Positions 1 to 64,000 of a stretch of DNA of 64,000 nt are shown here, in pieces (within the stretch, counting starts at the first letter, position 1; each line of letters begins with the position of its first letter). The translations under genes and the position numbers were made by a program. Source of the stretch: Malus domestica (lineage: Eukaryota > Streptophyta > Magnoliopsida > Rosales > Rosaceae); contig NC_091666.1 of the NCBI RefSeq assembly GCF_042453785.1, positions 27,176,501-27,240,500 on the forward strand, in the 5' to 3' direction. Under the pieces are notes generated by a model that had not been told where the DNA came from, ran no database searches, and saw nothing but the letters and a program-made list of their open reading frames with translations.

Positions 1-137
1 ACAATAATTGCTCTGCCATTTGTGGTGAAGCTTCCAAACTCAACATGCTTGACATTTCCTGGTATCTGAAACAAGAGGCCAGGGGAGAGCAGTATGAACA
101 TTAACAACCCAATCAAAATTGGTGCCCAATCCACCAT
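1..137 (-). CDS. DUF3339 family small membrane protein, 5' part only
   Basis: Read on the minus strand from ATG at 137, the frame stays open for 45 codons to the window edge. It begins MVDWAPILIGLLMF, then LLSPGLLFQIPG, then HVEFGSFTTNGRAI. This matches the N-terminus of the plant DUF3339 family (roughly 70 residues, typical start M-x-DWAPV, then LLSPGLLFQ.PG and VEFG...TNG). Members are tiny hydrophobic proteins with two predicted membrane segments and no established biochemical role. The first membrane segment lies at about residues 5-24. The second segment and the stop lie beyond position 1. The promoter would be to the right, in the AT-rich stretch from 138. The family call is from memory of the motif and is quite secure; function is unknown. 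Confidence 0.85.
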   Translation of the reverse strand, partial: MVDWAPILIGLLMFILLSPGLLFQIPGNVKHVEFGSFTTNGRAII

Positions 138-978
138 TTTTCTTCTGTGTTTGTTGTAACAATTGATGGCAAGAAATTGAACACTCTGATCCAACAGGAA
201 CATGAGTTTTATACAACACATGTTAAAGAAAAAAGTGGATTCCTACTGAACTATTTAAACTCAAATCAAGCTAGCTTTAACACTTTAATTCTCTTTTATT
301 TTTTTAGCCAATTTGTTTTGTATTTTAGTTTTTGAGATTTTCTTTCATAATTGCGAGCTGTTATTGACACTTTAAAATTGTCATTTTATAGATATATAAA
401 AATACAAAGAAAAAATTCTATAAAATTCAGTGCAGAATAACATTTTTCAAGTGCCGATAACATCAACGATGTGAATTTAGCTATTTGTTTTGGTAATGTC
501 CCATTGGATTTCAAGTTCTGTATGATAAATTCAAGACCACTACTTTTTGTGGAGAAGTTATATACAGATTCCTGAATATAAGGGCAAAATTCGCACGCAA
601 TGGGCCTTTTCTTTTCTCTAAAGAAATGCATCATCGATGCTTTGCGCAAACCTTATTAGAAGTTAGAATCTGATTATCATATCATAATTTACTAATTCAT
701 ACATTAATTTTTATCTTCTACACACACCTTTCAATTTTTGACAATTAGATCGAATAAATTGAACAAAATTAAATAACATAAATCAAAAGAATGTGTGTGA
801 GGTAAAACGAGATGTATGAATAGTGCCACCCGTTGCTAAAAGTCCTAACTTGTTTTTAATCAATACAAAGTTGCCTTCATAATCTAGTCACAAAGGGTCG
901 ATACAACTTGGGAGAACTAGGATGAGATACATCTTGTTGATGCACAAAATCAGTGGGGACTTTGGTACAACAGAAAGT
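138..978. other. AT-rich spacer, no gene seen
   Basis: Upstream flank of the DUF3339 gene. Only short accidental frames occur. It probably holds that gene's promoter on the minus strand, but no clear TATA box or conserved element could be assigned. Confidence 0.5.
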
Positions 979-1448
979 GTTAAGTTTGTGACCTTCGCTA
1001 GATTGCTCCGGTCACTAGTGTGGATAAGTATGTAAATGGATAAGGACAGGGAAGCAAACACAAGATGTACGTGGTTCACCCAGACTGGCCACGTCCACGG
1101 AGTAGAGGAGTTCTCATTAATTGTGAAGGGTTTACACAAATATATAGGTTCAAGCTCTCCTTTAGTGAGTACTAGTGAATGATTTAGTACAAATGACATT
1201 AGGAAATATTGTGAGAGAATGATCTCTATTTATAGAAGAGAGTTTCTAGTTTCATTCTGACATTGACACGTGTCGTGTTGTGATTGGCTTCTGATGTTGA
1301 CACGTGTCGCGCTATGATTGGCTTCTAATGTCGACATGTGTCGTGCTGTGATTGGCCTCTTGGTTGGAGGGAAACTCTTCTGGGTCCTTGACGGTATAAC
1401 GTTGACCGGTGCTCAGTAGTTTTGGGATTGGTCAAGTATGGTACAAAC
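979..1448. mobile_element. Probable solo LTR or LTR fragment (fossil)
   Basis: The stretch starts TGTTAAGTTTGTGACC and ends near GGTACAAACA. It carries a segment I recall as common in Rosaceae LTRs (GTACGTGGTTCACCCAG, then a CCACGGAGTAGAGGAG block). Near 1258-1362 lie three diverged copies of a ~36-bp unit containing GACACGTGTCG and TGATTGGCTTCT. No internal retrotransposon region and no clean target-site duplication could be found, so it is probably a solo LTR or a truncated end. Boundaries are approximate. Confidence 0.4.
1258..1362. repeat. Three tandem ~36-bp units inside the LTR-like segment
   Basis: Three successive units share GACACGTGTCG (or GACATGTGTCG) followed by a TGTGATTGGC-type run, with a period of about 35-37 bp. 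ACGTGTC is a G-box/ABRE-like core and ATTGG is a CCAAT box on the other strand, so this may be the old LTR enhancer. That role is inference. Confidence 0.6.
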
Positions 1449-1580
1449 ACATCTAACATGTAAAAAATAATGTCTTCACCTAACTACGATCACAAATAGC
1501 CAATACAAATATTTTTGCATAAAATCTAGGTTTAGTTAAACTTTACAATAATTTATGTATGATAGCTTAGAAAAGTGTAA

Positions 1581-3422
1581 GGTCATCTCCAACTGACCAG
1601 CCCAAAGGGCCATAAGCCAAAAAATAGCCGGTTTTGAAATGAAAACCATCTCCAATTGAGGGCTAGGCCAAAGGGCTTGTGGGTCCCACCCGGCTATACT
1701 GTGACAACATGTCCCTAATTTTACGATTTTATTTAATTTTACAAGTGTGAATTGACGAAAATGCCCTTAGATGCAAGATTGTTGACTTTTGTTGACCAGC
1801 GTATAACGAAACGTACGAAACATTCTTTTAGCGTACCCTTGTAGAACTTATCGCTACGAACGCGTGAGTGCAAGTAGAATCGAAATTGGAACTACGATGA
1901 AGATTTTACATAAATACAAAGTAGAAGGGCATTTTGGTAAATTTGCTATTCTAGATATTCAACCTTAGTATTTTATTATTTTTGTATGGGATATATGTGT
2001 GCTTGGGACCCACCCACCTGGGTCACTTATCCCTTTTGTCCCCGTGTCTCTCACTCTCTCGAAATCTCTCATTCACTATCCATTTTCACTCTTATTCTCT
2101 CTCATCTCCATCCCTCTTAAACTCTTTCTCTATTCTCTGCATACGCAGAAAGGCCGAAGGCCATACACCCTCACCATCCACTCCCTCCCTCAAACTCTTT
2201 CCCTAGTCTCGAAGCACCACAATCGCCACCGCCCATCTTTCTGACGTTCCCTACATGAACACCAAGTCACCACCTTTCTCCCGTCCATCCTCTCTGGAAT
2301 CGTTTCACCATCATCGAACTCCTTCTCTGGTGGGCGTCGTCATCTTAGTTGCGATATATTAAGCCATATTGAATTCTTGTGATATTGCAGACTATGATAA
2401 GTATTTTCTTACTATACGTAGTATGTATATTTTGGAAACTATACTTATTTTACGGCGATGGGTTATTATGTTTTCGAAAAGGTTTTTACAAAACTTTATT
2501 TTTAGGCCCACTCACCCTTATTTTTCACCCCTCTAGGTTTAGTAGTTGTGCTTTCGTGTCGACGAGGATTCTTGGCAAATCTTGATATAGGTGGCTACCT
2601 TTGAGGGTATAATCCTTATCCTATCTTACTATACTTTACTTATGATCTGACATCACGTGTGAAATGAGTTCATTCCTGCTCACCAGAGCACTCTTACATT
2701 TAGGCAATTTTAGGTTTAAATTTACGCACATTTTCCACATCACTACACACTATGACTTTGTCACATTCCAGATATCGGCCAACACAACTCGATTTGGAGT
2801 CCAGGTGGACATTTCGGTTCGGGGTGTGTATACCCCATCCACAAAGACAGCGGGCTGGCCATAATCAATCAGCCAACCAGCTTGATTCCCCCAACCCAAA
2901 CACATGTTACCTGACGTCAGGTTACTGTTGGATTTATTTAATTTTTATTTTTATAGACAAAATTTAAAAAAAAAATTCATAATTTTCCCCCTATAAATAC
3001 CTAAGTCATTTCTACACCATTTCTCACATCCTTTTCACCATTCCATACTATCTTACCTTATTTTATTTCAATTGTTCACATCATTTTTCATTATATAAAG
3101 ATAAAAAAATCCAGAGGCTTATTCATTTAGCGACAAGTGACACTCAAAATATGTCCGAAAATCTTATTTTAATATGGTAGTTTAATTTAATTAACCATAT
3201 TAATTCAATTAAAATAATAAATTATTGAAGGGACTAAAAGATAGCCCTCTTCGGTTGGAGATGAGATTTTTGTAAACGGGCTATGTTTTGGCCTATGGCC
3301 CTTTGACACCCTCGGTTAGAGATGGTATAAAATATGATCTGACATTGTTTATTAAAAAATAATTTCTTGTAAGGCTATAGGGCTAAACATGACCCTTTGA
3401 CCCCCTTTCGTTGGAGATGGCC
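1581..3422. mobile_element. PIF/Harbinger-like non-autonomous DNA transposon, with an LTR inserted in it
   Basis: The ends are inverted: GGTCATCTCCAACTGACC on the left and CGTTGGAGATGGCC on the right, flanked by TAA at 1578-1580 and 3423-3425. A 3-bp TAA/TTA duplication is typical of PIF/Harbinger (Tourist-type) elements. Related end-like motifs recur inside (near 1645-1690 and 3245-3325), which suggests internal duplication or a nested relative. There is no transposase. About 1.1 kb of the interior is a solo LTR, so the original element was about 0.7 kb. Confidence 0.65.
1700..2828 (+). mobile_element. Solo Ty3/gypsy LTR (fossil) nested in the DNA transposon
   Basis: The segment starts TGTGACAACATGTCCC, close to the TGTCACAGCCCGTCCC start of the complete gypsy LTRs at 20189 and 27015. 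It follows the same internal order: a TC-rich stretch near 2050-2220, a TTTTACGGCGATGGGTTA block near 2448, a GCCCACTCA block near 2507, and a GGACATTTCGG...GGGGTGTG end. TATAC flanks both edges (1695-1699 and 2829-2833), as expected of a 5-bp target duplication. It is much more diverged than the full element, hence older. No coding region remains. Confidence 0.6.
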
Positions 3423-3425
3423 TAA

Positions 3426-3938
3426 TGGTCCCCTGGAATATTGGACGCTAACTTCACCACGGACTCTAAGGAGAGACTACAAACTCGCCCATCACACTTG
3501 AGTTAAGTTGCTGCAACTTATTCTGCAAGAAATCCCAACTTGTGGTACACAACAATTACCATTTTGCATAAATACATTATCGAGTTTAACATATCCTATA
3601 AGATTATTAAGTATAACATGGCATTAGTAAAAATGTAGGATTGATGTCATAGTTATTCGACACGATTAATCATAACCAAGCATATCAAGTACATAGGGGC
3701 ATGTTTACTTAACTTTTTTAGGTATGAGAATGATACTTAGTTGTTCACATATGGGATAAACAATCTCCTTTTATTGATACTTGGTTAAAATTGAGTATGA
3801 CATAATTAATCTCATTGTGAGAACTACTTACGTTTTCGTTCCTTATGCATTACTAAACACGTAATACGTCAAGGCTGAAATAATACATATCCTTGACATG
3901 CGTAGGTTTTTGAATAAAGTATAAGTGTTTTGAAGGCA
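3426..3938. other. AT-rich spacer between repeats, nothing recognised
   Basis: No gene frame, RNA gene or repeat structure was recognised in this AT-rich stretch between two transposon-derived segments. Confidence 0.4.
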
Positions 3939-4300
3939 TTTTGATCAAAATAATCTTTGAGATTGACATAACTCTTTAGTTTGGTTCTTGAGATTTGAAA
4001 TCGATAAAAGTGGTTCCTAAGTTTGGCCACCGTCAATCATTTTGGTCATTCTGTGAAAAATCTCTACTAAATAAGAATCAAAATGACGAAAATATCCTCA
4101 ATTTAATAAACAACATGCCAAAATGATTTGACATAAATTGAGAGTATTTTTGTCATTTTACTCCATATCTAACATATATTTTTCATGGAATGACCAAAGT
4201 GATTAACATTGTATAAACTCAGGAACCATTTCTATCAATTTTAAGTCTCAGGAACTAAATTGAGGAGTTATGTCAATCTCATGAATAATTTTGACTAAAA
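3939..4300. mobile_element. Palindromic MITE-like element
   Basis: The two halves are inverted copies. On the left are TTTTGATCAAAATAATC, GAGATTGACATAACTC and GGTTCCTAAG; on the right are AGGAACCATTTCTATC, GAGTTATGTCAATCTC and AATAATTTTGACTAAAA. Arms of about 120 bp surround a ~120-bp AT-rich centre. No protein is encoded and no target duplication was resolved, so the superfamily is unassigned. Confidence 0.6.
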
Positions 4301-4487
4301 AACCTTTTATTACTAAGGATACTACTATTCTATGCTACAAGATGGCATAACGTTTAAACTCGAGACGCAATAGATTGAAAAAAGAACACTTATCCGTCAT
4401 GACAATCCATTACTTACATTAGTACAAAATGTTTATTAAAAAACATATTTCGTGTATTTAAATTGTAAGAGTTTGACAGATAACAAC

Positions 4488-4672
4488 GGATTTGGATCCT
4501 CTCCTGAGCTAATGGAGAGGATCCTCCTGACCACTAATCATGGACCGTTGGATAATAATTATTATAACTTTAAAGGGATCCTCCTGTTTATAGTCGTTAG
4601 ATAAAAATCCAACGGCCCATGATTAGTGGTCAGGAGGATCCTCTCCATTAGCTCAGGAGAGGATCCAAGTCC
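4488..4672. mobile_element. 185-bp Mutator-like MITE with 9-bp target duplication
   Basis: The element has terminal inverted repeats of about 65 bp, beginning GGATTTGGATCCTCTCC on the left and ending GGAGAGGATCCAAGTCC on the right, nearly perfect. The 9-bp direct repeat GATAACAAC lies immediately outside both ends (4479-4487 and 4673-4681). A 9-bp duplication with long inverted ends is the hallmark of Mutator-like elements. The near-identity of the arms suggests a fairly young copy. It is non-coding. Confidence 0.85.
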
Positions 4673-5334
4673 GATAACAACAACCTATTTTTCGTTTTCT
4701 TTTAATATAAAAGAGTTATACTAAGCAAGCAACTAACCACAGTCTGGAATTTATAGTATTACTAGTACCTTAAAACTAATACTACTTATGGGTTGACCTA
4801 AGATTTTCTCTCTTATTACAAGTAAGACCAACATTATTATTTAAGCTAGTGATTGGAGACGAATTCCAAACTTGTATTTCACACGGTACGTTCTGAGTCC
4901 GATTCATACTGTTGATGAATCGCACGATAGTGGCCAAATAATGTTGAAATGTCTCTATGAGTCTTTCTGACTTCTGAAAAGATAAACTGCCGTGACAAAA
5001 CTTTTTAAAGAAAAAAGAAATTATTATTTGAGGACGAGTTGACTTTTTTTTCATAGATTTGAAATACGACAACAAAGAAATACACATTTCGTCACATTTT
5101 GCACAAACCCCTTCATGAAATGACCAGGAAACCCTCCCGTTACAGCTGCGATAAGGATAAGGCCCATACGGTTCCTCAAATTCCAAGGCTAAATCCGTAA
5201 ATTACAGCAAACGAATTTTGGAGGGCCTGAAAAAAAGCGCCAGCAAAATTGGAGGTAATTGAAAACTTCTGTTAGAATCGTCGACGTGGGAGGTTTCGAT
5301 TGGCGGGCATCCCATCTTTTTAGGTTTATTGAAA

Positions 5335-5923
5335 CTTTCTCTCTCCCTCTCTCTGGGTCTCATTCACTCTCGCCGGTCGGTGTATTTTCCCGGAAAATTC
5401 CCGATTTTCTGACCAGATTCCCCGACCGCGAGCGTTTCATTTTCCAGGGAAAATTCTCGAAGCACCGCCTCCAATCCCGTTCAATTCGAATCGAGTCGCT
5501 CGGTAGTTTCGAATTCCTGGGCTGCGGACCTGGGATAAGATGTGATTCAATCGGATTGTGAATTTTCGTTGAAGTTTTCGGATTCTGGTTCTGAAACAGT
5601 CTTAAACTTCGGAGTATAGAAGAGGAGGAAGAGATTTTTTCTGGGTCCGGTGAGTTTCTGTTTCTGTTTGGTTGCCGAGAAAATCGAAGAAAATTCAATA
5701 AAAACGCGTTGAAATCCGAAATTTTTCTCATTTCTTTGTTTGGAGATGTAAAAAACCAGCCTCGGAATCAAAGATTGAGGAACTTTCCATATTGGGGAGG
5801 AATAAAATTTGGAAATTAAATTCGTGAATTGCTTTGAATTTTGAACAATAATTTTTGGATAATTAATTTTGCTGCAGGGATTTGAAGAGGAAGAATATAA
5901 AAGGTGTTTGATTGAAGGCGACG
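5335..5923 (+). other. 5' leader and leader intron of the CBS/PB1 gene
   Basis: A TC-rich stretch (about 5335-5360) is a plausible transcription start zone. The leader appears split by an intron, with donor GTGAGTTTCTG at 5650 and acceptor TTGCTGCAG ending at 5877. The second leader part (5878-5923) has no ATG. The first part, as drawn, has one ATG, at 5540, directly followed by TGA. The transcription start is inferred. Confidence 0.5.
5540..5545 (+). promoter_or_regulatory. Start-stop upstream ORF (ATGTGA) in the CBS/PB1 leader
   Basis: ATG followed directly by TGA. It is the only ATG in the predicted spliced leader. Start-stop elements can hold a ribosome at initiation and reduce downstream translation (established for AUGUAA in plant boron-transporter genes). 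Function here is inference and depends on the leader being transcribed. Confidence 0.35.
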
Positions 5924-8900
5924 ATGGCTAGTCAAGGCGGTTCTTCGAGAAGAAGTCTGTCATTGACGAATGCATCGTCGCATGACAAGAAGAAATCCTC
6001 TGATGCTAGTAACGGAGGCCCTGATTCTGCTCGAAAATCTTTCACGGCTTCTCGTTCCACGTGTGTATCCGATTTTTGATATATATAATTATATATATAT
6101 ATATATATATATTTATGTATGTGTATGTATATGTATAAGTACATATTCAATGAATGAATGTTTTTATTTTTTTGAAAGAATTGAGCTTTTACATGAATGT
6201 GAGTTGCCTGAAAAACCCCATGATTGTGTAATTGTAAAACAGTAAAATTTTTATGGTGGTTGATTACGATGTTCTGATTAGAAGTTGGGAACTGGTAGAT
6301 ATTGAGATTGAATAAGTTTTTTATGTAGAGGACAGATAATTAATAGGCATGTTCTGTTTGAAGTTTTGTGCATTGGAATGAAAGTGACAATAGTCTCTTC
6401 TATGTTTGCATTTTGGGCCAGGGGGCTAACTGGAGAGCGGACTGTGAAACGATTGCGGTTATCAAAGGCTCTGACAGTACCTGAAAATACTAGTGTTCAA
6501 GAAGCTTGTCGTCGGATGGCTGCTCGTAGGGTTGATGCTTTGTTGTTAACTGATTCTAATGCGTTGCTCTGTGGAATTCTTACGGACAAGGTATGACCTT
6601 GAACTCAGTGTCGCATTTTGCAAGAAAATACCGTTCACAGAAAAACAAAAAACCAGACTTGCTTGTTTATTTTCAAGGATTCTATTAGCACCCATAATGT
6701 TTCCTTATGCATGTATTCCTTTATTTGGTTGAAGGATATAGCGACAAGGGTTATTTCTCGTGAGCTTAATCTTGAGGAAACCCTTGTTTCTAAAGTTATG
6801 ACAAAGAACCCGATATTTGTTCTTTCAGACACTCTTGCTGTTGAGGCCCTTCAGAAAATGGTGCAAGGTTAGTATTAAATGAGAGGCAAATTTACTTCTT
6901 GGCATACGTTCTTATTGTGGCTTGCTCTTTCTACATGATGATTTCTGCATTTACAGGGAAATTCAGGCATTTGCCTGTTGTGGAGAATGGAGAGGTCATT
7001 GCTTTACTTGATATAGCAAAGTGTTTATATGATGCCATTGCTCGAATGGAAAGAGCAGCTGAAAAGGGAAAGGCTATTGCTGCTGCTGTGGAAGGTGTTG
7101 AAAAACATTGGGGAACATCTAGTTCTGGTTGGTAGAGAGTTTAGTGTTTTCTGTTAGAAGTTTATGTCAGAGTCTTTAGATATTTTTGCAGGAATATCTA
7201 TGTGTTTTATTGGTAGACCTGCGTGATGACGAGTACACAGTTTTCTGAAAAAACAATATTAACTTTATGCTATTTTTTCTTTTCTGGAGATGCAGGTTCC
7301 AATACATTTGTTGAGACACTTCGAGAGCGTTTGTTTAGGCCATCTTTGTCGACAATCATTCCAGATAGTACAAAGTAGGTAATATTTTTATGTCTGATGA
7401 TATATGTGGCCACACACTGATAAAATTTACCAGTTTTGATTTAACAGATGTTTGTCTTCAGGGTCTTAACAGTTTCACCAACAGATACGGTTTTGATGAC
7501 AACAAAGAAGATGCAGGAAATGCGAGTAAGCTCGGCAATTGTGACGGTTGATAACAAGCCACGAGGAATTCTTACGTGAGTTTATTGCCTTAAGTTTTTT
7601 ATAGTAAAAAAGTTGCAGTTTACCTTTTTCACAGTAATTCTATCCTTTTTTTTTGGGGTGTGCTTGGGGTGTGCTATCCACACACCCCTTTTTACTTCTC
7701 CCACACCCCTTGTTAATTTCTGTCATTTGATCTTCTTTAATTCATCCGATCCGACGGCAGAAAATTAAAAGGGTGTGAGAGAAGTAAAAAGGGGTGTGTG
7801 GATATCACACCCTTTTTTTTTTTTGTCACTGTGATAATCTTATTGTTTTATAGATAAGTGGGATTCTAATCTGTGCTTTTGGTTCTTGTCAGCTCAAAAG
7901 ATATCTTAATGCGTGTAATATCACAAAACCTTCCTCCGAAGACCACTCTTGTAGAGAAGGTACACGTCTCCATCAGTTTTGAAATATTGTTCTTTGGGCT
8001 ATCCTAATGAAAACCGCAAATGAATCCCTATGTCATTGTTCTATCAGGCCAGAAGTTGTAACCTCTGCTGATTCCAAGTAGCGCCTCATTTTATGCTTCT
8101 ATAACTGAGGAATACATATAGTCCAACTATCTTAGCATTCTCTTGATTTGATTAATAGGTCATGACTCCAAACCCAGAATGTGCTACAGTGGATACACCA
8201 ATTGTTGATGCATTGCATACCATGCATGATGGAAAGTTTTTGCACCTTCCTGTTGTAGACAGAGGTACAATACTGAGAATAAGAGTAATGTTGTTTTGCT
8301 TTGTCATGTAACAGAAGACTTTTAGTTTATGATAATTAATGATGACTGGGATGCAGATGGAGCTGTTGTTGCTGTTGTTGATGTAATTCATATCACTCAT
8401 GCTGCTGTGGCCACTGTAAGTCTAGTCCTTACGTACTGTTAATTATTACAATCTATTTCAATCCTTCTATATATGTATAGGATAACAGGAATATATATAT
8501 CTACTGCTGACTCATGCTTTCAGCACTACTTATGAATCAGTCTGTAGTTCTAACCTACATAAGCTTCACTTTGGTTGTTTAGTGTATCTAACAATCAGAA
8601 GAAACACATCATGTTGACATTTTGTGTTTTGTTTTCTTTATTCAATATTCTTTTTAATATTTCTTCGCCTTCGGCAATAGAAGATTTCTTACATAATATT
8701 TGTTGCTAACCAGGTTGGAAATACTGCTGGAGTGAGCAATGAGGCTGCAACCACTATGATGCAAAAGTTTTGGGATTCTGCCATGGCCTTGGGTCCCAAT
8801 GATGATGATGAGGAGTCTCGGAGGTTATACATCTATATATGCATAAGATGGATAATAAACATGAAAGTTTGAACTCTTTTTGCCGTTTGTATGTACTTAT

Positions 8901-10032
8901 GCATTATAATTGTCATCTCAGTGAAAATTCGTTGAAACTGGCTTCTGAGAGCGCAGAGACAGGGAGATCGCTACCCTTTCCACCATCCAATTTTCCAAAT
9001 ACCTTTGCTTTCAAACTTCAAGATAAGAGGGGTCGAATGCATAGATTCACTTGCAGTATGCTCCTTGTTCCAATTACTCGTCAATTAAGTCACTTAATGG
9101 GTGCATGCGTGTGTGTGTGTGTGTGCGCGTGCGCTGCTTCTATTCTGCATCTGGAACATTTGCAGGACATGGTTGGCTTATACTGCCAGTCCATTGTTGC
9201 GTCCAGTTTACACAAAAGGACTGACCATTTTTAGCTCTAGGTTTTGCCCTCAAATTTCTCCCGAAGCGCCAATCGAGCTTTAATTTAGAAGCATGTAATA
9301 TTATTGTCAACACTGTTCCTTGGGATAAATTTAGCTCTTGATTGAGTTTTCTCTGTACTTGCTTCCTCTTCAGATATTCAGAGTTTGACAGAACTTATAG
9401 CCTCCATCATTCAGAGAATGGGAGATGACATTGACCGCAACAACCTTCCTCAAATTTTGGTATTTCTTAGATTGACTTCATAAAAAATTTTAATCTGTTT
9501 TTCAATCCGGCGCTAGAGTTCCCTCATCCTAATCTTATTATTTTAATTGGTGTCGCATTCTATAGTATGAAGATGAAGACCGTGATAAAGTTATATTGGC
9601 ATCAGATAGTGATCTTATAGCAGCTGTGGATCATGCAAAGCAAGTTGGTTGGAAGGTATGATTTATCTGTCTACAGTTGCTAGATGCTTATAGAGAAGAG
9701 AAATATATCGAAGTTTCCAACAGAATTCGGTCTTATTTTTCGGTTATAGATTTTCCTGCACTCTACTTATCCCAACCCGGGACAATAATATACGTTTGTG
9801 ATTAGGTATTGAGCTCAGTCTGACATTGAAAAGATCAACTCTGCAGGGTTTGAGACTGCATTTGGATTATTCAGGAACACACACTCGCCGCCGAAGGGGT
9901 TCAGCTACAGGAAATGTGGATTATGCATATGCAGATTCTGCATGGGCATCAGCATACAATGCTGTTGCAGCTGGGGCTGCAGTTGCTGTCGGCTTAGGCG
10001 TGTTAGCGTACTTGAAGAGATCCGGTAACTGA
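5924..10032 (+). CDS. CBSCBSPB: CBS-CBS-CBS-CBS-PB1 protein with C-terminal membrane segment, 14 exons
   Basis: Coding exons: 5924-6060, 6422-6590, 6735-6867, 6957-7127, 7296-7374, 7462-7575, 7893-7959, 8159-8264, 8357-8415, 8714-8823, 8922-9055, 9374-9459, 9566-9655, 9847-10032. All junctions are GT..AG and phases agree, giving 546 residues. After a Ser-rich N-terminus (MASQGGSSRRSLSL) come two CBS pairs (about 57-185 and 230-360), e.g. RRVDALLLTDSNALLCGILT and GKFLHLPVVD. A PB1/octicosapeptide domain follows (about 400-490), with a lysine-containing start (FAFKLQDKRG) and acidic OPCA motif ILYEDEDRDKVILASDSDL. A hydrophobic tail (AVAAGAAVAVGLGVLAYL) precedes the C-terminus. CBS pairs usually bind adenosine ligands and PB1 mediates pairing with other proteins. 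The match is to the plant CBSCBSPB family; its biological role is little known. Intron 6 carries a MITE. Confidence 0.93.
6078..6137. repeat. TA-rich microsatellite in intron 1 of the CBS/PB1 gene
   Basis: A run of TA dinucleotides just after the exon 1 donor, grading into TATG/TGTA repeats. Likely length-variable; no function assigned. Confidence 0.7.
7666..7812. mobile_element. Palindromic MITE, GGTGTGCTATCCACAC family, copy 1 (intron 6)
   Basis: The left arm GGGTGTGCTATCCACACACC and the right arm GGTGTGTGGATATCACACCC are inverted copies, and the inner TTTTTACTTCTC / GAGAAGTAAAAA blocks extend the pairing. The centre holds TTCATCCGATCCGA. Copies with the same plan lie at 30745-30890 and 40757-40894. 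It sits wholly within intron 6 of the CBS/PB1 gene, away from the splice sites. Confidence 0.8.
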
Positions 10033-12616
10033 GTGATTTAATTTTTTCTGTTTTGAAGCCTAAAGAGATTTTCCTAGAGCAGCAGAAACTCTTCCTGGGA
10101 TATCATTGGAATTGGCTGGGAGGGCAAAATTCGTGCTTCATACGTGCTTTTTATAGAAACTATACGACATATACAAGTGAAATTCACTTCTTCCTTTGCT
10201 GATCATTGATCGATAACATGCGCGGCGTTGTTTCTTCTCCGATGCGTACTCTCACCGCTTCATGAACTTGTGTAAAGAAAGAACTAAACACTGCCACATG
10301 AAATGTACATGTTCTTGGATTTTGGGGGAATCTGGATTCTTGATTTCCTCTTGTCAAAACAGTTCAAAGTGCTATGTTATTGTTGTTGTTAAAGAGTGTC
10401 GTTTTAGGAACTTTATTTGGATCTATGATTGACAAGTTGATACGTGATGCGAGTTGTGATTGACGCTAAGGGCTATCACGCACTCCCTTTATTAATAGAA
10501 AAAAAATGAAAAAAAGAAATGAGTGTGTGATGAATATTTTGGCATGCTGATAATAATTTTATGTGATATTTGAGAAGACATTACGTACATAAACTCGTAA
10601 TCGTACTATGTTTTCCTCATTACTTGTGATATTTGAGAAGACATTACAACGAAAGGTGAGTAAGTTCTGCGTTCGACTAACATCTGATTAGATCAGCGTA
10701 TCATAATCACAAACATGCAAAGCTCCGGTAGAAGGACCATGTCAAAGTGGAAATCAACAGAAACTGTGGTGACCCCTAAAGGGCAATTACGGAGAGCCAA
10801 AATATCGTATACATTTACACGGAGTGTGGTTTCTTCTCCTTGATGTCGTTTTTCTTCCATCGCGGTGGACGACAACCACAACATCCACTTCGGTTGGTGT
10901 CTGTCTGGGCCGTCTGGGGAGAGGTGGAGCTGTGTATTGTTAATTATCTATGTCGGTTTGTGGGCCCTCCTGGCCCAAGACCTTCTATACCTTTTTGTAA
11001 TTTTATTTTTTGTGGTTGCAAAATTTGACTTTAAGTTGCTGTCAAATTGTCAGTGTCCTGGTTCCTTACATTATAGGCATATCTTTAAGTTGACAAGTAC
11101 ATTTATTTTATTTTATTTTTAAATACAAGATATATTATCTTGATAATAATTTTTTAATATTATTTATGCAATAGTTAACGTTATTAACTATTTTAGCTAT
11201 AAGTTTTTTATTATTTTTTAAAGTTCTTTTTTTTTGACAAATGATAGAATATGTACATACTTGTTCAATGGAGATCCGGTGCAGCTAGACTAACTGATCA
11301 TATGATTTTGTATTTTCTATAAAAACAATACTATACTTTGAACTAATATGGATTGTAAAGTGAGGATTTTGAACTCAATTGCATAAAGAAGAGACATTTG
11401 TTTAAGCTCATATAACTACACCCAACTAATGTTTGAAATTTCTTCGATATTGTCGCTATTTCCACAAAAATTTCGGCTAAAATGATAGATTTCGTCAATA
11501 TGTCAATTTTCAACATATCGATTAAACATCGGAGAAACTCTTATATTTTGTTTAAACTAGTGTTTGACATCCCTTAAAGTTTTATTTTAAATTTTCACGT
11601 TTTTGAGCAAATTTCTATAATTTCCATAAAAAACAACCGATATCGATATTTCCACTGATACTAATATTTTAAACACTACTGCAACAACCCATATGCCTTC
11701 GAGTTTAATTATATTGCTTTGTAAAAAAGTTCAATTATTATTTTTAGTTCTACATGAACCACAACTTGATCACCTTAAATCATGGCCATCAAAATGATTG
11801 AATCCCGTGAGTAGGGCAACTTTAAAAAGCATAAACATGTCACTTAGAGTCACACATTCACATTAAAATGTTACATACTTTCTATGCTATTGGATTTAGC
11901 CCCACCTACCCACCAAAGTGAAAAAGAAAAAAAAAAAAAGAGAAAAAGAGAAAAAGAATAAAAAGAGCCCCACGGTCTTTTGATGCCAAATCTCACATCA
12001 CATGTAGCATGCTTTCACATGCTTAGCATTATCTTTGGGCCATTTAGCAGCACCCACCAACTTTTGTCCACCAGGCACGATGGTATCTGACGCCCCCACA
12101 GAACTGTGCCCCAATTTCCTAATACTGCTCACAGAATTTGCACAATATAAAATAAAGAAATGCTATCGATATTTTTTTAAAGTTTGATTTTTTTGTGAAT
12201 TTTTTGTTATTTTATATTTTTGATATAATGTTTTATAATGTTGGTAAGAAAATTATGTAGAAAATATGAGGTAATGAATAGTCAATAAAAAATTCTACTT
12301 TTAAAAAAGTCTCTTTAGCATTTTTTTTTTATATTAAGGAATTAGAAATTCGAGTCGTACAATGATTAGTTATAGGAGAAGAATACCTATGCATTGTAAT
12401 TACTTTGATATTTTATTACACTTACGACATATCCAGCCAACGTTTACAACTTTACAAGGTATGTTAAGTCTGAATTTGTGCAAAACCCGTCATCAGTCAA
12501 AGGCCAAAATGAACATGTCAAAAACGATCAAGGCTATATTTAGCCAACGACTGATTGCATATAGCAAGCCCTCAAGCCTCTTGCATGGGCTCCAAAATGT
12601 GCGTCCCAGATCAAGA
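10033..12616. other. 3' flank of CBS/PB1 gene and AT-rich spacer
   Basis: The first ~300 bases are probably 3' UTR of the CBS/PB1 gene. A duplicated phrase GTGATATTTGAGAAGACATT occurs near 10562 and 10626. The rest is AT-rich with an A/G run near 11922-11965. No gene frame or RNA gene could be supported. Confidence 0.5.
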
Positions 12617-13492
12617 TAGAAACATTTAGTCATGCATGGCTGAAGATGAAAATTTTTTGCCTACAATATTTTTTAAAATGCTAATTGTTAAAATACCATA
12701 TTTAACATAATCAAGAGCTACGTTTAACTTGCTATAACTGAAAATGGTCTTACGAATAAAATTATTCTGATTACTGACAATTCGTAATCCAATAGAGTGC
12801 ATTTTTAATCACCACTATTTAGTGTGGTGTATGCTCACCACCTTATTTATCACCATTAGATGAGTTTGAATTTTGAAATTTGTACATATCTATTACATGA
12901 ATCTCGAAATTCAAACTCATCTAACAGTGATAAATATGATGATGAGCATACACCATACTAAATAGTAGTGAGCAAAAATACTCCATATATAAAAAGCCAT
13001 GAACTATACTAAATGGGGTTTAATCAATCTTTAAACTTAAGAATTAGACGGCGTTCACCGTATCTAGTGAAACAGTAGAAAAATCATTTACCTCCGAAAC
13101 GGATGAGAAATGAAGAGTGCGTTGAATTCTAAGCAGTAACTTACAACAATTCAATGACATTAGTTTATTTCTCACGGGTTTATTGGGTTGCTGTCGGCAG
13201 TTATGAACTCAATGACATGTCACACTTGTCTTCCTCAAGGAAATAACGTCAGTCCTTTAATGCCTCCACACCATGATTCCTCTGTTTTTCTCAAGAGTAA
13301 TTTGTATGAAACACTCACATGGTGACAGTATGATTTAATAATATTATGATATAATAATATTACGATTTAATATAGTAACTTAAACGTAGCTTTTGATTAT
13401 GTTAAACATGGTCTTTTAAAAATTAGTATTTTAAAAAATATTGTAGGCAAAATTTTTGCATCTTCAACTATGCAGGACTAAATTTTTCTGTA
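12617..13492. mobile_element. Non-autonomous DNA transposon with ~125-bp inverted ends
   Basis: The stretches 12617-12741 and about 13368-13492 are inverted copies. Shared blocks include TTTAGTC.TGCAT, GAAGATG, TTTTGCCTACAATATTTTTT, TTTAACATAATCAA and AGCTACGTTTAA. The ~600-bp interior codes for nothing and contains a second palindromic element (12795-12984). The outer ends are approximate because no target duplication was found. Superfamily unassigned. Confidence 0.6.
12795..12984. mobile_element. Palindromic MITE nested inside the 12617-13492 element
   Basis: The left arm has GAGTGCATTTTTAATCACC, CTATTTAGT, GTGTATGCTCA and AGATGAGTTTGAATTT. The right arm carries their reverse complements (AAATTCAAACTCATCT, TGAGCATACAC, ACTAAATAG, ending AAAATACTC). 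It forms a ~190-bp near-complete hairpin and is non-coding. Confidence 0.75.
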
Positions 13493-14400
13493 CATACACC
13501 TTGGTTTATTCTGTGCATTTGAATGATTAAATGATCTCGTGTTAAAATAATTTTTTGTAGAAGTAATCTACAAACGAAGATTAAGAAGTTGAACGATTTT
13601 GATTATGAATGTTGTTAGATCAAGATACATTATTTGCAAGACTCTAAAAAGACGTTAAGTGCTAGTCAGACGGTAGGCAAGGGCCTAGGCGATTTTTAAA
13701 TGAGAGTTACCACCTAGGCGATGCTAGGCAAACGTCTCGACAGATCTAGACGTAATTTCTTAATTTTTAAACGTTTAAGAATTAATTAAGACTGCGACTA
13801 GACACTTGGCTTCTAAACTATATAGATTTTTAGAACAATGATTTAAAAAAAATAAGAGTTGTGTATCCCTTCATGGGATGCAATCATGCAAGTATTATCT
13901 TAAAAAAAAGAAACTGAAAAAAAAAGCATCACAGGATATGTACGCGTATTTCAGTCAAAGATTTGACATTCTCTCCCATGCAAAACTAAAATTTGCGAAA
14001 TAGATGGGACCACGAACAATCTTTATTACCATGTTTATCATAAATAACAGTAAAATAAAATTATAAACAAATTTAATTAATTTTGCAAAACTCAAGTGAT
14101 TTACGCATCCCCTTTTAACTTTTCCTTTTTCAAAAGAAACAAAGAAAGCACCAATCAAAACGAATGGGACTTTACCACTACAAAACCAGAAGCTTCTCCT
14201 CTGCTGTTTTATACTCTCTGCCCAAAAAAATCCATTGCTTCCTGGATCACTCTCTCTCACTCTGTTTTTACCAGAAATAAATCAAAAAAATTTTAAAAAA
14301 AATCCAACCATAGATGCAGTAATTGGTTCCTCCACACACAGTCATTGCTTCCTCCTTCTTCTTCATCGCCCAGAAGAAAGCAACCCATTTAGCTGAAGAA
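13493..14400. other. Spacer and likely promoter of the NPC gene
   Basis: AT-rich with no supported gene. The last ~200 bases become C/T rich (TCTCTCTCACTCTG, CTTCCTCCTTCTTC), which fits a promoter and leader for the gene starting at 14428. Confidence 0.45.
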
Positions 14401-14422
14401 CTCTCTCTCTCTCTCTCTCTCT
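14401..14422 (+). repeat. (CT)n microsatellite in the NPC 5' leader
   Basis: Eleven CT units end six bases before the start codon. Leader CT tracts are common in plant genes and often length-polymorphic. Confidence 0.85.
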
Positions 14423-14427
14423 AAGCA

Positions 14428-16788
14428 ATGGGAGCTTCCAAGACCAAAACTTTCCCACATTTTCCATCGTTTTCCTTCGTTTTCTCACTCTTTCTCACTC
14501 TCTCATCGACTTTCCGGCCAACCCATTTCTGCTCTGCCCAGCAGCAGCAACCCATCAAAACCATCGTCGTTTTGGTCATGGAGAACCGCTCCTTCGACCA
14601 CATGCTGGGTTGGATGAAAAAATCCGTTAACCCAGCAATCAACGGCGTCACTGGCAAAGAATGCAACCCGGTTTCAACCAAACCCGCCGACCCGGAAAAA
14701 TCCATCTGTTTCTCCGACGACGCCGAGTTCGTGGATCCGGATCCGGGTCACTCATTCGAAGCGGTCGAGCAGCAGGTATTCGGGTCGGGTTCCCTCCCTT
14801 CGATGACCGGGTTCGTCGAACAAGCATTGTCAATGTCCCCAAACCTCTCCGAAACCGTTATGAAAGGCTTCAGACCGGAATCCGTTCCGGCCTACGCGGC
14901 CCTGGTCAGCGAATTCGCGGTGTTCGACCGGTGGTTCTCTTCAATTCCCGGTCCGACTCAACCCAATCGGCTGTTCGTCTACTCCGCTACTTCCCACGGC
15001 TCGACCAGCCACGTCAAGAAACAATTAGCTTCCGGGTACCCACAAAAAACAATCTTCGATTCCGTCCATGAAAACGGGTTGGATTTCGGTGTCTACTTCC
15101 AGAACATCCCGACAACAATGTTCTACCGAAACATGCGGAAACTGAAGTACATTTTCAAGTTCCACCAGTACGATTTGAAGTTCAAGAAAGACGCTCGGAA
15201 GGGGAAGCTCCCGAGCTTGACGGTGATCGAACCGAGTTACTTCGACCTTAAGGGGATGCCGGCGAACGACGACCACCCGTCCCATGATGTCGCCAACGGT
15301 CAGAGGCTGGTTAAGGAAGTTTATGAGACGTTGAGGGCGAGTCCTCAGTGGAACGAGACGCTTTTGGTGATCACGTACGACGAGCATGGCGGGTTTTTCG
15401 ATCATGTCAAGACTCCGTATGTTAATGTTCCGAACCCGGACGGGAATAGCGGTCCGGCTCCTTCTTTTTTTAAGTTCGATCGGCTCGGAGTTCGCGTGCC
15501 GACGATTATGGTGTCGCCGTGGATTAAGAAGGGGACTGGTAAGATTGCATTCACATTGTTTTTTAATGCGTTTGTGTTGAATGTTTGACGTGTTCAACTG
15601 TTTTTGGTAGCAATTTTAATTGGATATTAGTTTTTCTTGAATATTGGTTGTGTTATTGGTTCATTAGCTTGTTCTGCGTGATCGATCATCTAGTATCATT
15701 TGGTTTTGATTCTGTTGTGGCCCGTTTAAGATTGCTTTTGTAGGAAGTACTTATGCTCTTGGCAGGTGCTTATCTAGAAAGTGTTTCTATAACCCAAAAA
15801 CACTTCCTAACATCTTCTGCCAAACGCAGTCAAAAACGCTTTTAGCCATTCCAAAAGTAGTCCCGAACAAGCACATAAATGCCTCCAAGTATAGAAAAAA
15901 AAAACAAGTTTTCTCTCATTGAAAGTTTTCTTCAGCACATTGTTTATTGTGGATTGAGTAGAAGTAGAATTTAGGTTGTTGGGAAGTTATTGTATTGAGT
16001 TCAACCCATATTTGCTAAGTTTTCATTGATTACGTGGTGCTTCTGCGTTTGTTTGCTGTAATTTGCTAGTGGTTTGTTTGATTTTGCAGTGATGAGCGGT
16101 CCTCAAGGACCTACACCGAACTCCGAGTTTGAGCACTCTTCAATCCCCGCCACCATAAAGAAAATGTTCAACCTCAGCTCTAACTTCTTAACTCACAGAG
16201 ACGCATGGGCGGGGACGTTTGAGCAAGTTGTTGGGCAATTATCTTCTCCCAGAACTGATTGCCCAGGTATCTATCTAGTTTCTGCTTCCAATTATAATGA
16301 ACTTGTGTGGAGATTTTAGAAAGTAACAGAACTATAAGCGTTTTTAGTTGTCAGAAAGTGCTTTTGAGCCTACCAGGAGCAATCAATCCTAAACAATCAC
16401 GAAAGTACATTTGTAACCGTGTAATTTGAGGTTGACATTGTAAGAAAACTTATTAATGTGCATACTGCTCTGCTGAGTTCTTGCAGTGACCTTGCCGGAC
16501 GTAGTGCCTCTGAGGAAAACGGAGGCCAAGGAAGACAGTAGTTTATCCGAGTTTCAGGGGGAGGCAGTGCAGTTAGCGGCCGTGCTCAACGGCGACCACT
16601 TCTTGAGCAGCTACCCGGATGAAATGAGCAAGAAGATGAGTGTGAGGGAAGCTCATGGGTACGTGAAAGGTGCAGTTTCAAGGTTCGTTAGAGCAAGCAA
16701 AGAGGCTATAAAACTGGGAGCAGAAGAGTCAGCAATTGTAGATATGAGATCTTCCCTCACAACTAGGTCCTCAAATATTAAAAATTAA
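14428..16788 (+). CDS. NPC: Non-specific phospholipase C (NPC), secretory type, 3 exons
   Basis: Exons 14428-15538, 16090-16266 and 16487-16788 join in phase through GT..AG junctions to give 529 residues, the usual NPC length. An N-terminal hydrophobic stretch (about residues 12-37, ending FCSAQ) looks like a signal peptide. Family motifs follow: [11 protein letters not shown] (52-62), [14 protein letters not shown]-like region (GPTQPNRLF), [19 protein letters not shown] and [12 protein letters not shown] enzymes belong to the phosphoesterase (acid-phosphatase-like) family and cleave phospholipids to diacylglycerol plus a phosphorylated head group. They act in lipid remodelling and signalling. 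The signal peptide and absence of the NPC4-type N-terminus place it with NPC1/NPC2/NPC6; gene context suggests NPC6. Introns 1 and 2 contain decayed MITE-like sequence. No defects seen. Confidence 0.93.
15723..15880. mobile_element. Decayed MITE-like segment in NPC intron 1
   Basis: AAGATTGCTTTTGTAGGAAG and AGAAAGTGTTTCTATAACC face inverted partners AAAAACACTTCCTAAC and AAAACGCTTTTAGCCATT. The AAGTGCTTTT-type words recur in a comparable segment in the MFS gene's first intron (37635-37865) and around 30910-31095. Superfamily and exact ends are unclear. Confidence 0.4.
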
Positions 16789-17265
16789 CTTGGATCCTCC
16801 TCCTCCTCCTCCTCCTCCTCTTAGGGTTTCTATACATACATAAGTTCTTGTGTTTGCGGTTGTAGAAATGCAATGACAGTAAAGGAAGTACTATTTGATC
16901 GAGTTATTTCGGTTTTCCTATCCAAGTCCATTGGCGTGTTTACGCAAATAGAATGAGAATTGAAATTATTCAGACGCACGACTTTAACCGTGGTAAGCAA
17001 TACGTATATCAAAAACCCGGAATTAGAGACTTCATTGATTCTGCTTTCTGATTCATGACTTTTTTATTCTAAGCGAGTAAACATGTCATCCAGTATAGCA
17101 CTTCATCCATTGTGTTCTAAGAAAATATTGATTTTGGTTCAGAACAAATGATAAAGAGATAAAATTTGCGCCTCAATCAAAGATGAAAGAGAATGGTGGG
17201 AAATAAGCAAATTCAAGAAAAAAAAGAGGCATCAAATTTACCTTTTGAACGAAAAGAAATGGAAT
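16789..17265. other. NPC 3' UTR and spacer to the tRNA gene
   Basis: Begins with a (TCC)n trinucleotide run at about 16795-16820 just after the NPC stop, then AT-rich 3' flank. No further gene seen. The TTTT needed to stop tRNA transcription lies at 17252-17255 (minus strand). Confidence 0.55.
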
Positions 17266-17347
17266 CGTCGACAGCAGGGTTCGAACCTGCGCGGGCGTAG
17301 CCCAACAGATTTCAAGTCTGTCTCCTTAACCACTCGGACATATCGAC
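17266..17347 (-). tRNA. tRNA-Ser, anticodon UGA
   Basis: On the minus strand the 82-nt sequence runs from GTCGATATGTCC to TGTCGACG. The acceptor stem is GTCGATA with TGTCGAC (one G-T pair). The D region is CCGAGTGGTTAAGG. The anticodon arm is ACAGA-CTTGAAA-TCTGT with TGA as anticodon. It has a long variable arm (TGGGCTACGCCCGC), as in class II serine tRNAs, and a T arm GCAGG-TTCGAAC-CCTGC. Box A (TGGTTAAGG region) and box B (GGTTCGAAC) are intact, there is no intron, and a T run follows the 3' end. It decodes UCA. It looks like a functional nuclear gene. Confidence 0.95.
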
Positions 17348-18151
17348 TCCTTGTTCGTACCGTTGTTTTATATATATTTATAACTAGAAAGGGTAAAGAA
17401 GAAAACAGAGAGCATAAACTCTACGATGGTAAATAAAGTCGTGCGTCACGTTTTAAGTCTCATCTTTAAATTAATTTAGTCTTTATCATGTTGCAAAAAG
17501 TAAATATGACTTTAAAAGTGTTCAACGATACATAAATTAAATTAAATTTATCTTGTTGCATAAAGTAATTAAGAGTTTACGTCTCATGTTGAATGATAAA
17601 AATAATAAAATATTTGAATTCAAACACGTATACATTCTTAATTTTGCTGATAGAGAGAATATCGTAAAATCACACAAGCACATGAATACAATAGCTAACA
17701 ACAAAATTAATGCTAAATTTTGAACTCCCAACTCAATTTTTTTTTCCGTGAACTCCTAACTCAATTACCAGTGCAAGTTTAAAACTTATTCGTCACAAAA
17801 TATCTAATGTTAAAAACAAATTATAATAATATTTTATTACAATACAATTTAACATATTATGTTGTCAAATTATTATGATTTTTTCATCACAAGCCAAATG
17901 ATCGATTTTAGCCACTCGTTGAATACAAGTTTACCTCTTCAATAATCCAACATATTATGTTATCAAACAAGATCTTAGGTTGTTGAGGTTGTTTTGTTGA
18001 GTCATTAGAAGAGCACAAACAAACGACACATTTTGGACATGTGGTTGTCATTTGCATGATATAAAACGGCATTGTTTTGGAGACCAAAACACTACGTTTA
18101 ATCAAATGGAACCAGAGAGAGCGCATGGCAGTAAAAGGTTGAGGATAAGCC
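17348..18151. other. AT-rich spacer, promoter of the DUF1499 gene
   Basis: No gene seen. Two ATGs lie within 50 bases upstream of the start at 18152 (18107 and 18125). One opens a short frame (MAVKG) that ends before the main start, so it may be an upstream ORF if the leader reaches that far. Confidence 0.4.
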
Positions 18152-19644
18152 ATGGCCAACATGAGCTTCAATTTGATGAGTCATCATCTTCTTCCTCCAA
18201 CTTCCAATCACTCAATCCCCACAACCTCTCATTGCCTCCAAAACCCGAAATCCAGTTTGCAGAACTCGACCCGAAAGCCGATAATCCTCCCTAGTCTCCT
18301 CTCTCTAGCTCTCACTGTCACACTTGGCTCACCTTTACCTGTTTTGGCAATCCCTTCTCTCAACTCTCAGTCCAATGTAGCCCCTCCTCCTCCGACCACT
18401 CCATTCTCTCAGGCCAAGAATTTGAAGACTGGCCTTGAATTCGGGTACACTTTAGTTTTTTTCAAGTTCAATTCATTGTTTCTTTAACTGGATTTTTGCT
18501 ATTTTAATTTGCTAGATACGTACAAATAAGTAGACGACATTCTAGTCAAGTTGGTTAGAGCAATACACTCCCCCCTGCGCCTAAATTCGAATTCCGCTCC
18601 TGTAGTTAGATCACAGTTACATTAGAATATAATCCAACTACAGTCTCAAATGAGTGTTTTTCAAGGAGTTTGAGATAACTTATTTACTTGGGTTTGTTCT
18701 GAATCCATTTCTCGTTGTTAGTTCTTTCCATTTTTGGTAATTGGGATATAATGTTGTGTGAAATAAAATGTGTTCGTTGGAAAGCAAATAGAAGTTTGTG
18801 GTTTTTTTGCTCTGCCTTCCACAATGTGCTTTGCTGTTTTTTGCTAAATATGATTTGTGTGTCTTGAACTTGCAGGAAAATTAGACCTTGCCCATCGATA
18901 AATCCTGGCTGTGTATCGACAAATCCAAGATCGTCATCGTTTGCATTTCCATTGGAGATTCCTGCAAATTCTTTAGACAATGCAATTCAGGTTCATAGAG
19001 AATTAATGCATACCCCCCCTCTTATTAAACTTTGACTTAAACTTGTGCTTTTATCAAGCTATCATACTTGCTTTGTTCTGAATGTTTAGCGTTCACTTTC
19101 TTGCATCCTAAGTTAAGTAGCTTTAGGGTAGTGATTTTAACACTCATCGTTACATCGTATCCACTCCAAACTGAATATTTACATTTCTTTCGAGTTTAAA
19201 AAGGAGTGCGAAAATCATTAACCTAGTTTTAGTATTTTTTTTGAGTCACTTGTTTGATAAAATTATGCAGAGGTTGAAAGAAGCAATCTTGGAAACTCAA
19301 AAGAACCCAAAAATTCAGATCGTGGAAGATACTCCTGATGGTAAGTAGATTAAACACATGCATAACATTACTTAAGTTTAAACCAAATTTAAAGGGATAA
19401 TTAACAGGAGAATACTTTCCCAGGGCAATATTTACAAGCTGAGTTCGATGGAGGCTTTGGCAGGGATGTGGTGGAGTTTCTGGTGAAAGGAGACTTGGCT
19501 TCGTACAGGTGCATGGCCACAAAAGTAACATATTTGTACCCTTTCACAACTGCTCTAGGAAATTCACAGGGACAAGAAGAGCGGATGAAGAAAATTACTG
19601 ACCAGTTGGGTTGGTATGCTCCAAGTTTTGAAGCCATGGACTAA
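18152..19644 (+). CDS. DUF1499 protein, thylakoid lumenal 17.9 kDa type, 4 exons
   Basis: Exons 18152-18444, 18876-18990, 19271-19340 and 19424-19644 join in phase to give 232 residues. The N-terminus (MANMSFNLMSHHLLPP, rich in Ser/Thr/Pro/Asn) looks like a chloroplast transit peptide. A hydrophobic stretch (LSLALTVTLGSPLPVLA) follows, ending in an A-x-A-like lumenal cleavage site before IPSLN. The mature part has the DUF1499 start RPCPSINPGCVSTNP, then IPANSLDNAIQRLKEAI, EFDGGFGRDVVEFLV and a C-terminal ERMKKITDQLGWYAPS. This is the architecture of the Arabidopsis thylakoid lumenal 17.9 kDa protein (At4g24930, from memory). Its biochemical role is not established. No defect seen; the start could also be the Met three codons later. 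Confidence 0.85.
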
Positions 19645-20020
19645 TTAATAATTAATTTGGATTTTGTTAATAGTTAATGTGTTCATGGTTCTTGTTTTTT
19701 TTAATTTTCTTTTTACCCTTATCTATATATATATATATATATAATTTGTACGAGACACATGTTTGGAGCTAGTATTTGAGTTTCTATTTACATGCCCGGT
19801 TATAAAATTGTGGTACAAATACTGTGAACACTCGGATGGATTTCGAGTTTGCATAAATCAACATCTGTTAGTCATAGTTGCGCGTAGATGAATCTACAAA
19901 GTTACGTTATGTTTGGGTGAGGAACATCCAAATTGTAAGGCAATATGAAAAACAAATTGATCACAAAAAGTGGAATAAGAGGATTTAGAAAATCCATTAC
20001 ATGAGCATTACAACGGTACA

Positions 20021-20157
20021 TAAGAGGAATTTGTAAATGACTCATTCTAAGTAGACATTTTGCCAATTTCCCTCACATTAATGATCACCGTAAGAGGAAT
20101 TTGTAAATGACTCATTCTAAGTAGACATTTTGCCAATTTCCCTCACATTAATGATCA
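20021..20157. repeat. 67-bp exact tandem duplication
   Basis: The 67 bases at 20021-20087 (TAAGAGGAATTTGTAAATGA ... TAATGATCA) recur without change at 20091-20157, with CCG between. Perfect identity implies a recent event. It ends about 30 bases before the gypsy element's left LTR. Non-coding. Confidence 0.95.
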
Positions 20158-20188
20158 TGTGGTACATTTATAATCTCTCTGTCTAACT

Positions 20189-22481
20189 TGTCACAGCCCG
20201 TCCCGAAATATTTATTTTCGACGGCGTGAGATTACTTATTTACCCTTGGACGTTTTGTGTGGTCATGTGGGTGAAGTTTTATTTGGACCAATTCAAAGAT
20301 TTTCCTAAGTTTTTGGAACACTTAGGACTTAGTTCTGTTGGTTGTGACCAACTAGGACCACACACAAGCACCCATATTTTTCTCTTTCCCGTTGATTCTC
20401 TCTCTTTCCCTTCCCTCTTGGATTTCCTTCCATTTCTATACAAACCGTACGGTCAACCTCAAACCCTTCAACCATTCACGGATCGACGTTAAAAAGGTGA
20501 TGTTCTTGTTCCCTACAAGCTCCTGAGTCCATTCGTACAATTTTTAGGACTTGAAAGCTTGTAAAACCCGAGAAACCATAACCTCCAACTTGAGGTACTA
20601 TTCATGCACACGTAAATGTGTATTTTTTTGAGAGTTTTGAAGTTATAAGGAGCTTTAGATCATCTTCACGAGGCTCGGAGAAGAAAAATGAAGTGATTTG
20701 GATGTCGGGAAGCTCGGGAATAGGGAGTTGCAGGTTTAGCCGGAATATCGAAGGATTTTCCGGCGAGTTTCGTCGGTTTTAGGACTTTTGAAAGGTAAGG
20801 TTTTATTCTACTTGTCCTAAGCTTCAATTTGGTTCAAGTTTCGTGGAATTTGGTTGAGAATTGGACGAGATATGAAGGTTTTCGTGATTTTTCAGTTTCC
20901 GGTGAACGGCGACGGCAACTGGCGAGGCTAACCGAAGAATAAGATAGAATATTTCATCATAGTTGATGGAATATTCTGACGCCGTCAGGTAGAATTAACG
21001 GTTTATGTTACTTTTTAACGGAATATTCCACAGAATATTCCAAACGGGGTTAGGGGATTCCGTTAAGGTCCCTGCTTGTGGCCGCGCATGGGACATCGGA
21101 AATTTTTTCTAAAAATATGGGGATGTTCGTGAGGTTGTGTAGATCACGTTGGTATATTCAAATATCCCATTTGAGCAATGTATGAGAAGTTATTAGCTAG
21201 TATTGGTTATGTGATTTAAATTAACGTTTTTATAGTTTTTTCGCATATAGGGAAGACTTATCCCGAGGACGAGCGCAGTCAAGGGCGACTCGGGGGCTAC
21301 GACTCTTCGACGTACCAGTGAGTAGGCTTTTGGTTTTTAGTATATACTTATATACTTGATATTTTCCCAGAAAATTGCATTTAAATAAGTTATGATTTAA
21401 ATTGTCATGCCAATGTTTTACATTTATAATATGCATATGATGTTTGCATATATATATATATATATTTGTGGTGTTGTGGACGCTCAGGTAAGCCTATGTG
21501 AGTTTATGAATTGTGAATGTGAATAACGGTTGTGATTAATTGAGAAGCATAGAGCTCATAAACCTGCACCCCAGTGTTAGTGATTAGCTAGATATATGAC
21601 ACATGTATGTATATAACGTCACCTCACACACCCTATGCTCACATTGGATCCAATTTAGGTACACAGTCTTGTTGTACAGACCATTATAGGTGGTTCCGAC
21701 TCGTAGATGACTAGCGATTTATCGCACATCTATCATGAGAGCGTAGTATTGAGCATAATTATATTACACCCAGTCTTGTCGTACAAACCCTTCCAATGGT
21801 TCCGACTCGTGTGTAGTGTAGCACCGTATAGGTTACTTGCAGTGACTCCGGCTAGATTGACTAATGAGCTATGAATTCAGCCCAGACTTCTGTAGGGGTT
21901 CCGGCTAACGTGTTATTTTCCATGAATTTATTTTCACCTGAGTTACTTATCCGGTTTATATCTTGGCATGGCATACTTATGATTATGAATATGTGTAGCA
22001 TGATTTGAATTGATATATATATAGATATAGGTATATGTTTATATTCTATTTTTGGGAAAAAGTATACATATTTTACGGCGAGGGGTTAGAGCATTTGATA
22101 AATGAAATGATTTTGAAAAGCTTTGTTTTTGCCCACTCATATTTTTTGTTTTGCGCCCCTCCAGGTTTTAGGTAGACTTATTGTTGGTGGCATTGAGGAT
22201 CTCAACGGTTCTGACAGAATAAAATATTCGTAGGATATCTTCTGGTACTGTATAACTAGTACTTGTCCTATTGGACTGCACCTAGACTTTTTATGCTCTG
22301 ATTAGGAGTATTTGCTCTTATATCTCACTCCTAGCACTTTTTTCTTATTAGTGCACATTAGTAGCTTTCGGTTTTTTATTTATTCGTATATTTCTTATCC
22401 TTATTGTTTCCGCACTGTGCACATGGCTACGTCACCCTCACGTGACAGCCATCATGCATCGATCTCGGTCGGGATGTGTCA
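20189..22481 (+). repeat. Left LTR of the gypsy element
   Basis: Starts TG and ends CA. It contains a TC-rich segment near 20395-20425, tandem-like phrases around GGTTCCGACTCG, and short TA repeats. It aligns end to end with the right LTR. Confidence 0.92.
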
Positions 22482-22484
22482 GTT

Positions 22485-22497
22485 TGGTATCAGAGCC
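22485..22497 (+). other. Primer-binding site, initiator tRNA-Met type
   Basis: TGGTATCAGAGCC lies three bases inside the left LTR and is complementary to the 3' end of plant initiator tRNA-Met, the usual primer for this group. Confidence 0.9.
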
Positions 22498-22539
22498 TAG
22501 GTTTAGCAATCCTGTATATCTTGTGAATGATCTAATCAT

Positions 22540-23660
22540 TGTGATGTCTTCTGTCAGAACTATGTCGCCTAGTAGAGAGCCACGTCACTCAGCTGAGCCT
22601 AGTTTCCCTGATATTGCTCAGTTAGAGGAAGTTATAGCTAATGCCATTCAGTCTTCACTCTGTCATCCTCAAATGACACATCTTGAGACTGTGTATAATC
22701 TGAAGCTGAATCATTTCATGGGAAATGAAGGACATGAGGTAGCGGACAAGTGGCTTAATCATGTCGAGAAGACTTTCCTTGTGATGCAGAGTCAGGGGAA
22801 TCTTCTTCCTGATAGGTGGGTCGAGACGACTACCTGGTTTTTAGGTCTGGATCCTGCATCCTGGTGGAGACAGAAGTCATATCAGATGCCACCAGAGGTT
22901 GTAGCAGATTGCGAAGTGTTTAAACAATTGTTTAGGAAAAGGTTTATTCCCCCTGAGTACATTGATAGCAAGAAACAAGAGTTTACGCATCTAAAACAAG
23001 GAAAGATGTCAGCAAATGAGTATTACAGGAGGTTCACTGATTTGTCTCGATATGATTTAGAGGTTGCTGCTAATCCGGTTGAGATGCTCCATCGTTTCAG
23101 GTTGGGTACTAAGAAGAAATGGCATTCTATAGCGACATTGACTCCCTGTGCCACCTACCAGGAGTTTTATGAGGTGTTACTGCGGATTGAGGACTCAAAG
23201 AACATGCCCAATGAAAGTAAAGATGAAGAAGAAAAGAACGGGAACCAGATGCGAGATGATAAAGGTAAATGTCAGTCATCTCAGGGGCCTCGTAAGACCT
23301 AGAGTTTTAAGAGAAGTGGTGTTAGTTCTAGCTCTTCTAATGGAGGCTTGAGCTCTAATGTGCAGATAAAAGGTGGTAGATTTTCTGGAGGCCCGAGATT
23401 TCAGAGGCAAATGGACTTTGGTGGTTCAGATGCTCATTTATGCCGCATGTGTAATATTAGGCATTTTGGGGAGTGTAAGAGAGGCAACAATGCATGCTAT
23501 ACTTGTGGACAGATGGGGCATAGGGTTGCACATTGCCCTCAGAATCAGCAAAGGCCCCAACAGCCTTCCTTACCACCACCTGCACCGACCCAACAAGCTT
23601 CAGAACCTAGTGGTTATGCTCAGACTGGTCGTGGAGGTGTTTATCATTATTAGGGCGACG
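22540..23660 (+). other. gag region of the gypsy fossil
   Basis: Codes for gag-like sequence (retrotransposon gag block around FKQLFRKRFIPPEY) and a CCHC zinc knuckle, CYTCGQMGHRVAHC. Part of the broken element; approximate limits only. Confidence 0.85.
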
Positions 23661-23959
23661 CCGCTCCTTATACATCAGGGCAGTACCAGTACTCACAGGA
23701 CCCTCATTATCAGGGTGGTTACCCTCAGTATCAGGCAAGTTTTATGCCATATCAGCCACATTTAGCAGGTGGATCCTAGTGGTACCAAGGGGGGACAGCC
23801 CCAGCAGGTAGAGATTGTTGCTAGCAGTGCAGAATCTTCGAGGTAATCTGGTCAGCCAAGGCAAGGACAAGGTATTCATGCTAGTAGAGGTCGTGGTGGA
23901 CGATAGCAGAATCAGGGACGTATCCATAACATGACACTGCAAGATGCTCAAAACAATCC

Positions 23960-26930
23960 TGATTTAATCATGGGTACGTTAAATATTCTTGGTCATTTTT
24001 TCTAAAGTATTGATTGATTGTGGTGATACGCATTCTGTTGTTTCTTATTCATTTGCTCAAATGACGCAACCTCATCCTACACCTCTAGGATACGATTTAG
24101 AGTTTTCTATGCCTATAGGAGAGAGGTGTTATGTTGATCGAGTATATCTAGGATGTCCAGTGCTGGTGGAAGATGTTGTTATGCCAGCTAATCTTATTCT
24201 GTTAGACATTGTTGAATTTGATGTGATTTTGGGCATTGATTGGTTACATTATAATCGTGTCATGATAGATTGCTATGGAAAGGCAGTCACTTTTCATCGT
24301 CCTGGATTACCTGAAGTTACATTTGTAGGAGAGCCTAGCGGGGTGAGGCATGGTGTTATTTCTGCCGTGAAAGCCAAAACATTGTTGTCGAAAGGTTGTC
24401 AGGGATATTTGGCTCATATGGTGTTGAATGATAATGCTCCTAGTAATGTGGAGGATGTGCGTGTGGTCAGGCATTTTCCGGATGTGTTCCCTGATGATTT
24501 ACTTGGATAGCCACCAGACAGAGATATGGAGTTCGTTATTGATCTGCTTCCAGGTACGGATCCTATATCTTTGACTCCTTATAGAATGACTCTTGCTGAG
24601 TTGAGGGAATTGAAAGTTCAGTTGCAGGAATTGGTTGATAAGGGATTTATTCAACCTAGTACTTCACCTTGAGGAGCTCTAGTTTTATTTGTGAGGAAGA
24701 AAGACAGAACCTTGAGGCTATGCATTGAATATAGGCAATTGAATTGGGTAACAATTAAGAACCGTTATCCATTGCCTCATATAAATGATTTGTTTGATCA
24801 ACTTCGAGGTGCCTGTGTGTTCTCTAAGATTGACCTGAGGCCTGGTTACTACCAGTTGAAGATTAGAAGTGAAGATGTCCTTAAAACAACTTTTAGGACT
24901 CGATATGGTCATTATGAGTTTCTTGTGATGCCATTCGGGTTAACTAATGCACCAGCAACTTTCATGGATTTAATGAATCGAGTATTCTAGCCATATTTGG
25001 ACATGTTTGTTATTGTCTTCATTGACGATATTCTGATATACTCTAAGACTAGAGCAGAACATGCTAGACATCTTAAATTGGTGTTGAAAAGTTTGAGGGA
25101 ACACCAGTTATATGCTAAGTTTAGCAACTGCCAATTCTGGTTAGATTAAGTGGCATTTTTGGGACATGTTATACCAGCTCAAGGTATCCGAGTGGATTCT
25201 TAAAAAGTGGCAGCTGTGGAGAATTGGGAGCAACCTTGAACCGTCACTGAGGTACGCCTTGCAGGCTATTATAGACAGTTTGTTAAGGATTTTTAGTGAT
25301 TGCTTTACCACTGACGAGGTTGACCAGGAATGATGTTAAGTTTGAGTGGGATGATAATTGTGAGCAAAGTTTTCAGCAGTTGAAGTATTATCTCACTCAT
25401 GCACCTGTTTTAGCATTCCCGGTTGATAGTGGTAATTTCAAAGTCTACAGTGATGCTTCTTTGAATGGTCTGGGTTGTGTATTGATGCAACATGGTAGGG
25501 TGATTGCTTATGCTTCGAGACAGTTGAAACTTCATGAGAAAAATTACCCTACTCATGATTTGGAGTTAGCGGCTATCATCTTTGCTTTTTGGAGACATTA
25601 TCTTTATGGTGAGAAATGTAAGATCTTAACGGATCATAAGAGTCTTCAGTACCTTTTTACTCTGAGAGATCTTAATCTTCGGCAACGGAGGTGGATTGAG
25701 TTACTTAGTGATTATGATTGCACGATTGAGTATCACCCTGGTCGTGCAAATGCAGTGGCGAATGCACTTAGTATGAAGACTCTAACTAGACTTAATGCCA
25801 TCTATGATTTTCATGTTCTTCTCCTTGCAGATTTGAGGGCCACTAGAGTAGAGTTAGGAATGGAAGATCGAGAGGAAGCCTTGCTTGCTAATTTTCAAGT
25901 TAGGCCAATCTTAATTAATCGTGTGCTCGAGGCCCAGATGAGTGATGAAGAGACCCAGGAAATAATTCAAGCAAGGAATCAGGGGAGGAAGAAAGATTTC
26001 AGAATTCGAGAAACTGATGGTATGCTTATGCAGGAGAGCATAATGTATGTGCCGAATAATGCAGAGCTAAAGAAAGAAATCCTTGATAAAGTGCATATTT
26101 CGGCATATGCAATGCATCCAGAAGGTACCAAGATATATCATACCATTCGCCCATTTTATTATTGGCCGCGTATGAAAAGGGAAATTGACGAATATGTGAG
26201 TAGGTGTGCCATTTGCCAACAGGTTAAAGCTGAAAGGAAGAAGCCGTTTGGGTTAATGCAGTCACTTCCCATTCCACAGTGGAAATGAGAAAATATTACC
26301 ATGGATTTTATGTACAAACTTCCTCGTACACAGAATGGTTATGACGACATTTGGGTGATAGTTGATCGGCTTACTAAGTCAGCACACTTTATTCCAGTGA
26401 GGGAAAAATACCCATTAAGCCAATTAGCTAAGTTATTCATATTGAAGATTGTGAAGTACCATGGTGTTCCAGTTGATATTGTCTCGGATCAGGATCCTCG
26501 ATTTACTTCTAAGTTCTGGATAGCATTCCCATGGAGATGTGTTGTGCTGTTTGGAAGCTATCACCATGGAGAGGTGTTGTGCTGTTTGGAAATAAATGCA
26601 AGTTAAGTCCTAGGTATATCGGGCCATATTTGATCACTAAAAGAGTTGGTGAAGTTGTTTATAGACTTGAGTTGCCTTCAGAGTTGTCTAAGGTACACGA
26701 TGTGTTTCATGTTTCGATGCTTCGACATTATATCTCAGATCCTTCTCATGTAATACCTCATCAACCTCTAGAAATTAATTCGGATTTGACTTATGATGAG
26801 GAGCCAGTGACTATTTTGGATTGGAAAGATAAGGAGCTAAGGAATAAGACAATGCATTTGGTGAAAGTATTATGGAGAAATCACTCAGTGGAAGAGGCTA
26901 CTTAGGAGACAGAGGATCAGATGAGAGAGA
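23960..26930 (+). other. pol region of the gypsy fossil (PR, RT, RNase H, INT)
   Basis: In order: an aspartic-protease-like block (VLIDCGDTHSVVSYSF), reverse transcriptase ([13 protein letters not shown], then the IDDIL catalytic block), RNase H ([18 protein letters not shown]), and integrase with its zinc-binding part (CAICQQVK) and core (DRLTKSAHFIPV). Integrase after RNase H assigns it to Ty3/gypsy. Broken. Confidence 0.88.
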
Positions 26931-27014
26931 TGTATCCACGCTTGTTTTATGACTATTGGTGAATGTATTTGTTGTGTATAATTTCGAGGACGAAATTTTA
27001 TAAGGTGGGTAGAT

Positions 27015-28858
27015 TGTCACAGCCCGTCCCGAAATATTTATTTTAGAATGCGTGAGATTACTTATTTACCCTTTGACGTTTTGTGTGGTCATGTGGTGAA
27101 GTTTTATTTGGACCAATTCAAATATTTTCCTAAGTTTTTGGAACACTTAGGACTTAGTTTTGTTGGTTATGACCAACTAGGACCACACACAAGCACCCAT
27201 ACTTTTCTCTCTCTCCCGTTGACTCTCTCTCTCCCCCTTCCCTTTCGGATTTCTTTCCATTTCTGTACAAACCGTACGATCAACCTCAAACTCCTTCAAC
27301 CAATCGCGGATCGACGTTGAAAAGGTGATGTTCTTGTTCCCTACAAGCTCCTGAGTCCATTCGTACAATTTTAGGACTTGAAAGCTTGTAAAACCCGAGA
27401 AACCATAACCTCCGATTTGAGGTATTGTTCATGCACACGTAAATGTGTAGTTTTCTGAGAGTTTTGAAGTTATAGGGAGCTTTAGATCGTCTTCACGAGG
27501 CTCGGAGAAGAAAAATGAAATGATTTGAACGTCGGGAAGCTCGGGAATAGGGAGTTGCAAGTTTAGTCGGAATATCGAAGGATTTTTTGACGAGTTTCGT
27601 CGGTTTTAGGACTTTTGAAAGGTAAGGTTTTATTCTACTTGTCCTAAGCTTCAATTTGGTTCAAGTTTCGTGGAATTTAGTTGAGAATTGGACGAGATCT
27701 AAAGGTTTTCGTGATTTTTCAGTTTCCGATGAACGGCGACGACGACCGGCGAGGCTAACCGGAGAAGAAGATAGAATATTCCGTAAGAGTTGAGGGAATA
27801 TTCTGACGCCATCAGGTAGAATTAACGGTTTATGTTATTTTTTAACGGAATATTCCTAATGGGGTTAAGGGATTCCGTTAGGGTCCCTGCGCGTGGCCGT
27901 GCGTGTTGCCATGCCCTTGCCGGGGCGTGGGACGTTGGAAATTTTTTCTAAAAATATGGGTATGTTCGTGAGGTTGTGTAGATCATGTTGGTATATTTAA
28001 ACATCCCATTTGAGCAATGTATGAAAAGTTATTAGCTAATATTGGTTATGCGCTTTAAATTAACGTTTTTATAGTTGTTTCGCATATAGGGGAGACTTAT
28101 CCCAAGGACGAGCACAGTTAAGGGTGACTCAGGGGCTACGACCCTTCGACATACCAGTAAGTGGGCTTTTGGTTTTCAGTATATACTTATATACTTGATA
28201 TTTTCCCAGAAAATTGCATTTTGAATGAGTTATGATATAAATTGTTATGCCAATGTTTTACATTTAGAATATGCATATGATGTTTGCATATATATATATA
28301 TATATATATAATTGTGGTGATGTGGATGCTCAGGTAAGCCCATGTGAGTTTATGAATTGTGAATGTGAATAACGGTTGTGATTAATTGAGAAGCATAGAG
28401 CTTATAAACCTGCACTTCAATGTTAGTGATTAGCCAGAGATATGGCACATGCCTGTATATAATGTCACATCCCACACTCGACGTTCACATTGGATCCAAT
28501 TTAGGTGCACAGTCTTGTCGTACAGACCATTATAGGTGGTTCCGACTTATAAGTGACTAGCGATTTATCGCACAGCTATCATGAAAGCGTAGTATTGAGC
28601 ATAATTATATTACACCCAGTCTTGTCGTACAGACCCTTCCAGTGGTTCCGACTCGTCTGCAGTGTAGCGCCATATAGGTCACTTGCAGTGACTCCGGCTA
28701 GATTGACTAATGAGCTATGAATTCAGCCGTACAGACTTCTGCAGGGGTTCCGGCTAACGTGTTATTTTCCATGAATTTATTTTCACCTGAGTTACTTATC
28801 CTGTTTATTCTTGGCATGGCATACTTATGATTATGAATATGTGTAGCATGATTTGAAT

Positions 28859-28897
<39 letters not shown>

Positions 28898-29252
28898 TAT
28901 ATGTTTATATTCTATTTCTGGGAAAAAGTATACATGTTTTAGGTAGACTTGCTATTGGTGGCATTGAGGATCTCGGCGGTTCTGACAGAATAAAATATTC
29001 GTAGGATATCTTCTGATACTGTATAACTAGTACTTGTCCTATTGAACTGCACCTAGACTTTCTATACTCTAATTAAGAGTATTTACTCTTGTATCTCACT
29101 CCTAGCACTTTCTGCTTATTAGTGCACATTAGTAGCTTTCGGTTTTTTATTTATTTGTATATTTCTTATCCTTATCGTTTTCGCACTGTGCACATGGCTA
29201 CGTCACCCTCACGTGACGATCAGTATGCCTCGATCTCGATCAGAGTGTGTCA
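27015..29252 (+). repeat. Right LTR of the gypsy element
   Basis: It is preceded by a purine-rich stretch (AAGGTGGGTAG) that fits a polypurine tract. Same start and end as the left LTR. It contains a long TA microsatellite at about 28860-28894. Confidence 0.92.
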
Positions 29253-29473
29253 AACTTGTTTTCTTTTTTACTTTGCCTAGATGTAGAAAGAAACTGTATT
29301 TTGAATGTGATAAGCATTTGAAAAAACATATTGAAAGGGCCATTTATTTAGTTAGGGGCACATGGTCTATGATTGATGTGTTTCTTCAGTTTAGAATGGT
29401 TCATTTATTAAAACATCTCCAACAGACAAAGTGGTGTACAACATATCACTAAAAGAATCAAAGTACAATTATA

Positions 29474-29662
29474 TGGACAGAGATTCTAGCTAGATCTCAT
29501 CCCATCAAATCTTAAGGATCTGGAGATTCAGACAATTAAAATTTGATTCAACGGCTACAAATAGAAGGATCTTCTAAAAGTAATAATAATTGTAATCGTT
29601 GAATCAAATTTCAAAAGTATGAATCTTCGTATGCTTAGGATTTGATGGGATCTGTGTCCGAA
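29474..29662. mobile_element. Degenerate MITE with inverted ends
   Basis: The left arm (GGACAGAGATT, TCCCATCAAATCTTAAG, TTTGATTCAACGG) is mirrored on the right by CGTTGAATCAAATTT, GGATTTGATGGGATC and TGTGTCCG. About 190 bp, non-coding. The inner words resemble those in the Mutator-like MITE at 4488, so it may be a distant relative. No target duplication was resolved. Confidence 0.6.
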
Positions 29663-30744
29663 CTCCCAAGTATGTAAGAGTAAAATCGGCAACAAAGATC
29701 AAGTATTGTAGATCTGAGCTACAGTTTCTGACTTGGGCCCATAAGCTGTCATTTCTAAGAGAACAGAATCATGAGTCTAGCGAATGGTTTTTCTCGTGAC
29801 ACATGGTTGTTTTAGGTCAAATTTCTTGGTGTAAATGTTTATCATTTAAGATTTTAGAATATTTCCCGTGACATTTTTTTGGTGTAAATGTTATGGTGGT
29901 TATCTCTTATTATCATTTAATCTAACTGTGGAGTTCTCGATTCCTCGTAAGTTTTTGTTTTTTGTTTTTTTTGACAAATAATATGTTTTGTTAGATTAGT
30001 TACAGACAAAATTTAAATCTACACCGTTATGCAATAATTCAACATCTTTCCACAACTGTAATAAAAAACCACTTACCCTCGTAAGTTAGATTTGCTAGTA
30101 ACTTTTAGTTTAAAGTAGTTCATATCTCTCTGTTTATTCTCGCGCGTTGTATGACAAGGCAAATGAGAAAGTAAATCCGATTCAATAATCTTGCCACCTC
30201 ACATTTCACCACTCCAATGGATAAGGCAAGGCAATAAGGTAAATTTGTCTTATCGAAAATCTGGCTCGAATCTTGACGTCTCAATATTATTATTTTTTAG
30301 ATTAAAACAGAACGGAAGTGTGCAATTAATTTATTTACTAAAGCATTTTATCGAATACTTGGTAGATATGTTATTGTCAGTCAAATTATATTGCGTACAT
30401 GTCAACAGATATCGATATATGTCAAAACAATCTGATGAGTGACACTAAGAAAATTTGGCGATTGTTGTTGATGCAACCTGTCGAGATATGCCTAACATGT
30501 ATTACATCAAATACTTAGAAGGTACAAAAAGGATCCGTACAAAACATTTGGAGAGTCCTCGAAATACATTCTCAAGTATATTTCTCGAACTCCTAATAGT
30601 TCTGGGGCTACCTTGATCTCAGTGTGCATCCGTATCTGCATATAGTATAACACCTTCTCTATTATATGAGAGTCTGTTTTTTAAGGTAGCCAGTATCAAT
30701 ATCTGCTAACTGCAGTTGGTGAACCCTTGATTCTTTTTCTTTGC
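29663..30744. other. AT-rich spacer, nothing recognised
   Basis: Only accidental short frames occur. No RNA gene, transposon end or regulatory motif could be supported. Confidence 0.4.
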
Positions 30745-30890
30745 GGTGTGCTATCCACACATCCCTTTTTACTTCTTACACACCCCTTGTTAATTTTTGT
30801 CCGTTAATCTTCTTCAATTCATCCGATCCGATGGCCAAAAACAAAAAAGGTGTAAGAGAAGTAAAAAGGGATGTGTGGATATCACATCTC
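30745..30890. mobile_element. Palindromic MITE, GGTGTGCTATCCACAC family, copy 2
   Basis: The left arm GGTGTGCTATCCACACATCC and the right arm GGATGTGTGGATATCACATC are inverted copies. The core TTCATCCGATCCGATGG is shared with copy 1 in the CBS/PB1 intron. Same orientation as copy 1. Confidence 0.8.
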
Positions 30891-33846
30891 TTTTCTTTCG
30901 ATCTTGTAGGAGGAGAGTTAAAGAGGCTAATTCAATCAATTCATACAACTCATTTGGAAGTATTTTTAAAATTGTTGAAAACACTTTTTGGTGAAAATAT
31001 TTTTTAAACCAATCATCTAGTAAAAATGCAAGTGCAATTTAAGTATCAAAAATATTTTCACTAAAAGTGCTTTCAATCATTTTAAAAGTACTTCAAAATC
31101 AGCTTATAATTGATGGGATATTGGAAGGAATAAATGGTATAATTTTTTTTTTCAAATATATTTAATTATATACCTAAAATAACCATAATTAGTTAAATAC
31201 ACACGTGAAATATTGAATCAGGAAAAGAAAGAGGACAACGATTACTTAGAATTAGGAGGTGAAATGGAGGATTCTCTCCCCTTCTCTCATCTCGTACTTG
31301 AATGATTATGGTTAAGCTACGTCTACATATTATATTGATTTTTTTATAAAGACAATAAGACAACAAGCAAAATATGAGAGGAGGGAAGGGAGGTTGATGA
31401 GGATATAATGGGATAGAATCATATACTCTATTTATAATCCCAACAAACAATCGACGATGTGGTGCAAGCGTATTCAAGTTGATTTACTCTTGGCTCTTCT
31501 TTCGTTTTCAATTGTTGGCTATACATAATACATGTCATGTTACGTGTTGATTATACTAATTCCTTGATTAGTGGTGTATTAACTAAGTGGACAAATTAAG
31601 TATAAACTTATAAAACCAGACCAAAGAAAAAAGAGTACTAAATTTATAATCCATTTGAGAATTGAGCAACACATGACACGTACATGCATGTTGCCCAGTT
31701 GTTCATGCTACACGGAAATGTGGAAAACTCGTTTTCCAATCCAAACATGCAAAAGCTTCTTTTCACGTTTCTCTGTTCTCTTTTTCTTCGATTTCTCGTG
31801 TTCCATTTTTCATGCCACTTAACGTTAAATATTACGAGAATTGGATAGTATGAATGAAAGAACTACAGTAAAATCAATAATTCAAATCAGTCTAGAGTAT
31901 TTAATACTCGTTACATTTAATACTATGTAGCATAAAAGAATTTTGGGAAAACTTGATATAAGTCCAATTTTTTGAGTCAGTAGTAGGAATAATCCAATTT
32001 AATAAAAGAAGTTCAATTCCTTAAATTTAATTATTTTATTATCAATAATTATCTCTTCAATGAAAAAATTTATTGTAAAAATTAAATTTCTTCCTAATTA
32101 TCTCTTTAATTATTTCTTTTTATTTATTTTTTTGTTATTTCTTGTTCTTCCTCTTGCTTTATCCTATTTATAGATTTTATTTTAATTTTTATAATCAACC
32201 TATATTACAAGTTAATTGTATTTATCTACCTAATGACAAAATTTTTTATAGTCAACCTGCCACAATTTAATGTGTCTTGCTTATAGGTATATTATGTTTT
32301 TTCTACCTTTTAGTTAGGTTTCATATCTCACTTATAAGTATAATATACATTCATAAATTTGCTACTTGAGTTAGAGTAGAATGTTTTGCAGATAGTTTTA
32401 TGTTAGTATATTAGTTTTTTTGTTATAAGATATTAATTAGATATTTTGGAGTTAGAAAATGCATAATACTAAAAGATTTTAATTGATTTTTAATATTTTT
32501 AGAAAACATTAAATGAGTATAAAAGAAATAAATACATATAATTAGATAACTAGACTCACTCTTAAAAACACTCTTGATTTTGGACCTAGATCTAAAAGCC
32601 CCAAGAATTTTTCAATTTCTCTTCAAATACCTTAGTTTGGGTTTACATAATTTTATTTTAGTTAAACTATTATGATTCCAAAAAAAAGGTACACGTGAAA
32701 AGGGTTTTAAAAATCGAAAAGTTCAACCGACCACCCACACATAATTTGTTGTACAAATTTGGTGTATGTGGGAAGAGGAAAGTTCAACTTGCCACCGCCA
32801 CTTCAATTACACGTTGGTTAAAAGAATGGGGTTGCAACCGTTGCAATATCACATGCACTAGGAAAGTAAATTGATAGATAGCCAAATTCTCACAAACCCT
32901 AGGGCATGTTTAACCTCGAGCCTCTCTCTTTGTAAAAAATTAAAAACCAGAGATCTGACAGCCCTAAGCTGCCGCCCCTCGCCCTTGCTCGGGGTTGGCG
33001 ATAACCATTGTTTTAAAAATCGACCTAGACACTAGATGGTAACCATCGTCATAATTAACCCATAGTCAAGTCGAAAATCGGGAAAAAGATTAGGAAAGTA
33101 ATTAATAATTAAAATATTATGCATTCTTACGTTTAGCGCCACTTCCCCAGCATTTATCGCTAGCTTTTCTTGCTTTATGTTTATTAGTCTTCCACCTTTT
33201 CTATCTGCTTGTCGTCATTTTACAAACATAAACCTTATAATTTATCCCCACCCCAACCTGTGCTTTGACCCACGGGCGACAAACTACCCTGCCCCCGACC
33301 AGCATGCCGAATTTCTTTCGAGGCCAAGTATTATGCAACTTCAGCCATGGTAAAGTTATTTTACATATCCTCTTAGATTCATCCCTTTTCCATCTGTTAC
33401 TGTATTTGTTTGTATATAATGGCACGGATTGGAGAAGCCTTGCAAGTAATACAAACTTATAAGGATTTGATCTCCGATTATATTGGGATTCTACTTTTAA
33501 ATTTATACGATCACATTTCTAATTAATAATTTTATTCACAACAACTACTTAATTTTTATATTCATGTATAAAATATATTCTCAAAATGTACCCGTCGATA
33601 CGTCCGTAAAATGAATATTCCCCTAACGAACAATATTTAAAACCTATGTAACCCTGCATGTGAAAACAGGGTGTCAAAAGGGGTAGCATTAACTGTAACT
33701 TTACGTCTAAGGTTGCCAAAATCTCAGAAACAACCTCAATTGATGCTTTAAGTTGCAAAAGTTGATACTTTAGGAGCTTGCCAGATAACCGTGTGAATGG
33801 GTACCCATTTTCCATTTGGTATTAGAAATATATATGACGTTGATGC
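30891..33846. other. Long AT-rich spacer
   Basis: No gene supported. 30910-31095 has AAGTGCTTTT-like words of a decayed MITE. 31970-32560 is very AT-rich. 32900-33010 has a GC-richer patch (GCCGCCCCTCGCCCTTGC) of unknown origin. Confidence 0.4.
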
Positions 33847-35078
33847 TAGGGCTAGGCACGGGCCGGTCTCAAAATTGAAGGGACTGGACTAGATCCGGGT
33901 TAAAAAAAAAAAAAGAGCAAGCTGGGATGGGTATAACAAATTAGATTACATGAACTGAACCTAACTCGGCCCGTTTCAAATAGGCCGGTTAGGGCTGGGT
34001 CCACGGGTTTTTTATTTATTTATTTATTATTTTTTATGGAGAACAATATTCTACAGCAGCACATCAGCTGCACAGATTGAAGAAAAAAAATTTATGATCT
34101 AAGCAAACCCCATCAAGAACAATATTCTATAGCAATGTAAAAAAAAAAATTCATGTTTTACAACAGCACAACAGTTGCACAGATTGAAGAAAAAAGCCTG
34201 ATTTTTTTTTCAGCTGCACATTGATGAAAATCTAGAAGAAAACCCCCAAATTAGAAATCCCGCATCAGAATTAATTACCTCAAATAATATAAGTAATCAA
34301 ACGAAAGTTTGAACAATTAAGTGAGTAAGCAAGTAAACCCAGATAAGAATTAGCTCAAGAACTATAGTCCAATTCAAATCGAAAACCCACATCAGAATTA
34401 CATACATCCCAATAGATCAAACTACAAACACAAAAAATTATGCAAAATATGGGAAGGACTAGGTTTAGATTTGGCAGATTTAAGCATCAATTAACATTAG
34501 AGGTTAAAGAATTCACCTGAATTGGCGGCGGCGATGGAGTGTCGGTGGTCACGATGACGATGATGTCGTCGAGGAGGAGAGAAGGAGAATCGAGAAGATG
34601 GGTGGTGCGGTTGGCTGGGTTCTTTAAGACTGGGATGTCGTCGAGGAAAACAATTCAGAAGATTGGTCATCGTGATGGTTGCCAGGGCCCAGACTCGCGA
34701 CGGTAGTGATGTGGGGGTGGTGAAGGAGATGACTGACGGGGAGTGACGGAGTGTGGGTGCAACAGTGGAAGGGAGGGGACGATGCACGTGAGAGAGTCGA
34801 GGACTCGAGTCTGTAATCAGAAAGGAGACCTAGGGTAAAAACTAACGGTGAAGATTGGATGGTATGTTACTTTTCAATCTCGTCCGTCCATTGCAATTAC
34901 AAACAAGCTGGTCTGGGACCCTATTTTTCTATACATCTGGAATCGGCCCGCCCCTAAAATGCCATCACCCTGCCCCACCCCATTTCCCTTATTAAAAAAT
35001 TGGAACCAACCCGTATCCGCCCCGAACCTTGATTACCTGTCGTGATCCGCGCTTCCTATACCCGTTTGCCCACTCCTA
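33847..35078 (-). mobile_element. Non-autonomous hAT-like DNA transposon, 1.2 kb
   Basis: The ends are inverted: TAGGGCTAGGCACGGGCC on the left, and CCCGTTTGCCCACTCCTA on the right, whose complement reads TAGGAGTGGGCAAACGGG. This is a common plant hAT terminal type. Flanking 8-mers GTTGATGC (33839-33846) and ATTGATGG (35079-35086) match at 6 of 8 sites, as an aged 8-bp hAT duplication would. The subterminal regions repeat GGCCCG/CGGGCC words. No transposase could be found. The open minus-strand frame at 34497-34787 is GC-rich leader-like sequence, not a recognisable protein. Confidence 0.65.
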
Positions 35079-37181
35079 ATTGATGGTGGTAGTGACAAAA
35101 AACGGTGGTAGATAGGGATGGTATTGGAGATGCGGTGGTGGCAGTGGTGGCGATAGCAAAGGTAACGGTGGTAGACTGGTAGCTAGGTATCCTTTGGATA
35201 CACATTGTCTACTCCCTCTCAATCGACCACCTTGTGTTAGGTTTGGAATTTATGTCACATGCACGGCTCACAATTGATTCCAATTCTTACGGAAAAGACA
35301 TCAAATCAACGTACAGAGAAGGCCAATGATGAAACAGCCACTTGACAAAGGGCCTTGCATTTTATACACATGACAATCGATGTTGATTATATAGGGCGAT
35401 TAATCCAACAAAATAAAAATGGGTGGATTAATCTGAAATAACAAATTAATATTATGGTCAATAGTTCAAGTACTAATATTATCGAGAGATTTTGTGATAA
35501 AACCAAACATATGTCGATTATGCAAATGATTAAGTTAATACAATATTGATTTGACTAGCAGTGAACTGCTAGTTCGACTCTAAATCTTGACGTTTTATAT
35601 TCAAATCGAAAGAAATCTCTAGCTCACCATCGAAGAAATAGTTGGGGCGCACACACGGAACTACAAGAGTTTGTTTTTGTTTCATTCCTCTTAACGTTGG
35701 AAGATATTTCAAGTTCGAGTCCTGCTCTTTTATCTAAAAATAAAAAATGAGTAAAAAAAATATAGGAAACACAGAAAACATATTCATGCCACATGAAAGA
35801 TAATATTTTAATATGCACAAGAACAGCGTAAATTATGACAGATAAGCAATCACACCTGCAATGAAATTTCCAAATACTTAAATATATAACGTGAAGGTCA
35901 GAGACTATGAAGTAATTAAGCACTTTTCTATTAGTTTTGTCTTAACTCATAAATTAATCATCCTCAGATTTGTCTGAGATGCTAATTTCCAATCCTCCTA
36001 TGATCCCATCACGTTCATGTAACTTGCTGATTTGACCACACCACGTACTCCACAGCCTCATAGAATGTGGAAAAGAACAAGAACCTAACTTAAGAAATTG
36101 GAACTCTTTATAACATTTTTATCCTGATCAATACTCTATCCCTAGTGAAGCAAATCTTACAATCTGTTATGATAACTAAAATCAACTGGTCAAAGACGAA
36201 TTTGAACCATATTATGCTAGCTCATTATGAGGCTCAGCCCACCTTTCTTTAGTGTAGATAATATTGTTTGTTAAAAGAAAAAAAAACTGAAATCAATTGG
36301 CGTCACTCTTTAACTAAAACGCTCAAAGTTATTGCTTTGTAGGCTGATTATGAGTAATTTTTTAGAATAACCATCACACCAATAAGTGGTTATCAAGTGG
36401 TGTCATCAATCCACTCATATTATAAGCCCTGTATCAATGTATTAATGCTAGACCATTGGTTCATGAAATATTCGTCATGTTTTTCACTCATATTGTAATA
36501 CATGGATTGTTTTTACTAGGTCTATGACATATATATTAATCATGTCGTTCACTCATATAATAAGAAGTGAGATTAATAATATGTTGGTCACTCATATTAT
36601 AATAGTATGACTGTCACTCAAAATATTTCGTAGATGGCACGTTAGCATGTCTTCTTATTGAAGAATATAAGTCCAATATATATAAAATTAAAAAATTAAA
36701 AAAACACAAACATAATAAAATACAACATACATTGAGTAGTTTTCAGTTCCACTACTCTAATATCGTGGATCCAAGCTTTTTGTAAAACAACCTCACACCT
36801 ATTGGTATACACGAACAGTTAAACTGAGGACAATATCGGTATTATCATTACTACTGTTGATCCCTCATGTTGTCATTATAAGAGAGACACTACATATTGA
36901 CCTTCTCGTAGTTATAGTGAACTTTGGTCAGACCAGGAAGATTAGTTTACAGCTATGCGATCTACAAAAAGCACACACCTGCGGTCAAATTCATATTATA
37001 TTTATACAGCAAGTTCAAACCAGACAACCAAAAAACCAATCATTCACCACTCATCCATTTTCCATATTCATCAGAGATCTCAACTATCCCACATAGAATT
37101 GTGATGCAGCAGCAGACTTAGCTTCTCTGATCATCATCTGATCAGTGATCGCCAGCCGTCGACTCCATCTGGAAATACAAG
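35079..37181. other. AT-rich spacer and leader region of the MFS gene
   Basis: No gene seen. 36400-36620 repeats the phrase CACTCATATTATAA with variation. A short frame ATG CAG CAG CAG ACT TAG at 37104-37121 lies about 60 bases before the MFS start and would be an upstream ORF if transcribed. Confidence 0.4.
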
Positions 37182-39833
37182 ATGGTCCTACTCCATGGCA
37201 AGTTCAAGGCCTTCGCCAACAGCAGATGGCTGGTGTTCGTGTGTGCAATGTGGATCCAATCCTTTGCAGGAGTAGGGTACCTTTTTGGGAGCATATCACC
37301 TGTGATCAAGTCCACCATGGGCTACAGCCAGAGACAGTTGGCAATTCTTGGAGTGGCCAAGGACTTGGGGGACTCTGTAGGGTTTGTGGCTGGAAGCCTA
37401 TCTGAAATATTGCCCACCTGGGGACTTTTGGTAATTGGAGCAGCCTTCAACTTTGTTGGGTATGGCTTGCTTTGGCTTATAGTCTCTCAGACTTTGCCTG
37501 CTTTCCCTCTCTGGGTGGTGAGTTAATTTGTTCAACTTCAATCCAAAGTCTCATTCTCTTCATCAAAGTCTTCTTGTCTTTTTTTTCAATTTTCATTTTT
37601 ATGATTGGTTTTGGATGTTCGGGATGGCTCCTATAAGGGCCAAAAGCGTTTTCTGGCAACCAAAAGTGCTTTTGTGATTCTAGATCATAGGAGCGCTGTG
37701 TGGAGAAGTAAGGCGGTTCATGCTTCTTCAGGAAACACTTCCAACTAACTTTTTTAGAAAGTACTTGAATTTTTAATAAAAAGCATACATTTTTTTAATA
37801 AAAACACTTGGCAAAACTCCTTACGAACTTGAGTACTTTCTATAAAAGTAATCTCGAACCGGGCTTAGGATTTGGAAAGGGTAAATAGGGTGAAATTTTT
37901 TCTGTTGGTAAATCAAATGGTAGGAAAAGAGAGGAGTTAAAGTGCTGACTGCTGATTCTTTGCTGCCTTTTGAGCTCGCTGCTTTTGCTTCTGTAGACGT
38001 CTTTGATGTGCAGTTAGAATTATCTATGGGAATTTGTTTGTGCATTCAATTGGAAAGAGTTGTTGTAGTCTATCTTAATGTTTTTTTCTTGGCATAAACT
38101 GTCATACAGTTTCTGTTCATGTCGAAGCTGAATTGGGGTGTGGATTTGGTTCAATTGATTCTTCGCTGCCCGTTTAGGCTCGTACTTTTGGTGTACTGAA
38201 TTGGACGTGCAATTTGTTCATTGATATTTCAAAACTCTGCATTTTGTTGTGTCCAAAATTGGTAACCAAGTTGTATTTCCCCTTTCTCTGCAGCTCTGCA
38301 TTTGTATATTTGTGGGAACCAACGGAGAGACCTTCTTCAACACAGCAGCATTGATATCATGTGTGCAAAACTTCCCCAAAAGCCGGGGTCCTATAGTCGG
38401 GATCCTCAAAGGCTACGCCGGGTTGAGTGGCGCAATACTGACTCAGATTTATGCAATGATCAATGCTCCGAATGAATCCTCGTTGATTTTTATGATTGCA
38501 GTCGGTCCATCGATGGTTGCCGTTGCTCTGATGTTCATTGTTAGGCCTGTGGGAGGTCACCGGCAAGTGAGGCCATCTGACAATTCAAGCTTCCTATTTA
38601 CTTACAGCGTTTGCCTTGTTCTGGCAGCTTATATGTTTGGAGTTTTGCTCCTTGAGGATTTGGTCAACATAAGTCAAACTTTGATCACATTGTGTGCAGT
38701 TATCTTGATCATTCTCATTCTGCTTCCAATTGTGATCCCCGTCATACTGGTTTTCTTTTCCGAGCCAACACATTCTGTGCAGGAGAGCCTTCTCCTCGAA
38801 TCGCAAAGTGAAGAGGCTGGAAAATCTGAGCAGGACAAGACTGAGGTCATTTTAAGTGAGGTGGAGAGTGAGGTGGAGGATGAGAAGTCTCGGGAAGTGG
38901 ATTCGCTTCCCATGTCCGAAAGACAGAAAAGAATTGCTCAGCTTCAGGCTAAGCTGTTCCAGGCAGCTGCTGTCGGAGCAGTGAGAGTTAAGAGGCGAAA
39001 AGGCCCTCATAGAGGAGAGGATTTTACTTTGTTGCAGGCATTGGTAAAGGCTGATTTCTGGCTCATATTTGTTTCCCTACTGCTGGCTGCTGGTTCTGGT
39101 TTGACAATTATTGACAATTTAGGTCAAATAACCGAGTCACTTGGGTACGATGATTCGAGTATTTATGTTTCCATGATCAGCATTTGGAACTTTCTTGGAC
39201 GCGTTGGGGGCGGTTACTTCTCTGAGATTATAGTAAGGTGACATAATTTACAATCATAAATTTCGGTAAATATTTCCTTAATACATTTCATACGATGACC
39301 TACTAGTCCTAATGTGCATCTGTGTTGCTTTTACCAGAGATTACGCATACCCTAGACCCGTGGCCATGGCGGTAGTTCAGGTCATCATGGCACTCGGGCT
39401 GTTCTACTATGCCGTGGGATTGCCAGGGCAGATTTATGTGATTACTGTGCTGGTAGGACTTGGTTATGGTGCTCACTGGGCAATTTTGCCAGCTGCAGCC
39501 TCAGAGCTATTCGGGCTGAAGAGTTTCGGGGCCTTGTACAATTTTCTTACAATGGCAAATCCTGCTGGTACTCTTATATTCTCAGAAGTGATTGCCAGTG
39601 GAATATACGATCACTACGCAAAGGAACAAGCCGCACTCAGACGCCAAATTTCGGGTTCAATGCTCATAAAACCCCTCCGGGATGACGACTCACTCACTTG
39701 TGTTGGCACTGTATGCTATTCCATCACTTGTGGAATACTTTCAGGACTCTGCATTGTTGCTTTTGTCTTAAGTTTAATCGTTATTTATCGGACTAGGAGG
39801 GTTTATACACAGCTATATGGATCGAGCAGTTGA
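37182..39833 (+). CDS. Nodulin-like major facilitator superfamily transporter, 3 exons
   Basis: Exons 37182-37517, 38294-39237 and 39338-39833 join in phase (GT..AG) into 591 residues. The N-terminal half is the plant Nodulin-like domain: RWLVFVCAMWIQSFAGVGYL, then SPVIKSTMGYSQRQLAIL, KDLGDSVGF and NGETFFNTAALISCVQNFP. The second half is MFS-like: FTLLQALVKADFWLIF, GLTIIDNLGQITESLGY, RVGGGYFSE and GAHWAILPAAASELFGLK. About twelve membrane segments are visible. A charged cytosolic loop (about residues 270-345, with ESEVEDEKSREVD) separates the halves. The substrate is unknown; relatives such as NFD4 are poorly characterised. The junction after exon 2 uses the second of two possible GT sites, which restores SEIIVRDYAYPRP. 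A poly(A)-type AATAAA occurs near 40180. Confidence 0.9.
37635..37865. mobile_element. Decayed MITE-like segment in MFS intron 1
   Basis: GGCCAAAAGCGTTTTCTGG and AAAAGTGCTTTTGTGATTC face TAAAAGTAATCTCGAACCGG and CTTGAGTACTTTCTA in inverted sense. It resembles the segment in NPC intron 1. Ends uncertain. Confidence 0.4.
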
Positions 39834-40510
39834 GCTGCAAAAGCGAAGGGCAACTGGATACCTATGGCGATCAGCACATTGCGTCTGAAAGGCCTTTCTT
39901 CCCTATGAATCCAAGTTCTGCACTGAACATGAAAAGGAATTCTTTTCTTTTTTGTGTGACAACGGAAGAACAATTCGATGATAACCAGAGTCCTCTCTGG
40001 TTGCTGCAACACGTTCCCACTCCAACAAGGATAAGGTTCTTCACTCCATCTCCAACAAGGGCACGGGAGCAGCAGCCCAGTCCCAGTCCGAGAAGGATTT
40101 ATAGTTCTTTTCCTATACTGATTTTATTTTATGTTTTCTGTATCCTTCTACACGATGACTTTGTAGCCCTATTTATATCAATAAAAATTGGCTCACTCAT
40201 TCATTGAGTTCTACAAATACATTCTATCATCTTTCATTCGAAAGATATGAAGAATATTTCATCTGACTGATCACGATATGTGAGCACAGTAGATTTTTTA
40301 TTCATGATTGGAGCTCAGACATATTACAGTTCAATGAAAAATGAATAAGGCTTCAACTTCTTGATATTTATATGTAAACAACATAATCAGTTGCCACAAC
40401 ATCAATAGCTTCAGAAGGCTGAGATTTCTTGAGGTTTAAGGAAAGATACCTGGAAAGTGAAGCCCGCCAAGTGGCCCAAAATCCAATTGAAGGCAAAAAT
40501 GCCTATACGA
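39834..40510. other. 3' UTR of the MFS gene and short spacer
   Basis: The first ~350 bases are probably 3' UTR, ending near the AATAAA at about 40180. The rest is AT-rich with nothing recognised. Confidence 0.5.
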
Positions 40511-40725
40511 CCTGTTTGGTGGGCTGGATAAGATAAATTATGATCAATTAAAATATTCTTGAGTCTAGTCTACTGTTTATTGTGTCAAAGTGCGAGATGA
40601 TAGAACTAGACATGATGAGTTATGAATTACAATAGAGTGGGTTATCAGTTATCTAACTTATCCTAAAGTTCATGTCAATCTAATCATATCCCTAAGGCTT
40701 AATCCCATCCAGCCCACCAAACAGG
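40511..40725. mobile_element. MITE with ~24-bp inverted ends
   Basis: The left end CCTGTTTGGTGGGCTGGATA and the right end ATCCAGCCCACCAAACAGG are exact inverted copies over 19 bp, with further partial pairing inside. About 215 bp, non-coding. The target duplication is unclear, so the superfamily is open. Confidence 0.75.
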
Positions 40726-40756
40726 CTCATAGTGGAGTCTTTCACACTTTCTATTA

Positions 40757-40894
40757 GGGTGGAGCTATTTATACACTTTGGTTACCTCCTACACACATGT
40801 TAGTTTCTGTTCATTGATCTTTTTATTTTGATCCAATGGTTAAAAATTAAGAAGAGTGTGTAAGATATAAAAAGAGGTGTGTTGATAGCACCAC
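40757..40894. mobile_element. Palindromic MITE, GGTGTGCTATCCACAC family, copy 3 (diverged)
   Basis: GGTGGAGCTATTTATACAC at the left and GTGTGTTGATAGCACCACC at the right keep the same plan and the TTTTTA-type inner blocks. This is the most diverged of the three copies in the window. Confidence 0.65.
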
Positions 40895-41696
40895 CATTTA
40901 TGTTATAGTTTCAACTCTTCCTCATACAGTCAAGATTATTAATATGGAAAATATACAAAAATAAGAAACATATATAATTTTTTGCGAATGCCTAATATGG
41001 TTACTTTAATAAGGTAATTAGCTGACTCTCTTACTTAAGATGGCAAATTTTGTTGGTTTCCACGTCAGCATGAAATGGATTTTCTTGGTCAAAATAAAAT
41101 CTACATAAATCCTTCAATATATGGAAGGAAACTAGACACATATACATGCATATCCACCTGAGAGAATCTGAGGTTGTATACATTGGATTTTGTTTGCCAA
41201 AAATGGGAAAAAGTAAAATACATTGAACTTAATATCCATTAAATATTTTTTTTAAAGTATCCAGTTTTGGGAGGATTACATAATTAATTTCAAATCCATG
41301 AGTAATAAAAGAAAATCTACCCATGACTTGAACAATAAAAGTGAAATTGGAGGATAAGATATTAAATTTTAAATTTTCATTGTGTTTACTTGCAAACTAA
41401 GTTATGTTATAATTTTGTTCAAAAAAAAGTTATGTGATAATTAAGTTTTAATTTTACACAAATGCATTATTCAGTAGTTCTTTTAAATAGATAAGCTCAT
41501 AGCTTGTACAACGGTTCAAGAATGTGACCGAAAGGGACAGTACGTAATATAACATCGATGAGAATAAAATAAACTTAGACAAAATATGTGGCAAAACAAG
41601 ATTTAAATTTTGGTAACCTTGTATTCCTAATTAAAATTGCCGTATTAGGGAAAAATAAATATGGCAACGTAGGAAAGTAGCAACCATGCATACCAA

Positions 41697-42095
41697 AACA
41701 AAAACTAAGCCGAATTGCAACAATGGTCCCTGTGTTTATCCGAGATTTCACTTTTGTCATTGTAGAAATTTTGTTTCACTTTGTACAAGGACGAAAGTGA
41801 AATCTCAAATAAACTAGGACCATTTTGCAAATCGGCGCAAAATATAACCATGGTTAGGGTCTTAAAATGGACATGTGGCACGATTTACAAGAAACTGAAA
41901 TTACATCGATAGTCCCTATAGTTTATCCGAGATTTCATTTTGCCATTGTAGGTTTTTTGTTTCACTTTCTACGAGGTCGAAAGTGAAATCTCAGGCAAAC
42001 TACAGGGACTGTCGTTGCAATTTCACCAAAAAATTAACCATGGTTAGGGTTTTAACCATAGGCCAACAAATGATTAGGTGGCATCATTTTATAAA
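41697..42095. repeat. Tandem duplication of a palindromic element with its flank
   Basis: Two palindromes, 41709-41836 and 41897-42025, share the arms GGTCCCTGTGTTTATCCGAG-like and GAAAGTGAAATCTCA. Each is followed by the same flank (ACCATGGTTAGGGT, then a GTGGCAC/GTGGCATC phrase). The unit of about 190 bp is therefore duplicated head to tail, and each palindrome can fold into a long hairpin. Confidence 0.7.
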
Positions 42096-42872
42096 AGCCG
42101 ATGCTACACCTATATATATGTGTCTGGATGTATAGAAAAATGTACATGCAAAACTCCTCAGCTACTGAAAGAATTGCACCAAAAAATATAAAAAAAAATC
42201 CAGAAGTTGGGATTATTTGAATTTTGATCAAGGCAAATAGAGGGCGAGCATAAAAATTTTGTGGAGAATTCATCAGTGGCGTCTCTTTGACCAAAATATT
42301 GAAACTGGTAAAGTTCATATCTCTTATATATATATGTTTCTGTATGGTTTCACTGTGGCATATATGGATTTATTTTTGCTGTTTCTTCTCATAAGTTATC
42401 AGCAATGCTAATGATAATCTAGGGATTTAGTCAAAGCTACTGAAATTGGGCAGGTTGGATGTGTAATTTGAAGTCTTATTGGCAGCTATTTGGATTGTTT
42501 GCATGTCTTTGTGCTTGTGAGGGATTTGCATATTTCATCATATATCTTCAAATTTTAGTAAATTTGAGAACTTGATATTTGGTTTTTGTTCTTAATTGTT
42601 CAAACTTGGAGCTTGGTTTTTCTGTTTGATTTCAATTTCTTATTCACTTGAAGTGTTTGATAGCTGAGATTTTACTTCTAAGAAGGAATTCTCATTTGGT
42701 TTTGTGATGAATTGTGGGAAACGAAAAACTTGGAATTCAGATATATACATACACCCTGTGATCTGTCGTTAGGATCACCAGAGTTTCGTGGGAACAAAAT
42801 AGGCCGTTGGATTTCATTTTGCGGCCTCTTGTTGATTGGGATCATGGTTTTTCCGATTAGTTGGATGTCATT
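42096..42872 (+). other. Putative promoter, first leader exon and intron start of the J-domain gene
   Basis: CCTATATATATGTG near 42110 could be a TATA box, and GGTAAAG near 42308 a leader donor site. Acceptor-like CGTGACAG at 43911-43918 or GTGCGCAG at about 43952-43959 would close a leader intron of about 1.6 kb. Transcription start and leader splicing are inferred from sequence alone. Confidence 0.35.
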
Positions 42873-43803
42873 GTGCTTTTGTTGATTCAACCTGTGTTTA
42901 TTTGAAAGTTCAATGCTTTAACTTGTTGAGTTTTGTAGATACGTGATTTCCCGCGTAATTTGTTGTATTGAGTATTCTAGATTATGAGGTGTTAAAGATT
43001 CGGTAACTGATATATCTTAGGACATTGCAATGATATGGTCCTCAATGTGCTTTTGTTAATTCAAACTGTGTTTATTTGAAAGTTCGGTGCTTTAACTTGT
43101 TGAGTTTTGTAGACACGTGATTTCCCGCGTAATTTGTTGTATTGAGTATTATAGATTAGGAGGTGTTAAAGATTCTGTAACTGATATATCTTAGGACACT
43201 GCAATCATATGATTCTCAATGTGCTTATGTTAATTCAACCCGTGTTTATTTGAAAGTTCGGTGCCTTAACTTGTTGAGTTTTGTAGATACGTGATTTCCC
43301 GCGTAATTTGTTTGATCGTTGTATTGAGTATTCTAGATTAGGATGTGTTAAAGATTCGGTAACTGACATATCTTAAGAAGATTCGGTAACTGAATGTGGA
43401 ATTTGTGTAACATTGCAATCATATGGTCCTCAATGTGCTTTTGTTAATTCAAACTGTGTTCATTTGAAAGCTCGGTGCTTTAACTTTGTTGAGTTTTGTA
43501 GATACTTGATTTCCCGCGTTATTTATCTGATCGTTGTATTGAGTATTCTAGATTAGGAGGTGTTAACAATTTGGTAACTGTTATATGTTAGGAAGATTCG
43601 GTAACTGAATGTGGAATGTGTGTCGCATTGCAGTCATATGATCCTTACTGTACTTTTGCTAATTCTTCCTGTGTTTATTTGGAAGTTCAGTTCTTTAACT
43701 TGTTGAATTTTATGGATACGTGATTTCCCGCGCATATTTTTAATCGTTGAATTGAGTAATTCTAGATTAGAAGGTGTTAAAGATTCGGTAACTGATATAT
43801 CTG
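42873..43803 (+). repeat. Five tandem copies (174-215 bp) upstream of the J-domain gene
   Basis: Copies start at about 42873, 43047, 43221, 43435 and 43650, each beginning GTGCTTTTGTTAATTCAA or a variant. Shared blocks are GTGTTTATTTGAAAG, TTTAACTTGTTGAGTTTTGT, ACGTGATTTCCCGCG, TTGTATTGAGTATTCTAGAT and AAAGATTCGGTAACTGATAT. Copies 3 and 4 carry an extra ~40 bp that repeats the GATTCGGTAACTGA phrase. Copy 5 is the most diverged. The array is non-coding and probably lies in the leader intron or promoter. Confidence 0.92.
42947..43731 (+). promoter_or_regulatory. Five E2F-type sites (TTTCCCGC), one per tandem repeat
   Basis: The exact 8-mer TTTCCCGC occurs at 42947, 43121, 43295, 43510 and 43724, always on the plus strand and kept in all five repeats. 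It fits the E2F/DP consensus TTTSSCGC. In four copies it directly follows an ACGTG core (GATACGTGATTTCCCGC; copy 2 has a full CACGTG G-box). E2F factors drive S-phase genes; use of these sites is inference. Confidence 0.55.
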
Positions 43804-43985
43804 AGAAGCATTCATTAGCCCTTTTTTTCTATGTTTGTAGTTGTTGTGTTTGATTGATCACGTCTGTATTTTTCTTGATAATCTTTGCATCTTTGATTCT
43901 TATTTCGCAACGTGACAGTCTATCAATAAAAGAAGCATCAAGGGAAATATTGTGCGCAGACACAGAGAGTCACCAACCAGTGAAA

Positions 43986-46900
43986 ATGGAATGTAATAAA
44001 GACGAGGCCCTCAAGGCGAAAGAGGTCGCAGAGTTGAAGGCTTCAGAGCGTGACTTCTCTGGGGCTCTAAGATTTGCTTTAAAGGCGCGGAGCTTGTATC
44101 CCGAGCTTGATGGTCTTCCTCAGCTTTTGACAACTCTTTATGTTCACACCTCCGCTCAGAAGGGAACAACTGGTGAGACCGATCGCTATAAGGTCCTTGC
44201 TGTGGAACCGTTGGCTGACAAGGGCACAATCCGAAAGCAATACAAGAGACTGGCTCTCTCTCTTCATCCAGATAAAAATAAATCTGTAGGCGCAGACAGT
44301 GCTTTCCAAATTGTTAAGGAAGCCTGGAATTTGTTGTCTGATGAAGACGAGAGATTTCTTTATGACCAGAGGCGGAGCTTAAGCTACATGGTTGAAAGAG
44401 TTTCGGATTGCAAATCATCCACAGCGATGAGTCAGAATGGTTTTCATACCTTCTCCAACTATAATCAGTCAAACGGAAGGGATCAGTGGAGTGCTAATTA
44501 TACTGACCCTTTTACTACAATGAGTTGGAATGCTTTCCATACCTTCTCCAACTATAATCAGTCAAACAGAAAGGATCAGTGGAGTTCTAATTATACCGAT
44601 CCTGTTACAGCAATGAGGCGGAATGGTTTCCACACCTTCTCTAACTATAATCAGTCAAACGGAAGGGATCAGTGGAGTGCTAGTTATACCAATCCTGTTA
44701 CTATGAGTCAGAATGGTTACCATACCTCCTCCAACTATAATCATTCAAACGGAAGGGATCAGAGGAGTGCTACTCGTAATGAGCCTACTGGAGTAACGAG
44801 TCAGGATGGTTTCTATACCTCCTCCGACTATAATCATTCAAAAGGAATGGATCAGAGGAGTGCTACTCCTGCCGAGCCTACACCAATGTGTCAGAATGGT
44901 TCCCATACCTCCTCCAACTATAAGCATTCAAACGGAAGGGATCAGATGAGTGCTACTCGTTCTGTGCCAACAGGAGTAACAAGTCAGGATGGTTTCTATA
45001 CCTCCCACAATAATCATTCAAACGGAAGGGATCAGAGGAGTGCTACTTCTGTCGAGCATACTAGACCATTGTGCCAGAATGATTTCCATACCCCCTCCAA
45101 CGATAGTCGTTCAAACAGAAGGGATCAGAAGGGTGCTACTTCTGTCGAGCCTACTACACCAGTGTGCCAGAATGATTTCCATACCTCCTCCAACGATAAT
45201 CATTCAAACGGAAGGGATCAGAGTAGTGCTAGTGCTAGTCATACCAAGCCTACTAGATGCAATACCAAGCCTAGTAGACCTCCTTCTCTACCGAAACAGA
45301 CATTTTGGACAGTGTGCAGTAGTTGCAAGATGCATTTTGAGTATCTTAAGACTTATCTGAACCACCACCTTCTGTGTCACAACTGCAATCAGGGCTTTTT
45401 AGCTCTTGAGACACCAGCCCCAAAAGTACCCAATTTGACATCCTCTCCATGGATTTCCTACTTTCAGCGAAAGGGTTCTGGGCAGCGCAACAGGACCAAG
45501 AAGACCTGTGCTCCAGGAAGTTCACAAACTGCTACCGTAAATGTGGGATTAGCTGGAAATTCTGGAGTTGACACATCAACACAAGATTTGGCAGGCAAAG
45601 GGCAAGTACCAGGTTCCTGTGCTGGTCAAACTGCAAGTGACGTTCGCCAAGAATTTGGGGAATCAAAGAGAAGGCATGAAGAGGCGTTTCCAAATAAGAA
45701 GGTGCATACGTGCAATCTTGATGCTTTTAAGAAAACAGATGCTGCCTTAGCTTCTGAGTCTCCTACCTCTGCTTCCAGTTCTGTACCCAACAAAGAGATG
45801 CCTACGAAGAAAAGGCATCTGAGCGGGCAAGAGATAGGAATGGCTAATGGAGGAGTTGCTATGGACAGTGTATTCGGACCTAACAATGGTAGTGTTGGTA
45901 CAGGAAGTTTTGATGTAGCTGGAACGCTTGAACTTAACTTCACAAGGAATCTGCCCATAATACAAGTGAGGAGTGCGTTGCAAGGAATGATTCAGAAAGA
46001 AATTTCCCAGAAGCTTAAAGTGTGGAAGGAGGCTGCTGCGTCGAAGACTTCATTTACACCAAAAGCTGCTGCAGATAGTAACCAGGTGAAAGAGAAGCAA
46101 AAGGAAGAAGCTTGTCAGCGTGGTGTAAAAACTAGTGTTACAGGATGTACGGCATTTGTGAATCCGAAGAAGTCTTCCCTTGCCAATTCTCATGTGGACA
46201 CTGATATGGAGCAACAAGATACAGTGAAAATGACTGTTCCAGACCCTGATTTTCTTGATTTTGACAAGGATCGTACAGAAAAGTCATTTGGTAGCAACCA
46301 GGTTTGGGCCATCTACGATGAAGATGATGCCATGCCCCGTTATTATGCTATGGTTCACAGTGTGATATCTTTGAAACCGTTCAAACTTAGCATGAACTGG
46401 CTCAACGCCAAAACTAACAGCGAGATTGCTCCACTAGATTGGATTGCTTGTGGTTTTTCTAAGACTAGCGGGGAACTTCGGAAAGGGAAGCACGTAGTCT
46501 ATGACCATCTTCCTTCTTTCTCACACAAGGTGGCTAGGTGGACAAAAGGCAAAAGAGGAGCTATCTGCATATATCCATCAAAAGGAGAAGTCTGGGGACT
46601 GTTCAGGAACTGGTCCCCCGTTTGGAACGAACATACCCCAGATGACGTTATTCAGAAATATGATATGGTGCAAGTGCTTGAAGATTACAACGAGGAGCAA
46701 GGCGTGAAAATTGTCCCACTGGTTAAAGTAGCAGGTTTCAAAACAGTGTTCTGCCAACATTGGGACCAAAGTAAAATCATGAAAATTCCAAGGGAAGAAC
46801 TCTTTCGTTTCTCCCACCAGGTCCCTTCTATAAGTCTCACCGGAAATGAAGGTCACAATGTTCCGAAAGGATGCTTGGAGCTTGATCCTGCGGCTACTCC

Positions 46901-47183
46901 CTTGGAACTGCTTCAGGTGGAATCAGAAGAATATGAGGATGACATGGAGGTGACAGGTGAAGGATGTAATGGTGAAGATCCGGTTGGATTGTCAAAAACC
47001 ACCAAGGAAGAGGCTCAGGTGGATAATGGCAAAGTAACTAAAGAAACGGGCTTGATAGAAGAGGCTGAGAAAAAAGACTTGGCAGACATGATGAAGAGGG
47101 AGAAGGAACGCCAAGGGCCGACGTTGCTAGTGTATAGTCGGAAATGTTTCAGGGAAGACAAAAAGAAGGGTGCCGACTGCTAA
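43986..47183 (+). CDS. J-domain (HSP40) protein with zinc-ribbon-like part and C-terminal DUF3444, single coding exon
   Basis: The start at 43986 gives 1065 residues and the family's usual opening MECNKDEALKAKEVAELKAS. The frame is open a further 44 codons upstream, but that part looks like intron and leader. Order: N-terminal helical region (1-60), J domain (about 66-130) with intact HPD at 94-96, nine tandem ~31-residue repeats (about 148-418), a Cys-rich segment (about 438-475; CSSCKMHF and CHNCNQGF), a low-complexity linker, then DUF3444 (about 765-975; QVWAIYDEDDAMPRYYA, WTKGKRGAICIYPSKGEVW) and an acidic tail. J domains stimulate Hsp70 ATPase activity; the role of DUF3444 is unknown. 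Family members are usually 700-1100 residues. The repeat block is unusual. No defects seen. Confidence 0.9.
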   Translation: MECNKDEALKAKEVAELKASERDFSGALRFALKARSLYPELDGLPQLLTTLYVHTSAQKGTTGETDRYKVLAVEPLADKGTIRKQYKRLALSLHPDKNKSVGADSAFQIVKEAWNLLSDEDERFLYDQRRSLSYMVERVSDCKSSTAMSQNGFHTFSNYNQSNGRDQWSANYTDPFTTMSWNAFHTFSNYNQSNRKDQWSSNYTDPVTAMRRNGFHTFSNYNQSNGRDQWSASYTNPVTMSQNGYHTSSNYNHSNGRDQRSATRNEPTGVTSQDGFYTSSDYNHSKGMDQRSATPAEPTPMCQNGSHTSSNYKHSNGRDQMSATRSVPTGVTSQDGFYTSHNNHSNGRDQRSATSVEHTRPLCQNDFHTPSNDSRSNRRDQKGATSVEPTTPVCQNDFHTSSNDNHSNGRDQSSASASHTKPTRCNTKPSRPPSLPKQTFWTVCSSCKMHFEYLKTYLNHHLLCHNCNQGFLALETPAPKVPNLTSSPWISYFQRKGSGQRNRTKKTCAPGSSQTATVNVGLAGNSGVDTSTQDLAGKGQVPGSCAGQTASDVRQEFGESKRRHEEAFPNKKVHTCNLDAFKKTDAALASESPTSASSSVPNKEMPTKKRHLSGQEIGMANGGVAMDSVFGPNNGSVGTGSFDVAGTLELNFTRNLPIIQVRSALQGMIQKEISQKLKVWKEAAASKTSFTPKAAADSNQVKEKQKEEACQRGVKTSVTGCTAFVNPKKSSLANSHVDTDMEQQDTVKMTVPDPDFLDFDKDRTEKSFGSNQVWAIYDEDDAMPRYYAMVHSVISLKPFKLSMNWLNAKTNSEIAPLDWIACGFSKTSGELRKGKHVVYDHLPSFSHKVARWTKGKRGAICIYPSKGEVWGLFRNWSPVWNEHTPDDVIQKYDMVQVLEDYNEEQGVKIVPLVKVAGFKTVFCQHWDQSKIMKIPREELFRFSHQVPSISLTGNEGHNVPKGCLELDPAATPLELLQVESEEYEDDMEVTGEGCNGEDPVGLSKTTKEEAQVDNGKVTKETGLIEEAEKKDLADMMKREKERQGPTLLVYSRKCFREDKKKGADC
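44427..45237 (+). repeat. Coding minisatellite, nine ~93-bp units in the J-domain gene
   Basis: Units start at about 44427, 44520, 44613, 44703 and onward. Each encodes a version of MSQNGFHTFSNYNQSNGRDQ followed by W/R-S-A and a T..PT end. The first three are close to each other; later ones replace W by R and MSQNG by TSQDG or CQND, and pair as higher-order doublets. Every length change is a multiple of three. The product is a polar, Asn/Ser/Tyr-rich linker, probably disordered. Confidence 0.92.
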
Positions 47184-50100
47184 GTGATTGCAGATTTAGT
47201 GGACTGGTCGTTAACAGAAGTAGAAGACTCGCAATCTTGTATCCACCCCGTGGAATTGGAAGTTCATCCCCTTTTCCTGCATCTTCTTCTCCAATTAACA
47301 GTTATCATGAGTTGCAATACTAAGGTATATCGGTTTTAGTTCTCGTATCTTTATATTGATGAATCCACAGTTTTGTCCGAAGGCGTGCAAATGCCCTTGA
47401 GACAAGTTTCAGTTGTATTTTCAATTTGAACAACAGTTTAGGAGCTTTTATTTTCGAAGTTTTAGTACCCGGAGAAGGACTTTTTCGATGTTGTTGCAGC
47501 TGGTCGAAAATGCAGACCTAGGAGCTGCTAGATCTTTTTATTGGTATACCGAAAAATGGTTTATGGGTTTGTTTTCTGTGTTGTATCAAACTTGGATAAA
47601 CTCTTGAGCCAAAGCAGAAAGAGTAAACTGAATGAAATATTCAAGTTGTTAGTTCCTTGTGCTACTTGCTTTTGATTGCTGTTCTCATAACTTTATCATA
47701 TACTTGATTCTTGTTCGTATTAAATTTCAGCATTTCACATTCATTTTTGAGGGATTTCGAATCCGAATCGTGGTATTTGTCTTGTAAATGTTTTAGTAAG
47801 TTTCTACAGGTCTTGTGTTTTTCAAAGAAAATGCTAAGATTGCAGGAATACTTGTGAAATCCCTGTGTTTTCATAGCTTTGAGTAAGCAAATGGTACTAA
47901 AAACTGAGTTACACGAAAAGGAGTTAAAATAATGTTTGGTAGGTTAAGAAAATGCAACGTAGAAATAAAGAGAAACTTCGGCGTAACCAACACTAGATGA
48001 GATCCGTATTCATAAAGTCATGTTTTCATGAGAACTGCATTAAGGATGACGAAAATTTTCTGCAAAGTAGTTATCACACCAAGTAAGATTAAAATACATA
48101 AAATCTTATGTGTTTGCGAGAATAGTGTTGACGCTACAAATAGCATGATCCGAGGGTCCGTGCACAAGTTTTTTTTAGAGAGTTCGAAAGTGTCTTAGAA
48201 TAAAGAACTGCATGAAAACTGGATACAAGATTCTCATTCTTGTTTTGGTAAATGTTGTTTAAAGTAAGGGACAGTAGGCATAAGTCAACTACAAAGTGTT
48301 TGCTTTTGCTCATTGACTTTTAAATATTTTGAATAGTCGGCAAGCCTAACTTGCAGGTTCTGTTTCGATGCCCGATCGCTTAAATATAGAAACTCACTAG
48401 TTCGAAACATCGAATTCGGATCTCTCGTATTGTTTTTGTTTATTAGAAAGTTATACGTACTTCACGCTTTTACCATTGAGCCACTTGTTGTGGTTCAATC
48501 TGTTTTTTAAATTAAGTTTAATTATAAGATATTTATATCAAGAAACTCTACAGTTTTCCAAGCGAAATGTGTTTAAGATAAATTAAATATAACTAATTCC
48601 GAATAGGTTGATTACAAGTAAAAAATATTTATAATATAGGTAGCTAAAAATGATTTATATGTGATATAGGTAGATTATCGACAAAAAAATGTATGATACA
48701 TGTATATTAAATAAGTAAAAAGATTGTTTTGCATCATGATTGAAGAGATTTAATTCTTAGATTTTTGATATTATTATTATTTTTTTAATTTTTTAGTTTT
48801 ATCACAATCTTATATTATGCACTTACGCCTGATGAAAGCATAAGAGAGAGATTGATGCATATGGTGACTATTTTAAAGTGTTAATAACAAATGAAGTTAT
48901 TTTTGCAGTATTATTTTTCCCATTCGCACACCTCTATTCATTTTTAATTTTTGAAGTGACCAAACCAACAAAATTTAACAAACATAAATAAGCAGGAATG
49001 TGCAGAAATAGAAATTTGGTGACCGAAAATCATTTCAAAATAACTATTCCTCTATATTGTATTTCCTCAAGATTCCAGTGTATGAAACTCTTATGGGCGA
49101 GACGTTTGTATAAAATATCTTTTCTTTTTCTCCTGTCAATACGAAACTCAAACAAATTGGCACGAATGTGTTCACCGCACAATGGACTATTAATAATGAG
49201 GTTTAAATTCGTCTTTGGCGAGAATCAAACTTAAGATCTCTCACTTACAAGTAAAGATGAATATCACTAGACTGTAGTACTAAGTAACAAAATAGTGCTA
49301 TAAAATATTCATTCCAAATATGTGTACTTTGTAACATATTATGCATCTATAAGATACTTAAGAGAAGGCTTTTCGTCGATTACTTTTGATAATGTTTGGC
49401 TATACCTTAATTGTATTTACAAAACAAAATAAAATAAGTTAATATAATAAAAAATAAACAATGATAAACGAATACTTAATTTTTTATACAACGATACACT
49501 AAAAGGTGGGAGATAAATTGCAATGTTGCTACTTGCCCTATATGTAATGTGCAATTTTGCTACATGATTTTCCAACTGACACAATTAACGTAGTAAGTTT
49601 GTTAAGAGTGGTTGCACTCTCTTGACTGCAAAGATAATAAAAATATATCTAAGCTAAGTTTTTTTTTGAAGAGCATATCTAAGCTAAGTTTGGCCCTCCT
49701 TATCTGCTAGAAAATATTGGCAGCCTTTTTTTTATTCTATCTCTTGAACTCACATTTTTAGAGAAACAAATTTTCTAGCAGATGCGATTACCAGTGTTAG
49801 ATTTCATTTTAATAATCTTCTTTGTGTGGGATAGATTGTTCGTTATCTATTGTGGCTCACAAGATCTATTTATTTGAGTATGAGAACTCGTTGTGATCGT
49901 TGCCATTCGGTTTAATTTATGTCTTAGTATTTAAATAAAACAAAAAAAACAAAAAACTTAGGTGGTATAAGCATATTGGATGACAAGAAAACCTCCCAAT
50001 AAAAGAGCATCTGCAGGGCTGTGTTATATCCCATCCCTGTCTCAATTCCTCTCTCTCTCTCTCTCTCTCTCTCCTCGTATGATACACATCTCCAGCCCTT

Positions 50101-50206
50101 GAAATCCTCAAATCCCCACCACAAAAATCACCAAAAATCAAATCTCAATCCCACCCCCCACTCCCCCCAAAAAAAACCCACCATTTGGTTCCTCCCCATC
50201 CCACCA
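47184..50206. other. 3' UTR of the J-domain gene, then AT-rich spacer and NF-YC leader
   Basis: The first ~400 bases are likely 3' UTR. From about 47.9 to 49.9 kb there is AT-rich sequence with no supported gene; a short direct repeat (ATATCTAAGCTAAGTTT) occurs at about 49648 and 49674. The last ~150 bases are C-rich leader of the NF-YC gene, with a (CT)n run at about 50049-50072. Confidence 0.45.
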
Positions 50207-50956
50207 ATGGAACCCAACCCCAACTCTGGCGCCCCCACCTCCGCCGCCGCCGCCCCGACCCAGCAACCACCGCAAGCCCAATCCTCCCCCTACCCAGCAA
50301 CCCAATCCTCCGTCCCCGCCCTTCCATTCCACCACCTCCTCCAGCAGCAGCAGCAGCAGCTCCAGATGTTCTGGACCTACCAGCGCCACGAGATTGAGAG
50401 CGTCAACGACTTCAAGAATCACCAGCTGCCGCTTGCCCGCATCAAGAAGATCATGAAGGCCGACGAGGACGTCCGCATGATCTCCGCCGAGGCCCCCGTC
50501 CTCTTCGCCAAAGCCTGCGAGCTCTTCATTCTCGAGCTTACCATCCGCTCCTGGCTCCACGCCGAGGAGAACAAGCGCCGGACCCTCCAGAAAAACGACA
50601 TTGCCGCTGCCATTACCCGCACCGACATATTCGACTTCTTGGTGGATATAGTGCCCCGCGACGAGATCAAGGAGGAGGCGGTGGGGCTCGGAGGGATGGT
50701 CGGGGCGACGGCTAGTGGGGTGCCGTACTACTATCCGCCGATGGGCCAGCCGGCTGGTGGCCCCGGGGGGATGATGATAGGGAGGCCTGCGGTGGACGCC
50801 TCTGGGGTTTACGGCGTGCAGCCGCCGTCGCAGGCGTGGCAGTCGGTGTGGCAGACTGCGGCGGATGATGGGTCGTACGGGAGTGGAGGGAGCAGTGGAC
50901 AGGGCAACCTCGACGGTCAAAGGTACTGTGTATCGTACTTATCTATCGAAATGTGA
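50207..50956 (+). CDS. NF-YC: Nuclear factor Y subunit C (NF-YC, HAP5)
   Basis: ATG at 50207 opens a 249-residue frame. The N-terminus is Pro/Ala/Gln-rich ([11 protein letters not shown]). The histone-fold domain (about 74-150) is intact: [50 protein letters not shown] and [13 protein letters not shown] Gly-rich C-terminus ends [16 protein letters not shown]... NF-YC pairs with NF-YB through the histone fold, then binds NF-YA and CCAAT boxes in the nucleus; in plants it also acts with CONSTANS-type proteins in flowering. The last residues may be wrong: a GT donor at 50923 could splice to an acceptor at about 52591 (TGTATGCAG), giving a product ending NLDGQS. Codon use is strongly C/G-ending, unlike the neighbours. 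Confidence 0.92.
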
Positions 50957-51315
50957 CTTCTTTCCGGAAAACTTTGATGATTCTTGATGTGGGAATTGTA
51001 CTTTTGAAGTACTGAGTAACTGGGTTTGTGACAGTTTCATGGCTTCTTCGACAAATTTAACTTCTTTTCGGTTATGTTCTGTTTTCGTTAGCGTGATTAG
51101 GTGAAATGTGTAGCTTAATTTGTGATGTTTGAAATGGTTTCTTTGTACTTGTCTTCTGCTTCGAATAGGGGTTACGGAATTGTTTGAAGGAGCTAAATTT
51201 TATAGGTTCCGAGGCATAACTTATCTTTATTCCAAGAGAAGCATTTGAGTGTTGTGTGATTCGGACTTTCGAGTTTGCAAAGATTATATCTTGGATGAAT
51301 TGGATAATCTTATTA

Positions 51316-51886
51316 GACCATCTCCAACCCTTGGTTAAAACCTAAAATTTTCAACCTATAAAATTTAGGTTTTAATCTAGAAACAGTTTTTGTCCCTCAA
51401 TCATTCTGGGTTAAATTTTTAGCTGAGATTATTAAAGAATGAATTTAGGATAATTTTTTTTCTTAAAGTAACTTAAAAAAAATAATTATGTAGACTATTC
51501 TTATTTAATTTTATGCACAATTTAACTTAAAAATATTTAGGTTCCGATATGTATTGAAAAATCACTAAACCGACATCATGAAACTTGTGGAACACTGAAA
51601 AAATATGAAACACATAAAAGAATTATTTTTAATTACCTTAGCCGTTTGATTTAAATTTGGATCATTAGATTTTTTTTATTACCCTTGGATTTGATCATAT
51701 TAGATCTTAGTCGTTGGAGTCAATGAATTTATAAATATAAAACTAAAGAAAATACACATATATGGTGGGTCGGTCCTACTAACCCAAGGGGCATCCTGGC
51801 CTAAATTTGAGGCAGAAGGATTGGAGCAAGTTAGGGTAGGTTTAGAATGTAAAATTTGAGTTTTACTCCAAGGATTGGAATAGGTC
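51316..51886. mobile_element. Tourist-type (PIF/Harbinger) MITE, 571 bp, TTA duplication
   Basis: The left end GACCATCTCCAACCCTTGG and the right end CCAAGGATTGGAATAGGTC are inverted copies, flanked by TTA at 51313-51315 and 51887-51889. The end sequence is related to that of the element at 1581-3422. It probably lies in the last intron or 3' region of the NF-YC gene. Confidence 0.75.
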
Positions 51887-52859
51887 TTAGAGTATCGAAG
51901 TTGATGCAACATGAAATTTGAGACCGCCATGTGCATCCAACTCTTGAAGGTAGTATTTTTGTGTGTATTGTTGCTATGGGGTCATGTACTCAAATTCAAT
52001 GGCTTGATGATTTATGGATCTGCTTGTTTGGGGAAAAGAGTTTGAGGAGAATAAGGAAAATTATTAGCACGATAAAGATGTTCCCTTTACTCGTGGTATA
52101 GTGATGATCCAACTCAAATTCCTTATGGGTTTCAGCTTCTATGTAATGGGGAAGGGTGGTCTTGGAACCATTGCAGCAGTCTATAGTACTGTCCGATGGT
52201 CGTCTTTGCAGAGTTGCCCTTATGTTTTCTGTTTCTCGAATCAACTTAAATGACGGGTACTTGCCAACCCAAAAACTGAAATCAAGCCAATTTGCTTTGT
52301 ATCGATTGATTGATTCATCTTCCGAACGGACTACCTTCTGCATTTTCTTTGTCCTCACTTTGCTGACCTGCTATGGACTGTATATTACAAAACTTCGTGA
52401 TCATGCATTAAAGAGTCTGCATTTTGCGAAGGGAATTTAGTTCCTTGGGTGCATCAGTGAAGGTGACCTTACTGACTGGCTGTATAATTGTGATCATTGA
52501 ACCATTAGCATGAAACTTTCTAAGTTGTAGCACGAAACTTTGTAACTCGAAACAAATACTAATACCGAGTGTTTCCAATTTCTGTATGCAGTTAAAGAGA
52601 CTAATTTAGGGATGATTTGCTGCGTGGGGGGCACGGAGGAACGATCGGCAGATGATTTTTGAATTGCTGAATTAATATTATTGTTCTTTCTTATGAGGAT
52701 GACTTAAAGACCTGGTAAGACTATTGATCCAGAGCCGTTGGAAAATCACTGCTGTGTAATATTAAATGTGCAGTCTTCTATAATTTAGGCTATCTTCTCT
52801 CTTGTTGCCAACTCCAATCATTGTGGCTCATTTCTTATTAATCAAACCTCCTAGGTTTT

Positions 52860-52861
<2 letters not shown>

Positions 52862-52926
<65 letters not shown>
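52862..52926. repeat. (CT)n microsatellite, about 32 units
   Basis: An uninterrupted run of CT of 65 bases, the longest simple repeat in the window and likely highly polymorphic. Confidence 0.97.
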
Positions 52927-52930
<4 letters not shown>

Positions 52931-54061
52931 AATGATACACGCACCATTTTTAGCCGCTTATGCACTCATGTTTAATCATGGTTGTGGATTTCGTTTGATT
53001 TATTAAATCCAATTACTAGGAATAAAGTGGGGTGCGTTTCCATTCGTAAGGCAATAAGGCGGAGAAACTATGTTACCATTATTAATAGTTTGAGGATGTC
53101 AAAATTTTCAGCGTTCAACATAGAATCATTGAATGTTCTTTTCGATGTCGGATGCTTCAACGGCTCTTCAGTTAGGGAATTTTTTTTTTTTTTAATAATT
53201 AAATTATGTGACGGTACTTTCTTGGGTACTGCATGAGTACAGAGTACTGGATACTCTGAATATCTTAACCATTAGATCTTTGTTTCAAAATATAAAAATC
53301 AAGATCTAGCGGTTAGAATATTCAGAGCACGCCATACTCTAGAGCACCCAAGTCGTGACTAAAACAGCTACGTACTATACAAACTTTCAAAGGTGATATC
53401 CGCACACTTTTTTTCTCATTATGTATGCCCATCTTTATTTCTATCTTCAGATCTTTCATTGAGTTCTTCAACTGAAATGTCAAAAGTGAACGAGTGTGCG
53501 CCATGGAAGAAAAATGGTGCGTGAAAGTCACTTCCCAAATCGTTTACATCGGTGCCTACAAGCCATCAAAATCAATAATCATCAGTCATATTGTTAGAAC
53601 CTAAAAAATGGTGGACAAAAAGTCTTTGAAAGTTGCCCAGCAACTACTCACCTGTAGAAATTATTGTTATTCATTTTCCAGAGGTAAACAAATAGCAATT
53701 GGATACCAAAACGCAGCGTTTTATTATGTAACAACCACGCACCTGACTAATAAAAACAAAAGAAACCCTTGAAACCAAAGCAAACCTTTACTTGGTCTTC
53801 ACTCAACCACCCAGTGAGCCACCACGCTGTCTTTCAGCCTAACAGCTTCAACCATCAAATACCCCACCACCGGACATCTCCCTACAAGGTGTGATAGCGG
53901 CTGCAGAGGAGGTGAAAGAAAAGAGAGACAGAAAAATGCCACCAGAAGTGCCTCATTTTCGCTCTATCGTAACTCCTCTGGTTCGGTTCTCTTCTCCCGT
54001 CTCACCAGAAGCACAAGAGTGCCAGCCTCATAGACACAAGCAATCGAGAGGATCTAAAGCC

Positions 54062-54868
54062 ATGAACTTTTCCAGAACCAAACTCATCCCTTTCCTTGTT
54101 TTGATCCTTTCGATTGTTTCGGTGCTCAGACTTGTTAGAATTGCTGTAACTACACCTCCTCCTACTCTTGGAAAGACATGTTCTTTCTCTTCCACATGCA
54201 CCAAGTTTCGCGCAGAAACAAACGCCTCTGCCAACACCTCCGGCCTCAGGAAAAAGGAATACCAACTGCTGTTGAATCTCATTTCGCAGAAAGCTCCCTG
54301 CAACCTCCTCATATTCGGGCTTGAACCTCAGTATATATCTCTGTCATCAATCAATGCAGGCGGCATCACCGTCTTTCTAGAGGATGATCAAAAGAAGATA
54401 AGCACACTGAAACCAAATTCCAACACCACCAGAGTCTACAAGGTGGACTACCAGATACCTGCAAAAGAGGCGTACAGGCTGCTCAAGCACGCAAGGGAAC
54501 ACCCAGACTGCGTACCCAGCTCAAAACTGCTTCAACGATCAAAATGTCAACTTGCATTGAAAAATTTACCACAAGAAGTTTACCAGCTTAAATGGGATGT
54601 GGTGGTGGTGGATGGACCGAGCGGGAATGCACCAGAGGAACCGGGTAGGATGTCAGCAATCTATTCTGCTAGTATGATAGCAAGAAATGCAAACATTACG
54701 CATGTGGTAGTGCATGACGTAGACCGAATGATCGAGAAGTGGTTTTCCTGGGAGTTTCTGTGTGATGAGAACTTAGTTTCTTCCAAAGGGAGATTATGGA
54801 ACTTTAGGATCACAGGCCAATCAAATTCTACAAATTTTTGCCCTGCCAAAGCAATTAGGATAGAGTAA
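54062..54868 (+). CDS. DUF579 family protein (polysaccharide O-methyltransferase-like), single exon
   Basis: The start at 54062 gives 268 residues. The frame is open 57 codons upstream, but this Met opens directly on a signal anchor ([18 protein letters not shown]), as family members do. Conserved blocks follow: [73 protein letters not shown] and [24 protein letters not shown]579 includes the glucuronoxylan 4-O-methyltransferases (GXM), IRX15 proteins and arabinogalactan methyltransferases, type II Golgi proteins of cell-wall synthesis. This sequence is divergent from the GXM group and looks closest to the At4g24910 type, whose activity is not known to me. It converges on the TITAN-LIKE gene, 0.8 kb downstream. 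Confidence 0.88.
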
Positions 54869-55662
54869 CATAATAGTTTTATAATTTAGCTTGTCACCCT
54901 GAGCTATAATTACAAAGAACAAGCTCCCTTGATTATTAAGCTTTTTCAATAGAGCAGTGGTAAAAAGTAGGAAAACCGGATGCCAAAGCAGTTCCTGGTG
55001 AACCAGCTCAACATCGAAGATAGAAAGACGGTTATTTCAAATTGTGAGATTTCAATCACAAACAGAGTAGGAGCTCTTTCTATTTCTCTTGGGGTACAGA
55101 GACCTAGTAGACAAAGATTTACATCAATTATTTTTATTTTCTTTGCAAATAAGAATCATTATTTGTGTGCAAATCTCTCTGTCTATGACTCGAATGCGGA
55201 AATGTACAGATGATAAATCTGCAGTCCAAGTGCGGGGCCTTGCAGGCTCTAATATCCAGTGCCTAACAATATCAATTCTACTAATTACGCTGTTTGAACA
55301 TGAACTAATTAAAGATGATCTAGGCATTAATGTCACCAAAGAAATATTGTTCTCATTTGCAACATGCATAAGATCTGAGGCAAAAATTTCATTGAATATA
55401 TTTTATCAGGAAAAATTCAAGTTGGATACAAATGAGTGCCATAGTCGTTTGAACTTACAGCTCTATTTTGTACAGTAGCCTAATAATCAAATTCGGGTTG
55501 AATTTCACAAGTGTGCTACCTGCCCGCCTTCATACTTCCAGCTCCATTTGACGAGATCTACACCCCCAAATTCAAGGGAAAAAGTAGAGAACATGCACAT
55601 TCATTCTTCCGACATGTCTGTCATTGGAGCTACTGTCAACTTGCATAACTATCACAGCAAAA

Positions 55663-58464
55663 TTATTCACTCGCATCAGTTCTCTGCAAGAAGAGGGAAA
55701 CAAATTAAGTGCCTAAGCAATCGGTAATTCTTGAAGAGTGTGTGGTGTTGTGTCGGCCCAAATTTCATGAACTTTACTCACAAAAACACTAAAATGAAAG
55801 CCTCCGGTCAGTTCTCTGCATGGTCTGGACTGTGATAAGTTCAGAAATCTATAATCCCAAAGCAATAAAATAAAAGCCACTAAACTAAACCCTTTAGGTT
55901 TAGGAAGGGTCAGTTTCCTCCCCCAACCCCTTAGTGTAGATAATATCGTTTGTTAAAAAAAATTAAAAAAAATTAAAAAAAATTAAAAAAAATTAAAAAA
56001 AATTAAAAAAAACCTTTGGAGACCCAATGGTGGAAACTTCTTTTTGGGGCCAGGCCAAACATCTTGTCCTCATAACCATGAGGTGGAAAGTGGGTTTAAG
56101 TATGTATATGAGTGAATATGCTCAACCAATATGAGGGGATGGGGATTACTTCAAAGAAAAATCTACTAAAAGGTCGTACCCAGTGCACAAGGCTCCCGCT
56201 TTACGCAGGGTCTGGGAGACGTGAATGTTGGCTAGCCTTACCCCCATTTATGGAGAGGCTGCTCCCAAGTCTCGAACCCGAGACCTACCGCTCATGGGCG
56301 AAGGCACTTGCCATCGCACCAAGTGCGACCTCTACTTCAAAGAAAAATCTACTAAAACGGAAAAAAACTAGCTTTAAAAATCTTGAATTCCACAACAAAC
56401 TTAAAGCTAAGATGGAACATGGAACTCACCATTCGTTTGCTGACGTAAGGCTGTATCTTAGTTGGCATGTTCAACTGAATTTCAACCTTAGGTAATTTGT
56501 GTTTCTCCAACTCAAATTCTTTTCTGGACTCTTTTCGGCTACCGGACTGCCAAACTACCAAAATTAGGGAGCCAATTGGCATCACAGTCACTCATGACAA
56601 TTTCCCCTCTTTTTTCCATCTCCACCTCCCTCTTTCTCCTTTCTGCCCAAGCTGCTCCGACACGGTTTGGATTCAATTTCTTGGACTTCTCCGACTTATT
56701 TGACAGGGAGATAAGGCTACCTGAAACTGGTTTCAGTGGAACACTAAACTGAATTTCTTCACCTGCTTGAAGCCAAGGAGGAGGTGCCCCAGTATGCACA
56801 TTTCCACTAGCCTCTTTAGGACCCAAGGATGATATTTGAGTGAGATTCTGAAAACCTGAAGAGAAATCTTAAATGAGGATCCACAGCTAGAACATAACTA
56901 TATCAACCTCCTACGCCAAGCCATTCAGATTCGAGACAGATGCATACGAGTTTTGCTACAATTCCTAAGAATTGATGTGTCATTGCTCAAGTTATGCATA
57001 CATTGTGCATCAGGATGATCAGCTGAACAGAAGCAGAGAGAATACAAACATAAAAAGAAAAAGAAAAAATCAAAGGTTGATACCTGGAGAACTGCTCTGC
57101 CCTTTTGTCATTCTTCCATGCTGAGACCCCTCTCTTATCTACACCAAACATATCACGTGTTTTCTGATTTTATAGCCATTCATTTAAATGCAATCACAAG
57201 AAACAGATGTTTTTAGTGAAGAGTGTGGATAATCAAACTTACCCTTTCATTATCGAAGTAACCATCAGCTGAGAATTTTCTACCATTAGAAACCAAAGGA
57301 TGTTGGGTATTCCTGCTAACTGGGAGAGTGAGTAAGCACACAGCAGAGGGCACAAAACACGCATAAGCCTTTTACTCATACGGGAGGAGCTTCTATTAAA
57401 TACAAACCAAACAGATAATAAATAAGATATCAACATCACATAATTGAACATGCATACCTGTTAAACCATTTGAATTTATGGAATTTGTACCAGACCGTAT
57501 TCCCCCATGATAAGAAGCATTAGCAACATCTTGCGGAAAGCAGCCAACATTTGTAACTTGAGGGAGTCCTGAATGGGATACCTGATTCTCATTTGTATGA
57601 TATGGTAAAGGAATGACACCATGTGAAAAACATGAATTACTATTATTTTCAGAAGTATCTATAATTCCATATTTCAGTTCAGTATGGATATCATTCGAAG
57701 GTCCAAATGTCGGTTCTCGAGAGCCTTCACCACAAGGCACAGCTTCAAGCTTCAGTGAATTACACTTCTTCTCCCACTGCAGACACAAAACAATCACCGT
57801 TCGTTAATGACTTGCCTCTAAAATTGACTAGAAGTCACTATTCTAGTATCTTTTCTCAACAAATCACATCAATGATGACTGAAACTGAAAGCATATATAT
57901 ATACCTTAGCAAGTTCATTTTCCGAAATTCTAAATGTATCGATGCGGTCCATTCCTCCACCGTATTTCCACAAGAAATGCTTCAAATTCTTCAGATGTTC
58001 AGCGGTCGCAAGGTGATTAATCGCATTACCACTGACAATTACAAAACCAAAAACAGAGCATAACCCCAATGTCATATATATCAATATATCACAATGCACG
58101 ATTCAATTTCTTTCCAATTATACAAACTGCACAAGTCTCCCTATTTTCTACCACTTTCGTTTGATTTCTCGGCAAACAAACAGAACTTAAACAGCTAATT
58201 GAAAATTAAGGACAGAAATCTTACCAGGCGAAGGAGCTATCGAGCTCGCCGATATTGGAGTCGCAGAAGACGCACCAGAGGCGATTGCAGGAGGCGTGTT
58301 TGGGGCGGAGAGGGCTAGGGTTTTTGAGAAAGAAGCGGACGTCGGCGAGCTTGGACTGGAAGCGAGAAAGGAAGGCGGAGAGGGACTTGGTGTGGTTCGG
58401 GATGTACCTGTGGCTCGGACCTTGGTCGTGATTGAGCTTGCAAACCACGCAGTACTCGAACTCG

Positions 58465-58496
<32 letters not shown>

Positions 58497-58523
58497 CGTG
58501 ATCTCTTTCCTCTTCTCCTCCAT
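55663..58523 (-). CDS. TTL: TITAN-LIKE zinc-finger protein, 7 exons, apparent frame break near C-terminus
   Basis: Minus-strand exons: 58523-58225, 58031-57905, 57776-57458, 57319-57243, 57138-57084, 56855-56430, 55683-55663. All junctions are GT..AG. The N-terminus has a lysine run, then two C2H2-type fingers: YCVVCKLNHDQGPSHRYIPN and WCVFCDSNIGEL continuing to ACGNAINHLATAEH. It continues with HLKNLKHFLWKYGGGMDRID, a variable middle, then RVGAAWAERRKREVEME and DANWLPNFG. TITAN-LIKE is needed for nuclear division in Arabidopsis endosperm. From memory it is the plant counterpart of CENATAC/CCDC84, a minor-spliceosome factor. In exon 6 the frame shifts after NWLPNFG at about 56550 (a net loss of 2 or gain of 1 base): the read-through ends SLAVR-stop. 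The conserved VWQSGSRKESRKEFELEK and KIQPYVSKRM lie in another frame, which runs correctly into the last exon (RTDASE-stop). Confidence 0.85.
55955..56012. repeat. A-rich minisatellite, ~10-bp unit
   Basis: Five to six exact units of AAAAAAAATT within the last intron of the TITAN-LIKE gene. Confidence 0.9.
56172..56332 (-). mobile_element. Au-type SINE in the last TTL intron, 25-bp target duplication
   Basis: On the minus strand it starts GAGGTCGCACTTGGTGCGAT and has a tRNA-like box B (GGTTCGAGAC in TCGGGTTCGAGACTTGG). It ends GCACTGGGTACGACC, the known Au SINE arrangement. An exact 25-bp direct repeat (TACTTCAAAGAAAAATC...) lies at 56147-56171 and 56333-56357. The perfect duplication indicates recent insertion. 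It has the same orientation as the host gene. Confidence 0.92.
58464..58500 (-). repeat. (CTT)n microsatellite coding poly-lysine in TTL exon 1
   Basis: The plus-strand CTT run reads as AAG repeats on the coding strand, giving about ten consecutive lysines after MEEKRKEIT. Length is likely variable between haplotypes. Confidence 0.9.
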
Positions 58524-58532
58524 CTTTCGATT

Positions 58533-58573
58533 GGGTTTTAGGGTTAGGGTTAGGGTTCGGGTTTAGGGTTCGA
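58533..58573 (-). promoter_or_regulatory. Telo-box cluster just upstream of TTL start
   Basis: On the coding strand the leader holds several AACCCTAA and AACCCGAA units in about 40 bases. Telo-boxes (AAACCCTAA) are established elements in promoters and leaders of plant genes active in dividing cells, and are bound by Myb-like telomere-repeat factors. This fits the cell-division role of TITAN-LIKE. The cluster is only 10-50 bases from the start codon. Confidence 0.6.
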
Positions 58574-58904
58574 CTGTGATCGTCCCCTTCCTCGCTCTAT
58601 TTTGTTCGGAATTTGGAGGCAAACGTTTAACCGTCGCTAACTGCCACTGAAGTCGCGGTTTCTGTTAACGATTTCACAGTCTGTGATAACGGCGCTGTTT
58701 CCCGTACCATAGTCGAATATCGCTACTGCAAGAAGAAACGTTAGTCACGACGTTTGGACCGACGTGATCAACATTTTTTCCTTGGTTAATTTCGAGTACA
58801 AAGTTTTTATTACTGCTGGTAACAAAATTTTGAGGTTTTTACTGGTGGAGAAAAACTTTACAAGATAAGTTCTTTTTTATGGGAAGAAACTCAGTCTCAC
58901 CGCT
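58574..58904 (-). promoter_or_regulatory. Probable TTL promoter region
   Basis: This is the only upstream sequence of the minus-strand TTL gene before repeats begin. It contains a GC-richer patch (AACGGCGCTGTTTCCCG). No certain TATA box was found. Confidence 0.35.
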
Positions 58905-59080
58905 CAGGCAATCGAAACATCAAGATGACGATATTTTAAATCAATCACGCAACGATAAGTTTTCTATTGTTAGAGAAAAATTCTTACACAACTAGAACAT
59001 CAAAATGTCGATATTCCAAATTAATTAAGCGTTTATGTTCTCAGAAAAACAAACTTTCACACAACTGAAACATCAAGATA
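58905..59080. repeat. Three decayed ~70-bp tandem units
   Basis: The phrases CAATCGAAACATCAAGATGA, CAACTAGAACATCAAAATG and CAACTGAAACATCAAGATAA recur with surrounding CGATATT and TTCTTACACAAC words. This suggests three old copies of a ~70-bp unit. Confidence 0.55.
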
Positions 59081-59935
59081 ACAGTACAATCCAGTAATGC
59101 AATGGAGTGTGAATCACATTTCCACATGCATGACTGCAACAATTTGAGTCCCACCATGAATCCATGATCATCTGAACTTTCCCATCTTCAAAAGTGACCT
59201 GCTCTTTTTTCTCCATTTGGTTCATGGAAGATGATAGACTTGAGTTGACTTGACTGCACAACAATAATACCTAATGTCTATCTCTATTTTGTTACTTGTT
59301 AAAACATATGTACAAAAGTCTCATTATTTTATGGAAATTTAACATTCCCAGATCAAATCTATGAACAAATGAATGCATGTGACTATGAACTCCACCCTAT
59401 CATGTCTCCCACATCTTGCCAAATCTTTTGCCAACTCTCAGTCTCAGTTATTGTAAAAACATAGGCACTACTACTCGTGGGAGCTTAAGCATTGGTCAGA
59501 CTTCTCTTGAGACTCCTGAGCAGTGCTCGAACTCCTCTTGAGACGTCTGAGCAGTGCTCAAACTCCTTTCAAGTGATTAAAATGTTGAAAATGAAAATAC
59601 AGACTTCTTTAACATGTCAAGAATTCGACTACTTTTCAAAACTCCAAAAGTTGGTTCTATGATAATATCTACACCATTATTCTGTGCCACATGGACAATG
59701 GTTGGTTCTGAATTCCATTTAGATTCAGTTATGCTGCACAGCATATGAACAGTCAATTATATGCTCCACAATAATACTTGAATGCTCTGTAGAACTTGTA
59801 CAAAAAAAAGTATCAAACGTATGAATGTGTTGTCTATTTGGTTGTGATATCTGTGGGTTATGTGGTTCCCCCTTTGCTCATCTACGAGATATTGGAAAAA
59901 GATTTCTTTGTCCTACCAATAACGTCTCACTTGAT
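59081..59935. other. Spacer with a short tandem repeat, no gene
   Basis: At about 59500-59575 the phrase CTTGAGAC.CCTGAGCAGTGCTC.AACTCC occurs twice in tandem (unit about 34 bp). Otherwise AT-rich; no gene supported. Confidence 0.45.
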
Positions 59936-60335
59936 ATGTCTAACGGTCTTGGGTCGTGACTCATACTAGTATATCAGTCGTCCACACACCAATACGTGAA
60001 CATTAATTAATAATTGTGTAATGCTCTCGAGTCGTGACTCATACTAGCATATCACCCGTCCACTCATTAACATGAACATTAATTAATAATAATCTAACGC
60101 CCTTGAGTCGTGACTCGTACTAGTATATCAACCATTCACACACCAATACGAGAACATTAATCAATAATTGTCTAACGTTATCGAGTTGTGACGTGTACTA
60201 GTAAATCAGTCGTCCATGCACCAATACGTGAACATTAATTAATTTTCATGATCGTCTAACGCTCTCGAGTCATGACTCATACTAATATATCAGTCGTCCA
60301 CGCACCAATAGGTAAATATTAATCAATAGTCGTCG
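59936..60335. repeat. Five tandem copies of a ~80-bp unit
   Basis: Units begin at about 59938, 60018, 60094, 60173 and 60256 with TCTAACG.T.TCGAGTCGTGA. They continue through CTCATACTAGTATATCAGTC, GTCCACACACCAATACGTG and AACATTAATTAATAAT. Unit length varies from about 76 to 83 bp and units differ by about 10-20%. No coding frame runs through them. Confidence 0.9.
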
Positions 60336-63300
60336 CGCGTGTGGATGGTACAACAGTATAACCCTAATGTAATAAAGATCGTTAGAGTAAGTAAAATGTA
60401 GAGTTATATGTATGGTTAAATGTATAAATCTCTACAGAAATAAGAGCATCAAATGGCATCGTAAGTGGACAATATGAAAAGACAAATGTTAAGGTTATGT
60501 CATGATGGCCTAGTTTGATGGTTCAACAAGCAGATGCCCTACATCTTTTGTCCCTTTGCTCTTCCAGTTTTCTGAAAGAATTGATGGACGGCCCTCGTAT
60601 TTTGGTAGTATTTGGTATTTCTGCAGATAAGAAATTCAAAGACAAGGCATCACCCATAATGTGGGTGGTCATATGTCAGTGTACTGCCTGTATATATATG
60701 ATCAAAGTTTACTATTACATCATACATTAAATCAAGGCTAAATTTAGGAAAGGTCTATGATATATTATATACCACGAGTTTTATTTCGACCCTAAACTCT
60801 ACTAATAGTTTATCTCATTCTCGAATTATGTCATTTGTTGCACTAGTAGTCTTTTTGGTTAACTCTTTCAACTTTTCTGTTAAGTTGAGAGACAGATTTG
60901 AAAAGACCACTATACAATTAAATTTGATAGAAAAGAAGACAGATTTGATGAAATGATCGCTCATGTAACGCAGAGTTAAGTTGGAGGACGGGAAAAACTA
61001 ATATGAGAATTGAATGACGAAAACTAACATGTGGTAAGCTCAGAGACCTTTGCTCCCACACAACCTTAAATCAATTAGGCTCCAGTAGTAGGCACTTTTT
61101 ATAATTATATATATATTTTTTTTTGGTACAAACGGTATTGAGAAAGAGAGGAGTTGAATTTGAGGATTTGGAGACTTTTCAACATCGTAAAGGTTGACAA
61201 ACCTTGCAAGGGCTTATAGACATTGATCTACTTTCCTAATTGCATGACAATCAGTTTTGAAGTGGAACTTCAATTTCTTCTTAGTATCATAGCAAGTTTA
61301 CCTACATGTGAAATCAATGTATGAGGACGTGAAGAATTGTTCCAACATCAGAAAGTTAAGAAACCTCATAAAGGCTTATAAAAGTTGGTTTACTCCCCTC
61401 CTTGGCACTTGACCTTGAGAAAAAACCTCAACTCAACTTCTTTCATTGAACACAGAATATCGAGTTCAATATTTTATGCTCTCAAGAGCCATGAACTTCC
61501 ATCATTGGTTTCCAACTTTTGAGCAGAGGGCATCTCATGATAACAACTGTTGGGTTCCTATAGGACAAGTACATTCAATTGTTTAAAATAGTATCTTTCT
61601 TTTGCTCATTGGTGAAGATTTTGATCCTTTTCACAGGAGTAAATATAGAAACATGCAAAGGAAAATCACTTAAAATAAAAGGCAGCCATGATAATGAAAC
61701 CACTAGGCCATGCTCAAATCTGCAGACCAAAAGATTGTTTTAGGGAATCATCTTTTTCAAAGGACAAACAGTGAACAAGGGAAGGGTGGTGGGTATTTCT
61801 ATCTTTGTAAGTTTAATGTTAGGACAGTTGGGGAGCTAAGCAGTAAACCCAAAAAGTGAAAAAAGAGGATGACGTACAGTTAATTAAGGCAGTGTGTCTT
61901 TCTTTTTATACCGGGATTCGAAAATCAAATAAAGTATCTGTCTTGAAATAATTAGCCAAATCTTTGATTACCCTTTGTTTTCCTTCCCATGCCTTCTTGC
62001 ACTTTTCAGAAGCACCTAGTTTTTGAGAATTTGTGATCCTTTGTGCCCACTAAACTATGTCTAGCACTTGCTCTCATGAACTCATCCAGAATCAAAGTCA
62101 TTGCATTATTGTAGGCAACCATGTATATCCTTCCCTGATTAATTGTATTTGACTATGTGTAGAAGCTACTGACAAACGAAGCTAGCTAGCTCGAGAAAAT
62201 ACTTGTCTCCTTACATGTAATAAGACATTCAAAAATCAATATGTTGGCAAAACGTTTACTTTCGAGGTTTTAATGAGATGTTTTTGTAGTGTCAGCCAGA
62301 CAATGATTTGCAGTTAAGGAAAAATGACTCATTACGTATAAGACATCGATGAATGTTCGGTCACTAGTGCTGTTGAGTGCTGTGATTGAAAACTTTTTTA
62401 GTAGAGTCATGATCCTATCCCAAGAAATGTTTTCCTTTTTGTGTTGGATCGGAGACATGGGTAGTGGGTGTTTGGTTTCATGAACAAAAGTTTAAGAGGT
62501 TGAATCCAAGGGATGTACAGCAATAATGTCTTGTTGCCGCTGAATTACTTGCCCCTTTTTGTTCCGATTCATTTGCCATTTGCCTTTCTACATCGACATC
62601 AAGTTCTGAAACTTGACCCTTTTTACGTCAGATTTGACTATACCCTAGCCCGATCGATCTTTCCCTGTCTTCACTTCTCTTGGGTTTCAAATTTCAATAT
62701 ACATTTTCTAATCTATGTAAAATAAAAAAATCTGGGAATTAGGGTTTTGTTATGACTACATTTTTCAATCAGTGGAGAGGGATTCGAACTTAAAAATCTC
62801 TTCAAACATTTAGGAAGAGATGTACAATATTCAAACTAAGGTTGTTAGTTTTGTGGTTTTGCTTGCAATTTAAGAATATCCTCGGGTTATGTGACCTCCT
62901 TATTGCACCCAAATCAACTTAAGAATATAGCTTAACATATCGTTTTCTGGCATAACGAAATCATAGTTAAGTTAAAAAATAGTTTTTATAATTTGTGTCA
63001 TACTAATTCTAATTTCTACCCAAGTCCAACATGCTAATTTGTTGTATATGTCCAGATACTGCGAAGTCCATGCCTGCAAAGGCACAGAAACTGATAAAAG
63101 AGGATACTTTTTCTTTGCTCTGAATTCCATGCAATCTTGGCCAATCTTTTGTATGATGGTTCAGTCAGTCAAATGCAATTAGCTTAATTAAAATCCTAAT
63201 TATAATTATTCTCTTTAATTAAGAGAATGGTTGACGAACTGAGTCAATTTGTTTGCAGTCTGCTCCAAGTCCACATGCTCGATATGGAAGCCTAAAAAGT

Positions 63301-63526
63301 CATGGTTTTGTTTATGTTCCTTGGCATTCATAGAAGCATAATTTTGGGGTCCAGATTCCAAATTATTTCATATTAATATATATGCTGTATTTTTTCTGAA
63401 ATTAACTTGAAGCCTCCAGATAATTAAACATTTTTCAATCAAGTTCCCCAGTCAATTAATTCATAAATTGTTCAGATAGAATTATGCAGCATATAAAATG
63501 GGGCTTTAATTAAACTTCTTCCAATT
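60336..63526. other. AT-rich spacer with decayed repeats, no gene
   Basis: Around 61165-61265 and 61335-61450 two related stretches (CAACATC.(G)TAAAGGTT, CTTATA.A..TTG.TCTACT) look like old copies of one LTR or LTR-like sequence. 60740-61050 contains words typical of degenerate MITEs. Nothing protein-like or structural-RNA-like could be supported. Confidence 0.35.
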
Positions 63527-63795
63527 AGGTTTGTGTGATCAAAGTTTTGCCATATTTTCTCTTCTGTGTACATCTTCAGAGTTACTTGAGGGTGCAAACT
63601 AGAATGGGAGAATTTGTCCTAGTACAAAAACAAATTTGCGCTTCAAGCTTGACCCAGTTTGGTTTGTGTAAACAGAGTTTTGCATTCTTTCATCTTTGGT
63701 GTATACTATATTCAGGGTCGCTCAAGTATGCGAAGTAAGAGGTGAGGATTAGTCCTCGTATCAAAAGAAAATTTTCCTTCAACCTTATCCAGTTG
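63527..63795. repeat. Imperfect tandem duplication of about 130 bp
   Basis: Two adjacent stretches share, in order, GGTTTGTGT, AGTTTTGC, a TGTAxA and CAG.GT step, GTCCT.GTA, and CTTCAA.CTT..CCAGTT. About 65-70% alike by eye, hence old. Confidence 0.6.
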
Positions 63796-64000
63796 GAATA
63801 CAAATTAAACATTTAGAACACACATGCATAGGCTGGTTCAACTCTAAATTTTACAAATTAAACATAACACCTTAATCACAAAAAATGAACATAGTTCAAA
63901 TCTCATCATGTTACACTTTTATTGTATCCATCAATTTCTGTTTTCTCCAAAGAAACATTCCACAAAATCCAATACTCAATCAGGAAAGAAATACACAAAA
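63796..64000. other. AT-rich end of window, nothing recognised
   Basis: Short AT-rich stretch without frames or motifs of note. Confidence 0.4.

Follow-up and report, generated by a model that had tools for sequence, protein, structure and literature searches.

A tandem array of E2F-consensus sites at an apple J-domain/DUF3444 gene and its duplicate

Tandem multiplication of regulatory segments is already known in plants, and in the accessible literature the apple gene MYB10 is the closest case (PMC5996158). In red-fleshed apples the R6 form of this gene carries five direct tandem repeats upstream, which alter its expression (Espley et al. 2009, cited in PMC5996158; also PMC11321683), and the accessible text describes R6 as a variety-specific promoter repeat with a demonstrated autoregulatory effect (PMC5996158). 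The same text reports repeated promoter segments that are needed for, or scale, activity in orchid GDPS, cotton RLC1 and citrus LCYb1 (PMC5996158). For E2F sites, amplification by transposons in Brassicaceae is mentioned in the available part of a paper (Henaff et al. 2014, cited in PMC12595863).

In the window analysed here, a stretch of 64 kb on contig 6, we found head-to-tail copies of a segment bearing a transcription factor site in the 5′ region of a gene. As in MYB10 R6, as far as the accessible descriptions go, an apple gene bears five tandem copies in its upstream region. The R6 repeat unit is short, whereas the units of the present array measure 174-215 bp, carry an E2F-type site, lie in a putative leader intron and partly predate a gene duplication. 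GDPS, RLC1 and LCYb1 involve other factors and units, and their available descriptions, like that of R6, include a demonstrated function, whereas that of the present array is a prediction. The lineage-specific multiplication of E2F sites is shared with the Brassicaceae as described in the source at hand; there, however, the sites were dispersed by transposons and are mostly far from genes, whereas the present ones arose locally, by tandem duplication at a single gene pair. Among the titles and abstract openings listed by a literature search that had most subscription papers outside its reach, none concerned an E2F-site minisatellite or the control of DUF3444 J proteins by E2F.

The array and the gene that carries it

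The features of the locus are as follows, in positions of the window.

42121..42307, + strand: putative 5′ UTR exon 1, read from the sequence, ending at the GT donor CTG/GTAAAG
42308..43840, + strand: putative 5′-leader intron enclosing the array, with a conserved donor and no overlapping ORF of at least 100 aa
42784..42791, + strand: possible altered E2F-like site 5′ of the array, TTTCGTGG on contig 6 and TTTCGCGG on contig 14
42868..43041, + strand: unit 1, TTTCCCGC at 42947-42954
43042..43215, + strand: unit 2, TTTCCCGC at 43121-43128
43216..43430, + strand: unit 3, TTTCCCGC at 43295-43302
43431..43643, + strand: unit 4, TTTCCCGC at 43510-43517; ACTTG replaces ACGTG
43644..43832, + strand: unit 5, TTTCCCGC at 43724-43731; matches the last unit on contig 14 (ultrafast bootstrap 93)
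43986..47183, + strand: CDS of 1065 aa, ATG at 43986, with DnaJ, Zn_ribbon_20 and DUF3444 domains
44421..45231, + strand: in-frame coding minisatellite of 93 bp (31 residues), 8.8 copies, between the J domain and the zinc ribbon

The array itself spans 42868-43803 and consists of five head-to-tail units upstream of the J-domain/DUF3444 coding sequence; TRF reported it as one row with period 174 (42868-43375) and another with period 215 (43196-43802). The E2F consensus is TTTSSCGC. Its perfect match near the gene start is TTTCCCGC, which is present in all five units and in the three units of the duplicate locus described below. On contig 6 the sites share one orientation and their starts are 174, 174, 215 and 214 bp apart, which confirms the five repeats with an exact E2F-type site that the earlier note had reported. 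The longer ACGTGATTTCCCGCG is exact in four of the five units, with one mismatch in unit 4 (ACTTG). Counting both strands, the window contains five occurrences of TTTCCCGC, all inside the array. Shuffled windows contained 1.02 on average, and five or more were reached in 0 of 100 shuffles; as all five derive from a single site by copying, this test demonstrates only that the array exists. An Rfam scan of the window returned one tRNA elsewhere and no match at the array. Two further tandem structures were noted in the window: an array of five copies with a period of 78 bp and 76% matches (59937-60328), which lacks TTTCCCGC, and a 70-bp duplication of two copies (20021-20157), which is probably recent, as its copies match at 100%.

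The protein has strong Pfam matches to DnaJ (E-value 5.7e-18; 65.2 bits against a gathering cut-off of 27.8), Zn_ribbon_20 (3.3e-14) and DUF3444 (1.6e-71; 240.6 bits against 26.1). Some 150-180 bp separate the end of the array from the ATG. The array is probably intronic, because the GT donor of exon 1 is common to the duplicate gene (GGTAAA on contig 14) and no ORF of at least 100 aa overlaps the array. Exon 1 is identical to the contig 14 copy at 142 of 170 aligned bases and the intron segment 5′ of the array at 489 of 550. Candidate acceptors are a TTTGTAG ending at 43840, which contig 14 has in common, and an ACAG ending at 43918. Immediately 5′ of the putative exon stands a TATA-like TTTTATAAAAG (42087-42097), the equivalent of which is altered on contig 14 (TTTTACAAAAG). 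Taken together, the predicted transcription start and splicing suggest that the array is located in a 5′-leader intron, with the TTTCCCGC sites ∼0.8-1.6 kb downstream of the start. Further upstream of the gene, at 41720-42060, we noticed two adjacent stretches with inverted-repeat-like arms (GAGATTTCACTTT / AAAGTGAAATCTC); similar pieces occur upstream of the contig 14 gene in both orientations, so this may be a small transposon.

The duplicate locus and the age of the units

The array was used as a query against the genome (651,096,769 bases, 19 contigs) in a search that passes over very frequent words and scores just its top candidates. It matched one place besides itself, C14:24331750-24332304 (79% identical). 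Both places are at the gene pair, and no dispersed copy of the unit was found beyond them. The contig 14 locus (L003) contains a J/DUF3444 gene of 900 aa. Across 886 aligned codons the two proteins show an amino-acid identity of 0.80, with dN 0.11 and Ks 0.19 between the genes. At the corresponding location this gene has an array of three units, with TTTCCCGC at positions 2324, 2521 and 2728 of the locus; ahead of it stands the additional E2F-like TTTCGCGG. The claim of an E2F-consensus site multiplied in tandem ahead of a J-domain gene is supported, and the multiplied site is also retained in the duplicate. Paralogue pairs of this family fall on contigs 13/16, 1/7, 9/17, 4/12, 8/15, 5/10 and 6/14, pairings that we take to agree with the duplicate chromosomes of apple, and contigs 6 and 14 would thus represent a duplicated-chromosome pair.

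The array appears to be restricted to this gene pair. A search for paralogues gave 51 matches, and 28 loci (L036-L063) were examined. For 23 of them (L036-L058) the match starts within the first eight query residues, and about 1.5 kb upstream of each was inspected; L059-L063, with matches starting at residue 20 or later, were excluded from this count. None of the 23 has an array upstream. One has a single TTTCCCGC (L044) and two have TTTCCCGG (L043, L046). A blastn comparison of the leader and unit 2 with all 28 loci gave no match at E 0.1. As far as these loci go, the array is not a property of the J/DUF3444 family but belongs to the gene pair.

The core motif of the units, TGATTTCCCGCG (12 bp), occurs 53 times genome-wide (651 Mb) compared to 13 times for its reversed control, and eight of these occurrences are in the two arrays. 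We examined 25 of the 45 others: 21 belong to one dispersed repeat family and four are single. Pairs of TTTCCCGC separated by a 160-190 bp spacer occur four times in the genome (two for the reversed control), and three of the four lie in these arrays. The dispersed family (21 of the loci L005-L033) includes copies that are more than 99% alike and has TGATTTCCCGCG within an open integrase-like stretch; judged by eye, the frame around it resembles a decayed copia-type integrase.

To order the duplications we computed an unrooted tree from all eight units, in which the finer branches (supports 50 and 65) are unreliable as the units are short. Unit 5 of contig 6 joins unit 3 of contig 14, each the last of its array (ultrafast bootstrap 93), and thus at least two units predate the split of the two loci. 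Another split (support 94) separates units 1-4 of contig 6 from unit 5 and the three contig 14 units, and a third (support 100) separates units 1 and 2 of contig 6 from all others. The p-distance between units 1 and 2 is 0.08, while the other pairs among units 1-4 are 0.12-0.18 apart and the orthologous last units 0.14. We considered whether units 1-4 were all younger than the split and dropped this idea: their distances (0.08-0.18) overlap the orthologous value, so that only the copy relating units 1 and 2 is clearly younger. The recent spread by unequal exchange that had been suggested for the array fits units 1 and 2, which are 8% apart, but not units 3 and 4, whose divergence of 12-18% is comparable to that of the orthologous last units (14%), and the array is partly older than the split. 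The tandem array is thus real, specific to the locus and in part ancient, and the E2F consensus within it is stable.

Conservation of the core

The sequence TGATTTCCCGCG is identical in all eight units of both arrays. Across the 28 unit pairs the p-distance outside this core ranges from 0.08 to 0.26 and the core differs in none. A comparison of substitution density inside and outside the core bears out the earlier expectation: of the 179 alignment columns kept (those with letters in fewer than six units were excluded), the 12 core columns show 0 changes, whereas the 73 upstream columns show 48 (0.66 per column) and the 91 downstream columns 62 (0.68). Windows of 12 columns contain 7.5 changes on average (sd 4.6). 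The core is also the longest invariant run of the alignment; the other runs measure 9, 7, 6 and 6 columns and include GTAACTG.

The invariance did not extend to the ACGTG that precedes the site. The earlier note had described a 15-base core as almost unchanged; this stands for its E2F part, and ACGTG is exact in four of the five contig 6 units, but it is kept in only four of the eight units overall and in none of the three on contig 14. With four changes in the three columns of the ACG half (columns 83-85), the composite core is not upheld, and a composite ACGTG plus E2F element was rejected. A cryptic exon was rejected too: the acceptor-like TTTTGTAG is intact only in units 1-4 of contig 6, and unit 5 and all three contig 14 units lack an intact copy.

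How exceptional the invariant core is depends on the null model. When columns were shuffled, an equally long invariant run appeared in 4.6% of 20,000 shuffles (scan-wide p 0.046) and a 12-column window with zero changes in 7.4% (scan-wide p 0.074). In simulations based on tree length any such run arose in 3.7% of cases at the fitted gamma shape of 1.225, in 16% at a shape of 0.5 and in 0.4% with equal rates. The probability that the 8-bp motif stays unchanged is 0.006 at the fitted shape if it is named in advance, but the motif was chosen post hoc. All of these constraint statistics cover two loci of one genome, with units that share descent and may convert one another.

CpG is a fast-decaying type of site in plants. 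The two core CpGs are kept in 16 of 16 cells. At the four further columns where three or more units have CpG, 17 of 30 cells keep it (Fisher 0.0015); these columns were chosen after inspection and the cells are non-independent, and the CpG in GATCGTTG, which belongs to these four, is retained in all six units having that column. The adjacent ACG and the E2F-like site ahead of the array both vary at their CpG. Overall, selection on the core is suggested but not proved, the scan-wide evidence being borderline.

Neutral growth, other roles and E2F regulation

The most serious rival to a regulatory role is a neutral intronic minisatellite, in which the founding unit would have contained a chance match to the E2F consensus that was then copied, its invariance reflecting chance and homogenisation. 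We consider this quite possible, though not the reading to be preferred. The gene is evidently prone to such growth: the 93-bp coding minisatellite has only 3.9 copies in its contig 14 counterpart (L003 3559-3913) compared to 8.8 on contig 6, so that both it and the intron array are longer on contig 6. Short tandem repeats also occur on the coding side of five paralogous loci (L036-L039, L044), and there are several other tandem arrays elsewhere in the window. Because tandem growth is habitual at this gene, the expansion needs no selection on the E2F sites, and the scan-wide p values for the core reach 0.16. On the other hand, homogenisation should spare the flanks as well, yet they differ by up to 26%, and both core CpGs are intact in 8/8 units across two arrays while those of the nearby ACG and of the pre-array site are altered.

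If the core is constrained, E2F need not be the reason. It might be preserved for a different DNA-binding protein, for an element in the intron that enhances expression, or as a signal in splicing or chromatin. Expression-enhancing elements are common in plant leader introns, in which the array is predicted to lie, and the additional invariant runs of the unit (among them GTAACTG) would fit such a role. The longest of the invariant runs, however, includes a perfect TTTSSCGC, and we regard this explanation as unlikely. Given the many transcription factor motifs known, a match to one of 8 bp can be picked out post hoc. Least probable by far is an origin of the units as pieces of a transposon that spreads E2F sites, in the manner reported for Brassica. 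The accessible account of amplified E2F sites provides a precedent (PMC12595863), and TGATTTCCCGCG is indeed present in a dispersed family of the genome; the array query, with its limitation to less common words and best candidates, found just the array and its contig 14 counterpart and nothing from that family, and we largely rejected a transposon origin.

The reading we prefer is E2F regulation, at about even chances and with neutral minisatellite growth close behind: an E2F-site minisatellite at the gene and its duplicate that may be bound by E2F, kept by purifying selection and linked to expression in proliferating cells. A founding unit with one consensus site (TTTCCCGC) would have been duplicated in tandem in the putative leader intron. 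At least two units were present before the gene was duplicated, probably as part of contigs 6 and 14, after which the arrays reached five and three units, respectively. E2F/DP, together with RBR, might occupy the clustered sites downstream of the start, and purifying selection might maintain them. Expression of the chaperone cofactor could in this way be tied to proliferation, or to repression in quiescent cells. E2F bound at a promoter would be expected closer to the start than 0.8-1.6 kb. In Arabidopsis, the ChIP-seq peaks of E2Fc are mostly in promoters and enriched in the canonical motif, according to the available portion of the study (PMC12915602). As the gene is prone to tandem duplication, copy number probably drifts, and selection, if any, is more likely to preserve the motif than to drive its multiplication. 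A bolder version, which we consider doubtful, would have tandem duplication create a multi-site E2F switch in the leader intron, kept through the whole-genome duplication and conferring on this one pair of the family a cell-cycle control absent in the paralogues, with three and five sites setting different strengths.

If the sites do not work, the locus is a clean case of a tandem repeat that mimics a convincing cluster of binding sites. If they do work, the two genes would offer a natural dose series of three and five E2F sites on the tuning of cell-cycle control by a minisatellite, and they would provide a cell-cycle link for the poorly known DUF3444 chaperone family.
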